This document shows, one piece after another, positions 1 to 64,000 of a stretch of DNA of 64,000 bases. The position numbers were made by a program, and so were the translations under genes. This DNA comes from Magnolia sinica (taxonomy: Eukaryota; Streptophyta; Magnoliopsida; Magnoliales; Magnoliaceae). Every line of letters begins with the position of its first letter. The stretch's first letter is position 1. The DNA is taken from positions 84,286,862 to 84,350,861 of the forward strand of contig NC_080584.1 of the NCBI RefSeq assembly GCF_029962835.1, written 5' to 3'. The notes beneath the pieces were generated by a model. It saw only the letters and a list, made by a program, of their open reading frames with translations. It searched no databases and had not been told where the DNA came from.

Positions 1-560
1 TTCGTGACATCAACACACCACAGTGGTGGCAACCCACGCAATCCTCTTCCAAAGTCTAACGTACATGATGGACCCGTGCATTACATTCATGCTCAATGGC
101 TAGTCAAATTAATAGGGTATGACTTTGATGTGGTGTTCAGGAGAGAGGTCAAAAATACTGTAGCTGATGCATATCCAGAAGATCAGATGAGGTGGCCAAC
201 TGACTAATGCTTTCTATATGCAGTTGCAAGGGTCGATTCCTTCATCATCCAACAATATACTGGGCAAAGAAGATCTTGCTAACTCTCCAAATGCCAGATG
301 CCAGTCACTCAGGATACTTGAAAACATATAAAAAAAATTATTTCATATTTTACTGGAAAGGAATGTGGAAGAACATAAAAATTTTGTAATTTGTGAAGTC
401 TGCCAGTGGAATGATAGAAAATCTATATCCATCAAGCCTCTTACAACAACTGTCTATTTTAGAGAGTATATATGGATTGAAATTGCCATGGTTTTTATTG
501 AAAAACTGCCTACTCTCTTTGAAAGAGTGTTATTTTTGTTATAATAGATCAATTTTAAGA
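1..560 (+). pseudogene. Ty3/gypsy pol remnant (RNase H end to integrase zinc finger)
   Basis: Decayed piece of an LTR-retrotransposon polyprotein. Residues HAQWLVKLIGYDFDVVF followed by VKNTVADA (about 85-170) match the end of the RT-linked RNase H of Ty3/gypsy elements. A second frame at 207-389 reads HSGYLKTYKKNYFIFYWKGM, the His part of the integrase HHCC zinc finger. The Cys part (CEVCQ-like) follows at about 393-410 in another frame. Further downstream (450-540) an IAMVFIEKLP-like string recalls the start of the integrase core. Frames change and stops intervene, so it is a fossil. The element runs off the left edge of the window, so its LTR is not visible here. Confidence 0.75.
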
Positions 561-1456
561 AAATATAATCTTTCATAGAAATTAGAGTCATGGTTGTATC
601 CTAATATCATTATTTTTCTTTATGATAGATGGTTAATAGGCAAAATTTTGTTGTTACTAGTTGGCTCAGTGAATATTGGACTAATTTATGGCAGAAGATT
701 CAACATGGGAGAAGGCCTGAACCATTCAAAATTGATTCCCAACCATCCAACCCTGATAACAAAGTCGATGATGAAGGTGGAGGGATGTAAGTTCCTATTT
801 TCTCAAAGATTTTTTTTTTTTTTTTTTTTACTTTTATGCTTACATAGTTGGGGTTACATTATCTTTAGGTCTCGTAAATAGTTACTTTTATTTTTACTAT
901 GTGGGTTGGGCATAAGAAGTATGTATGGGGCATGTAGCACATGTATACAATCATAAGAAATAATAATATTGTTCCTTGGGAGATTTCCATTAACTCAAAT
1001 CAAACTCAGCTTTCACTTTCTCCCTTATTTCATTATGAGATTAATTAATTATTACATGCATTGGTTAATCTAAGTGAAAGGACTTCTTAATGATTAGCAT
1101 TGTGTTTGAGATAAAATGTCTAATCGTGATTAAGGGTTTGGAGCTGGTGTTTGATATTTCTGTTAACCATTGGGCATCCGGCATCAGGCATCTCACATAA
1201 CTGCAATTGGTGTTATGGGATTGGCTATGAGAGGCAACGGTGTCAATAGCTAGTGATGTGTAAGTCATGGTATTTATCTAACGTAAAGAGCACTACAACT
1301 TTTCCTATCATGATAAGAGCATGGATAATTAATTCGAAGAGATATGGAGTAATTGGATTGCATTGAGAAATAATTATTGTCATTGGGAACTTTTTTAAGT
1401 ATTTAACCTTGCTTGGGAATAAATGCTAATGTTCAGGTTTAATGGCTTTCATTAAT
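561..1456. other. Intergenic, no gene seen
   Basis: AT-rich sequence with poly-T near 812. It may contain the unrecognisable tail of the gypsy remnant (a PFKIDSQPSNPDNKVDD-like string at about 720-780). No convincing coding region. Confidence 0.5.
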
Positions 1457-1461
1457 GTCTC

Positions 1462-2693
1462 TTTTGAGGGTCAAATATTGCATATCAGACCCCAGTTGTT
1501 ACCTAATTTTATAAACATAATATCATTTAACGCCCTATTTTAATCGTGTTTGTACTGTAAGGTGAATTTAGGAGCCTAGACTGAAAAACGGTACTAAAAG
1601 CGTGGATTTAACCCTCAAACATTACCAAGACCGAGGACGAACCCCAGCGGACTGAAATCAAAGAATTTACATGCCAGATATCCAGAAAAAATCAAGTGAT
1701 TGAAGTTTAAGTGGCCTGAAAGTCGTCCTTAATACAAGATCACAGGGCTCTCACCATCTGTTTAGCTCGAAACTTTATATCTGGCCTGAGGACCTTGAAT
1801 TAACAGTACACGTCGAAATTCAGCTCTTGGATCCCTCTGGAAGTGGCCCAAAAGATAGATCACCCAAATATCAGCAATTTGGGGCCCACTTGATCTTTGG
1901 ATATGCTTCGTCTTTGGTCTCAACCCCTTAAATTAGATGAGGAAGCAGATTAACGGTGTGGATTTAACCAAACATCACTGTGGACCCCACCTTGAGTAGT
2001 GCGCGTGTGCATAGCACACGTGGCCTCACGGTGCACCAAACACACTAAGTCGGTCAGCGTGTGCTGACCCGACTATTTAAAATCCGAAATCCCCGCTCGC
2101 ATAATAGCGACCAAAGGCTTACGATCGGGTGCAGGTGGGCTACAATCAACATCCAGGTTGATGATCCGAACTGTTCATTACACTCAGGAGGCCAAACCAA
2201 CTGTACCCTGATCAGAGGCCTGATTTTCTCGGACATTGCATGTATATGGGGATTCAAACGCAGGACGGACAGTGAAGTATCAGATTCTGTAGGCCACACT
2301 GAAACCAATCCAAAACCATCCCTTCCTGAATGGTTTTTTGAGGGAAAACTAATGGATGGAGTGGATTTTCACGAAGACACCGATCATGGGCCTACCGAGC
2401 TTCACAGCGTAAAAGATTACACAGGCTCTATTTTGCGATCGTCTGAGAAGTCCGGCCATTGTGGGTTATTGTATGTAAACGATCGCAGTCGGATCTTCGA
2501 TCTAGACCATTCAATTGAAGCCCAAGGTGGGGTTGACCAAACCCAAGAAGTCGGACCGCATCAACGGTCGGTCAACAACTCCAAACGTGGGTCCAAAGCA
2601 AGGCTTCTTGCCGTTTTCTTGCGCACACGGCTGTTGCTGGGAAAGCTCTCCATGCACGCCAACTCCAGCTTCTCCACTGCTTTCCTGCTTCTA

Positions 2694-2739
<46 letters not shown>

Positions 2740-3647
2740 TGAAAGGCATCTTATCTTTGGGCAGCCGTGGAGGCGGTCTTAGACATGGGATCTTGGCCGT
2801 GAGCAGAGGAGAGAGAGAAGTGGTCGGCACTCCTTCTTCCTTCTTCCTCTCGGTTTTTCTTTCTGTTAATGCTTTTTGGAGACTTTAACCTCATCATGAT
2901 TATGATAGGCTAAGCCTCTTGGCTAGGGCTAAGAGGTGAAGCTTGTGGCGTGATTAGGATGGTTGCTTTGTTTCAATTCATGTTTCTTGAACTCTCCTAG
3001 ATTCTAGTTTGATTATGAATGAATATTTTTAGTTTTTAATGGTTTGTTGTGACTCAAATTACAATGGATCTACGTGCGATTGCTTTGAATATCTTCTTCC
3101 TGAATTGAGATTGTGAAATTAGGCAGTCCTGTTATTCACCATCGTCCCATGGGCACGGTAGGGTGACGGAATCACTCTTAATTTTCACAATTCTCTTATA
3201 ATTAGTTGTGAGATTGGTAAATTGTTGTTGTTTGCTATCATCTCCTAGGCATGGTTAGATGACAGAATCACTTCCAACTATTCACTACTTTTATCTATTG
3301 ATGATTAGATCCACGAGAAGTTCAGAGATCTGACAAATTTCTTATTACCAATTAGATAGGATAGGACAGGACTCTGATTCCAATTGTGTCCTTGAATCAA
3401 TGCAAGGTAGCTTCCCAATTGCTACAAGTGGATCCTCGGCACCCTAGTTCTCACCTTTATTTTTATTAGTTTTTAATTAATCTATTCACAATTATTCTCT
3501 TAATTTTTCTCTGATTTAGATTACATCTTCGCCTAGTTCTAGTTCAAGTTACTTTCAGATTACGGACAAGGTTCAGTCCCTGTGGATTCGACCTCAATCT
3601 TACCGAGACTATTACTACATCGCAACCTTATACTTGGGGTGTGAACA
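1462..3647. mobile_element. Solo LTR of a Ty3/gypsy-type retrotransposon
   Basis: A 2186-bp block bounded by the 5-bp direct repeat GTCTC (1457-1461 and 3648-3652). It ends in TTGGGGTGTGAACA, preceded by the CCCTGTGGATTCGACC and TTACCGAGACTATTACTAC strings typical of plant gypsy LTR ends. The left end reads TTTTGAGGG, which fits TGTT...AACA termini if one base has changed. No primer-binding site, polypurine tract or pol sequence adjoins it, so it is best read as a solo LTR left by recombination. It contains a GA microsatellite at 2695-2736. The open frame at 2061-2888 inside it has no domain I recognise and is not called as a gene. Confidence 0.65.
2695..2736. repeat. (GA)n microsatellite
   Basis: About 42 bp of uninterrupted GA repeat within the solo LTR. 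Confidence 0.95.
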
Positions 3648-3652
3648 GTCTC

Positions 3653-6600
3653 AAATTATTATATTTTAAGTTAAAGTCTGGCAAAGGCCTTAATTATTAG
3701 TGCACTTATTTATATACATTGTTTGTCAATCACGTGCATCAATATGTTAAGGAGTCGATTTAGTCCTTGAAAGTTGAAAACCGAAAACAAATGAAATCGG
3801 AGCATCAAGGAGCAAAAAATAGGTATATAAGGTGCTTTGGTAACCCTAACTCTTGACTTAAAACAATCATAACATTTATAAGTATCCATTATACTTGAAA
3901 GCTTAATTGAAACATAATAAATAATGCTTGAAAAGGTGCAAAGTTGTTACGTAAACATATGCCAAAAACATCAATTTTTAAAAACATATTGACGCCATTG
4001 ACAAACCATCGATGTGTCTCAAGCTCACGGCTCAATACGTCAAAGGTGTCAAGAAATATCCAACATCCAAATGTCTATGTTATATAATTTCTTAATGTCA
4101 TCAAACAAGACTTCGATCATAACGAATGTAGTTCGATCGATCGAGATGATCATTTTTTGCCAGTTTTTTATTGTTGCAACTTAATTCCATTACGGACCTT
4201 GAGCTTTTGGATGGATTTTTGGTACAATAGAAGATTGGACGTTTTTTCACTCAAACCACACATTCTAGACCTCTAATACCATGTGTTCTAAGTCACCTTC
4301 CTTCAGATTTGCACTCTAATGAGGATTCTAACATCCACCTTAATGATTGTCTTGAACTCTACCATTTTCTTGAGTTTAGACCTAAACCTATTAGCATATC
4401 CCTTGTCTAAATCCTCTAAAAGATACAGCTAGGTGAATCCCCTTATATTACAATTTTTTCATGTGTTGTATGAGATTCAACCGACCTCCCATCACCTTGG
4501 TCACTTTAATGGATCATCGCATGTAAGGTATTTGATTTTGGTGCTTTAACACTAGCAAACATCGACATTAACCATCGGGGGAGCAAAAGAGGAGTAAATT
4601 TAAGTACGGGAGAGCTCTGAAAAAGCAACCTAAGAAAGGCATGTCAATGGGGCTCAATCCGATAAGTAAGTGTCATGTATGAGTTTATATTCTCGTTTCT
4701 TATATAGGATTGATGGTAAAAGTTTGTAACCCAAACTCGATAAGTTCTTGTGCAGGATATAAGATCTTGTGTCTGGACAAATTCACTGGACACGGGTGCG
4801 TACATGTTAGTCTCTATGGGAGCCTTAAGCATGAGTAAACGTTCTTGTACTAGGATTGAGATTGTTGGTTAAGCGATAGAAAAGCAACTAAAGTCCTTAT
4901 CGGAACCTCCAATGGAAATGTACATTAGGTTCTTACGTATAACTTAGATCCTTGTATAAGTCTATAAAGGTTTAAGCTGAATTTATGAAGAAAAAAAAAA
5001 CCCCCCGATAGTGAATACTAATACACTCAAGGAGAGTGCATCCGTTAGGAGTGGAGTACAAAAACTGAACCACTATACATGCTTACATTTGAGATTATTA
5101 TTTGAGAATATTATTAATTATGCTTATGAATTTAATTTACTTAATTATGTATACGTGATTAGATGTTTGTTATATGTTGAATAGTTAAAACATTCCGCAC
5201 ACGAGCTCACTATCAATTATAGACTAGTTGCTTAATTGATAGATCACTTATAGTTTGTGTGATTAGACCCACTTTGACTTATAAATCTTAGTATTAATTG
5301 TCTTAATTAAATTGCTAAATTGTTTATGTGAGCATTTGTGTTTGAATTGGCGTGACTTTTAATTGGTCCTAATCACCTCCCCTCCTATAATATAACCATT
5401 CATTCATTAGGTCCGCCATAGCCATTCATTTCTTAGCTCCGCCAAGCTTTTGCACATATAACATGTATAGCCTACCACCTTGTATAATTTCATTAATTAC
5501 CTAGGATTGATTAAAACGTAAAACACCAAAGTACATGTTTTAATGGGTGGTACAAAATGTATTTTGGTTTTTAATTCTTCTTCTTAAGACTAATTAAGAC
5601 CAAGAGTCTCGTAATGGTTGTGGCGACACATATGAATTGTTGTCCCAACAATGTCATAAGAGCTTACATGTTAAAGACGGGAAAAGACAATTCTTTGGAT
5701 CTCATCATGGAATGATGATACCCTCTGCACCAGGCACCTACCATAAAGGATGTGTATGTGCCTGATTTGGGTTTGGTCATATGAAAGGTCTATCTTAGGT
5801 TATTTTCACTCATAACCCTTCTTTAGGCTAAAGGAGAATCCGCTTGTGTGTAAATATTGTTAGTGAGTCTGCACTTAAGTATAGAGCTTGATCCAATAAT
5901 GCATGGCGCCTGACCTTAAAAGTTACATTTATGAGGCCCAAGCACAGCTAAGGCCTCTTCCTTTGTTAAGGTCTCTAGCGCATGGTGTAGGGTCCTCCCA
6001 ATAAAGGGGGTGGAAGATTCAAGCAAGTGGAGCTTACCCTATGAGTATCTATTGCACTCAAAGTTTCATAGTCCAAGACCAACTTAGTCTTTGTACCTAT
6101 TTTTTGTTCTTTTTCTTGTTCTTGTGTATATCCCTCTCGTATATTGAAAGAATTAAGGGTGGTATTTAAAAGTGTGGACCCATTTTTCCTAGTTCCTAGA
6201 GGTGTGAAACTTTAGACTCGCCTTGGCAATTTGTGGCGCAGAGGTCTCTACATGAGGTGTAGAGCTATCTGGTGGCTTTCTACTTCCAAATGGCAGTGTA
6301 ATGACATCATCATTTGGCACAAAGCTACTGCAGACTAGTTAATATGGTGCAATAATTACAATAAGCTTGATCTAAAACTTTTGTGGAACATTTATGTTTG
6401 CTTAATACATACAAGTAATTCGAATGAAGTTAGTGTACCAGAAAATGATTATAATGAGATGTTAGATATTTGACCTTGTAAACATGCATACATAACTGTT
6501 TACCCTACTTAACACACACACATACAGATAGAGAGAGAGAGAGAGGCATGCACACATGCATTACATTTTGTGTGACCGATATCGTCTTTGAAATGTGGCT

Positions 6601-7307
6601 AAATTTTGTAGGAGATAATCCATTGATTATGTTAGTTTTGAACTTTTCTTCCCATGAAATTATTTTGATATTAACCTTAGCATTATTTAAAATTTTAAAT
6701 AATTAATTATATACTTATATATGTTAATAAATTGTTTTCTAATTTTTATTTATTTATTTTGTAGAGATTTTCCCAGTCATGTATTATTCCAAAAAAGCTC
6801 TCGAAATTTAAAGATCAATCAAAAAATTCCTGAACCAAAAAAGCTTCCAGAGAATGAGATTTGTCACTATGATTACATTTTAAGTAGCTCCTCAATCACA
6901 TCAAGAGATTAACTAGAAGCTAGTGTTGCCTTGCAGCATTGCATGGCTGGAAAATTCATTACCACCGCAAGGTTCAAAATATCATGTTCCCTTATTGGCG
7001 ACCCCCAACACATGATGTGATGTGTAATGTATCAGCTGACACAACCAATTTTGCGGTTGCGTTGGTGTTATTTTTGTAAACGTCAATAAATATTGTATCA
7101 TTGTGTGTATATAATTTTTTTTCAATTAAAAAATCCTTATACATTTATAAAAAAATGTCTTATTTAATAATTAAATAACAAAATATATATTTTTGTCTTT
7201 CACACGGTACATTATGATTTTATTTTTTTTCAATATATAAAAAGTATGAGTGGCTGATATGTTTCAAGTGTGCCCATGTTTGAAATAATGAATGGGCCAT
7301 ACACCCA
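3653..7307. other. Intergenic AT-rich DNA, no gene seen
   Basis: No convincing coding sequence on either strand. A string at about 5655-5672 (TCATAAGAGCTTAC) weakly resembles the tRNA-Met primer site used by Copia elements, so part of this stretch could be an eroded Copia LTR and leader. No matching second LTR was found. A short GA run lies near 6529-6545. Confidence 0.4.
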
Positions 7308-7316
7308 TGTCATTCT

Positions 7317-8395
7317 GGACGTGGATTGGGTACTACCCCACCCATCTCTAGCTAGGAATGGACGAGGCCTCTGAGGGGCCACCGTGATTTACGGATTTTA
7401 TCCACACTGTCCATCCATTTTTCTGTATCATTTCAGGAAACGAAGCATATCCAAGGTTCAGGTGTATACACTACGAGAAGAAGCTGTGATAATGACACCC
7501 ACAGTTAAAACGTTTCTAGTCTCACCGTGATAGTTAATTACAATCCAACCTGTTCATAAGGTCACCTTGATCCAAAACTTCCGTGGCCCTCAAAAAGTTT
7601 TCAACGGTGAGTGTCAAATCCCCACTATGTTGTCCAACGAACCTTGGATCTTAACTCGTGGGATTCTACCCTTAAATGATTGGTGAAATGGATGGACAGT
7701 TTGGATAAAACTAGAGGTGTACACAAACTGAGCTAGCTCGGTTAGCTCACTCGACTCAACTCAAAAAAGCTTAATTCAACTAGTTCGAAGCTGAGTTGGA
7801 TCTGAGTCGAGCTGATTTTTTGAGCTCGAAAAGGAGTTTGAGCCGAGTTCGAGCTGGCCCCATTGCGAATCGGATCGAACCCAACTCGAATTGAACTCAG
7901 GTCGAATCAGTTCAGTAACTCGGTTACTTTGATATTGATGTTACTCACCAAGTGTTTCATGAAATGGCTTAAAGAAGTGTGGCTGTTGGCAAGGAAGGTA
8001 TGTATATGAAACCAACACCCTTTATTTTTTTTTTATGTTGATTAGAATGTGTTTGATAAAATACCTATAAAACCATCATTGTTATCTCAAATACGATGAG
8101 ATTTTGACGGTGTAGTCCTGGCATTTGTGAAAATGCTATAATTGCAAACTTGGCTCGATCCAGGTTGGAACTCGACTCAAATTGGCCCGAGCTGCTGAGT
8201 TGACCAATCAAGCTTGAGGACTGAACCGAGCCAAGCTCGAGCTAAAGTCAACTAGCGGCCGAGCTGAGTCGAGTCGAGCTGAGGCCATCTCAACTCGGTT
8301 CGACTGGATGTACACCCCTGGATAAAACCCATACATCACGGTGGCCCCTCAAGCCCCTGTCCCTTCTTAGCCAAGGGTATACCCAATCCACGTCC
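7317..8395. mobile_element. Foldback (Mutator-like) MITE copy A, carrying a nested insertion
   Basis: Terminal inverted repeats start with GGACGTGGATTGGGTA and end with TACCCAATCCACGTCC. The arms continue inward as the common GGCCACCGTGATG / CATCACGGTGGCC family sequence. The flanks TGTCATTCT (7308-7316) and TGTCAATCC (8396-8404) agree at 7 of 9 positions, a 9-bp duplication as expected for Mutator-like elements. Without the insertion at 7712-8320 the element is about 470 bp. It has no coding capacity. Confidence 0.75.
7712..8320. mobile_element. hAT-type miniature element nested in foldback copy A
   Basis: A 609-bp insertion flanked by an exact 8-bp duplication GATAAAAC (7704-7711 and 8321-8328). 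Its ends TAGAGGTGTACA and TGTACACCCCTG form a 12-bp terminal inverted repeat with two mismatches, matching the CAGGGGTGTACA ends common in plant hAT elements. The interior is rich in GAGCTCGAGT-like repeats. No transposase is visible, so it is non-autonomous. Confidence 0.85.
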
Positions 8396-8404
8396 TGTCA
8401 ATCC

Positions 8405-8894
8405 AGACCATCAAATGGTGGGCGGGGCATCATCGGAAAACCAAACTGATGGGATGAACTTTCCAATTTTGGGGATCAAATGAATGGTTTAACGATATGA
8501 TCAACAGTCCATTTTTTTTCATCCGTTAGATGAAATCAGATGATTAAGTTAAACTGATCAGCACGCGATTTGCAGAAAATGCACCATCTGAATTGGGGGC
8601 CATGATTTGGGCTCTATGGATTGGCATACGTGTGGCCCATATATTCAATGGATGAGATGCTACAATGTAGTTCTTTGTGGATAACGCACAGAGAAGGGGT
8701 CACATCAATCAACGACTGACGCTTCTGGCCATACATTCCAGGAGTAGACCAAAATAAATTTGGATTTCAAGATTTATTGCTCATCCAAAGCCTATAAAAT
8801 TTGAATGGCTTGCGTTAATCTGAGCAATCCTTCCAAACAAAAAGCAAATAATCCATAGTACTGAAAGCGGACGCCGACTGCGTCCTACCACCGC
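8405..8894. other. Intergenic, no gene seen
   Basis: Unique-looking sequence between two foldback copies; no coding region or element ends recognised. Confidence 0.4.
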
Positions 8895-9364
8895 TCGTCT
8901 CCAGCTGGGAACGAGCAGGATCTTTGAGTGGCCACCGTGATGTCTGGATCTTATCCACACCGTCCATCCTTTTTTTCGTATCATTTTAGGAAATAAAACC
9001 AAAACTGATATATACGAGGCTCAAATGGACCACACCACAGGAAGCAACGGTGATAATGATTCTCACCGTTGAAACTTTTCTAGGGCCCACCATGATGTTA
9101 ATTTTCCATCCAACCTATTCATAAAGTTACAAAAAACTGAAAGAATATAAAACACAAATATCAGCTCCATCCAAAACTTCCGTGGCCCCCAAGAAGCTTT
9201 CAATGGTAAGAGTTTAATCCCCATTGTGTAGTCCAGATATATCTTGGATCTATCTCAATTTTGGGCTTATATACTAAAATGATATGAAAAAATGGATGGA
9301 CGGTGTGGATAAGACCCACACATCACGGTGGCCACTCAAAGCTCCTGCCCTTTCCCCGCTGGGG
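8895..9364. mobile_element. Foldback MITE copy B
   Basis: Left arm CCAGCTGGGAACGAGCAGG then TTTGAGTGGCCACCGTGATG. The right arm is the reverse complement, ending at about CGCTGGGG. The interior shares GTGGACCACACCACAGGAAG and CAAAACTTCCGTGGCC strings with the other copies. Ends are approximate and no target duplication was found. Confidence 0.7.
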
Positions 9365-10547
9365 TAGCAAAAGCTAGATATTTTGACTTCTCCATGGAAA
9401 TCCAGCTTGGGCTGTCAGTCGTCCACGACAGCGATGGGCCCACATCTCCAAATTGGCCCACAAGATGATGACGTATGTTTAAGTGGCATCTTGTGGACCC
9501 CACATATCTATATTAGCGAATTAGCCCTCAAGATGGGCATGTCAATGGGCCAGGCCTCAGACCCGCAAAACTGGAATGGTGAATAGACCCGGACCACATA
9601 GTCCAAATAGTCGGGGCCAAATGTGGCATGGACCCAGATGGTTGGTAGCCGTAGATGAGCTTACCATGTTGACATCCAACGGCCTTCAAATAGCCCAGTC
9701 TTATAACATACCTGTTATTGATGGTCCATTGATAAAATGGCTTCCTGTGGGCTTGCTAGATTTTCGTATTTGAGGCCCAGCTCATTATAAATCTAACGGC
9801 TAGGATTGGGCCATCAGATCAAGACCCAGTCAATAAACAGTCCTAACCCATGCCTGATTAGAAAGCGTGCCATCAAAAGCCCAGCTCATTTCCGACCAAG
9901 TCCTGTATCCTTACGTGGGCCCCACAGCAAGTGTACCGAGGAATCTTGGGTGGTTTGATTTCATGCCATCCACAGATACTCTCACAACTAGATGGAGTAT
10001 TGGAGCTTTGCTAGGCCCACACGCGTGTGCAATAAAGATCATTTACACGCCACACGTGCCAGCATGAGATCCATCCACCTACATTGTTGCACTATCCAAG
10101 AATCAGGTTGATGCACTGGCCAGGTGGGCCACACGGTTAGCAAAACAAATACATGGATATGAAAGCTTCGGTGGAGTTTTCTAACCCATTCACCTGTTTC
10201 CATTAGTGGGCCCACATGGTGAGTGGACCATATTTATTTTTGGGAGAACATGTGGAAGGTCAGACCAACCTGATGGATGGATTGGATCTGGCACTAAATA
10301 TGCCATGCTGGAACATGTGGGGCATCTATGCGAGCTTTATTGCACACGCGTGAGGAAAGCACCCTTCTCATATCCAACAGATTACAACAAAGACATATAC
10401 CAATGGAATACGTAGTCTACATTCTGAGATTGATGATATGGTGAGCTAGAAACCTCTCGATTTTTTTTGACCAATGGAATTTCTAGATCCCAAGGGCAAA
10501 ATTGACATTTCAAGTTCGGTGGGTCCCATTTCGGGACCATTGGGACC
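9365..10547. other. Intergenic, no gene seen
   Basis: Short chance open frames only. Many GGGCCCACA and TGGGCC words indicate eroded foldback-family sequence, but no element ends are clear. Confidence 0.4.
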
Positions 10548-10556
10548 ATTGATAAT

Positions 10557-11065
10557 GGAAACGGATTGGCTACTCGGTGCTCTGTGGGCCCACCATGATG
10601 TCTGTGTTTCATCCATGCCGTCCATCTAATTTTCTAGATCATTTTATGGTGTGAGACCAAAAATAGGGTATATCCCAATCTCTAAGTGGACCACATTACA
10701 GGAAACAGTGTTTAATGAACGTCAACCATGTAAAACTTTCCGGGGACCATCAAAATTTTGAATCAAGCTGACCTTTGTTCTTACCTTTCATCTGGGTTTG
10801 TATGACCTAATCAACAGATTGGATGTCAAATAAACTTTACAGTGGGCCTTAGGAGGATTTTAATGGTGGATATCCAATCACTACTGTTTTCCGGTGGTGT
10901 GGTCCACCTGAGATTTAAATCCCTCTCATTTTTTGTTTCAAGAAGTAAAATGATCTTTAAAAATGGATGAACGTAATGGATGAAACACATACATCATGGT
11001 GGGTCCCACAGAGCACCGACCACCAACCACCGGGCTGGTGGTGGGGGAGTAGCCAATCCGTTTCC
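10557..11065. mobile_element. Foldback (Mutator-like) MITE copy C
   Basis: A 509-bp palindromic element with ends GGAAACGGATTGGCTACT and AGTAGCCAATCCGTTTCC, perfect inverted repeats of 18 bp. It is flanked by ATTGATAAT (10548-10556) and ATTAATAAT (11066-11074), a 9-bp duplication with one mismatch. The arms contain TGGGCCCACCATGATGT and its complement. No coding capacity. Confidence 0.88.
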
Positions 11066-11074
11066 ATTAATAAT

Positions 11075-11465
11075 ACATGAGATAACAGCCGCATGTCCCA
11101 TCACAAGTTCTGAAATTAGACTTAAGCCTTCGAATCTGATTTATCTTCTAATGATCCAAACCATTTATATGATAGGTTTGGCGATGTACTGCAGAAACCA
11201 GTTAGTAAATTGGTTCTTTGGATTTTATTATGGACCGTCGTTATCATAACTTTTAAATAATCAAATGATTAAAATATTAATTGTAAAAGATCTTCCAGAG
11301 TCCCCCATACCAATGAGCTCGCTATCAGATTAATGATTTGGGTCATTGAATTTATGGGTCCAACCTTTATTAAATAATGGATTATAGATTCAGCTACTCC
11401 ATATTAAATTACAAATATCAAGGTATTCAATTAACAGCAAGGCTGGCCACATCATCGCTACAAGC
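11075..11465. other. Intergenic, no gene seen
   Basis: AT-rich, with no recognised coding or element signal. Confidence 0.4.
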
Positions 11466-11473
11466 CATAGCAT

Positions 11474-12084
11474 TAGGGGTGCACATGAAACCGAGAAAAT
11501 CAGATTGGAACCGAACTAACTAACAGTTGGTCCAGTTCTGAATTACACCGATTCTGGTTCCGGTTCTAAAAATCAAAGAACCGATTAGTTCTGTTCAATT
11601 CTCGGTTTGGAATTATGTAAAAGCGAAACGGACCATGAACCAGGCTGTAGAGCCGAACTTGAAATCGAACTGTGAACCAAATCGTACAACCGAACTTGGA
11701 ACCGGACCATGATTATCATGCTTAATTAGACTTGTCTTAAAGATATTTTATGAGTTTACAGTGTATTTTAGTTATCTATTTGACTTATAATTTATAGTTT
11801 ACAATGCATCCTTTGATTGTTTTCATAAATATTTTTTTGCACACCTTACACAATAATCGTACCATTTATCATAACATGAATGAACATGGGTTGAATTTTA
11901 TTTTCAAAAAAAAAGAAAAAAACATAAAATTAAACTGGATTATAAAAGGCACAAAACTGTAAAACTGAACCGGTTTTTACGGTTCCATTCCAATTCAACT
12001 CTAGGATGCAAACGATCCAATTTCAATTCCGATTTTCCTAAAACCATTAGGAATGGCTGGGTTCTGATTTCAACCGAAAACCTA
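11474..12084. mobile_element. Probable hAT-type miniature element
   Basis: A 611-bp segment starting TAGGGGTGCACATG and ending ACCGAAAACCTA. It is flanked by CATAGCAT (11466-11473) and CATAGCAG (12085-12092), an 8-bp duplication with one mismatch. The interior repeats GAACCGAA-like words. The terminal inverted repeat is weak beyond TAGG/CCTA, so the exact ends are less certain than for the other hAT-like copies. Confidence 0.55.
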
Positions 12085-12100
12085 CATAGCAGTGACTGTC

Positions 12101-12103
12101 ATT

Positions 12104-12134
<31 letters not shown>

Positions 12135-12136
12135 GA
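12101..12136. repeat. (AAT)n/(ATT)n palindromic microsatellite
   Basis: A run of ATA/TAA repeats that turns into its complement, able to fold as a hairpin. Confidence 0.85.
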
Positions 12137-13185
12137 TAACAATTTCTATAGATTTGCTAATGCCGTTATAAGTTAAGTCATTTTTTTTTCTACAACTACC
12201 GTTTGGCCGTTTTTTAATATAATAAAAAGTTCATAATAATCGAAGTTCATTTTTTCTAATTAAAGATTAAGCCTACAGGATGATCATCTTGTGGGGCCCA
12301 CCAGCACACACTATCTGATCTGATGGATGTTTTTATTTACTAGCTACCATCCAATAATTATTTTCAAAGGATGATTGATTTATTCTATTTTTTTAAAAAA
12401 AAAAAAAATTTACTCACACACACTTAAACCACAAGCACCACAATGGGTAGGGGATTAAAATTCTCCTGATTCTAGGACTAAATCATGAGTAGGACCCATT
12501 TCTAACCATTGATTTATCAGGTTGAATAGAGCCATTGAAAATTTTCTTTTATATGGTCTGGAATCATCTATCACCATTGTTCAAGTTCATCTATTTCAGC
12601 AACAGCCTTGGAAAATGGCTTGTCGACATTAACCATCAATTCATGTGGGTCCCAACCGTCGATTCCCGATAATGAGCTTGACCGTTTATAAAATTTCAAC
12701 TTCTCCCTTTGATTTTCGGCTACACTCCAAAATTGGTTTTGCCGTCTCTCCAAAAAAATGGTGGGGACTCGAACATTCTCATGCCATATTTTTTAAGGCA
12801 ATCCATACCATCCAAACTGCTTATCTAACTGTAGACAAAGAATGGCCGGACACATGGCCTGAGACTATAATATTGGCCATCTGATTTATTTATTTATTTC
12901 AAATTCAGGCCACTTAATATTTTAATTTTAACGGATTCATGTGATTGACATTAATTGGATGGTTAGGATTTCTTAATGAGTATGATTTTAGAGATGTGAT
13001 CCTGATCCATCCATATATTAGCTGACTAGATTGTGCAACCGCCTTTGTTTTTGTGACCGTCCACTAAATGTACACCACTCGGTCATTAGATAATCAAATA
13101 AGACTATTTCTACGCCACGTGTTCAGTTTATAATTAATTTTTAAGTGCCTGTGTATCATCCATCTTGCCTACTGAGTAAAATATG
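12137..13185. other. Intergenic, no gene seen
   Basis: A segment around 12960-13020 (GGATTTCTTAATGAGTATGATTTTAGAGATGTGATC) resembles others near 23280-23330 and 53440-53490, suggesting another old dispersed repeat. No coding signal. Confidence 0.4.
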
Positions 13186-13605
13186 TGGGCCCTACAATGA
13201 TGTATGTTCTCATCCACTCTGTCCATCCGTTTTATCATCTAATTCTAACGTATGAGAAAAAATAAAAAATTTGAAATATATCCAAAGCTCAAATGGACCA
13301 CAACATAGGAATATGGTAGGAATTTCATACCTACCGTTGAAAACTTCTTGGGGGCCACAGAAGTTTTGGATCAAGCTGATATGTGTCTTTTCCTTTCATC
13401 CATATCATTGTTAGATTATGAACAGTTTGGGTGACAAATAAAAATCACTGTTAGCCTTAGAAAGATTTCAACGGTGGACGTCATTATAGCGAATGTTTCC
13501 TGTGGTGTGGTCCACTTGAGCCTTGTATAATATTCAATTTTGTGTTTATGACCTAAAATGAGCTGGTAAAACTGATGGACGGCATAGATAATAAACATCA
13601 TCACA
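13186..13605. mobile_element. Foldback MITE copy D, ends eroded
   Basis: Left arm GTGGGCCCTACAATGATG and right arm CATCATCACAG, with shared inner strings CAAATGGACCACAACATAGG and CCTGTGGTGTGGTCCAC. The outer ends are degraded and no target duplication is visible. Confidence 0.65.
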
Positions 13606-13802
13606 GTTTCCTGAGTTGGCAATCCGCATCCCATCCATCAGACCATCACCCTCAGCCAGAATATCGATGTATCTCTTTATTTATATTTATTTATTTGTGG
13701 TAGATGAGGGTAGAGTATACATGGTAGAGCACGGTGGGCATGCGTCCACCATACACGTGGTAAAGATATACTGGATCAAGCTTGTCCCATCCTACTAAAC
13801 AC

Positions 13803-14340
13803 GGAAACGGATTGGCTACTCCCCCTGACACCAGCCAATGGCTGATGGTCGGTGCTATGTGGGCCCCACCATTATGTATGTTTTTCATCCATGCCGTCCA
13901 TCTATTTTTAAAGATCATTTTACTGCATGAGTCCAAAAATTAGGTATATCCAAATATCAAGTGGACCATATTAATGGAAACAGTGTTGAATGGGGGTCGA
14001 GCATTAAAAACATTTTAGGGGTCATAAAAGTTTTGGATCAAGCCGATATTTGCTTTTTCTCTTCATCTAGGCCTGTATGACCTAATCAACAGATTGGATT
14101 TCAAATAAACAGTATAATGGGCCTTAGGAGGATTTTAATGGTGGATATCCATCACTATTGTTTTCATGTGGTATGGTCCACCTGAGAATTAGATCCCTCT
14201 TATTTTTGCGATAAAGATAAAAAATGATACGTAAAAAAGGATGAACGGAATGGATGATACACATACATCATGGTGGAGCCCACAGAGCACCAACCATCAG
14301 CCACAGGGCTGATGTCAGGGGGAGTAGCCAATCCGTTTCC
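13803..14340. mobile_element. Foldback (Mutator-like) MITE copy E
   Basis: A 538-bp palindromic element with the same ends as copy C (GGAAACGGATTGGCTACT / AGTAGCCAATCCGTTTCC) and inverted repeats that continue through CCCCCTGACACCAGCC. The flanks ACTAAACAC (13794-13802) and CGTAAACAC (14341-14349) agree at 7 of 9 positions. Copies C and E are the same subfamily, about 2.7 kb apart. Confidence 0.85.
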
Positions 14341-14349
14341 CGTAAACAC

Positions 14350-15113
14350 ACTGATTTGAAGACCCCAACTCTCCAAACAAGCTTATTTTTAACCCTTGTA
14401 CATCCAAGCCGTCCATTCTGTGGCCATTGTTCAAAACTGTTACGACCGTCCAATCACTTTGATTTTTTCCATCCAGAAAAATGGTGCCCACAATTCAAAT
14501 TATCTAGATTGAACGACATCTCTGCCACTTACGATTGGCATGCATTTTACGAAATTAAAGGAAAGTTCTGATGATCTATACACATGCACTCACAAACCGT
14601 ACACGTGGCATGTACGTAATTGGAATAGAAACGTACAAGTAGTGGGCCACACTTTAGATGTATCATAACCAAACAATTATACTGGAATCATACAATAAAT
14701 GACCGGATTTTGCATATCTAAAACACTTAACGGTTGGAATCCAACAAAAAAATGTCCATTGAATCAAGGGACTAGATTGTCCTACTAATCTGATTAGTGG
14801 GTCCAGGATTTGGACGGCTTAGATTGATTTATCCGTATCCCACTGAACAATCACCTCTGCCAAATGTTAAATTAAAAATATATTACAAAAAAAAAAAAAA
14901 AAAGTGGGGCCCACTGATGAATGGGTGAACTGCATTCATCAGCCGAGAAAACAAAATAAAAACTCCAAACCCCTTTATCTCATCCCCTCCTCAGTCGTCT
15001 GCTACGTCGGAAAAAGAAGAGAACGTTTTCTTTTCTTTTTTTTTTTTAAAAAAAAAAAGGAAAAAACCGTTTCTTGATTTCGCGCGCTTCTGTTTTGCTG
15101 AGATATCTGAGAG
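14350..15113 (+). promoter_or_regulatory. Upstream region of the Mpv17-type gene
   Basis: Proximal promoter and 5' leader. A GTGGGGCCCAC word at 14903-14914 contains the TGGGCC (site II, TCP-binding) motif common in promoters of plant housekeeping and organelle genes. A perfect 10-bp inverted repeat CTGATGAATG (14914-14923) / CATTCATCAG (14933-14942) follows. The CT-rich stretch from about 14960 to 15110 looks like a leader. No clear TATA box sits at a convincing spacing. Confidence 0.45.
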
Positions 15114-18100
15114 ATGGCATCTGTACACAGCATCACACCTTGCCATAGATTTCTCGAAATCTCAAAACCAATCTGCCAAACACGCCCCAATCTTCTAATT
15201 CCTGTAAATGGGCTCTCAGGCTCCTCCCTCCACCTCCTCTCCACCCCCAACAAAGCTCCAAGATCCAACCTTTTCTGCAGAAACCCGAGGAATTGGAAGA
15301 TTGGTTCCGTCGCGGATGAGCTCGACGTGATTCCGGTTCAGAGCAGCGATTCGACCGACCAGCAGGACGGAGGAGCATCAGCCCACATCGTCCGAGAGGA
15401 GGAGATTGAGAGTGTAAACCAGGTCGGTGGCTTCTCCAACGAGGGGCGGTTCTCTTTTGAGGGCGCAGGTGGGGATTTTCAGGGATTCTCGTCCTCTTCG
15501 GCGCCGTTGGGGGAGGAGGGAGAGGTGGAGGATTTCGACCGCTTCTTTGATAGGGCGATTAACACGACGATTGTTCTCGCAGCCGGCACTTTCGCCATCA
15601 CCAAGTTGCTCACCATCGACCAGGATTACTGGCATGTGAGTAATTCCATCTGGGTCTTCATTTTCTTCGACTGCCTTTGCATTTTAACGGTTTTTATTAT
15701 GTGCTTTTTTGGGAATTTTCTTGAAGTTCTGATTATGAAGGTGTTATGTTATATAGTCTAACATTTTTGCTAATTTCCTTGGAATCCTGAAGTGGGATTT
15801 TTTAGTTGAGGGATGGAGAGACTTTCTGTCTTTGTTGCGTTTCGGAATTGCAGGAGTTTCAAGTTTTGCGATTGGAAATTTCTCGCTCAATTGCATTTGA
15901 GGTAGATTGAGATGTTGGTTTGATCTTCGGAAAGAGTTAGATTGAGAGGTTGGTTTGATCTTCGGAAATAGACTGAAGCTTTATCCACTTGCTTGCAGAA
16001 CATACGAGTTTCGGCATAGATCAATTTCTTATGTTCTGGTTTCTGTAAAATTAATTTCATCCTATTAGAATTGTCTGAGAAATCTGTTGATATTGCTAAT
16101 CCTATTAGAAAACATCTTTTATATTGAGTTCTAGATCACGTTGGTATTATAAATTCTTCTTCCTTTTAGTAATATGGTTTGATTTAAGAGGCAATCATGC
16201 CATGAGATGTGATGGCCATATAAGTATTGGATCTGATTCGTATCTAATTTGTTATATTGTTTATTGTTGTGATGGATGTCTCGTATAAATATTCTCTTTG
16301 GGAGTCGAATTAGGGTTACACGAGAAGCTTTTCTCTGAGTTTTTGGGGTTGCTTGAAAGTTATAGGGCTGTAATCCTTTTTGAGAGGATAGTGATTTCAA
16401 TAGGGACTCATCCATGGAGTAAGCACAATGCAGAACCATGTAAATGTGTTGTGTTTTGTTTATTATTTTTTCTTTGTTGCTTCAGTTCAATTCTTACATT
16501 TATGTAAATTTTTCTTTACTTGAGTTTATATCCTTCCATTTCATCTAATTGCACCATTTTAGAACTTAGAAGCTGACTCATATTGTTTTGGACTGAAACC
16601 CATACAACTCAAATGATGCCGAATTGTATTGGGCATTATCGAAAACCTTTCTTGATCTTAACACAAATGATTCTAATATTTGCAGCGTTGATTCTAAGAA
16701 CGACTTTAATTTCAATAGAGGGGTAGTACTACGAATCGAGTTTAGTTTCCATGTTTCCATGTCTTTGTAGAAGAAATGACAAAAGAAAAGTAGCACGATT
16801 CTTACGGGGTTTTGGTGGGTAGAGCTGATGCTCTCTCTATTTTTGTCTCAGGGATGGACACTTTTTGAGATACTTAGGTATGCGCCCCAGCATAACTGGA
16901 GTGCTTATGAGGAAGCTCTAAAAACCAACCCTGTGCTAGCCAAGATGATGATTAGTGGGGTGGTTTACGCTCTTGGAGATTGGATTGCACAGGTAATATT
17001 GTCAGTTTAAACTAGTGTGAATTGCAATCAACTACTAATAGCTATGCTTAAGTAAGGGCATCCGGTATGTACTTCTTTTGCTGATACCCTACTGATTGCA
17101 GTGCTATGAAGGGAAACCTCTTTTCGAATTCGATCGGGCTCGCATGTTCAGATCTGGACTTGTTGGGTTTACATTTCACGGTTCCCTTTCTCACTACTAT
17201 TACCAATTCTGTGAGGTGATTTTTTTTATTTTTTTATTTTTAAATTATTTTACTTCAGCATTGAAGCAATCTTATAGCTTACCTCTCAAAAAATAATAAA
17301 ATCATAAAATAAAGGAAGTAAAATAAAAATTAAAGAGGGTCTCTCTTAGCTGCTTATTTTGTGGAGTGCTGAAGTGTCCCAGTTTCCTTTTTCCAGGCTC
17401 TTTTTCCCTTCCAGGATTGGTGGGTAGTTCCTGCGAAGGTTGTGTTCGATCAAACAGTGTGGGCTGCAGTGTGGAACAGCATCTACTATGTTCTCTTGGG
17501 ATTCTTGCGTTTTGAATCACCAGCCAATATATTTAGTGAGCTCAAGGCAACATTTTGGCCCTTGCTAACGGTAAGGAAATGTTCACTCTTGGTAGAGTTT
17601 CCTTTTCCGCTGATTGTCTTTTAAGCTTTTGAAAAGCCTGTGCTTCTTTGTATTGTCCCTCATTTCACCTTGAAATTCCCATGTACTCATCTCATCACAG
17701 ATGCACTTTGAGTTGAAGTTAAGGTTTTGAAACTTGTTCTTCTTGTTTTCCTTCTTTGTTGGTCTGGTGTTGTTAATTTCACACTTCACAAGAGCATTCA
17801 GAACAGTCATTAGAAATAAGAGATATGAGGCGAAACTTGATAGTTTGAACTTGAGATTTTTGAAATTGGGCTTGCCTTAGATGGGGATCTTTGGATTTTA
17901 AAATGAGCTTGCCTGATTTGGAGAAAACTCAATCGATCATTTTACCTCTACTGGGTTTTTTTTATTTATTTATTTATTTTTAAATGGAGTTTGGATTCAG
18001 TACTCCACTTAAACTGAGCTGATTCTCCAAACTTTTGAATTTCTCTGTGATTGTATGAACCTTGGTGGCCTCTTCTAATTATCATGGCTCGTAAGGATTT

Positions 18101-19236
18101 AAGCTTACTACCATGTTGATTTAGTAGCTTATAGACATTTATGCTGCAGTTAACTGACTTTTCAACTCTCATTTTCTTGACAGGCAGGATGGAAGCTTTG
18201 GCCTTTTGCTCACTTGATTACCTATGGTGTAGTACCGGTTGAACAAAGGCTTCTATGGGTGGACTGCGTGGAGCTTATCTGGGTGACCATACTCTCAACG
18301 TGAGCATCTTTACCCACCTCAAAGTCGACTTTCTCTATATCCAAGTATTTAGTAACCTGTCTAAATACTATGAAAGGAATGTCATAGCATCCACATAATT
18401 GCTATCGTCAACAGTTATATCTGGCAAAAATCAACGCCAGTATTTTAATAATTGCTGAGTTGACTTTATCTTGACTATGGTTGAGTTCATGTTACTAACC
18501 TAGGTGGACATAACATTTTGTTCTGTTGGTATCTTGAGATGTATTCTCTTATATTGTGTACTCTATGATCCTGTATTCATATAGTAATTCTTTAGGTTTC
18601 TTGGCAAGGAGCAAAAGAAGGAAAAGAAACTAAAAGCGTGGAAATTGTAATTATTATTTCTGTTGGTACTATTGAGAAATGGAATCCATTTTTAGGGCTA
18701 TGTTTTCAGGTGGAAATCTCTTATTCATTAGACAATGGTTATCTCATATCTTGTGCTAGGGAATTGCAATTGTGGAAAAGGCTAATAATTGCTTCTTGGA
18801 ATACCCTGTTTTCTTTGCAAATCAAACAGGAGAAAAGCTCTTGTCAGAGGAAATCAGTCTCTTTTCCTTTCTTTTACCCCTTAACAAAAAGCCTTAAAAT
18901 TTATAGATGTATGGATATATCAGCATGTCAGGTTCTCTGGAGTTGCCTTATCTGACATCTCATATTACGTGCATGTCTAACATGGATTTGTGTTCATGCC
19001 AATGTTACGTGGCTGGTAGCTAATCATCTGTACCGATCTTCTTCTCATGGCTAGTTACTCGAATGAGAAATCCGAAGCAAGGAGTTCAGAAGCATCTTTG
19101 GAGACAAATGCCAAATCTCCCTCAAGTGAAACCAAGGTATGGAAACTGTTACTTTGGTATATCTGAGGATTGTCAAGCAACATTGAAGAAACGATAACAC
19201 CCCTATTATTCGATTTCTTATCAGGAATTAATGTGA
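15114..19236 (+). CDS. Mpv17/PMP22 family membrane protein, probably plastid-targeted (7 exons)
   Basis: Integral membrane protein of the Mpv17/PMP22 family; members sit in peroxisomal, mitochondrial or plastid membranes and their biochemical role is poorly known. Exons, all with GT-AG borders and a consistent frame: 15114-15635, 16852-16992, 17102-17215, 17397-17570, 18184-18299, 19055-19136, 19225-19236, giving 386 residues. The Ser-rich, acid-poor N terminus (residues 1 to about 60) looks like a chloroplast transit peptide. An acidic linker precedes a first hydrophobic segment at about 150-168 (TTIVLAAGTFAITKLL). The family domain spans about 190-355: MISGVVYALGDWIAQ, HGSLSHYYYQF, VFDQTVWAAVWN, WKLWPFAHLITYGVVP and WVDCVELIWVTILS. 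The start is the first ATG of the open exon. Exon 7 adds only three codons. It is convergent with the PP2C gene downstream. It most resembles what I recall of Arabidopsis At4g03410. Confidence 0.9.
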
Positions 19237-19877
19237 TGACGATGTCAGATTAAAGGAATATAGCCTGTATCTATGCTCTGTAAGTAGCCAAACTACCTGT
19301 GAAGATAGTGCCATTGCTCAAACAGACCGAGATCTGGTCGTGACGGACAATGCAGCTGCGCCGACTGCTATGGTTTCGCTGCACACTTTCATTCAAGATG
19401 TGTATGCCATGTAACAGTATCTACCTTTCATCCACAATGTATCCATCAGTATCGTTTATATCATAGTCCTCAAATGTAATCTAGAAGATTATAGTAATTA
19501 GTAGTTTAGACATTTCATTCGGGGCCACTGTTTCTACATATAGAAACGAACCGCTTCCCTTCATCCTACAATTTTCTTTTGAAAAGGTAACTCCACTTCT
19601 TCCTACTGCTTATCAAATCATTCAACATACTATACTGTTTAGAAGCTGCTGGAATTTTGTGATCACTTCCATGGCGGTGGAGGCTTTATGTTGGTTGTCA
19701 TTGCTTGTTATGGTTAGGGTATTTTTATCATCTTTCATATGCCTTCAAGGATATCCCTAGTCCTATTTTTATTATTGTTTCTTTTTTGAATTTTTGAATG
19801 TAAATTTCCATTTTTATTATTCATTCGAGCATCTGTACACATATGCTTTATTTTGATATTATCTTGGCCTTCACCTA
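19237..19877. other. 3' UTR and downstream flank of the Mpv17-type gene
   Basis: Follows the TGA at 19234-19236. The 3' UTR should lie in the first few hundred bases, but no poly-A signal stands out. Nothing else recognised. Confidence 0.4.
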
Positions 19878-19885
19878 GCAGTACC

Positions 19886-20308
19886 CATAGTTTAAAAACC
19901 AATAAAGTCGACTCAATGTTCAACCGGGTCAAGTTGACTCGAAGACTCGACCCATTATTGTAGATTGAAGATATGAGGAATGTAAATAGATATTTAAAAT
20001 ACTTTAAACTTAGTATAAGTAATAGAAAAGAAAAAAAAAGAAGAAGAAAAACTACCTTCTCTTTATTTTTAATAAAATCTCCACCTAGTAGGTGAGTGAC
20101 TCAGTTCAAGTCAGGCTGAGTTGACCAAGCCATTGATTTGACTCGATGAGTCTGCCTGTGTCCAGCCCGAATCAGGCCCACTACTGAGTTTCACAGCAAA
20201 TTGGCTCAAATCAGGTCCAGTACTGAGTTTCACAGACTTGGCTCAAAATCTCACTGAGTCAAGTTGACTCAGCTTAGTCGATTTGAGTCAGCAAGTTTTG
20301 GAATTATG
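19886..20308. mobile_element. hAT-type miniature element
   Basis: A 423-bp element flanked by the exact 8-bp duplication GCAGTACC (19878-19885 and 20309-20316). The ends CATAGTTTAAAAACC and AGTTTTGGAATTATG are imperfect inverted repeats. The interior is built of GACTCGA and GAGTCAAGTTGACTC words. No transposase. Confidence 0.82.
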
Positions 20309-20316
20309 GCAGTACC

Positions 20317-20735
20317 TTGTTAATAATCCTTTTCTTTCGGGAACATTCTAACTAGATATTTAATGAGTAATTAATCACAGTAGCACCTGTTATCTGTTCT
20401 ATCCTCACTCCCAAGTCCTCTATCCTCACTCCTAACTCCTTCCAGTTGTGATTACGCTTGTATTAATTAATGGATGCTTCCTCCGCAGGAGCTCGAAAGC
20501 TGATTGAGATTTTGTGTAGTTTCCTATCTTCTTTGCAATGTACTAAAGCTAGTTATTACCTGAAAAATTCTCATCCTGGGAATCTTGGGAATTCTCCTCC
20601 TGATAGGTTTACGTTGATTTGCAATCTAGATTGGAACTTAACAACCAGAGCTGTGGGTGTAGCGTATTAAGCTTTAGTCTCCGTGTTTGTTTAGTAGCGC
20701 ATTAAGCTTTAGTGGGGATGTTGTTTAGTAGCGCA
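20317..20735. other. Intergenic, with a short tandem repeat
   Basis: The phrase TAGCGCATTAAGCTTTA occurs at about 20660, 20695 and 20730. No coding signal. Confidence 0.4.
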
Positions 20736-21174
20736 TTAAGCTTTATTCTCCAGCTGATCAATCTGATTTTCCACAATAGTAGTTGAATCAGGTTTGGATA
20801 TGTGGAGATCATCTCTGGTAAGAATCAACCTTACTGTCAAAACACCCAGACTCATTCTACTCATCGAAATACCAGGGATGGTGTCAATTTCAGTCCTGCT
20901 ACCTACAGGGAAGTCTATTGTCATTGCATCACTAATATCCACTTCAACCAAAGCCTGAATAATGGTTTCCCAAACTGGTGAGAATTCTAACTGATTGGTT
21001 ATGATCCTCCTTGGGATGCCACCCACCCAGACCACTTACAGGAAGAGTGCCATCCGAAGCATTTGGAGCTTTCCCCATGTCTTTCCTTCGAGTCCCATTC
21101 CTCATCCAGTATATCTTTAGTTTTCGAACCCCAAGAAATGCAATTATAATTGCTGCCTTAACAATTTGAATCAT
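20736..21174 (-). pseudogene. Unidentified coding-like patch
   Basis: Two overlapping minus-strand frames. One (20736-21035) contains VGGIPRRIITNQLEFSPVW and ends QIDQLENKA before its stop. The other reads through 20944-21174. Their composition is more protein-like than most intergenic frames, but I recognise no domain and see no splice structure. It could be an eroded transposon ORF or a gene fragment, or chance. Confidence 0.2.
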
Positions 21175-24100
21175 TTTACTATCTGCCAGCTATACCAAGA
21201 GCAAGTTTGGCAACAGGTTCTTTGTTAGCCTTTAAAGCAGCCTTTTCCTAACTAAGGCAAGTCCATTTCATAGTTTTTACATCTGATAAAGAAGTCAACT
21301 TCATCATGTTTGAGATCCTTCTCGAGTTCAGCAATGAATCTTGCAATGTCTTGTAATTTGTTGTTTGGTGTTTCGCTTTCCGGCTCCTGTGTTGAGCTGT
21401 TTGTATCCTGTTTTTGTTTCTCTTCTTAATGAATCTCCACCTATTTAAAATAAACTAAAATGAAAACAGAGAGATTCTTGGTGTCTTGGTTAACTTATTA
21501 TGGATGAGCCTGTCCTCATCTCCTTTTATAATACCTCATTTTTCTTTATTGTGATTTATGATTCACAAATTCCTTCGAGAAATCCAGTGATTTCTCCGTT
21601 CTGAGCATTTTTAAATGAACAAGTGTGTTGAGATATGGGGGGCTGATACCCCCATGATGTCAGAGCTTTGAGCAAACAGTTTGGATTCTGAAAATATTAC
21701 CATTACAAGGGAACATGCTCATGCTCTATAATAGAGATTAAAAGGTGGTGTATGCACTAGTTGTTTGACAGTACCTCAAAATGATGGGAACTTAATTCAG
21801 ATTAGCGGTAACAAACATTTTTCTGGTTGCAGGACTCACATATTTCACACAATTTTCAAAAGAATACCACCAGAGTTCAAAAGTCTTCTGCTGGGTCATT
21901 TACCTTTTCTTCTTTAATAGTTTTTTGTTTTTTTTTTTTTTTCATATTATTGTTATCATGGCCCTTCTGATTAATAGAGTCCATTCCAAATTCATCAGAG
22001 AAGAATTGTCATGTAGTTCCAAGTGCCATGAAATGGGAGGGATGCATGACATTAGCTCATGCATGCTCACTCAATTCTATGCAGTCTGATCATTAATGAG
22101 TGAAGGCAGACTAGATCATCAGATGCACCGATTATTAGACAGCAAGTTTTTTCACGTGTACTCTGATAAGAGGCACACCTGATGCACAATGGATATGCTA
22201 ACTTGAGCTGTGTTCGAACATGGAGATGGCAACAGGGAAGTGTGTCAGCCACTTTGATATGTTAGTTTGAGATCATTTCAGTGTTAGTATGAAAGTGCTG
22301 AAAGGGCCCTCTTGGAAGAAGAAGAAGCCATCTTTGAGCTCCACATCGAGTTTAGTAATGAGTAGTGTTGAGTGTGATATCTTGGTGAACTTGAAAATAA
22401 GCAGGTCCTGGTATAAAACCATATCTTGCCATGAATCCTCTGAGGAATTGAGACATTTCTATGTGCTGGGCATTTGACTAATCATGGGTGTTGAGATCAT
22501 AATTTGAAAACCCGAAAACTTTGACTCTATCCAAGAAATCTCTCCGTTTCAATTGCTACAATCCATTCCCATATTTCAATACAAGGGTTTCTCTTGTTAC
22601 TTGGAAAATGGTGGGGAACAGAACAATGTTAAGGGAAAGTGAATGAAATTAGCCCATGCATCTCCTCCACTCATTTCCCTTCGATGTTTGGAAAATAAAA
22701 AGGCTGAAAGGGAAGAATTTGATTATCTGGTACAATTTTTTGTTATATAGCAAGCTTTTCCTCTCTAACCTAACACCAATAACGAAATGCAGATTGAATT
22801 AATTGAGAAATGCAAAGACATCAAGAGAAACACATCCAAATCTTATTCAGAAAAAGTCCTTGCAACTGCAATACTACAAGTAGGAAGATGCAACTAATAG
22901 TTGATGCTTAGAGAAATCTTTCTATGTGATCATAACAACCCTAACAGGGATGCTGACATGGAAAACTGAGATAAGCAGTCATTCATTACAAGGTTAAGGC
23001 TTCATGGGATGCTGATTGTATCTCAGGACACTTGCATTAGCATTAATCTTTTGATTGGCTAGAATTGTATGTTAGTTTTGCACAGTTTGAAAAGGGGAAG
23101 AGACTTTTAAAATGATACGCATGCGTGGTGTAGTTATCCAGAAATCCCTACTGTCGTAATCGCTGACCTAACTATAGATGGAGCATAATCTAATAATTGA
23201 ACTAAGAAGATAATATTAACTATCTGATTCTTCCCTTAGATATGGACCACTTGCTATTTTATTCTCAACCATTTATTTGATGCATAGGATTGCTTAATCA
23301 GTCTGATTTCAGAGATATGCTCGATCCACAATGGGACCCACATTTTAGATGGTCTAGATAGTGATACATCACATGCTGGGAGGATGAGTTTACTGCCATT
23401 TTCTAACTTGTCCAAAGCTAACATAAGAGCCTGGCCCTGTTTGACATGACTGGAAAATAAAAAATAAAAAATCCCTTCTTTGATCACAGAAACAGTTGGA
23501 TTTGAGAAGTTAGTGAATGTACATAGTAATGTTTTATAAGGGATGGGAAAAGGTCATATAAAAGAGGGGAATGCTATTTTGCAGCAAAAGCAAGTACCCT
23601 GATTACAAGACAACCTTGACACTTGTGTGCAAGATGTAGGCTGTTTATCATGCTGGCCCACTCATCAATGGAAAATCTTTTACACTTTTAGCTGTCCATG
23701 TGCAACCCTCTAATTGAATGCTGAGGATTGTCAGATCGTTGCGAGTTTTACAAGGATGGTCAGTCCACCAAGTTTTGATGGCGTTGATCACCCAGAGTAA
23801 GGCCCACCATTTCAACAATGTGTTCCACAGTTGGTGGATCATCAACATGATGGGGCCTATTCACAATTGAATGGTGAGGATTGACAGCCCTACCAACCAA
23901 TCAGGTGTGAGTGTGATTTATACAAGCTTCAGTTTCTCCTCAATCTATGAAAACACTACTGTCCATATGCAAAACTCCAATATGTCAAGTAGGGTTTGTC
24001 TGGCGTTTGTGATTTCCACACTGTAACTTGGCCATATTGGGCTGTGCAAATGATAGAATATGATCACCAATTACAACATCATTCTAACCGTTGATTCCCA

Positions 24101-24594
24101 TCCAAGCATTCAGACAGTAAGGATTTCCATCGGTGAATATGGCCCATCTGAAGTGGGACACAATTAATGAAATTCCAATCACCGATTACTTGAACGGTGA
24201 ATCATTCAGGAAGAAGGTTAGAAAAGCTTTTCCGGGTTTTCTAATCATTGATTTTTCATCAAATCTAGCCGTTAGGTTTACTTGAAAAATGGTGGTGGGC
24301 CTTCCTGATAAGCAGTCATGAACAACAAGGGACCTCTGATTCACGAGGGTTGCTAGAAAATGAGAGAGATTCACCAACATCTGCAAAAGCATAGTAGAAA
24401 TGATAGGAAATGGGGTAAAAATACAGCTTTCCCATCAATACTAATGAGAGATGATATTACTGGGTATCACAAAAAATGTATTGATAGTAGATAGTTTGAT
24501 TTCAAATCACTATCCAAATCTGGGCATCGCTTTGTGGGCCATGGGCATGTCATGGCAGAAGCGGATTGCATGGTGTAGCAGACCACCAACCTTT
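21175..24594. other. Intergenic, no gene seen
   Basis: No supported coding region. A stretch at about 23240-23430 resembles 53390-53570 (shared words around CTTGCTATTTTATTCTCAACCAT and AGGATGAGTT), an old dispersed repeat of unknown type. Confidence 0.4.
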
Positions 24595-25025
24595 GTGGTG
24601 TGTTGACATGGCAAAGTTTTGTGAGCCCCACCATGATGTATGTGTTATATCCACACATTGTCCATCCATTTTGCGAGATCATTTTAGCGCATGAGCCCAA
24701 AAATGAGGCAGACCCAAAACTCAAGTGAACCAGACGGGGCCACAGAAGTTTTGGATCCAGCTAATATTTGTGTTTTCCCTTTATACAGGCCTATGTGACC
24801 TTATGAATAAGTTGGATGGCAAATGAACATCATGATGGGCCCTGTGAAGGTTCAACCATGGGTGCCATTGTCCCCACTGCTTTTTGTGGTGTGGTCCACT
24901 TAAGCTTTGGATTTTCCTCATTTTTTGCTCATGCCCCAAATTGATATGGAAAAATGGATGGGTGTGTGGATATAACACATAAATCATGGTGGGGCCCATA
25001 AATTTTTGCCATGTCAACACACCAC
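24595..25025. mobile_element. Foldback MITE copy F
   Basis: Perfect 21-bp terminal inverted repeats: GTGGTGTGTTGACATGG plus CAAA at 24595-24615, and the complement at 25005-25025. Inner arms carry GAGCCCCACCATGATGTATG and its complement. One arm is shortened after ACTCAAGTGAACCAG compared with the other copies. The terminal sequence differs from copies C and E, so the family has several subfamilies of ends on a shared core. No target duplication found. Confidence 0.8.
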
Positions 25026-25393
25026 CCAGGTCACACCATGCAAAGTGCTTGGTGACACAACAAGTGAGGACATCGAAACACCAAGTGCCCAAATGTCAAC
25101 TGTTTTCACTAATCGATCATGACTTGCTTTGTATGAATCAAAATATCTTAGGTCGAGCTATGAGTCTTTATTTTATTGCTGTTGTGGTTTTGGCATACAT
25201 CACATTTCCTCACTTATGCACTTTCCCAAATAACACCTGTTCTCCCAATATGATTAAAATGAGGCTTTAGCATATAGCACCTTCCTGGCTGGCTTATGCA
25301 TTTTACCAAATAACACCTGTTTTCCAAATATGATTAAAATGAGGTTTTGGCATATAGCACCTTCCTGGCTTGTGCATTTTTCCAAATAATACC

Positions 25394-25394
<1 letters not shown>

Positions 25395-25431
<37 letters not shown>
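25395..25431. repeat. (TG)n microsatellite
   Basis: About 18 uninterrupted TG units. Confidence 0.95.
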
Positions 25432-25434
<3 letters not shown>

Positions 25435-25512
25435 CAAACCATGCTGGTGATACTTGGTTTGAAAAATTAACCATAGTTAAATAAGCAAAATCTTTTTAAT
25501 CCCAAAGCCTCA

Positions 25513-25575
25513 ACCCTGACCCTAACCCTAACACCTCTTCTCTCTTCTCCCAAACCCTAAGCCTAACCCTACCCT
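25513..25575. repeat. Short telomere-like CCCTAA patch
   Basis: Several ACCCTAA-like words (CCTGACCCTAACCCTAACAC, CAAACCCTAAGCC, CTAACCCTACCC) in about 60 bp. Too short and irregular for a true interstitial telomere. Confidence 0.5.
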
Positions 25576-25768
25576 CTCCCAAACGTAAAGATAAAAAGGT
25601 CATTTTCCATTATCAGCAGTCAACCATAACAGCTCAGAATGACATGATTACATGCCGGTATGTTAACCACAGGGTGGTCTTTGACCAAAATTTAAATCAG
25701 AAACAGCACCTTCAAGGGAGGGGGTTATTTGTCTTTTGCTAGAAGGGAGGGTGCTATATGTCAAAACC

Positions 25769-26299
25769 CCCAATAAAATTGATCAACCAAACATTACAGG
25801 TTTCCATCTTAAGATTTACATAGTAGATGCCCTCACATCAAGATCTAGACGCACGCCAATCAATCAGAACTCGGCTGAGTCAACTCACTCCAGTCTGACC
25901 CTTGGAACTGAGCCAATACCCCCAAGTTTGCAAAAATAATCACTCTTGCAAGCAAGTGTTTTACAAAAATGAGAGCTTTTCATTCATTTGGCAACCAAAA
26001 ATACCAATTTACAAGTCCAGTCAGGAGTCGGAGTATCTGAATGTTCCACACCCAAGTTGACTCAGCTCAACGGGTTGAAACACGAGTGCATGTCCTCGAC
26101 ACCACTCAATAGAAAGATAACTAAACACAAGGAAAAACCATCTTCAAGGCTTCAATTCTTAATGCATTCTTCATCCCACAGCATATTTCAATTGCATCCA
26201 TTGTAGGCCAAGTGCTCGAATTGCTTCAAAGGCGTCGACTCCTAGGCACTGCTAGTTATGAAAAATCATTAAGCAATGTACCATCCAGAAATGCAAGAA
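25769..26299. other. Downstream flank of the PP2C gene
   Basis: Lies 3' of the PP2C stop on the minus strand and should include its 3' UTR. Nothing else recognised. Confidence 0.4.
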
Positions 26300-28952
26300 T
26301 CAGGCATTCACCTTTTCTTGGGAAAATCTTGGAAGCTGTACAAGCGAATTCACTCGGGTCACGCCTTCCAAACCCGACCAGTTCTGATCCTCAGTTGTCA
26401 CAAGCGCACCCTCAACCTCAGCTGCAACACACATTTTACCATTTTGCTCGTTGTCTTCTTCTGACCTGACGGTAAAATTCCGTCGCAAACATGGTTCAAG
26501 GTTCTGCACATCAGTGGGTTCATTCACCCCAGAATGAAAGCTGTGATTAATGGTTTCAGGGATGATTGGCTCCACCGGTTCAGATTCTGGATCCACTTTT
26601 CCATCCAAATACAAGCAAACCACTGCACAGTCATCCATCCTCGAAGTGGGGTATTTGAGTTTCCATTCGCAATCAGCAGAATCGACAACAGCATGTGCAG
26701 CTGATGATCGGCTTGGTGCAGAGGACACGATCCCGACCACTTCTTCATTGCTCAAGACATCCCAAACCTGTGACATGAATCCTTGGAATTAGTCCTTGAG
26801 GAAGTAGACTCGAGCACCCATTTCATATCGACCCTGCTATTGGGAAAAGCTTTCTTAACTGCATCATATTTACGGTTCTCTGCATTAATGACTATTTGTA
26901 TAGTTAATGTCATCCACTTAAATAATGTAAATTAAACATTTCCAATTATTTATGCAGTCAAAAGTAAGGCTGCAAGTTTGACCCAACCTGAGTTCGGGTT
27001 GTCAAAGTCACTGGGTTGGTTTTGGTTGGAAGAAGCCAACCTAATTTGAATTTGGGTTGGGTTCAGGAATAAACTCGGGTTGGGTTAGGTCAGGTTAGAA
27101 ATTATCACATGTATTTGGGTCAGGTCGGGTTGGGTCAAGCATAAAGGAATTTGCGTTGAGTTTGGGTTGGGCACAGAATTCAGATGAGTTGGGTTGCAGG
27201 TTGGGTCCTCTCGAGGTCCGGTTGGGCTTGGGTTGACCCCCCAACTGACCCAACTTACCCAAATTGCACAGCTAGTCAAAAGGGACCAATGAGAAAATTA
27301 GAGACTATCTGCTACCTTCAGTGGATGTCTCCAAAATCCAAACGAACCAAGCTTCATCTTCCTCATGCAACTCAACAACACATTAGTTGTCATGCCAGCA
27401 TAATTTGAATAGGTTAGTGGCAGTGGGACAAACACAAGAGCAGAAGTGCATTGTGGAAGTAGCAAGAAAATTGGCTCTCACACCCAACTCGGATTCCTGG
27501 AAGATCGAACTGAATCAAATGCAGTACTTTCTTCTTCTTCTTTTTTCCAAAGATTTCAGGCATCCGAATCCTAGTGAATGGCTATTTGCAGCAGTTGTTC
27601 CCACTTCTACTCATCAATTGTTTCTCCTGATTCCATTTGGGATCAGCAAGATGAGCATATTCAGTAGAAAAAGCATTACTGCTGTTTGTTCTTAAAAGCC
27701 ATGTAGTTTAGAACAGAAGGATGAAAAACAGGATCACATAACCAATGCATAGAGAAGATGTTTACCCCGTCAGATGCTAGCACAATGAATTGATCCATCT
27801 CTGTGAGTATCCTGTGTGAGAACTCAGGAACAGAGATCACTCCATAATCCTTCAAACAGAAATCACCAAAGGCCCTAGACATTGCTAGCCCAGGGGCATC
27901 CTCGAACGGCAACCACACCCTATGCACTTCTGGCTCATCTTGCAGCGCAAAAACCCTGCCATCACACCGTTTGATACGCTCAGCCTCCCCTGTCAGGAAA
28001 ATAAAATCACATGACTAGGTGTCAAACACCATGGTATCCTGCTGAAGAAACCACAGCAATGGAACATACCTGGCAAATCAGGCTTTAGATCAACTGTCAA
28101 CTGCACAGCAACCATCGAACCATTGACATCCCTCAATCCCAAAACTGCCCGAGAATCTCCAATGTTTCCAATGAAGAGATTTTGCCCCTGAAATTATCAA
28201 ATGCAAATGGGAAGGAAATAAGAAGAATGGAAAGGAACTAGAGCAGGTGTTTGTGAATTTTTGTCTCACCTGTTTCACCAAAACAACAGAGGTACTGCCA
28301 CTGCAAAAGCTATCCAAGGAAGGATGATATCTCAACTCCTTGTCCATGGACTTGTATGATTTAAGGAAAGCATCTCTCCACAATGAGATTAATGGATTTT
28401 CAGATGGCTCGTCCTTCAAAGACTCTCCATCCCCCTCTGGTACCTTCTTGAAACAACCACCAGTCACCCCATTTTCCCTTGCCTTGGGAGATTTGACAAA
28501 CGACATCAGTTTCAGTGGTAAGGAATCCCTCACTTTACGGGAGACAAGATGCCCTTGTGGGCCATGACCATCAAAGACACCGCAAAGGACTGTATCTTCT
28601 GAAATGAAATCCTACATACAACAAAGAAATTCACAGCTTAAGCAAGAAATGAAAATCCATCAATAGATAAGGGTCATAATTACCCAAGAAGTGACTGACT
28701 GACTTCCCATACGACCATGGCGTCTTGATTAATGCCCTTCTGTCCTTGCTGAGTGAAAATACAAGAATTTTTACTTTTCCCATTCGAGAAAATCCGGTTG
28801 GGTACAGATGGCAACTGATGCAAGTTGATGGCCTGTTCCAAGAGTGATTCCCTCATTGCCTTCACCCTCTTGAATCCATTTCGAAAATATGAGGTGACAC
28901 TTCTCTCTCCACAACTACCGCTGTCGCTACAGATTGAAAACCAACCACCCAT
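26300..28952 (-). CDS. Protein phosphatase 2C, clade-E type (5 exons)
   Basis: Mg/Mn-dependent serine/threonine phosphatase that dephosphorylates signalling proteins. Minus-strand exons: 28952-28704, 28611-28270, 28187-28070, 27989-27766, 26767-26300, all with GT-AG borders, giving 466 residues. All metal-site motifs are present: GINQD (Asp77), GVFDGHG (Asp97, Gly98), SGST 187-190, GDSRA 207-211, GLAMSRAFGD 270-279, ASDGVWD (Asp310, Asp314) and DD at 356-357, so it should be active. The N terminus MGGWFSIC fits N-myristoylation (Gly2, Ser6) with Cys8 as a possible acylation site, predicting membrane attachment. The frame extends upstream only to a GTG, so ATG 28952 is taken as the start. An acidic C-terminal tail of about 95 residues follows the catalytic core. 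The last intron (998 bp) holds a hAT-like insertion. It most resembles what I recall of Arabidopsis PP2C52 (At4g03415). Confidence 0.93.
26965..27274. mobile_element. hAT-type miniature element inside the last PP2C intron
   Basis: A 310-bp insertion flanked by the exact 8-bp duplication GTCAAAAG (26957-26964 and 27275-27282). The ends TAAGGCTGCAAGTTTG and AAATTGCACAGCTA are imperfect inverted repeats. The interior repeats GGGTTGGGTT-like words. It lies well away from both splice sites (26768 and 27765). Confidence 0.85.
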
Positions 28953-29539
28953 CTGTTCAGGTCTAAAACAAACACATCCGAGAATCTCCACGAAGAAAAC
29001 AAGTATTCAATCTCCACCCTCCCATGAAACGGATCTCAGCTTATTTTCCTGAACATGACAAATGAACCAGATTTTCTTCATATCGGTTTGATAAAAATCA
29101 ATTAGCCAAAGGCCCCAAAAGACTCCAATTTCCAGATACCATCACATGCAACCAATGTTTTTAATTTTGGAGGAGAAGTTCAACAAAGATTAGAATATCC
29201 AAGTATAACCTGTATCCAGCGCATGAAACATGGAAGTGGATTAGAAAACTAGCTGACCAACAAGAGCTGATTAGTTTAATGTTTTTTGTTTAATCATCTC
29301 ATACAAAAGACCAAATGCTCGAAAACTCAATTGACCAAGTACAAATGTCTTTAGAAGACAAATGAGCAGTATTTCATTCCCACCAAAAGAGATTGAAAAT
29401 TACCATAGCTGTTGTGTTTCCAATGATGGTGAGGATAGAAAGAAAATAATGTATTTTACAAAAATTACCTAAGTAATTAACAAGATAGTACCTTCCATTA
29501 GATTTCTCAACCGAAGTTGGGGTCCTCAGTGCGAACAAA
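28953..29539 (-). promoter_or_regulatory. 5' flank of the PP2C gene
   Basis: Upstream of the minus-strand ATG. On that strand TTTGTTTTAG directly precedes ACCTGAACAG and the ATG, so a 5'-UTR intron acceptor at about 28963 is possible. No certain TATA box. Confidence 0.3.
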
Positions 29540-30484
29540 GGGGTCGGCAGCTCAGGTGGGCCCCACTGTGATGTTTATGTGAAATCCACCCCAACTACCA
29601 GGTGCGTCACCCCATGTTAGGACCAAACCCCAAAAATCAGCCCCATCTTTGATTCAGGTGGATTACACAATTGAAAACAGTGTATACGGCAACCCTCACC
29701 CACCAAACTGTTTCCATTGGTGTGGCCCACCCAAATCACGGATGTGCCTAATGTTTAAGCCCCAGGCCTAAATTTTTGTGTGACATCTGATGGTTGGAAT
29801 ATATTTCATATAATCATCTTACCAGGCCTTGCAAAAATAAAGGGTGGACGTCTCTCCCAACCTTTTCTTTTGGTGTGGACCACCTGAATCACAGATCAGC
29901 CTGATTTTTTGGCGCTGGGCCTAATGCGTGGTTACACATCTAATGGTCAGAGTGGATCTCATATAAACATCACGGTGCACCCATCAAATATCAAAGGTGG
30001 GCGTCCCACAAATTCCCTTCAAATCTCTCTTTTTTAATGAGCCCACCATGAGGTTTATGTGAGATCTACTCTGACAATTTAGATGTGTAACCACACATTA
30101 CGCCCAGGGCAAAAAATCAGGCTGACCTGTGATTCAGGTGGGCCACACTATAGGAAACAATTGAGAGAGAGAGACATTCACCCTTGATTTTTACAGGCCC
30201 CAGAACAATGATTATATGAATCTACTTCAAACCATTAGATGCCACACTAAAATTTAGTCCTGAGGCCAAAACATCAGGCCCATCTGTGATTCAGGTGGGC
30301 CATACCAAGAGAAACAGTTTGGAGTGAGGGTTGCTATTTATACTGTTCCTAATCGTGTGGTCCACCTCAATCTCAAATTGGGCAGTTTTTTGGCCCCTGG
30401 GCCTAACATGGAGTGACGCACCTGATTATCAGAGTGGATTTCACATAAACATCACGGTGGGGCCCACCGGGTTGGCTGCCCCCC
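29540..30484. mobile_element. Large compound foldback element
   Basis: About 945 bp. The outer arms pair over at least 90 bp: the left one contains GGTGGGCCCCACTGTGATG and GTGAAATCCACCCCAAC, the right one their complements ending GGCTGCCCCCC. A second palindrome of the same sequence type is nested inside (about 29870-30170). The nested structure suggests one copy inserted into another, or tandem growth of arms. It lies about 0.6-1.5 kb upstream of the PP2C start. Confidence 0.7.
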
Positions 30485-32035
30485 TTTTTTCCCTATATGC
30501 GAAGATGAAAGAGTGGTAACAGATTCTAGAGATTTTGTAAAAATCTCAGTCGAGCATCTCTACAAACATATTAGTACATATCAACAATGCAACCTTGGGT
30601 AGATGATTATCATGTCCAAACGCAACATGCATGTGTGAGATCCTGACCGTTCATCTGTCAGAAGATCAGTCCAGTCGCATCATTGAGTGGGCCACGCATC
30701 TGAACAAAAACAGACAGTTATGGCCCACCAGATGCGCGAATAAACATGAATTTTACAGAATGGCATGTTTTCAGAAATCTTAGAAATGGACTCCACGTGT
30801 CCGCGCGCCCATCCAGATCGTTCATCAGGCAGGGTGCCACCATGAACATGCTCTGGCTCAAAAATCAGACCAGTCATCTCATTAGGTGGGCCACACATGT
30901 AAACAGAGAAAAAAATGGATAGCTTTGCTCTGCTCGATGGGTAGATCGACCTGATTTTTTGGGTCCAGATCTCAAACACGAACGGAATCGATTTCATTTG
31001 CCGGAGAGAGAGAGAGAGAGAGTTTTCAAATTAGAATTTCAAATAATTTCAATCTAAATCGAGAAATATTTATAAAAAGAAAAGTATGATAATCTCTACC
31101 TTTCACTCGCAAACGCTCTAACTTATCTGAAATTCGAACGATGAAATAAGAGAAGCAGAAAATCTCTCAATGCAATTTCTTCTCTTCTTTTGAAAACGAA
31201 CGAGAACATCTTTAGTTTCAGCAAAACAGAAGGGATAGTAAAAGAGGAGTTGTACGGTCCGTTTCGCATCATAACGGTGTAGTTCGTTGCAACTATATTA
31301 TACCACGTAGGTTATCTGAACGTGAATCTCAACCGTCGAAATTTGGGAAATCCTTCTTCTTAATTAACTCTATAATCCTACTTTTGTATTGTATTAAATC
31401 TGGAGCGAAGAATTTTAACTTTCGCCATCCCTTTTTGAGGCTTCCAATCGACGGCTATGATTTTATGTATCTATGATTTTTCTATGAAAATTCATTCACA
31501 AGAGAAGATCCCACCATATGAACGGTCTAAAACTATTAAAAAGACGACGAGGAGGGGTAGGGAACGGCAACGGACTGTTTGACTTCATTGCGGGATGGAT
31601 TAGAGCCAGAATCATTTGCCTGCGACAAACCAGACTTGGTTCTGTCGCCGTATCGACGTTGACGTGGCTGAACGGTCAGTAACTCCGGACCGTCCATCTC
31701 GTGATTCCTATTAATGTCTCAAATTACAGAAAGAAAGACAATGTGAGAATCCTTACCACTTGTCATTTACATTTTTCACCGTCCATTTTCAAGCCTCACA
31801 AAACAACAGTATCATCGTTTTAAGAGTGCTTCTTGTATTATTGGCCATTATCATAGGAGATCAATGGTTTGGATTCGACAAATATATAGCCACGTATGCA
31901 TAAAGCTGTAATGAATAAATGAATGGTTCATGCTAGCATGGATAGAAGCAGTATCATCAAAGCAGGGCGGCGGGCTGCTCGTGCATTCGTCTGCCAGTAA
32001 AAAAATAAATAAATGAGCGGCGGTCATTTCTGGAC
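30485..32035. other. Intergenic, no gene seen
   Basis: Contains half-copies of foldback-type sequence at 30640-30930 and a short GA run at 31003-31021. The CT/GA-rich 31080-31260 could be part of a distant leader for the PP2C gene, but nothing proves it. Confidence 0.35.
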
Positions 32036-32412
32036 GCGGATTGCTGACCATCGCTGCTGGTCGGTGCTCTGTGAAATGCTTTTATTTTATACACGGCCGT
32101 TCATCTAAATCTCAGGTGGACCACATAACAGGAAAACCTTGGTGATTGAACACCAACGGTTAAAAACTTATCGGGTCCACAAAAATTTTGGATCAATGGA
32201 TTGGATGGAAAATAAGCATTACACTTACAGTGTAGGCTTAGGAAGTTTTTAACGGTGGGCGATCAATCATGACTGTTTTCCTATGGTGTGGTCTACCTAA
32301 GATTTGGATCTGCCTCATTTGTGAGGTCATTACTTAAAATGATATCACAAAATGGATGGCTGGGGTGGATAAAATACATACATGACGGTAGGGGCCACAG
32401 AGCAACGACTAT
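32036..32412. mobile_element. Foldback MITE copy G, truncated
   Basis: Contains the family strings CTCAGGTGGACCACATAACAGG, CAAAAATTTTGGATCAA and ATGGTGTGGTCTACC, with arms GGTCGGTGCTCTGTG / CACAGAGCAACGAC. The left arm is shortened after CGGCCGTTCATCT. Confidence 0.65.
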
Positions 32413-33348
32413 GCAATTAATCCATGTCCTTCATTTATTTGGTCATTGCAGAGATTTGGCATGACAATCACCGATCCAAACCGTTCAAAGGAGACGCGAG
32501 TTTCCTGTAACATAGAGCTCTGTGGGGCCCACCGTGTGAAATCCATGCCATTCTTAATGACCGCTGTTTTCGTTGTGGCCCACTCAATTTTAAGCATTCG
32601 TATTGTCATCTTCATCTGATCCTCATCTTCTTTTCAAGTCATTTCAACTCTTATCTTAACATGTGATAGTGAAAGTGACAAACAGAGTGGAATTCATATA
32701 TATGGGCATCTAAGTGGGCCCCATGGAACTTTGAGAACAAGAACTTTCTATAGCAGGTGTCACAGGAAACTCATGTCCATTCATAGGATGGGCCTTGTGA
32801 TAGAAGGAGATGCATGCCCTTGAGACAAACTTTCACATTGAAAATTTTCAACCATTTGATCATTTAACTCATTTGTGTTTGAATGTGGACCATATCACCC
32901 TACTCATCCTAGCCACCCTTAGCTGTCTAGAAGAATTGTGGGCTCACCAATAGATATTTACTGAAAATTGTTCACTTGCACCATCTGGTATTATGGGTTG
33001 TGATTTTTGAGGCCCAACAAACGAAGGGTGATGTGATATTCTCCAACTATTGAGATTTTGTAGCACTACCTATTCAGCATGGGCTAGCCAAATGAACAAT
33101 CAGTTTGCAGATAGGTGGGGCATACCTTTGATGGCCAAGTGAAAAACACCTATCTTCGATTTTTAATTAATACCAACTCCACTCAAATAGCTAATATTTT
33201 TGTTACTTTAATTAGAAGTTGTAAGTCTCTTCTTTTTCTTTTATTTATGTATTTATTTATTTTTATTTTTGGATAAATAGTTTAGGCGCGATGGACGGCC
33301 ATGGATTGCGCACCTACAGACACAGGCTGGAGGGATTTGTACAGTTCT
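32413..33348. other. Intergenic, no gene seen
   Basis: No coding or element signal beyond isolated GGGCCCACC words. Confidence 0.4.
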
Positions 33349-33693
33349 AAGCTCCTGGGGATCCATTGAGCTTCGTGTGTTATATCTGCTATGTTCATCC
33401 ATTTCACCAGCTCATTTTAGGAGTTTAGCCCAAACATGAGGCAGATCCAAAGCTCAAATGGACTACGCTACAAGAAATAATAAAAAATATTGAATACACA
33501 TCTTTGAGAACTTTTAAGGGTTATAGAATTTTAGACCAAGTTTATAGTTGTGATTTTCCTTAGAGGATGGCAAATTAATATCATGGTGGAGCCAAGGAAA
33601 GTTTCAAAAGTGTGCATGACTATATATTCATACTGTTTCATGTGGTGTGGCCTACTTAAGCTTAGAAATTGCTTCATGTTTAGGATTATACCC
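33349..33693. mobile_element. Foldback MITE copy H, left part, split by the retrotransposon
   Basis: Left arm AGCTCCTGGGGATCCATTGAG and inner strings CAAAGCTCAAATGGACTACG and CATGTGGTGTGGCCTAC. It stops at GGATTATACCC where the LTR retrotransposon begins. The remainder, TAAAATAAGTAGGAGAATT and the right arm ending near AGAGCTGAGG, resumes at 52550-52634. Removing the retrotransposon and one TACCC restores a continuous family member. Confidence 0.8.
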
Positions 33694-34061
33694 TGTAGAC
33701 ACCCCACCCAGGCTAATATCTCGAGAAGGCTAAGACAGTTCAAAAACCATGCTCGTATCCTAAACCGAACCCGAATCTCAGCCTAAACTTAACCCTAATC
33801 CCAACCTAAACCGAACCCTAATCTCAGCCTAAACTTAACCTTGACCCAAAAGTCTCCAAATTCCCAAACCGAGACCGAAAACCTTGATCCAAACCGTTCA
33901 ATCCACACACAGCCCCCGCCTATACCTTATACCTTGACTAGAACCCTTTTACCCAAGCCTAAACCCTCTATTTGAGCCATAAAACCCTAAAAGAATACTA
34001 CCGACCGAACCGACACAACAAACAAAGCCCGCACGCGCGAACCTGGCCCGAACGCGACCAG

Positions 34062-34124
34062 GGCGGTAGTCTGATTGCCACGGGCGGTAGTCTGACTGCT
34101 GCGGGCGGTAGTCTGACTACTTCT
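34062..34124. repeat. Three tandem 21-bp near-palindromic units
   Basis: Units start at 34062, 34083 and 34104, each beginning GGCGGTAGTCTGA. They lie about 240 bp upstream of the LTR TATA box and are followed by TTGCGGTACT. Confidence 0.9.
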
Positions 34125-34361
34125 TGCGGTACTTCGAATGCCGCCGCTTGTAACTCGCGTGTGGATAGCCATCCCAACGTCCAAAAGTCAACTTTTCCCT
34201 GGATTTACCCCTCTCATCTCCACTATTTACAATTTTACCCGCCTCAAGAACCAATGAGAGTGTGCCATATGGCATCTCCATCCCCTCCACGAACCACCAC
34301 TTGCCACCTCACCTTTCAACCCTCTCAAACCCAATAATTACAGTAATGCCCTTGGAGAAGG

Positions 34362-34371
34362 CTATAAATAG
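34362..34371 (+). promoter_or_regulatory. LTR TATA box
   Basis: CTATAAATAG in the context GAAGGCTATAAATAGCCCTC, conserved in the 3' LTR at 51704-51713. Transcription should start about 30 bp downstream, near CATTTCAACAAG. Confidence 0.75.
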
Positions 34372-35207
34372 CCCTCTCCTCTTCTCATTTCAACAAGCCT
34401 CAACAACCAACAATCCAAGAGAGTGAGAGAGAAAGAGAGTGAGAAAGAGAGTGAAGGAAAGGGAAGGAGCTCCCAAGCCTTCCAAGTTCAAATCTTTCAA
34501 AGCCACCCCCTTAGCCTTTCCTCCTGACCTCTCCAACCCATCCAACTTAGCCCAGTTTGATCATGGTTCAGTCTATGTCTTAACCTATTTAAGAATCAAG
34601 CCAAGGATCCATCATCCTATAAGCATTCATCATGACATCCACTCCCTTCTCAACCCCTCTGCTTCTTTAGATCTCTAGTGAACGTATGCTCTATAACTTG
34701 CCATACATCGGATCCTGTCACATTAGAAATTCCTAGTGATTTAGTCCATTTTTTACCTTTTTACATAAGCATCATCACATCCGCCTTCTAAACACGTCAT
34801 TGGACGTATGCTCTGTGGCTTGCCGAAATCTCAGATCTTTCTGCATCAGAAATCCGCGTGTGTGCTTAGTCATGTCTCGACCACATCATTCATCCCTTGA
34901 GATTGTTTTACCACACAAAGTAGAGACCATACATTCGTACAGACAGAGAGGATGCCTAATACCTTCCCTCTTTGTAACCAAGTTCCCTTACCAGGAATCC
35001 CGAATCGTAAACCAGGAGTCAACTTAAGGTAGGAGGGTTTTCGAATTTCTCCAACCTTACGTATTTCGTGGTTCTAGCCGACCGCAGGATTCTGAGATTA
35101 TTCAGCTAGTGGCGACTCCAACATCCACAAATCATCTAAATCACCCCCCACCACCAAAACCATAACTTTTAAACTAGCATGGGTGCCAATTTTCAGTGTC
35201 TACAGAA

Positions 35208-35225
35208 TGGTGACTCCACTGGGGA
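35208..35225 (+). other. Primer-binding site
   Basis: TGGTGACTCCACTGGGGA, three bases after the 5' LTR. It starts with TGG, as expected for pairing with a tRNA CCA end, and resembles the tRNA-Arg site described for Ogre/Tat elements. Confidence 0.7.
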
Positions 35226-35359
35226 ACTGGTAGCTCGCACTAGCTGAGACCTGACTTGAAAGTGTGTGGTACTTCAATTTCAAGGGAAATCATCATTACA
35301 CTCATACAAAAAAATAAATAAATCTATGGCTTGTTCTTTCTTAGGTACAAATTTAAACC

Positions 35360-37790
35360 ATGACCACTCGATCCCGCGCAGCCATGGCCTCTCAAGCTAC
35401 CCATGAAGAAGAGTCAGCACCTCAACCAGCTCCCGAAACATCCACACCCACACCTACATCATCACCCGCACTGCTACCACCAGTATCTCCAACAGACCCT
35501 CAAGCCAACAACACCATGCAAGAAGTGGTTCAAAGTCTTCGAGCAATGCAAGAGCTACTACTTCGCTTAGTACCAAGTGTCACATCGAATACACAGGCAA
35601 CCCAGCCTAGTGTACAGAACAGTTCACTCCCTTAGACTCCATTTGTCTTCTCCCTCGTTCCTCCGGCAAATCCCGTACTCTCTCTCTCCCAGAACAATTA
35701 GCACAAGATCAACAACAGACAGCAATCGGGAGCAACCCTCCCACACATCTCTACTCAGCACAACACAACAATCAGGTTACAACATAAGTTCCCCTCCATG
35801 GGAACCACAAACAAGAACTGGCGGATGCCCATGAAGGAGGTCAGTTTGGAGTCCAACTCACTCCCCCTAATGGGAGTAACATTCCGGATCTGGCAGATAC
35901 CCTAGGTGGGAGCCATTTTCAAACATCACACCCTCCTCCAAAAGGGAGCGGCGTTCAATTCCATCTACCTCCGCCACCGGGAGTCCACCGTCTTTTCAGC
36001 AACCCCCCATTCTTGATCCATACGAAGAGGATGCAACACAAGCCCTACAACAAAGGGCAAGATACCATCCGCAAGGCAAGTATGAGATTGAAGAACTACG
36101 AGAGCAGCTACAAATGGTGCAAAATCAACTCCAAAGGCAGCAAGGAGTGGACCACCCGTCCACCAAATTCAGGGACCTTTGTCCCTTCCCAAACGCCCGG
36201 GTACCTCCAAACTTCGAGGTACCAAAATTCAGAAGGTACGACGGTAGTAGGTGCCCCACAGCACATCTGAAAGCACTTTGTGGGAAACTCAATGCGATAA
36301 CAGGGAATGATGGAGCTTTGATACGGCTCTTCCAGAAATCCCTTAAGAGTGATGCTTTGGATTGGTACACCTCACTAGATAGTCATCAAACTTGGGAAAA
36401 CTCTCCCAAGCATTCATTGAAAGGTTCTCATACAACCTGAATATGGCTCCAAGAAGATCTGACCTGGCTGCCTTGAGACAAAAAAATGATGAATCCTTAT
36501 CAGCATACATAGGACGATGGCGAGCCATGACGGCTCGAATGAGAAACCACATCGATAATGAAGAGCAGATATCCATGATTGTACATTCAGCAAATCCCAT
36601 CATTTCAAGATATCTAATCTCGTATCCATACTTAAATTTCTCATAACTCATCCGAGCCGGAGAACAGGTGGAAGCTGGAATCAGGGCTGGGACCATTTCC
36701 CCATGGCCACACTAGACCCCTTCAATCAAAAGAAACAAAGTCAAAGGGAAACCCATTGGATATGGGAATGGAAACAGCACTGCTCCCATGCAACGCACTA
36801 CGAAAGTTAATAACATCGCCACCAATACTCAAGGCAGCCAATATGCTCCACAATCGGAGCCACGACAAGACAGACAATACCAGCCACAATCAAACAGGCA
36901 GTACCAACCATAGCAAGCCCAACAGGGATATCAGGCACAGCCATATCAACAATAATCGCAACAGCCTAGGGGAAATGCATAGGATCCACACAAGCAGGCA
37001 ATGTTAGGAAGGAATTTCATCCCTTTAGCACAAACATACAGTCAAGTTCTGACAATGCTAATGCAAAAGCAACTCTTAACACCACTCCATCCTCGACTTC
37101 CACCTAATCCCTTGCCACCTAGTTACAATGAAAATCAATACTGCACATATCACCAGGGTCCTGGCCACCTAACGGACCGCTGCTTCACTTTGAAACATGC
37201 AGTCCAAGATTTAATTGAGAGCCAGAAGATTGCGATCACCCAACAGGCCAACAATATAGCTCAAACCAACATTCTCCAAAATCTTCTGTCATCGTATCAA
37301 GCAGGACCCAGCACACCCAACACTTCTACCGTCAACCACATTGAGGGAGGACAACCCGCGTACTCCTCTCCACATCACTCCATACAAATAATCATGCCCG
37401 ATACAGCAAATCGGACATGGGGATACAAACAGGCCCCATCACCTGGGCCACAGGTATTCCTTGAAACAACACCAACAACAGTCTCTCATATTTTTGGAAG
37501 TAGCACTAACAACACCGCCTCTCGTAATCCTTGAAGCAGCACCCAATAGGTCACACCCTCAGCATCTCACCCCCCAAGGGACACACCCAACTCCATCCTC
37601 ATTACATCTGAAAAGGTCGAATTCTGAACCCGTTGTTCTCCCGATAAGTCTCCCTGATCTAACCCCGCTAATCCTGCAAGGGGCACCCCCGATTCAAGCC
37701 CCAAAATTTCTAATGCCTCACCAACTGGCACATGCCCAGAGGACCTTCCCCACACATCAAGTGGAGGGAAAAAAAAAACCCCAATGTTAA
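35360..37790 (+). pseudogene. gag of the Tat-type retrotransposon, broken
   Basis: Capsid/nucleocapsid precursor, first ATG at 35360 (MTTRSRAAMAS). The N-terminal part (35360-35635) is Pro/Thr-rich and stops early. The capsid domain is readable at 36114-36400 (RVPPNFEVPKFRRYDGS, LIRLFQKSLKSDALDWYTSL), then shifts frame and continues at 36392-36646 (QAFIERFSYNLNMAPRRSDL). The nucleocapsid-like motif CTYHQGPGHLTDRC (C-x2-H-x5-H-x4-C) lies in 37001-37534, followed by LKHAVQDLI, as in other Tat gags. At least two frameshifts and several stops interrupt it. Confidence 0.85.
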
Positions 37791-37955
37791 ATCTCACCAA
37801 GGCTTGGTAATACCTCAAAAGAAATCATCAAGTCCATCACAAATAATTCCAGCCACAACTCCTTAGCTTCAAGAACCAATGATATACCTGGAAGGAAAAA
37901 CAGTTCCCTCTATGACCTAAAAGCAGTCCCATGGCATTACCCAAAATGCGATGGA

Positions 37956-38480
37956 GTGGGTAGCAACGAGAGGTATTTCAGGAAAGATAGCCCGAACCCA
38001 AAGGAAACTTGTGGAAATTTATCGAGAACCACTTACAAAACTGATGTTGCTTATGATATAGCAGCCCAACTCAAAGCCATTCCCGCACAAATATCCATCT
38101 GGGAACTTTTATCCACGTCGAGATATCATAGAGAAATCTTTGCGAAAACATTGAATGATGCCCATATCTCTCCTGATGTTCCCCCCGAAATGGTGGCAAG
38201 TATGATTGGACAACTCCTCGCACCACGGGCTATCACTTTCTCCGATGAGGAACTACCGCCGGAAGGGCATAAACATGGACGCTCACTAAATATAGTTGCC
38301 CGTCACAAGAATTTCAAAGTCTCACTCGTGCTTATTGACAATGGATCCAGTCTTAATGTTTGCCCTTTAAGGACTACCGAAAGGTTAAGGAAAGAACCGT
38401 CTTCCTTCAGACCTAACACCACGAGCATCAGAGCCTTCGATAATTCCCGAAGACAGGTGGAGGTAGAAATCGACCATTAA
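37956..38480 (+). pseudogene. Aspartic protease region of the retrotransposon
   Basis: Residues AQLKAIPAQISIWELL and APRAITFSDEELPPEGH lead into the protease core VLIDNGSSLNVCPL (DNGS in place of DS/TG, usual for Tat elements). The frame stops at 38480 just after the flap region. A degraded protease-to-RT linker follows to about 39060, still recognisable in pieces but full of stops. Confidence 0.8.
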
Positions 38481-39060
38481 TTGCAAATTGGACCAGACAT
38501 GACCCTTGTCACGTTTCAGGTCATCGACATTCCTGCCTCTTTAACCTTCTGTTAGGGCAGCCATGACTCCATGCTGTTGGAGCCATCCCATCTACCCTCC
38601 ATCAAAGGGTTAAATTCCCTCTGGGAAATCAAATCATTTCAGTATTAGCCAAGTCACAAACCATCCTACCGGTGACGGTCAATATCCCAGAAACCGACAT
38701 CCTAGTGATTGACGTTCAGCATACAGAGGGTGATATATCGTATCACAGTTTCGAATTTGAAAATGTGAATGCAATCACCAATCCATGACCCCTCTTTGCT
38801 GAATATGTCATCCCTCCTTTTGAACGATTAATCCTGAACTATCATACCAAATTCCATGAAAAAAGTATGGTGGTAAACCAGCACCTACCAACGTACAGAG
38901 ACGGGGACTCGGATATCAACTGACACCAGAAGATCAAGCTAAAAGGCCCAAAAAGGGTCAATCGTTTGAGTGCACACCCATCAAATTCATCAAGGCTGGT
39001 ACAGTTTGTGGAGACACGATGATTTCCTTTGAGGACCACCTTCAGCGGCTCAAACTCTCA

Positions 39061-39847
39061 GATCATGAGTCTAGCTGGCCACTGATAAGGTGAGATAGGA
39101 TCCTCAGGGTATCAAAAGCACATTCGAAGCCAGGGTTAGAACCTCCAGACCCACCACATGAAGCTAGGGGCAGGGAAACAGGGTTATCCACAGGAGACCC
39201 AGAACCAGGAATGCCCCTTGAAAAGGACGCAGGCAAGAATCAAGAGACACTTATCTACACCCATAGCCAAGGAGACTCATCCCCATCACCAGTACAGCGA
39301 CATAAGAGGAAAAAATAGCCCATCCATTGGGTTGACATAGGAAAATAGCCTGCCCTTGACTGGACGAATGTCAAGGTCCCATCATCGGATGAACCTGAGG
39401 AGTTAGAAGAACTCTAACCCCTAGGCGAAGAAATTGAATAAGATTCCGACTCTGAGCCCAGCCCAGCAGACATCATGGTCATCGAGACAGGTGACCCTCA
39501 GGAATAAACAGGTCAGAACAGCAGGATCGAAAGGGGGAAAGAACCGCGATGGTTAGCCATCCCCCTAACAATCGAATCAGCCGGTGAACCATCCATTAAT
39601 GCCGGCCTAAAAAAAATGCTAATGTAAATAGCAATTGGTATTCCGAACTAGGGCAAGACCAATCATGGTTCGTAATACCGTCCTGTTCGGGACACCTCGA
39701 TGACACAAAAAAAATCAGAAAATCTTCAAAATACAAAAACATCACATATTCTAAAAAAATACAAAAAAATCAAATATTCCTCAAAACCACAAAACATCAG
39801 AAAATCTTCAAAATACAAAAATAATAGAAAAACTTTCAAAAATCATT
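39061..39847 (+). other. Protease-RT spacer of the retrotransposon, possible intron
   Basis: Stop-rich and strongly A-rich towards its end, with the phrase TCAGAAAATCTTCAAAATAC repeated at about 39714 and 39800. Ogre elements are known to splice an intron between protease and RT, so this may be its equivalent, but I cannot assign splice sites. Confidence 0.35.
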
Positions 39848-41460
39848 GTGCCAAACACTTCACATACAGTGCCTGAGTTTAAGGTCGACTCGTACGATTT
39901 CGATTTAGAGTTGGACTTCGAACTCATGGGTTTGGATGAAACATTGGATGAGGGAAATGATGATACTGCTCTCGAATTCAAGGATTCTCTAGAAAAGTTA
40001 GAAACAAAGGCCAATGTTGTAGGAGACGATTTCGAAATTGTAAACTTAGGGTCAACAGAACTCCCCAGAGAGGTGCGCATCGGAAGATCACTGTCCCCAG
40101 AATACAAGCAGAGGATGATGGAATTTCTGAAACCGAGGTTGTCTAACTTTGCTTTCTCTTATGAGGACATGCCAGGGCTCGATGAAAATTTGGTGGTACA
40201 CCATCTGCCAACAAAGCTTGACATGAAGCCTATCAAGCAAAAGTTACGGAGAATGAAACCAGAATGGGCCCTGAAGATCCGTGATGAAGTCATTAAAGAA
40301 TACAATGCGTGATTCTTGGAAGTCTCCAACTACTCAGAATGACTCGCAAATATCGTACCAGTTCCAAAGAAGGATGGGAAAGTCAGGATGTGCATCGACT
40401 TCAAAGATTTCAACAAAGTAAGCCCCAAAGATGACTCCCTCTACCTCATATCGATACACTGGTAAATAATACTACTGGACACAAGATCTTCTCCTTTATG
40501 GATGGCTTCTCAGGCTACAACCAGATCAAGATGGCCATTGAAGATCAAGAGAAGACTTCTTTCATCACTCTATGGGGAACTTTCTGCTATCAGGTTATGC
40601 CCTTCGGGTTGAAAAACGCCGGAGCCACATATCAGCGAGCCATGACTGCCTTGTTCCATGACATGATAAATAAAGAAATGGAAGTTTACATGGACGATAT
40701 GATCGTCAAGTCTCGTACGATCGAAGGGCACTTCGAAGACCTCAAGAAGCTCTTCGACAGGCTAGAAAAGTTCAAACTTCGTCTCAATCCGCAAAAAATT
40801 GTATTCGGGGCAACCGAAGGCAAGCTGTTAGACTTCATTGTCAGTGAAGATGGTATCCGGGTAGATGAGACCAAGACCAAGACAATCATTGAAATGCCAC
40901 CACCCAAGACTGAAAAAGAAATTCGGGGCTTCCTCGGGCGAATCCAGTATATCAGCCGATTCATCCACAGCTCACTCCGGTCTGTGAGCCCATATTCAAG
41001 CTACTACGGAAGAACTCTCCAAAGGAATGGAATGACGACTGTCAAGCAGTCTTCGACAGGATCAAGAAATACCTGCTGAATCCCCCAATGCTCATGCCAC
41101 CTACTCCAGGTAGGCCATTACTGTTGTATATCTCCGTCGCAGCAGAAGCAATCGGGTGCGTTCTTGGCCAACACGACGATACTGGAAGAAAAAAGCGAGC
41201 GATCTACTATCTAAGCCGAAAATTCACAAACTACGAAGCCAAATATTCCAACTTGGAAAAGACACGCCTTGCCATGGTCAGGACAACATAGCGGCTACGA
41301 CAGTATATGATCGCTCACCTCATCATTCTACTTGCTCGCATGAACCCGTTGAAGTACTTGTTCGAAAAACCAGCACTAATGGGCAGGATAGCAAAATGGC
41401 AGCTACTGCTTTCAGAATTTGACATCACATATATCACCCAGGAGGCAATCAAGGGGTAAG
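39848..41460 (+). pseudogene. Reverse transcriptase and RNase H of the retrotransposon
   Basis: The N-terminal RT part is at 39848-40312 (LPTKLDMKPIKQKLRRM) and ends at a TGA. After another TGA the fingers continue as IVPVPKKDGKVRMCIDF at about 40350-40400. The palm is at 40498-41079 (FSGYNQIKM, MPFGLKNAGATYQR) with the catalytic YMDDM box at 40687-40701, and thumb residues GFLGRIQYISRF. A frameshift follows. The RNase H domain at 41088-41291 reads YISVAAEAIGCVLGQ and IYYLSRKFTNYEAKYSNLEK; its next stop is at 41289. The YMDDM residues are intact, but no continuous protein can be made. Confidence 0.9.
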
Positions 41461-41489
41461 CACTGGCCGATCACTGAGCAGCACACTCC

Positions 41490-41984
41490 TTGCCCAATTA
41501 CCAACCATTGAAGACCTTCTTCCCTGACGAGGACATTCTCTTGATTAAAGAAGAAAAAGAAATGAAGGCAGGAGTGTGGACACTCTTCTTCAACGGAGCA
41601 ACAAACTCGAAAGGGAGTGGAGTAGGTGTCATACTCTACTCTCCCGAGGACGTCCCAATTCCCATATCCAGAAGGCTGGCATTCCAATGCACTAACAACG
41701 TAGCAGAGAATGAGGCATGCATCGCCGGTCTAAGAGAAGCCATCATCCTCAACGTGAAGAAGTTACGAGACTTCGGTGACTCACAACTCATCATCAATCA
41801 AATAAAGGGCGATTGGAAGACCAAGGATGAAAAGCTGATCCCTTATCACGTGTATCTAGATAATTTAATCGAAGAATTCAATGAGATCGCATTCTCTTAC
41901 ATGCCCCAAGTCAAGAACCAATTCGTAGACACTCTGGCTACCCTCGCCTCAATGTTGGAGATCCCAAAAGGAGTGGCTGAATGA
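41490..41984 (+). pseudogene. Second, archaeal-type RNase H domain of the retrotransposon
   Basis: An uninterrupted frame (the annotated start codon may not be the true one, because the domain is internal to pol). GVWTLFFNGATNSKGSGVGV, NNVAENEACIAGLREA, DFGDSQLIINQIKGDWKTKD and KNQFVDTLATLASM define the extra RNase H that marks the Tat lineage. The first acidic active-site position reads Asn (AAC at 41592-41594, FFNGA) where this fold uses Asp; the Glu, Asp and final Asp positions remain. The domain is probably inactive in this copy. Confidence 0.85.
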
Positions 41985-43316
41985 GAACTCACTGTCGAGC
42001 TCCAGGAAGAACTTGCATTCTGCTACAGATTGACGAAGCTGAACCTCCCTCAAATGATCAGCCATGGTACACAGACATCAAGGAATACCTCGAACATCAG
42101 AAGTACCCGGAAGGAGCAACACCAGTTGATCGACGCACCATCCAACGGCTAGCGGCACAGTTCGTGATCACTGAAGGCATCCTTTACAAGCGATCCTTCA
42201 ATCAAGTCCTTCTCCGCTGTGTAGACGAGACTGAAGCAGTACAAATCATGTTAGAAATCCATGAAGGACTATGTGGCCCATACATGAATGGACATATGTT
42301 GGCAAAAAGATTCTACAACTCAGCTATTATTGGCTTACAATGGAGACAGATTGCTGCAAACACGTTAGGAAATGCTTCAAGTGTCAAGAACATGCAAACC
42401 AGATCCATACGCCCCGCTTCTAAACTCTATAACCTAACATCACCATGGCCCTTCTCTGTATGGGGATTGGACATCATTGGTAAGGTCAGTCCCAAAGCAT
42501 CAAACGGGCATGAATACATCCTGGTGGCAGTAAATTACTTCACCGAATGGATAGAGGCAACATCATTCACCTCAATCACAACCTCTCACGTGGTCAAGTT
42601 TATGAAGAACAACATCATTAGCCGATATGGGATCCCTCATGTCATCATCACAGACAATGGAACTCCGTTCTTCAATAAAAAGGATGGGTGATTTCCTCGA
42701 CAAGTTCAAGATTCAACGCCACTGATCAAGCCCCTACCGTCCTCAAATGAATGGCGGGGTCGAAGCTGCAAACAAAACTATCATTCGCATACTGGAGAGG
42801 ATGGTGAAGACATATCGTGATTAGTCAGAAATGCTTCCCTACGCACTCTGGGCCTATCGAATGTCTGTACGTTCTGCTACAGGTGCAACTCCATATGAGC
42901 TCGTATATGGAATAGAAGCAGTACTACCAGTCGAAATCGAAATCCCATCACTACGGATGCTGCTGGAAAGTGAGGTCGAGGAAGGTGAATGGCAACAAGC
43001 AAGGTATGATCAATTGCATCTGGCAGATGAAATGTGCATGCGAGCGCCAAGCCATTCTCAGTGTTAACAAAGAAGGATCGCTCGAGCCTATAATAAGAGG
43101 GTCGGAAAAAGACGCTTCAAGGTCGACGACATGGTCATGAAGCGTATCTTGCTACCACACTTACCAGATCTCAGAGAAAAATTTAAACCCTCATGGGAAG
43201 GACCGCTGATCATTCGTGAAGTACTCCAAGGAGGCGCTCTTCGACTCACCAACCTAAAAGGGGAAGATATTCACGAGCCCATCAACGCCGATAGTGTGAA
43301 AATTTATCACGGGTAA
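41981..43316 (+). pseudogene. Integrase of the retrotransposon, broken
   Basis: Zinc-finger histidines lie in LEIHEGLCGPYMNGHML. The cysteines (CFKC, 42373-42384) are present only in the +1 frame, so a compensating pair of small indels surrounds them. The core shows VWGLDIIG (first Asp), IITDNGTPFF (second Asp) and YRPQMNGGVEAANK (Glu), with a frameshift near 42685 and stops near 42724 and 42823. The C-terminal half continues at 42831-43067 (LWAYRMSVRSATGATPYELVYG) and 43131-43316 (FKPSWEGPLIIREV to SVKIYHG). Integrase is the last sense-strand domain. Confidence 0.88.
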
Positions 43317-44378
43317 CCATACCTGACTTTGTCAATAATTACAATCGCAAAGCTGCCCCTTCATTTCCACCGAAAATAAAAAGTATATATATCCGCCACC
43401 TCTCCTATCAGAAACACACGTCGTCTCTCCCAAAATCGCAAAAAAAGAAGAAGAAGAAAATCGCAAAAAAAAAGAAGAGGAAAATCTCAAAAAAAAATAG
43501 GGAAAAAACAGAAAAAAAAAAGTAGAAGAAAATCCCAAAAAGAAGACCCAGAAAGGGGAAGTCGATACGACATCCCCAAACAATCCAACCAAAAGCAGCT
43601 TACAATTGTATTCGAAGACAAAGAGAGGAAGGAAACTAGTTGGCCGGCTATGAAGGAAGTCCATCCGTCACTCCCAGCACTACAAAAAAAAACAAAACAA
43701 AAAGAAAAAAGGCATGCCTAAGCAGAATGGGCGAGTTGAAAACTTAAAAGGCGGCTCGAGTAAAAACAGCGGGCATGTAGCGGACTTGGTGAAAACTCAA
43801 AAGGGCGCCAAGGGTAAAAACAGCATAGCTACCAAGGGGCAGGCAAGATAAAAAACTTGGGATATGGTGAAAATTCGAAAGGACGCCATGGGCAAAAATG
43901 ACGAGAAAGCTGGACGTGGTGAAAACCTGAAAAGGCGCTATGGGCAAAAATGGCAAGAAAGAAATAAAAAAACAAACAAAAAAAGTACGGGTAGAGAAGA
44001 AGCCGAGGCAACAAGCACCGTAATGAGATACAAGGAAAAATCAACTTCGGTCAGTACTCTATCACACCCTGCTCAAATCTAGAGAATGCGATCCCAGACA
44101 CCCTCTTAGGAAACCAAGATCCTAAGAACACAATCTAGACTACTGCGCACAATGTGGGCTAAGCCCAAGATTCTAATCCCAATCATCTAAAACACAAATC
44201 CAAACACAAGCAAACACTAGCAAATTTGGCACGAACAAAATTTTATTTTCTATGAAAATCTTTTTTACAAATACTTTACTTTCTTTCTTCATAAAAGCAA
44301 AAACAAAATTTTCTCATAAGTAGATGGTCAACATCGGGAATTACAGGTAAGCTCCTATCTCTCATATAGCGACAATCT
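43317..44378. other. Post-integrase spacer of the retrotransposon
   Basis: Non-coding and A-rich. Between about 43735 and 43955 the phrase GGTGAAAACTCAAAAGGCGCC recurs four times in diverged form with GGGCAAAAATG, an irregular tandem repeat. Confidence 0.5.
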
Positions 44379-46712
44379 CTACCTGAGCCTCTCTACCTCC
44401 ATGCGCAGGTAAAAGGCCTCATCCCTATCTAGGCGATGTGCCACAAGCATGCTCTTATCATACCGTCGTCCCACTGCCAGAAGGGGAGCCATATCCTCAC
44501 ATGTGTGGCGAAGGACAGCGATCTCGAAGATCAGGTGACCATGTGTGGCTAGCAAAAAGGACAGATCGATGAAAGGGCGCTCCTCAAAGGCCTTAAATGA
44601 ATCAACGACACATGAGGAGGATGAAGAGTGTCGCCTACTATATCCTGATCAGCAGCCTCGTCAGCCAAATACCAGCCAGGGACCTGTGGATAAAGTGACT
44701 ACTCCACAACCCATCGTTGATACGGTACTGTCGCCAGGGGAGGAGCCCAAGACTCGAGATCCAGAGTTGTGGCATCCAAGGAGCCTTGCCAGGAAATCTA
44801 GACTCATCTATACAAGGCAGTCAAATCGGGAGGAAAAGAAGCATGTCCAAATTCAGAAAAGGCGAACTCCGGAATATCCTGCCAAAAGCAGAACTAACGA
44901 AGGAATCGCACGGGATGGTAAGAGCAGTACCCCCGAAGACCCAGCAACAGCAAGGGAGTGCGAGCTGCACTACAAATCAACGACTAGCGACAGAGCCAGG
45001 TGGCCTCCCAACTAATCTCCCACCCTCGAAGCTGAGACAGCATGCGGCGGTACAATGACTCAGTGGCCTTAGCACCAAGGGGAAGGCCATCAAGCAATAA
45101 AGACAGCACATCGTCGTGGTAGGAATCGGGCCATACAAGCACAAGGGTCATATAAAAATATTCCCACAACCATACTTAGGAGAGGAATAAACCCAGCTCA
45201 AGTTGCAAGCAGAAAATGAAGCAAAGGAAGAAATCAGAGCAAAGAGTACCTGAAGAAAAGAACAACAACCCCAGAGAATACGAGTGTGTCCAAGCGAGCA
45301 TTCAGTAAGCCCTAAAAAGAGCTTCGACAACACTACAGAAATGATACTACTGCGATGCAAGACACGACGAAATACATCTAGCAAAGCCGCCAATGATGAC
45401 TGCTGCCAAACTGAGAAAAGCAGCTGAGCCAGGACACAAAATATCAGTAAATTCAGACACTGAAACTGGCGATCTGATCCAGGGCCACCTCGGGAGGTAG
45501 AACAACGATCGTACAAAACCTCAAGCGAAAGCTCGCTCGCCCTACCCTCAGCAGTAGGGAGAGCAGTAAAGAATCCGAACCAGGAGATCAGATCAGAAGA
45601 ACGAACCGGTTCAGACGATGGCACGTAAGGCTCCCGGGTAAGAGGAAGACCAGACAGGCGTGAGAACTCCTCCAGTGACGGGCCTAGCTCCAGATCATTA
45701 AAGGAAAACAGATTCAGAGACGGAACCCAGTCATACGACACCGCACTCAATAGTCGTCAATCTAGGTGAACTCGGTGGAAGTGGAGAACCTCCTGAAAGC
45801 CCAAGGAACTCAGCTCGAAGATCTCGGACTCGGTCAAGCTCTCTATCCAAAGGTGCAGACGCTCTGAGCAAGTACTGCGAGGCTGCAGCCGACAAGTACG
45901 GACAGGCATGCCCTCCACAATCTGGGTCCCCAGGTCAATGGGGGAATCATCAAAAATAGGCATCCCCTTGTCTAACAAGTCTATCTCGTGGTGGTGGAAG
46001 AAGCCAGCCTCGCTCATCGCATCACGTAAGGTGTCCTGGAAAGCTGCAACAGGCGGGTCCGAACCGCCGATAATCGCCACCTCAGGAGCAGTCTAAAAAA
46101 CACAAGCCCTAGGAGTGCAACACCCAAAGTATCCCAATGGCTGACAGGACCTGCACCCTGGATCCCGACAGTAGTTGACTGTCCCATCAATGCCCCGAAA
46201 TCTGCACCAAAAATCTGACCAAAGCCATCTGCAAGGAGTACGTCACCTGCCAAGTCCAAACCGCTCGAGTCGCCAAAGTGGGACCCACCACCTATCAAAG
46301 CCTGATTCGTCACACCTACGTCACCCATCACCATCATACTATCCATCACCATAATGCTATCATCCACCCCACCCATAATCATCCCTCCATCAATCAAGCC
46401 ATCAGTCGCCATTATCGCACCTTCCTCACCATTCAAACCATCCATCCTCACCATATCAACACCTGCAAATCCTGGTGCCCCATTTGGTGTGGACACATCA
46501 AAAGCATCCAATCTCATCAGCCCATCCCCATAACCACTATTGTTGGAGGAGAGATCCAAGCCATAAATAGCATCTACCTCCTCAAAAGAACCCATCATTC
46601 CTCCACTAACCTCCATCAATGCCTCCCTAAATGGATCCTCTCCATCATTTATGGGCCCACCAACCTTCCCACCATTCAGGGACCCACCAACCCTCACATT
46701 AGGACTGACCAT
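44379..46712 (-). pseudogene. Antisense PMD-like unit 2 of the retrotransposon
   Basis: Runs opposite to gag-pol. It begins with ATG at 46712 (MVSPNVRVGGSLNGGKVGGP) and a long Gly/Asp/Met-rich region to about 46100. TTTTTTAG then precedes ACTGCTCC at about 46096, a likely intron acceptor. The next part (46080-45757) leads through one TGA to LLSAVSYDWVPSLNLFSF and LGPSLEEFSRLSGLPL, a plant-mobile-domain-like (aminotransferase-like) signature, and on to LVFCVLAQ/GCCSFLQVL-type helices by 45148. The C-terminal tail is readable at about 44545-44379 (FEIAVLRHTCEDMAPLL to FYLRMEVERLR, then TAG). Splicing in between is unresolved. Not intact. Confidence 0.6.
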
Positions 46713-46907
46713 AATCAATAAAAAAAGGGAGGACAAAAGAAGAAAGGAACAAAAAGAAAAGGACAAAAAGAAGAAGAATGGGATAAAGAAAACAATCGGA
46801 CGGCCAGGGCAGGACGAGAATAACAGAGGAGAAACAAAAGGAATGAACAGAGAAGAGAGAGTTTGATGGAAGAAAAGATGAATGGCGACGGTATTCTGAT
46901 TACTGCT

Positions 46908-47036
46908 TGCGGTACTCCAACCACTGCTGTTAGATCTGACATTCTTGCATAAATGCAGCACCTGACAAGATAGAACGGGTGACAAAAGTCAATAGGCGGT
47001 AGTCAGACTACCGCCGGTGGTAGTCAAACTACCGCC
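46908..47036. repeat. 21-bp palindrome pair and TGCGGTACT box between the antisense units
   Basis: 46995-47015 is a perfect palindrome: GGCGGTAGTC, a central A, then its exact reverse complement. 47016-47036 is a second unit with a few mismatches. TGCGGTACT at 46908-46916 and its neighbours match the segment that follows the 21-bp units in the LTR. The block lies upstream of antisense unit 2. Confidence 0.9.
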
Positions 47037-47219
47037 CAGGGCCATTTTCGGATGAAAATCGAGCAGTGTCCACTTCAAAGGGCCGGGACCTCATAATACA
47101 CCTCCATTGGATCGCGAAAATGATCAAAAGATTGACCCAGAAGGCAATATGAAGCGACTGATGTTTCATATAAACACAGGATTACATAGTTAAGGTACAT
47201 GATTACATAATGTAAGGAA

Positions 47220-48725
47220 CTAATCGTCATCAGGAATATAAGCGTCCGTATCCTTGTGATGAAAATGGGGCCCCAAGATCCCTCCTCCAGCAAAACGTGC
47301 GCCGCCACCAGGAGCGTAGCCAGACTGCAAGATCGGACCAATGTCGTGCTGCTCACACCAAGAGTACCCTCTATCCAGATCGACGAAGGCACTGACGTCA
47401 AAACCCTCCAAGGCAGCGACCAACTCTCTCTCAGGGACAGATCTCCAATCAGATGGACCTGAAGGCAGACTAAGTGGCACTAAGGGACTACCAGTCAATT
47501 GCCAAAAAAGCCTCTCCCCAAGGTACCACTTTGTCACACATGGATCCTCCAGAATGCAACGGCATCGCGAGGCTTGAAAAGCCTCCTAAGCTCTAGGAGT
47601 AAGCGCCGCATTCGATCGAAGATACGACCTGGTATGGAACTGCAAAAAAGGAGAAAAGTCAAGGGTTGAAAGATGAGTGAAAAAGTAATACATGGGCAAC
47701 ACAAAATAAGGTAAATCACTTACATCATCAAGGACAAAGGCATTGATGTTCGACCTCCATGCAAGATCAGAAAACAGACGCGTGTGGCTGTGGTTATCCT
47801 TGTACCACGACATCATGAGAGGAAAGGGAGGCGAATGATCAATTAAGGTAGGTGCTAAGTGGGGAAAGTGGTCGAAAAAGTAGACCTGCGTAAAAATGCA
47901 ATCAGAGGAGGACATACCACACCATCTCCAGAAACAACAGTGCAGAAAAGACATCAAGAAGGTACCTCGATGACTGGGTAAAAGCCAGTCAGGGATCGGC
48001 TGATACAACGGCTGGCCTTGTCTAACCCTTCATACAAATGGGCTAGGAGAGCCGCATTCCAGTTAAACGGTATGGGAAAGGTGATGTCTGCCACAAGCGA
48101 TAATAGGGGGAACTCACAAGCTTATACCCGTGGCAGAAGATCATCGCTCCCATAGTGTACAAAATCAGGGCACGAGCCTTCACCACAACCGCAACTTCGG
48201 TCTTAGGGATCCGCCTGACGAAGTTCGATGATAGCTAGAGAAGTTTGAATCGAGGACCAGTAAAATCTGTGGCATATGGCATCATCCCCAGTAATTCCAT
48301 CCAGTCGTCCTCAGAAGGTACCGAAAGGTCATCCTCGAAGGGGACGGATCCTCCATCATATCGAAGACCCAGCTGCATATATATATATCGTAAGGAGTGA
48401 TCCCCCACTCCCCAAAAGGTAACTAAAAGGTGTGAGTCTCAAGGTGCCACCGTTCGGTCAAGGCAGACAAAAGGGACATGTTCGTCTTGCTTAAACCAAC
48501 TTGAAAAAGGTGGGCAAATGGAGTGCGCTCCAATACCTCAAAGAATAGAGGCTGCGGATCATGGAACTAATCGGGCCAATGTGTCCTAACCCCTCGTCCT
48601 CTCAAGATCGCGGGCGCGCCACCCTCCCGGGCTATGTCAGACAGGTGTCGGCCCTCTTGTGGTACATAACACGGATCGGTCAACTAACGAGAAGGACCAG
48701 CCTCATTTCTCCTACGATGAGGCAT
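47220..48725 (-). pseudogene. Antisense PMD unit 1 of the retrotransposon
   Basis: Starts at ATG 48725 (MPHRRRNEAGPSR). The region LFQVGLSKTNMSLLSALTERW, then HLETHTF, one TAG, LPFGEWGITPYDI and (after a shift) LGLRYDGG is a classical plant mobile domain signature. It continues with VVKARALILYTMGAMIF, ALLAHLYEGLDKASR, then two probable introns, FPHLAPTLIDHSPPFPLMMSW and the tail WYLGERLFWQLTGSP to DTDAYIPDDD (TAG at 47220). Three in-frame TAGs and at least one frameshift break it. PMD proteins include MAIN/MAIL1, and PMDs are known to occur in retrotransposons; its role in the element is unknown. Confidence 0.72.
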
Positions 48726-48771
48726 AACTGCACAAACAAGTTCTATAGATAAGTATCCTCCTCACCACCTC

Positions 48772-48905
48772 AAGGCCCATTTCAAAAAGCCCATGTCAAT
48801 GCCCATTTCAAAATGCCCATGTCAAGGCCCACTTTAAAAAGCCCATGTTAAGGCCCACTTCAAAAAGCCCATGTCAAGGCCCACTTCAAAAGCCCATTCC
48901 AAGGC
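48772..48905. repeat. Five tandem copies of a 26-bp unit
   Basis: Consensus AAGGCCCACTTCAAAAAGCC plus CATGTC; the fifth copy is 25 bp. It lies directly upstream of antisense unit 1. Confidence 0.95.
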
Positions 48906-49346
48906 TCATCTTCCAAGGATCATCATCCACACATCCATGCCCACAATAAATCCATGTATCTGGACATGTCAAGATCATGATGTGGGGCCCACTTGGAAAA
49001 TCCCATCCGTCCATCATCTACAAATAGCCGACCATCAAAATCTACACCATCCATACACTCAAGTGGGCCCCAGATCATTCACCCAATGGTCCAAATCATC
49101 ATCAAAGTTTTCCAAATAAAGGGGCTAAAAAATAAACAAAGTTCTAAGGATGGGGCCCCTTTCTTATCACACCCCACCCCATCAAAAACAAAAAAAAAAA
49201 CAAAAACAAAAAAAAATGAGGAAAAAGTCCAACCAACAATCTGGCCCAAAACAAAAGAAATCAACAAGATCCAATGGATCAGATTCAAATGAGATAGTCC
49301 AACGGACCCGATCATTGCCCTCCTAAGGTCTATGAAGAAATCCAAC

Positions 49347-49434
49347 CCCCCCCCCCCCCCCCCAAAAAAAAAAAAAAAAACCTTTAAGTAACCGGTTCAG
49401 CAAGAAGAAACCCTTAATCAAGATTACCAGAAAT

Positions 49435-49465
<31 letters not shown>

Positions 49466-49510
49466 AGAATCCAAGCTGAGAATCCACAAAAAAAAAAAAA
49501 AAAAAAAACT
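49347..49510. repeat. Poly-C/poly-A tract, (AC)n and poly-A microsatellites
   Basis: About 17 C then about 18 A (49347-49380), an AC run (49434-49461) and a poly-A run (49488-49508). Homopolymer lengths here may be sequencing-sensitive. Confidence 0.9.
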
Positions 49511-51080
49511 CCACTCAAAATAGCTCCAGGGACCACAAATGGGGTCCCTGGACATCCCAACCGCTGGATTCAAATAAGGAAGAAGGCTACATCAGTTGGA
49601 CCGGTGCGTGGCTCGGACCACTGGACCAATGAGCGGACTGGCAGTAGCCAGACTGCCATAGGCGGTAGTTCGACCACCACCCGACCGAAAACAGTCATAG
49701 GGCAGCGGGCCTGTCTCCAAGGGCGATTTTGAAGGACCGGATTTCCCCTTTGATCGTTGGATAATAACCTCACAAGAGGACAAATAATAATAATAATAAT
49801 AAATGAAAAAAATGGAAAACAAACAAAAAATATGTATAATATAATAAAAAGTTCCTCTCAAAACCTCATGGCAAGTTCAAATTCTCGCGAGAAATTAAAA
49901 ACTGCTGGAAAATAAAAGGAAAATGCAAAAAACGAAAAAGAAAATATATAATAATGTATATATAAAACAAAAAACAAAAATAAAAAAATATATATGTATC
50001 ATATATTATCCTAAAATAAGATCCCCATGGAGTTTAAATAAATAAATAATAAAAATAATAAAAAAATGGACGATCTCAACCACCAGTAAGATCGGACAGA
50101 TCTTTCCAAAATCCAAAAATATTTCAACAACTTATTAGAGGAAGCCATCTAACCTTTTTACAAATAAAAAACTAAATGATGATGCCTACCTGTGAGATCG
50201 AACGGATGTTTTCCAAAAAAAAATGTGTGTTTTTAAATAAAATCTCTAGAGAGTCGAGTTTCAAAGAGATAGTTTTCAAAAGTTTTTCAAAGACGCACGC
50301 AACTCGTAGTACATTGAGGAATCTTTCATATTCTCCAGTTGCGGTCAGTGAAAATAGTTAAATAAGATTCGATCTATTCCTGTTTTCCCAGTGGATGATC
50401 GAATCCGTACATGATACATGTGCGATTGCCCCGACCTCTATACCTGGACAGTCGTACAAATGCTGGTAAAAATGATTGGATCTATCTCTGGAAAGAATAG
50501 TCAAACTCAAAGTGACAATAATCCATTGTAACTAAGTATCAAAATCAGCAGACTGCATGGCGAAAGATTACCTGCACATACCTAGTCTGGGATGTTCGAA
50601 AAATTTGATCGAGTCCAAGTCGGCGTAGTGAGTTCCCCGTAAGGCCGCACCAACGGCAGGGCAGCTAACCACTTTGACGATCAAATGAAACGAATACTCC
50701 TAGGGTGATTACGTATCAAAGGAAACGACAGACCAAATAGTATGGGAATCCTCATAAAGCCGCGACAAATGCGCAGAGGCCCTTACTTTTCAGACTTACT
50801 CTCCAATGTTATCAATAATCTGAAGTGAAAGGGTTGTGATTGGTGACCCGTAAAGCCGTAACAAATGCACGGGGGACAATCACAATGTTTTTCTCAACCC
50901 TCGTGATATGTGCAAGTCATCTTCTTTCCAAACGCAAGTCATCTTCTTTCCAAACAATTAATTGAAAATGATACAATAGCAGACAACAGATTCGAATCAC
51001 TACCCTTGCTGACCAGAAGGGTGGGGTGTCCACTCGCTTTGGCCTTTGGTTGCTTGCAACCTCGGCCAAAGAGAGGCATC
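49511..51080. other. 3' untranslated region of the retrotransposon
   Basis: No gene seen. It includes the 21-bp unit pair at 49640-49681, an AT-rich low-complexity stretch (49780-50060) and, just before the 3' LTR, the purine-rich AAAGAGAGGCA at about 51068-51078, the likely polypurine tract. Confidence 0.6.
49640..49681. repeat. Two tandem 21-bp units upstream of antisense unit 1
   Basis: GGCAGTAGCCAGACTGCC... at 49640 and GGCGGTAGTTCGACCACC... at 49661, exactly 21 bp apart and related to the LTR and 46995 units. Confidence 0.8.
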
Positions 51081-52549
51081 TGTAAACACCCCACCCAGGC
51101 TAACATCTCGAGAAGGCTAAGACAGTCCAGAAACCATGCTCGTATCCTAAACCGAACCCTAATCCCAGCCTAAACCGAACCCTAATCCCAGCTTAAACTT
51201 AACCCTGACCCAAAAGTCTCAAAATTCCCAAACCGAGACCCAAAACCTTGATCCAAACCGTTCAGTCCACACACAGCCCCCGCCTATACTTTATACCCTA
51301 ACTAGAACCCTTTTACCCAAGCCTAAACCCTCTATCTGAGCCATAAAAACCTAAAAGAAGACTATCGATCGAACCAACACAGCAAACAAAGCTCGCACGC
51401 GTGAACCCAGCTCGAACACGGCCCGGACGGTAGTCTGACTGTTACAGGCAGTAGTTTGACTACCTCCTGCGGTACTTCAAATGTCGCCGCTCGTGGCCCG
51501 TGTATGGACAACTGTCCCAACGTCCAAAAGTCAACTTTTCCCTAGATTTACCCCTCCCATATCCACTATTTAAAGTTTTACCGGCCTCAAGAACCAATGG
51601 GAGTGTGCCATGTGGCATCTCTCTCCCCTCCACCAACCACCACTTGCCACCTCACCTTTCAACCCTCTCAAACCCAATAATTACAGCAATGCCCTTGGAG
51701 AAGGCTATAAATAGCCCTCTCCTCTTCTCATTTCAACAAGCCTCAACAACCAACAATCCAAGAGAGTGAGAGAGAAAGAGAGTAAGAAAGAGATTGAAGG
51801 AAAGGGAAGGAGCTCCCAAGCCTTCCAAGTTCAAATCTTTCAAAGCCACCCCCTTAGCCTTTCCTCCTAACCTCTCTAACCCATCTAACCTAGCTCAGTT
51901 TGATCATGGTTCAGTCTATGTCTTAGCCTATTCAAGAATCAAGTCAAGGATCCATTATACTATAAGCATTCATCATGACATCCACTCCCTTCTCAACCCC
52001 CTGCTTCTCTAGATCTCTAGTGAATGTATGCTCTGTAACTTGCCATACATCGGATCCTGTCACATCAGAAATTTCTAGTAATCTACTCCATTTTTTACCT
52101 CTTTGCATAAGCATCATCACATCCGCCTTCTAGACAAGTCGTTGGACGTATGATCTGTGGCTTGCAGAAATTTTAGATCTTGCTGCATCAGAAATCCGCA
52201 CGGGTGTGTGCTTAGTCCTGTCTCGACCACATCATTTATCCCTTGAGATTGTTTTACCACACAAAGTAGAGACCGTACATTCGTACGGGCAGAGAGGGTG
52301 CCTAATACCTTCCCTCTTTATAACCGAGGTCCCTTACCAGGAATTCCAAATCGCAGGCCAGGAGTCAACCTAAGGTAGGAGGGTTTTCAGATTTCTCCAA
52401 CCTTACGTATTTCGTGGTTCTAGCCGACCGCAGGATTCTGAAATTATTCGGCAAGTGGCGACTCCAACATCCACAAATCATCCAAATCACCCTCACCACC
52501 AAAACCATAACATTTAAACCAGCGTGGGCGCCGATTTTCAGTGTCTACA
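51081..52549 (+). repeat. 3' LTR
   Basis: 1469 bp, 42 bp shorter than the 5' LTR. It has two rather than three 21-bp units (51426 and 51447), and the TATA box at 51704-51713 is conserved. It ends GTGTCTACA, followed by the TACCC duplication. Confidence 0.95.
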
Positions 52550-52634
52550 TACCCTAAAATAAGTAGGAGAATTAATGGATGAACAACATGGATATAACAT
52601 ACACATGCACCATGGTTAGACCCATAGAGCTGAG
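52550..52634. mobile_element. Foldback MITE copy H, right part
   Basis: Continuation of the element interrupted at 33693, starting with the second TACCC. Confidence 0.75.
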
Positions 52635-53232
52635 GCCTACTTAGGTGCTTGGAGGCATTCATTCCACATATATCCAGATGGGACATGCTCACCAATTAAG
52701 AAAATGTATTATCATTCATTTATGCATTGTCGTTTCTTTGTTTTTCTGCTTTCTATTAAGAGATTAGCTTATCCTTTTAAAATCTATGTCCACATCTGAA
52801 CCAGGACCTAATATGTTTCCATTTAAGTGGTCCCCCCACCTTGGTTAAAAGACTTGGAGACTCATATCAACTCGTTCCACTCTGAGTTCACTCCCGACTG
52901 TTGTGAGTAGAGGTTGACTTGGCCCTGACTCGGCTGAGTCAAGGCCGACTCTCGACAAGTCGTGGTTTCAAACTGGATCAAGTCCTACTTAGTGTAATGT
53001 GTGGAAGACTACCTCATTCATCCTTAATTCATTAATGACCTCTCAACCACTATGGTTTACATTCAGTTATATCTAGATCACCATCACCAATGTATTGATC
53101 AATCCTTCTTCTATTCTGCGTAAGTTTTACAACTTGTATTAGGGTCAAATATTAATTTTGGACCATTAAAAAGGGCTAATTAAAACTCATCAAATGTGCC
53201 CATAGCATAGCATAGTTGTGTGTGTGTGTGTA

Positions 53233-53307
<75 letters not shown>

Positions 53308-55140
53308 AAATGAAAAATTATGAATTGAGTGTATTTGAAAACTTGCATTAAGAAGATTAATTATAATTGTTATTTTCTCCCTTTAAATTTAGACTACTTA
53401 TTATTTTATTTTTAACCATGCATTTGGTAGCCATAAATAAATGGTTAGTATTGATTGATCCAGGTGATCTTAGATGTAGGATCCGTCCAAAATTGGACTC
53501 ATAAAGTGAATAGTCTGAATGGTTGTACATCAATGACACATGTCAGAGGATGAGTTACTACCATTGAAGGTGCAAAGTAGTCTAACCTCACCAACCCAGG
53601 CGACTTATCTTACACTTTGATGTATGACATAATAGACATACATTAACTTAAATCAAATCAAGAAAACCATGAAACCTAGGGTTACTTAAAGGTTATTTGG
53701 CAGCATATGTATTCGATGGTAATAATAATTGTGTTTGGCAGGAAGTGTAAAAAGTCTACTGATTTGTCCCTTGAGTGATTTCAAACCAGATTACTACCAA
53801 ATACAGCTGATTATGTCAGCTTGAAAACCACCTGAATTTAATGTTCATGTACATGCCGTCGTGTAAAATTGACTGTGCATGGGTACATTCTTCCAATTCT
53901 GCTTGTAAGATCATGCACAGTTCACAAAACAAATGTGTGGGTAAAAAGAGGAACCCTCTGTGGTTGTTTTTTAATTTTTAATTTTTAATTTTATTTTTTT
54001 TATTTTTTATTTTTTTAATTACAAATATTATACATTGAGGTCCTCCTTTTGAAGAATCAACTACCCCAATTTTTAGTACCTTACAATCCGACCTATGGTC
54101 CGGATTAATGGTCTGGATTAACAATAAATGGGCCCCACATACACTTATTATAAAATAAAAATTTTAAAAAAGAAATAGAGAGAATTGGTGTTCTTCGGAC
54201 AAGACACACAATGTATGAGCTAGCTCCCCAAACTTGTTCGAGTTGAATTAATTAATCCTTATATATTGTTTTGGCTCTGAGAAGTATAAGACATGATTTG
54301 CTTCTTCTATATATATGGGTATGTTAATGTGTAAGCAAAATCAAACCAAAGTCTATTTTACTGTTTTTGTTCCCCCACAGAAGTGATAGACATGAGGCCT
54401 ATGTACCTAATTGAAAGTCGGGCACTAGTTTTTGTTGTTGTCTCTATTATGGTATGTTTCAGGTTTATTTATTTTCTTATGGGCCAATCTTCTATATATG
54501 ACAGTTTATTACCTAACCCCAGCCCACTCCTTAAAGTGGCACACATGCAAAGTTATCTGGACCATCGAAATTGCCAGACAGATTGTGAATGGACCACATT
54601 TACAAAATCTTATTGTTCAAGAAATCTTAACCATCAAATTGATGTTTATCAAGTGGAAGTTAAAAGTAAAATTATTAAGTGGTTGAAAATTTGAATACAA
54701 AAGTCTATGGTATGAGTAATATCATATGCTCCATCCACAATTGGATTTAGACTGTGTGAACTGCTGTATTATAGTATAGAAAAGGGCATATAGGGTGAAG
54801 CGGAACCATTAATTGCAAAGCATGCAGTATCATCCAAATTATCTAAATTTCCTTCTCTATGCTTAAAGCACATGAGATCAACCTTATTCATCACGCATGC
54901 CACCTTATGTTTGGCCTTGAGCCTAATAAATCAGGCCAATTGGAAACTCAGGTGGGCCATAGGAACAGTTGAGATGGAATGCCCACCGTTAAAACCCTTC
55001 CAAATTGTAATGGGGGTCAGCGTTATGTGTACATGCCATCCGTTCCTTTCATTGGCGTGCTTTGCCGGGACAAAAGGATATATTGAAAATCAAGGCCTTC
55101 CAAAACTCATCTGAGAAACCCTGCTTGAATTTAAAAGAAT
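52635..55140. other. Intergenic AT-rich DNA, no gene seen
   Basis: A GACTCGGCTGAGTC-rich fragment at 52850-52985 resembles the hAT-like element at 19886. A (TG)n/(TA)n run lies at 53217-53303 and a T-rich low-complexity stretch at 53965-54020. Half a foldback arm (CTCAGGTGGGCCATAGGAAC) lies near 54945. No supported coding region. Confidence 0.45.
53217..53303. repeat. (TG)n(TA)n microsatellite
   Basis: TG repeats grading into about 60 bp of uninterrupted TA. Confidence 0.95.
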
Positions 55141-55272
55141 TTAGGCATAAATTTAGATTGTTCTTATTGTACGATCCACTTGAGTTTTGAACCAGCTTGA
55201 GTATAGAGGTTTTAGGCATAAATTTTGATTGTTCTTATCGTATGATCCACTTAAGTTTTGAATAGCTTGAGA
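55141..55272. repeat. Tandem duplication, about 71-bp unit
   Basis: TTAGGCATAAATTTAGATTG at 55141 and TTAGGCATAAATTTTGATTG at 55212 start two similar units ending in CTTGAG. Confidence 0.85.
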
Positions 55273-55280
55273 CTCAAGAT

Positions 55281-56232
55281 TGATGTAGAGAGGGTTGCAG
55301 GCAGTTTTATGGCCAAGATGGATAAGAAAAGGCCTGGTCGACAACAGAAGTGATCCGGACCGTCAGACCTTAAATCAAGTGTATCTCGCAATTTGGAATG
55401 AGTTATCGGACGGAAAATATATGATTTTGGGATAGAACGAGCTACCTTAGCTACCAAACCGCACTATGCCGAGTTGCGCAAGCCGGATTTGTGAAATAGC
55501 ACTAGATCGACGTTCGTTTTCCTATTTTAATTCCCTTTTTATTATAAATAGTAAGTTTTAGTTTGATTATAACTCTTCGTCCGTTAGGCTTTAGGAGTTG
55601 CGCCCAATGTGAAAAGAGCACCAACGTGAAAAGAGCTTAGAATAATTAGGAGAACAGATTAGTGAAGCCAAATAGGACACTTACTATTTTTGGTCGAAAA
55701 CCTTGCACATTAGTAGACATCATGACCGTCTATAAATAGTAAGTTTACTATTTATAGTAAGTTGCGAATTCTAGGAGTTTTAGTAATAGTTTGATTCTGA
55801 TTTATCTTACCTTGCTTGGTATCCCTATTTAAAGGGTTGCGAACTTGTTTATTTCATTCATCAATCAATTTCAAATTTTATAGAAATTATTTTTTATTTT
55901 TTTGTTCTTTTCCTCATGGATTCGAGGATTCTCTGTGAGGAGTCCAAAGAAGTTCCATGGATTCGGAACGGTTATCCTCTTGAGGAAGACGGTGCTCGAC
56001 CTCACATCGTCCTCTGCATCAGTTTGGTATCAGAATAGGACGAGTTCTTTTAAAGTGGAGGGGACTGATGTAAAGAGGGTCGCGGACAATTTCATAGCCA
56101 AGATAGATCAGAAAAGGCCCGGTCGATGACAAAAGTGATTCAGACCGTCGAACCTTCAATCAGACATCTCGCAATTCAAAATGAGTTATCAAATATAAAA
56201 TATATGATTTTAGGGTAGACCGAGCTACTTTA
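55281..56232 (+). mobile_element. Minimal-interior LTR retroelement (TRIM/SMART-like)
   Basis: 5' LTR 55281-56021 (741 bp, TGATG...CATCA ends). Three bases later comes TGGTATCAGA (56025-56034), the tRNA-Met primer site of Copia-type elements. AAAGTGGAGGGGA (56052-56064) looks like a polypurine tract, and a second LTR starts with TGATGTAAAGAGGG at 56066. The interior is therefore only 44 bp and non-coding. The second LTR follows the first for about 160 bp and is then lost near 56232, so no target duplication can be checked. Confidence 0.8.
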
Positions 56233-56556
56233 TTCGGTCAGGTGATTGTTATGTGAATAGTATTATTCGGTCACAATAGCTCCAAGAAGATGGACGGTTC
56301 CAATCATGAGACTAAGCTCTCATGTGGGTCCCTTAATGTGGTAGCATATGTTAAATGTGGATTGGCTACTGCCATGTTTGTACCAACATTGGTATAAGAA
56401 TGGTATGGACAAATTTGATTGGCTAGCTGTTGCTATCAGAGATGAGGCCCAGTAGAGAATATACTCAATAGAACAACTTTCAAACATGCTTGGCATTTGC
56501 ATGAGTGTCTATCATCTAATCAAAATCTCACTGTGCAGACAATACTCAATCCTATA
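56233..56556. other. Intergenic, no gene seen
   Basis: No recognised signal. Confidence 0.4.
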
Positions 56557-57268
56557 TAGCATTGTACACGAGCAGAGTAAGCTCGGTTACTCGCTCGACT
56601 CGACTTGGAATTACTCAACTTAACTCTACTCGGCATGAGTTTGAGCCAAGCACGAGCATGAGTTTGATACTCGTTTTGATTACGAGTAGAGTACGAGTTG
56701 GGCAATACTTGACTCGGTACTTGATTCGAAACTCAACTCGTGTGCTCGACTCGTACTCGACTCATACTGTGTGGTGTGGATTTATTATTTTTAGTTTTTT
56801 ATATAAATTGTTAATATATTTCAGAAATCGATATCATATATTGCTAATATATGTCAGAAATTGTTAATATATGTTAATATAGCTAATATATGTTAATATA
56901 TGTTAATATAGCTAATATATGTTAATATATGTTAATATAACTAATAAATGTTAATATAGAAATTGTTAATATGTTAATATATCTAATATATGTTAAAATT
57001 GTTAATATATATTAATATAGCTAACATATGTTAAATTTGTTACTCGAAAACCCTGCTCGAATTGAGCTCAAATTCAAACTCGGACTCGAACTTGACTCAA
57101 AAACTCGGACTCAACTCGGCTCGATTTTTGCTCGTACTCGGACGAGTAGAGCACGAGCAGGGAATCCATGCTCGATGCTCGAGCAGAGCCGAGTACAAGT
57201 AGGACTCGGGCAGTGCGAGTCGAGCATGAACTAGGTAATACTCGACTCGGCTCGACTCGTGTAAAGCT
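56557..57268. mobile_element. hAT-like element rich in ACTCGAGTC words, with internal tandem repeat
   Basis: The left end AGCATTGTACACGAG and right end CTCGTGTAAAGCTC are imperfect inverted repeats resembling the TGTACACGAG ends of the other hAT-like copies. The flanks resemble CTCGACTCG-rich sequence typical of the family. The middle (about 56805-57030) is an AT-rich tandem array of AATATATGTTAATATAGCT-like units. No clean 8-bp duplication. Confidence 0.5.
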
Positions 57269-57294
57269 CATATAAGATATATATAGATTGCGTG

Positions 57295-57482
57295 ATGACC
57301 CGGCACCACCTACCTTGGTACTATTGAGGCAAGGCAGGGTTTGATTGGGCTACACACCGCAGTTAAAAATGTGCCTCATAGAATTTGAACTCAACCTAGC
57401 AACTTGCAAACATGCTTTTCATGGGTCTACCCGTAATAAATTAATCAAATCCCGCTGCATCTCAACACCACCGAGCTACGTA
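57295..57482 (-). mobile_element. Possible tRNA-derived SINE
   Basis: On the minus strand, TAGCTCGGTGG (near 57478-57468) resembles a pol III A box and GAGTTCAAATTC (near 57392-57381) a B box. The tail GTACCAAGGTAGGTGGTGCC recalls plant SINE 3' regions. The A-B spacing of about 85 bp is longer than usual and there is no clear terminal A tract, so this is tentative. Confidence 0.3.
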
Positions 57483-58981
57483 ATGATGTAGTTACGACAT
57501 GAATATATGTCCCCACATACGATCGTTGGGCGTGAATCACGACAAACGGCTATTTCAACATGTAGCCTTTATTTTATTTACCTTCTGTAAATACCTTCCC
57601 TTTCGTCTCTGATATTTATAACCCCTTCTAGTTAGTATTATTGTAAGTACCTCCCTTTTAGCTTATTATTGATTCGGTCCAATCCCTCCAATGGTGCATT
57701 AAGGCTGTTATCTTTAGAAATTTGACATTTTATACCTATCTCATTGGCGACTACCTATATATCGGCGTGTGAGCCTATAATGGATGCATGTCATCCAATC
57801 TGTTTAGAATGGTCACGTCACCATGAAAATAAGAAACTCAAAAATTAAGCTGATCCAACCATCCACTGACCCACCAAATTTGAAGGTTATTAGCTGGTTG
57901 TGGTCCACCTAATGTTTTGATTAATTTTACTTTTTTGGGTGTTAAATATTTATGGTGATGGGATCTTATAGGAAGGGTTGGGTACTATTTAATCATAACT
58001 GCGGACCCACACGTGTGCCAAACGAATTGTGGGGTTTTTTTTTTTTTTTTCCTTTTTCTTTTTCACGGGGTGAAGATTCAGCTAAAAGTCTCTAGTGGAG
58101 GGGAGGTGATTACAATTATCCAAAACTAGAAGAGAAGTGTTTACAAATTTTACTCTTTTTTTTTTTGGTTTCTCAAGATTAGCCAGGACAATAATCTAAT
58201 GAAAATTATATTAAATAAAAAGAAGACAATGACCTTACAATCCAAAGCGTACACAAATGTTGTTGGTGGGGATAACATTTCATTTCAATGCATTGGTAGG
58301 GATTCCCAAACAAGGGCTTTGATGTTGAACCCTAGTAAAGTCAGTTTGTTCTCTTTCCCAGGAATGGGAAGTGACTAAAGAGCTATTGGTCTCTCTTGAT
58401 TTTTGTTTTGGTATGGGATTCCTTTGGATGGTGAAATGGAACCATAGTCAGCAAGACAAACCTCATTGTGAGGTAGCCTTGTTGTCGACATTTTGTGACC
58501 TTTAGTTGTGGAATATACTTTGTAGCGTCTCATCACTCCATTATAGAAAATGACCCCCACAAATATCTGAAAAATATTCAAGATAATATCAAGGTGGTTG
58601 AGAAAGGTAATTTTGAAAACCTGCGTTCCATTTCGTACGTATCAGGACTTCTATAGAAGCAATCATCTCTCTACATCACTAGCTTGTAAATGTCTAGAAA
58701 GATGAAAATAAAAAAGAAACTAAAAAGAAAAGGGATGAGCCAGAGAGAAGTGGAGTATGTTTAGGTTTCAGCAGCTATCAGCTAAAGGCATGCTTGCCTC
58801 CAACCCCTTTAGGCCTTTGCCTTGTATCTTTATCATAATGTGTTTAGGTTTCTTCCTCCATCAACTAAAGGCATACTTGCCTCAACCCCATAAGGGATGA
58901 TCCTATCTGTTTATTAACTTGAATTTTTTTTAATAGGAGTGGATTTTTTTAAAAAAAATTTCTAGGATGCAAAAAGGTGTT

Positions 58982-59010
58982 GGGGGTGGGTGGGGTGGGC
59001 GGGGCGGGCG
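58982..59010 (+). other. G-rich tract with quadruplex potential
   Basis: GGGGGTGGGTGGGG then TGGGCGGGGCGGGCG: six G-runs of three or more separated by single bases. Confidence 0.7.
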
Positions 59011-59998
59011 TGTTGGAATAAAGAAAAAGAAATAAATAAATAAATAAATAAAAATAGTGAATTGGGTCCATACCCAAAATTAAGTTCTAACATGAGTCAC
59101 TAATAATTAGGCACTAATGTTCTCTGGGTGCCAATAATTGGAAGACACCTGTTGCCTTGCGTCGTCTCTACTCGTAACAATTAGAGTTATGATTTTCTCA
59201 AAGGAAATCACAGAAGGAAGGGCTACGCCTCGAATCACCTATTCCAAGACGTGTGTTGTAGACAAGGTTTTGGCAGCAAGATGCATAGCTTGAACGAACA
59301 GTGGGAGATTTTATGAAGAAGAATATACAATTTACATAATACATAAAATATTAAAGAAAAATTAATTCCCTTCAGCTTCTTTTTTTTTAAAATTAATTCC
59401 CTTCAGCTTATTTGTCAACTAAAATAGGTTGTTTGATTCTCTAGAAGATTATTTTCATTAGGTTAGATCCATTTTCCACTGATCTCAAGCCTTTTTCAAC
59501 CTTTGTCAATCAAATGTAATGAAAATGGTTGTAATTCCTACTCAGAATTCAATATATAAATATAGTTAAACATAGAATAAGGGAGTAAAAGGAAATAGTA
59601 ATGCTTTGATGACTATGTTTTGTTAAATGATCATGGTTTCAAATTATAAAGATGTGTAATTGAAGGAACGCAAGGAATCTTTAGAGACTCGCTTTTCATA
59701 TTTTTCCTGTTTTTTTCTTAAATGTTACATCGCACAAACAAGAAAAAGTGGAACATACTGCCATATACTCTGCACTGATGAATGCAAAATATAAAATTGG
59801 AAGTATATTCAAAATGAGTTTTTTAAAAAAATAAAAAATAAAAAAATATATATATATATTGATACTGTGGCCGAGTCTGACCATCCATGTGCATGCATGT
59901 AGAGAGTTTTCATGTGGCATACATATGGAAAATCCAAACCATTCGATTGATGGATCCTCCGTACATGGAGCTGAAACTATGAGTGGATAACCCTAACT

Positions 59999-60001
<3 letters not shown>

Positions 60002-60036
<35 letters not shown>
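60002..60036. repeat. (TA)n microsatellite
   Basis: About 16 uninterrupted TA units. Confidence 0.95.
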
Positions 60037-60038
<2 letters not shown>

Positions 60039-60659
60039 TGAATTCGGATCATTGATATTTTCTTTTTTATTTTGATATTATATTGACAAAACCGAACCAA
60101 CCGCTATTACTGGCTCATCCAATTTTTGGTTAAGACCCATCTACAGTGGGGACTATGATTTGGACGGTTTGGATCGATGCGTAGGCACATCACATGGAGA
60201 GTTTCTACTAACCCATACAAATTAGTAGCAATGCACAATAACTTGTCATCATCTCACGAATAAAAGATCCACATCAGCTACTGGTCTAAGCCAAGTTTGT
60301 GAGAATTGCTAATGACACAAGATAGAAAATTAAAAATCATAAGCTTCATAAAGAGAGTAGGAAACTCTACTCCTGATGAACTTCTATGCAAGGTTAGTTT
60401 GCATCTGTATTTCACAAAGATCATTTACCCTGTAATAAGTTTATATAGACATCTAAAAGTAAATTCGCATTGTTGTAATTAATCATAATCGTATTTCTTT
60501 ATTGTAAGGATTAAAAAATAAACCTTAATAACCAACAAAAATCATCTCTAATACATAATCATGATTAACTAAAAAATAGATGAACTCATCTTCAGGACTA
60601 CAAAAGGGCCCTTTTGGGTTGAAATATTGTGAGAAATGATAGCCTAAATGCACCACCTT

Positions 60660-60895
60660 ATTTCCTGCCGATGGTCATATGCATGTAGAACATCTTAGCA
60701 GTGCAAAAGGTGGACCACACCGTGAAGATCGCCTGAGGTGAAAATCAGGCTGATCAAATAATAATAGGGGAAAACTACTCTTTTCGAATCAGTGGATCGG
60801 CCTGATTTTTACGGCAGGTAATCTTTATGATGTGGTCCATCTTTTCCACGGTTTGGATGTCCTAAATGGATGACATGTAGAAAGAAACGATGAGG
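60660..60895. mobile_element. Small foldback element
   Basis: Arms: GCATGTAGAACATCTTAGCA and AAAGGTGGACCACACCGTG on the left; CACGGTTTGGATG and GATGACATGTAG on the right. The inner GAAAATCAGGCTGATC pairs with GATCGGCCTGATTTTT. Related in style to, but distinct from, the larger foldback family. Confidence 0.6.
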
Positions 60896-61288
60896 CTTTA
60901 TGTGGAAGTAAACATCCAGTTCCTGTGTATAATCATCTATGAACTGTTATTGTAAAACCAACGTAAATAATATACATGTAAGTATTTAAAAGACCTCACC
61001 TTAACTGATTGAAATAGTTACACTTACAAAACTCTATGTCATTGGTGCATATGTGCCTGGACCCCACAGTATCTCTGGCACAAAAATCCAATGGTACTTA
61101 AAAGTACGGCATACGTTTGTTTGATGCTCATCACCTCTGAGAGCTTGACACGTGGAATGGGTCCATGAGATTGTATCTTCATCCATTTCCATCTCTCCAT
61201 CTCCAATCCTAGTAAAGATAGGAGGTTGTACAGTACATTTAAATGAAAATTCCACCTCTTTTCTTATCTATACAGCTTGGAAACTAGA
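60896..61288. other. Downstream flank of the NAC gene
   Basis: Should contain the NAC 3' UTR on the minus strand. Nothing else recognised. Confidence 0.4.
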
Positions 61289-62509
61289 TCAGGAGTTCCA
61301 GTTCATGCCTGAATTTTGGTACTGTTGCATCAGGACTCCATCACCCAGAGACCCAAGAAGGGTTTGGTGCTGGAAAGGATCAGTTTGTGGAAGTTGATTG
61401 AGCAGGGCAGTCATTGAACTATTCCCACCAGTGCTACTATCGTTACTTTGAAAGCGCTTCGTAGGGGGAGCGGCAGGCATGGGGTCTGTCCAGTAAGGAG
61501 ATGTGACTGTCCTCTTTAGTGTAAGCGGGCCTCCGGCGAGAAGGATGGAGAGTTCGGGCTTTGATCTTGATGAAGAAGCCAGATGAGAAATGTGGTTGCT
61601 ATTCATCCCATCGTCGGTTAGTATCCCTTCGAAGAATTGCTCGTCGTTGTCGATCAACGATCGGAAGTTGGTTGTCTTTTGGGCTTGAGCATTTTGACTG
61701 TGTAGAGCTTGGGTTGCCGTCGGCAGCTTTTCAAGCATCTCATCCATGGAATCATCTTTGATCCTTTCAATTGCCCTCTGGGAGTTGTTCTTCTTGTATA
61801 TACGACATAACACCCAATCATCAAGCTGTCCAAGAAGAAAATTACAATTAGAACTTATAAATTAAATAATATTTCTTGGACTACATGCTATCCAAACCCT
61901 AATTGAGATAATTGACTAATTACCCTCAAAGAGCTCTTCTTGGAAGCTACTTCAGCACAAGGAGGCTTCATTACTTTATTATCGTTTTCGGTAAGACGAT
62001 ATTCATGCATGATCCAATCAGTTTTAATTCCTTTCGGTGGCCTTCCTCCATAAAAGACTAACGCCTTCTTCACTCCAATCTTCTGAGTCCCTCCAGCTGT
62101 TAATATAGGCTTATCAGTTCCAGTTGCCTTCCAGTAGCCCGATGTTGCGGCCCGATTAGGCCGAGCGCCGTTCGGGTATTTTCGATCTCTGGGGCTGAAG
62201 AAATACCACTCATGCTCTCCGAAAGTCGACTTACCTAGTAATTATCGTCGGTGGGGATAATAAAAACTAATTAAAATGGGAATTTGGGTGAGAAGAAAAG
62301 GATAATTTGGGAGGCTAGAGATTACCTGGAAGCTCCCATGGATCGAACTTGTAGAGTTCGATTTCGGCTATAATCGGTATTGGGAGAGGAATAGAAGATA
62401 CCTTCTTCTTCAGGTAGTGAACCACCAGCTCTTCGTCTGTTGGGTGGAAACGGAAACCCGGGGGCAGGTGAGGCTGCTGTGAGCCGGATGATGAGTCGGT
62501 GCTTTCCAT
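61289..62509 (-). CDS. NAC-domain transcription factor, NARS/NOR-like (3 exons)
   Basis: Plant-specific DNA-binding transcription factor of the NAC family. Minus-strand exons: 62509-62326, 62234-61924, 61825-61289, with GT-AG borders and consistent phase, giving 343 residues. The five NAC subdomains are all present: [19 protein letters not shown] (A), [14 protein letters not shown] (B), [20 protein letters not shown] with [13 protein letters not shown] (C), [15 protein letters not shown] and WIMHEYRL (D), [13 protein letters not shown] (E). Intron positions are those usual for NAC genes. The opening [19 protein letters not shown] is close to the NAC018/NAC056 (NARS) and tomato NOR group, whose known members act in seed, ripening and senescence programmes; that assignment is by recall. 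The C-terminal 170 residues are a polar activation-type region ending [12 protein letters not shown]. The open frame upstream begins with TTG, so ATG 62509 is the start. Confidence 0.93.
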
Positions 62510-62670
62510 CGATTCCGATATCTGAATTTTCAAGTATGAATTTGAGTTTTTTCTACTTTTCTTTTTTCCTGTTTTGGAATTTTTTTCTCAGGAGAAGAGA
62601 GAAGGTTGAAGAGGAAGAGGCGTGGAGAACAGAAGTTGATGGAAATGGCTGACTAAGGTGGCAAGGATTC

Positions 62671-62680
62671 TTTTATATGG
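62671..62680 (-). promoter_or_regulatory. TATA box of the NAC gene
   Basis: CCATATAAAA on the minus strand, about 165 bp upstream of the ATG, with a pyrimidine-rich leader between. Confidence 0.65.
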
Positions 62681-62949
62681 TTACCGTTCGTTTTGCATCT
62701 GTCGCGACTTAGAAATTTGGGACTCGCTGCTGACTGGGGCCCACTTTCTGAGTGTTCCAATGATCTGAACCGTTCATTTTGTGGAATCTGCGCTGTAAGG
62801 ATCACCATGAGAAGCTTGCGATGTATGGATGATCATCATATGTAGATGAATGTAAAATAATGAAAGTAAGATTTTCAACGGCTCACATTCAAATCATATG
62901 GGCTCCATAGGTTCAGTTCGTTTCAGTATCTGCGGTCAGAAGCTATGTT

Positions 62950-63350
62950 GGGCCGTGATGTTTGTAAGAAATCCACTCCGTACATCCGTTTTTCCGGATC
63001 ATGGTAGAACATTAGTCCAAAATGTGGGCCCCGCCACAGGAAACAGTGATGATTGAGTGTCCACCGTTGAAACATGGTGAGGCCACAGAAGTTTAGAATC
63101 AGGGTAATATTTTTGTGTTTTCAGTTCATCCCAGTAGTAATGACCTTTTGAACGGTTTAGATGGCATATGAACTTCACGGTGGCCCCAGGGAGATTTCAA
63201 CGGTAGGGAATTCCCTACACGATTTTTTCCTGTTGTACGGACCAGTCGAGTTATGTATCTGCGTTCATTTTTCGGCTCAGTCCTAATATGAGCCACAAAA
63301 ACGGATGGACGGGGTGGATTTCTCACAAACATGGCTGTGAGCCCCACCTA
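62950..63350. mobile_element. Foldback MITE copy upstream of the NAC gene
   Basis: Arms GTGATGTTTGTAAGAAATCCACTCCGT (left, about 62958) and GTGGATTTCTCACAAACATG (right), with inner GTGGGCCCCGCCACAGGAAAC. It lies about 270-680 bp upstream of the NAC TATA box. Confidence 0.7.
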
Positions 63351-64000
63351 CCTTCTGACCTCAGGAACTTGTGCGTTGCAGGCAATCCACGTCCTTTTAG
63401 GACGATCGGAACCGTCCACGTCACTATTTTAGATGATCTTGGAACCTAAGTTAACCAATCACACAGAGACCAGTATCCTCAAAGTTGATTCTTAAGGTTG
63501 AATTGGAACCACTGAAAATGTTCTTTTCAACGGTTCACATTTAGCTACAAAAAATATAATAAAATAAAATTAAAAATCAACGGTGGGATTGGCTACTGAG
63601 GGTTCGTTTTGTAATGTGGTCAACCTCAACGTTAGGCAAATGATGGATGGCTCAGACCATCTTAAAATCTCGACATGCGGGACCACAATTCAACGTCACA
63701 GGGCCGCATATGCCGCTGAAATACCGAACGCGCACCGGTCACTGGGGGACGTGATTTAATATCCAAACGAATGAGATAGAGACACGTGTCAAGGGATGGT
63801 GGGGGACCACAATCGCACAAGGAAGCAAAAATGAGAGGGGTGAGGATCTTGGGTGGGAGCTGCCGGGACGCTTTCGTGTCATGCTTTTCTTATGGTGCTC
63901 TCAAACCATATGCTCGGCCCATGAAATCCTACGCTGCAACATTCTACATGTGAGTGAAGTGGGGCCCACGGTTCAGTTACTCAAACCGTTAGTATGATGG
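63351..64000. other. Intergenic, no gene seen
   Basis: No coding signal. GGGCCCACG words occur at the right edge, perhaps another foldback fragment running off the window. Confidence 0.4.

Follow-up and report, generated by a model that had tools for sequence, protein, structure and literature searches.

A near-palindromic 21-bp unit recurs in the LTRs and upstream of two antisense genes of a Ty3/gypsy retrotransposon in Magnolia sinica

The analyzed window, a 64-kb stretch of a 1.84-Gb plant genome, contains an old Ty3/gypsy element at positions 33694–52549. Its 5′ LTR (33694–35204) and 3′ LTR (51081–52549) both lie on the plus strand, and the 5-bp target duplication TACCC stands just before the former (33689–33693) and just after the latter (52550–52554), the ends and the duplication being read from the sequence. 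The blocks of the 2 LTRs are 89–92% identical, and the TATA box ctataaatag (34362–34371, plus strand) is among the most conserved LTR stretches. A reverse transcriptase piece (RVT_1, 3.6e-24; 40435–41079) precedes an integrase core piece (rve, 6.1e-8; 41981–42691), both on the plus strand, and the long region between pol and the 3′ LTR carries antisense open reading frames (ORFs) at 45148–48725, which is the layout of Tat/Retand elements. The lineage label of the element derives from the initial annotation and from this overall layout.

The pol–3′ LTR region includes 2 antisense genes, AS1 and AS2. The 5′ part of the AS1 coding region (48030–48725, minus strand, with an ATG at 48725) matches the plant mobile domain (PMD) at 3.7e-8 with stops read as X, slightly under the cut-off, and its divergence per codon position among relatives was 0.128/0.160/0.269 versus 0.226/0.222/0.180 in an adjacent control, a pattern indicating that AS1 is under codon constraint. 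The first ORF of AS2 (46014–46712, minus strand) is predicted to encode an acidic low-complexity protein, and its ATG is kept in all 10 relatives; it yielded no Pfam match and no codon periodicity in relatives, which does not support AS2 as a codon-constrained gene, and a search of solved structures with an AS2 relative returned nothing meaningful (best E 0.99). A further antisense ORF (45148–45756, minus strand), either a later part of AS2 or a separate unit, weakly matches DUF7745 (2.9e-4) and PMD (0.051), both under the curated cut-off. TRP28 (Transposase_28) gave no match at E ≤ 0.1 in 5 antisense pieces of the window and none at E ≤ 1 in 4 ORFs of relatives, several of the scanned pieces being broken or partial.

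The initial annotation described 9 copies of a 21-bp unit at exact 21-bp spacing in the LTRs and upstream of AS2 and AS1, and these were borne out by a consensus scan and by their register, with units 49640 and 51426 being weaker (6/21 mismatches each). Scanning of the window with an 18-base consensus, allowing up to 3 mismatches, returned 9 rows, every one inside the element, corresponding to 7 of these 9 units (2 were read on both strands); the same scan of 100 dinucleotide shuffles of the window gave a mean of 0.01. Counting by register raises the number of units from 9 to 13, with 4 in the 5′ LTR, 3 in the 3′ LTR, 4 at AS2, and 2 at AS1. The TGCGGTACT box, previously regarded as a separate motif, turned out to open one more, diverged unit that keeps the 21-bp register at 34125, 46908, and 51468 (6, 7, and 8 mismatches, respectively). 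All matches with up to 7 mismatches in the 64-kb window fall within the arrays, and 6 background matches appear elsewhere at 8 mismatches, so that register and the LTR counterpart at 34125 are the sole grounds for counting unit 51468.

The 5′ LTR array (34062–34145) consists of units 34062, 34083, and 34104 followed by the diverged box unit 34125, and the 3′ LTR array (51426–51488) of units 51426 and 51447 followed by box unit 51468. Since unit 46887 directly precedes the box at 46908, AS2 has 2 pairs, the first of which (46887–46928) repeats the regular-then-box order of the LTR; the second (46995–47036) comprises units 46995 and 47016, and the AS1 pair (49640–49681) comprises units 49640 and 49661. 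Unit 46995 is indeed a perfect palindrome (10/10 pairs), and the remaining units of the original 9 form 4 to 8 of the 10 pairs, with the minimum of 4 in 49640 and 51426. All 5 matches of the 64-kb window to a relaxed core, G[TC]AGTNNNACT[AG]C, fall in the arrays. As annotated, the LTR units lie upstream of the LTR TATA box (about 34363), which is 218 bp downstream of the last 5′ LTR unit.

Genome-wide, the unit was matched 850+837 times with up to 2 mismatches, compared with 74+68 for the reversed control; the tandem pattern was found 51+44 versus 11+15 times, and the symmetric tandem core GTAGTNNNACTAC ×2 gave 137 matches versus 1 in the control. The phase between sites is constant: across all 95 rows of the sister tandem pattern, the spacing was 21 bp in 84, 42 bp in 5, and different in the other 6. 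The 8 exact single matches that were fetched all lie within LTRs, and the motif clusters in non-coding parts of the element itself, with all 40 tandem places examined in related elements, which were hand-picked from the 95 rows and thus selected via the motif, located in U3 (27), AS2 (12), or AS1 (1). A sample of LTRs for which the TATA anchor was the sole criterion (430 in all, 100 listed, 40 taken) contained the unit in 38/40 and a pair at 21 or 42 bp in 32/40 (shuffles, 0/800), mostly with the unit 230–295 bp upstream of the TATA box. Units are likewise present at the antisense promoters of related elements, within 4 mismatches in 20/20 AS2 copies (21-bp pair in 20) and 29/29 AS1 copies (21-bp pair in 23), compared with 0/980 shuffles, both copy sets having been retrieved by queries that included units; AS2 pair b (the 46995 pair) is reduced to a single unit in 7 of the 20 copies. 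An AS1 anchor situated outside the arrays has 96 places. In viral contigs, the tandem pattern had 0 matches and a reverse transcriptase search found no relative.

Conservation relative to flanking sequence was evident only for the regular LTR unit of the TATA-picked sample, whose identity of 0.788 exceeded that of 97.5% of 362 flank windows (mean, 0.647). Among close relatives, the units lay between the 20th and 82nd percentiles of flank windows and thus showed no such excess. The box unit of the TATA-picked LTRs was ordinary (59th percentile). When gaps were scored as differences, units 34062, 34083, and 46995 came out near the bottom of the windows (0 to 8th percentile), a consequence of variable unit number. 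The 36 units retained from the TATA-picked LTRs do not vary at positions 6, 7, 9, 13, 14, and 17, at least 95% of one letter is seen in 9 of the 21 unit columns, and 33 of the 362 flank windows match the regular unit in the number of nearly invariant columns. Information is highest at GTAGT-N3-ACTAC, giving the unit a dyad-symmetric conserved core. A W-box reading (the W-box motif being TTGACT) was rejected as a general one, since copies that do not have T at both position 10 and position 11 lack the motif; an apparent covariation at pair 8/14 came largely from the box units and without them was near chance (3 versus 2.1).

The comparisons establish the arrangement and spacing of the units, their location at 3 sites within the element (as far as places were examined), their persistence in related and diverged copies, the symmetry of the core, and the constraint on AS1. 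On this sequence evidence, we consider it probable that the 21-bp units are cis-regulatory binding sites of a symmetric, dimeric factor, common to the sense and antisense promoters. A shared module, perhaps bound by a dimeric factor, had been suggested by the initial annotation, and the symmetric conserved core fits a dimer, but the box is not a separate part of such a module. A sequence-specific DNA-binding dimer would sit on each unit and, with units 2 helical turns apart, adjacent dimers would lie on one face of the DNA, where they may co-operate. The arrays in U3, approximately 230–295 bp upstream of the sense TATA box, and those upstream of the 2 antisense genes would then serve as promoter elements, through which one factor could switch or tune the genomic RNA and both antisense proteins jointly. 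A host transcription factor is slightly favored over an antisense-gene product acting back on the element.

It is conceivable, if rather doubtful, that an antisense protein of the element itself binds the palindromes in U3 and in the antisense promoters. In this way the element would monitor its own expression and turn on, or free from silencing, all of its promoters simultaneously. Candidate binders would be the PMD-like protein encoded by AS1 or, with the help of a DNA-binding partner, the acidic protein of AS2, by analogy with Tax/HBZ at the HTLV-1 LTR or VANC in VANDAL transposons.

The units might instead act as hairpins in the genomic RNA, in packaging, stability, or export, with the DNA repeats merely serving as template. 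AS2, AS1, and the 3′ U3 are part of the genomic RNA in sense orientation, the predicted folds are very stable (z −5.73 for 34062–34145, −6.82 for 46995–47036, and −3.05 for 49640–49681), and at pair 6/16 double changes occur in 11 of 117 units versus 3.8 expected, 9 of them still pairing. The other 9 pairs, however, show 0 to 4 double changes versus 0 to 4.4 expected, and such near-chance values at 9 of 10 pairs favor a DNA-binding dimer. One-sided changes that break pairs are many (33/47 at pair 1/21 and 23/37 at 3/19), the inner core is near-invariant in sequence instead of covarying, and the constant distance between unit and TATA box better suits a promoter element. We regard the hairpin reading as unlikely and disfavored.

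Another possibility is that the palindromic tandem units have no selected function and arose, and were homogenized, through slippage, gene conversion, or template switching in the course of reverse transcription. Such an origin would fit the variation in unit number (4 versus 3 between the element's own LTRs, and 21-bp steps among relatives), the order of regular and box unit common to LTR and AS2, and the little extra conservation among relatives, but it has to contend with 3 sites lacking clear flank homology, with units in 4 diverged LTRs (L129 and L131–L133) whose array-adjoining sequence fails to align, and with what the TATA-picked sample shows, a stable distance to the TATA box and a regular unit better conserved than its flanks; we judge it improbable. 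Passive inheritance after a single recent segmental event that copied part of U3 into both antisense regions, the counter-explanation named by the initial annotation, is highly improbable and largely refuted: although a 28-bp stretch covering unit and box is common to LTR and AS2, and 2 of 19 flank comparisons gave p of 0.01 and 0.025 (both involving the LTR downstream flank), the other 17 gave p > 0.1, no clear homology links the array flanks of the LTR to those of AS2 and AS1 or the latter 2 to each other, so that one recent duplication, including that of a larger U3 piece, is no explanation, and the U3, AS2, and AS1 positions are all occupied in relatives of 68–87% identity, so that copying, if it took place, is not recent. 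The dimer-site explanation would accommodate an ancient seeding by short units.

If the units are sites of a dimeric factor, a cis-element common to the sense and both antisense promoters would suggest joint regulation of 3 transcription units, and the 21-bp unit is a ready probe for finding the factor. Takeda et al. (1999, cited in PMC8656106) are said to have described a 13-bp cis-element in the LTR promoter of tobacco Tto1, which is reportedly repeated and bound by a host MYB; Tto1 belongs to another superfamily, and the comparison is at the level of description. We know of no sharing of the Tto1 cis-element with antisense promoters. Searching the open-licence literature for the letters of the 13-base palindrome core returned a sole match, an unrelated work on thyroid peroxidase.

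Similar in layout are the Tat/Retand elements, including Grande with its gene23, which, like the magnolia element, have antisense genes downstream of pol and ahead of the 3′ LTR (available parts of PMC7264820 and PMC11963269). A promoter of its own and a nuclear product are described for gene23 (PMC7264820, available part). The same parts of PMC7264820 and PMC11963269 leave the role of antisense genes in large Tat-type plant retrotransposons open and do not describe a palindromic unit common to U3 and antisense promoters. Antisense TRP28 is found in 97% of Retand clusters (Vicient 2025, as excerpted); typical of Retand, it was not found in the antisense ORFs scanned for the magnolia element. 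The DOWN promoter motif marks genes needing the PMD proteins MAIN/MAIL1, with binding by a PMD protein unproven in the accessible text (PMC7156037). DOWN is a promoter motif tied to plant mobile domain proteins, and AS1 encodes a PMD-like protein, the comparison of the 2 motifs being at the level of description.

The bZIP proteins bind as dimers, and the 21-bp repeats of HTLV-1 are not known to be arranged head-to-tail. These Tax-responsive elements of the HTLV-1 LTR are bound by bZIP proteins and regulated by virus-encoded proteins, of which HBZ is negative and antisense (PMC506788, consulted sections). HTLV-1 is, however, an animal retrovirus, and the equal length of 21 bp is probably a coincidence. 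In the VANDAL/VANC system of Arabidopsis, a short motif is enriched in the non-coding regions of one transposon group and evolves via gain and loss of tandem repeats (PMC5735166 and PMC10398659, available portions). The magnolia units, too, concentrate in the non-coding regions of their element, but VANDAL is a DNA transposon, the VANC21 motif, YAGTATTAY, is 9 bases long and forms dense same-orientation arrays, and VANC binding is demonstrated (PMC5735166 and PMC10398659), whereas the factor at the magnolia units is a putative one. Should the factor prove to be element-encoded, it would give plant LTR retrotransposons an equivalent of the Tax or VANC systems.

The Ty3/gypsy retrotransposon, read from the sequence at 33694–52549 and flanked by TACCC at both ends, carries RVT_1 and rve domains on the + strand; its LTR blocks are 89–92% identical, and it is old and partly broken. 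The initial annotation placed nine near-palindromic units at an exact 21-bp register, which was confirmed by a consensus scan and by position-by-position comparison: 7 of the 9 were recovered at ≤3 mismatches in 18 (18-base consensus scan of the window), and the units at 49640 and 51426 are weaker, with 6/21 mismatches each. At 34125, 46908, and 51468, the TGCGGTACT box, previously described as separate, instead forms the left portion of one more unit, diverged but still in register, and an additional unit lies at 46887, directly ahead of the 46908 box. The box unit at 51468 is at background level on its own (8 mismatches, which six other window matches also reach) and is counted because its register fits and an LTR counterpart exists. 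This brings the in-phase total to 13: the 5′ LTR has four units and the 3′ LTR three, two pairs (46887 + 46908 and 46995 + 47016) stand upstream of antisense unit 2 (AS2), and one pair (49640 + 49661) stands upstream of antisense unit 1 (AS1). Near the LTR start, a 23-bp tandem repeat (33759–33834 and 51146–51206) contains AACCCTAA words, which we take to resemble the telobox motif.

Related copies were collected by similarity to the LTR, AS2, and AS1 regions using queries that included the units; among the 37 in the LTR set are the 3′ LTR of the window's element and eight motif-fetched copies (L001–L008). A unit within four mismatches (C permitted at position 6, G at 16) is present in 36 of 37 LTR copies and, upholding its proposed presence at the antisense promoters of related elements, in 20/20 AS2 and 29/29 AS1 copies, all found with queries that contained the units. 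A 21-bp pair occurs in 35/37, 20/20, and 23/29 copies, respectively, the AS2 pair at 46995 + 47016 being a single unit in 7/20; dinucleotide shuffles of the copies yielded a unit in 0/1,720. We also drew a bias-reduced sample of 40 LTRs, at even steps among 100 listed (contigs C1 to C4) of 430 matches to a 17-base TATA anchor, a few of the 40 being copies already collected. These TATA-picked LTRs contain a unit in 38/40 cases (shuffles 0/800), mostly approximately 230 to 295 bp upstream of the anchor, and a 21- or 42-bp pair in 32/40; in six, extra units lie 78 to 79 bp ahead of the main array, and in one more, L154, 86 bp ahead.

Extra conservation over the flanking LTR was found for the regular unit in the TATA-picked LTRs, but neither for the box unit nor in the sets of relatives. 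Regular units there have an identity of 0.788, whereas the flanks average 0.647 (sd 0.086); the unit value exceeds 97.5% of 362 flank windows, or 92.8% when transitions are not scored, and the box unit, exceeding 59% of them, does not stand out. Columns with at least 95% one letter number 9/21 in the regular unit, 2/21 in the box unit, and 67/402 in the flanks, and 33/362 flank windows equal the regular unit's nine. T6, A7, T9, A13, C14, and C17 are invariant in 36 regular units, a set favored toward conservation by the dropping of four of the 40 LTRs with no regular unit within 6 mismatches in the searched stretch. The conserved core is GTAGT-N3-ACTAC and is centre-symmetric. In the sets of relatives, units are no better conserved than flanks, ranking at the 20th to 82nd percentile of flank windows, or at the 41st to 88th when transitions are not scored. 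When gaps are scored as differences, variation in unit number pushes 34062, 34083, and 46995 down to the 0 to 8th percentile.

Across the genome of origin (1,838,573,281 bases), the 18-base core at ≤2 mismatches gave 850 forward and 837 reverse matches versus 74 and 68 for the reversed-pattern control, the tandem pattern 51 + 44 rows versus 11 + 15, and a more stringent tandem core of symmetric form 137 matches versus 1, every match being read on both strands. The 95 tandem rows represent 87 distinct places, eight being read on both strands, with a spacing of 21 bp in 84 rows, 42 bp in 5, and 18, 19, 20, 23, 36, and 37 bp in one each. At some places, the pair forms a larger inverted repeat, unit 1 mirroring unit 2 (L146; G000 C5:653023 and C3:101712011); in L146, the pair concerned is the additional one lying 79 bp ahead of the main LTR array.

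The first eight exact core matches fetched all lie in LTRs of related elements (8/8). Forty of the 95 tandem rows were fetched, hand-chosen along the listing up to contig C11 rather than at random; those passed over were mostly places already sampled, some without stated reason, and included C7:782409 (spacing 36), which looked like a chance match. Of the 40, 34 aligned with the U3 or AS2 region of the element in the window (approximately 66% to 88% over at least 60 bases, some mainly across the array). The other six align over the array alone, and their 3-kb loci are five U3 regions (L129–L133) and one at the AS1 position (L134); in 4/5 of these U3 loci (all but L130), sequence adjoining the array fails to align with the window's element. 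The hand-picked places total 27 in U3, 12 in AS2, 1 in AS1, and 0 elsewhere (n = 40), with AS1 under-counted because the pattern demands T at position 6, often absent from AS1 units. Locations outside the element numbered 0 of the 48 places examined, a small, non-random sample, and such an absence would suit a dedicated element factor. Array flanks compared among LTR, AS2, and AS1 gave p > 0.1 in 17/19 cases, the other two (p 0.01 and 0.025) both involving the LTR downstream flank. LTR and AS2 have in common a 28-bp segment that runs through unit and box, which argues for a probable ancient copying of short units from one of the two places to the other and their retention since.

AS1 (ATG at 48725) encodes a PMD-like domain, matched at 3.7e-8 when stops are read as X and at 1.5e-8 in a relative, each narrowly short of the Pfam cut-off. 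Its divergence by codon position is 0.128/0.160/0.269 (23/29 loci) versus 0.226/0.222/0.180 in an adjacent control (28/29 loci), a pattern from which we conclude that AS1 has been under protein constraint in the past; of its 40 indels, only 2 have lengths divisible by three, as expected for dead copies. Upstream of this ORF lie 5.5 copies of a tandem 26-bp unit (48770–48913), unlike the 21-bp units in sequence. The most conserved stretch near AS1 includes an inverted repeat, CCAGGGACC / GGTCCCTGG (49527–49552; 96 genome places at ≤2 mismatches); on the minus strand, it lies downstream of TTATTTGAA, a TATA-like sequence at approximately 49572–49582, and is perhaps a leader hairpin of a predicted AS1 RNA. 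The first ORF of AS2 (46014–46712), its ATG kept in 10/10 relatives, has no Pfam match and no codon periodicity in divergence among relatives. Its Gly/Met/Asp-rich product is acidic, with 43 acidic versus 11 basic residues in L181, and may serve as an activation domain. A further ORF (45148–45756) is weakly DUF7745/PMD-like.

The units are predicted to fold into strong RNA hairpins, and if pairing were what is kept, compensated changes would be expected. Among 117 units in five classes, pair 6/16 has 11 double changes versus 3.8 expected, 9 still pairing. This count is inflated by related copies, and the units were gathered with T or C allowed at 6 and A or G at 16, giving this pair more room to vary. 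The other nine pairs are near expectation (0 to 4 double changes where 0 to 4.4 would be expected). The 6/16 exchange of T-A for C-G alters both half-sites alike and is found in U3, AS1, and AS2 copies, and we read the unit as a putative protein site that is symmetric and exists in two half-site forms, an RNA role being less likely. The best explanation, which we consider reasonably likely, is that the units are sites for a symmetric factor, cis-regulatory for sense and antisense promoters; our confidence in it is trimmed very slightly, and that in an RNA role or a mutational by-product raised by as little, given the hand-picking of the 40 places and the excess at pair 6/16. Symmetric sites two helical turns apart place successive dimers on one helix face, as dimers on neighbouring 21-bp units would be. 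The stable TATA distance in U3, together with the placement of arrays ahead of two antisense genes, suggests one factor of host or element origin, which would serve three promoters (U3, AS1, and AS2). In another element, Grande, the antisense gene gene23 has an upstream promoter of its own and a nuclear product (PMC7264820), a precedent for separate antisense promoters.

Within the consulted portions of open-licence texts, the literature holds no description of the 21-bp motif or of a unit common to U3 and antisense promoters. Among the nearest known systems, Tto1 reportedly has an LTR cis-element driven by a host factor. HTLV-1 has LTR 21-bp repeats under a virus-encoded activator (Tax) and an antisense repressor (HBZ) (PMC506788). 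VANC proteins, in the sections consulted of PMC5735166, are element-encoded and bind tandem motifs within their own element, protein binding being known there.
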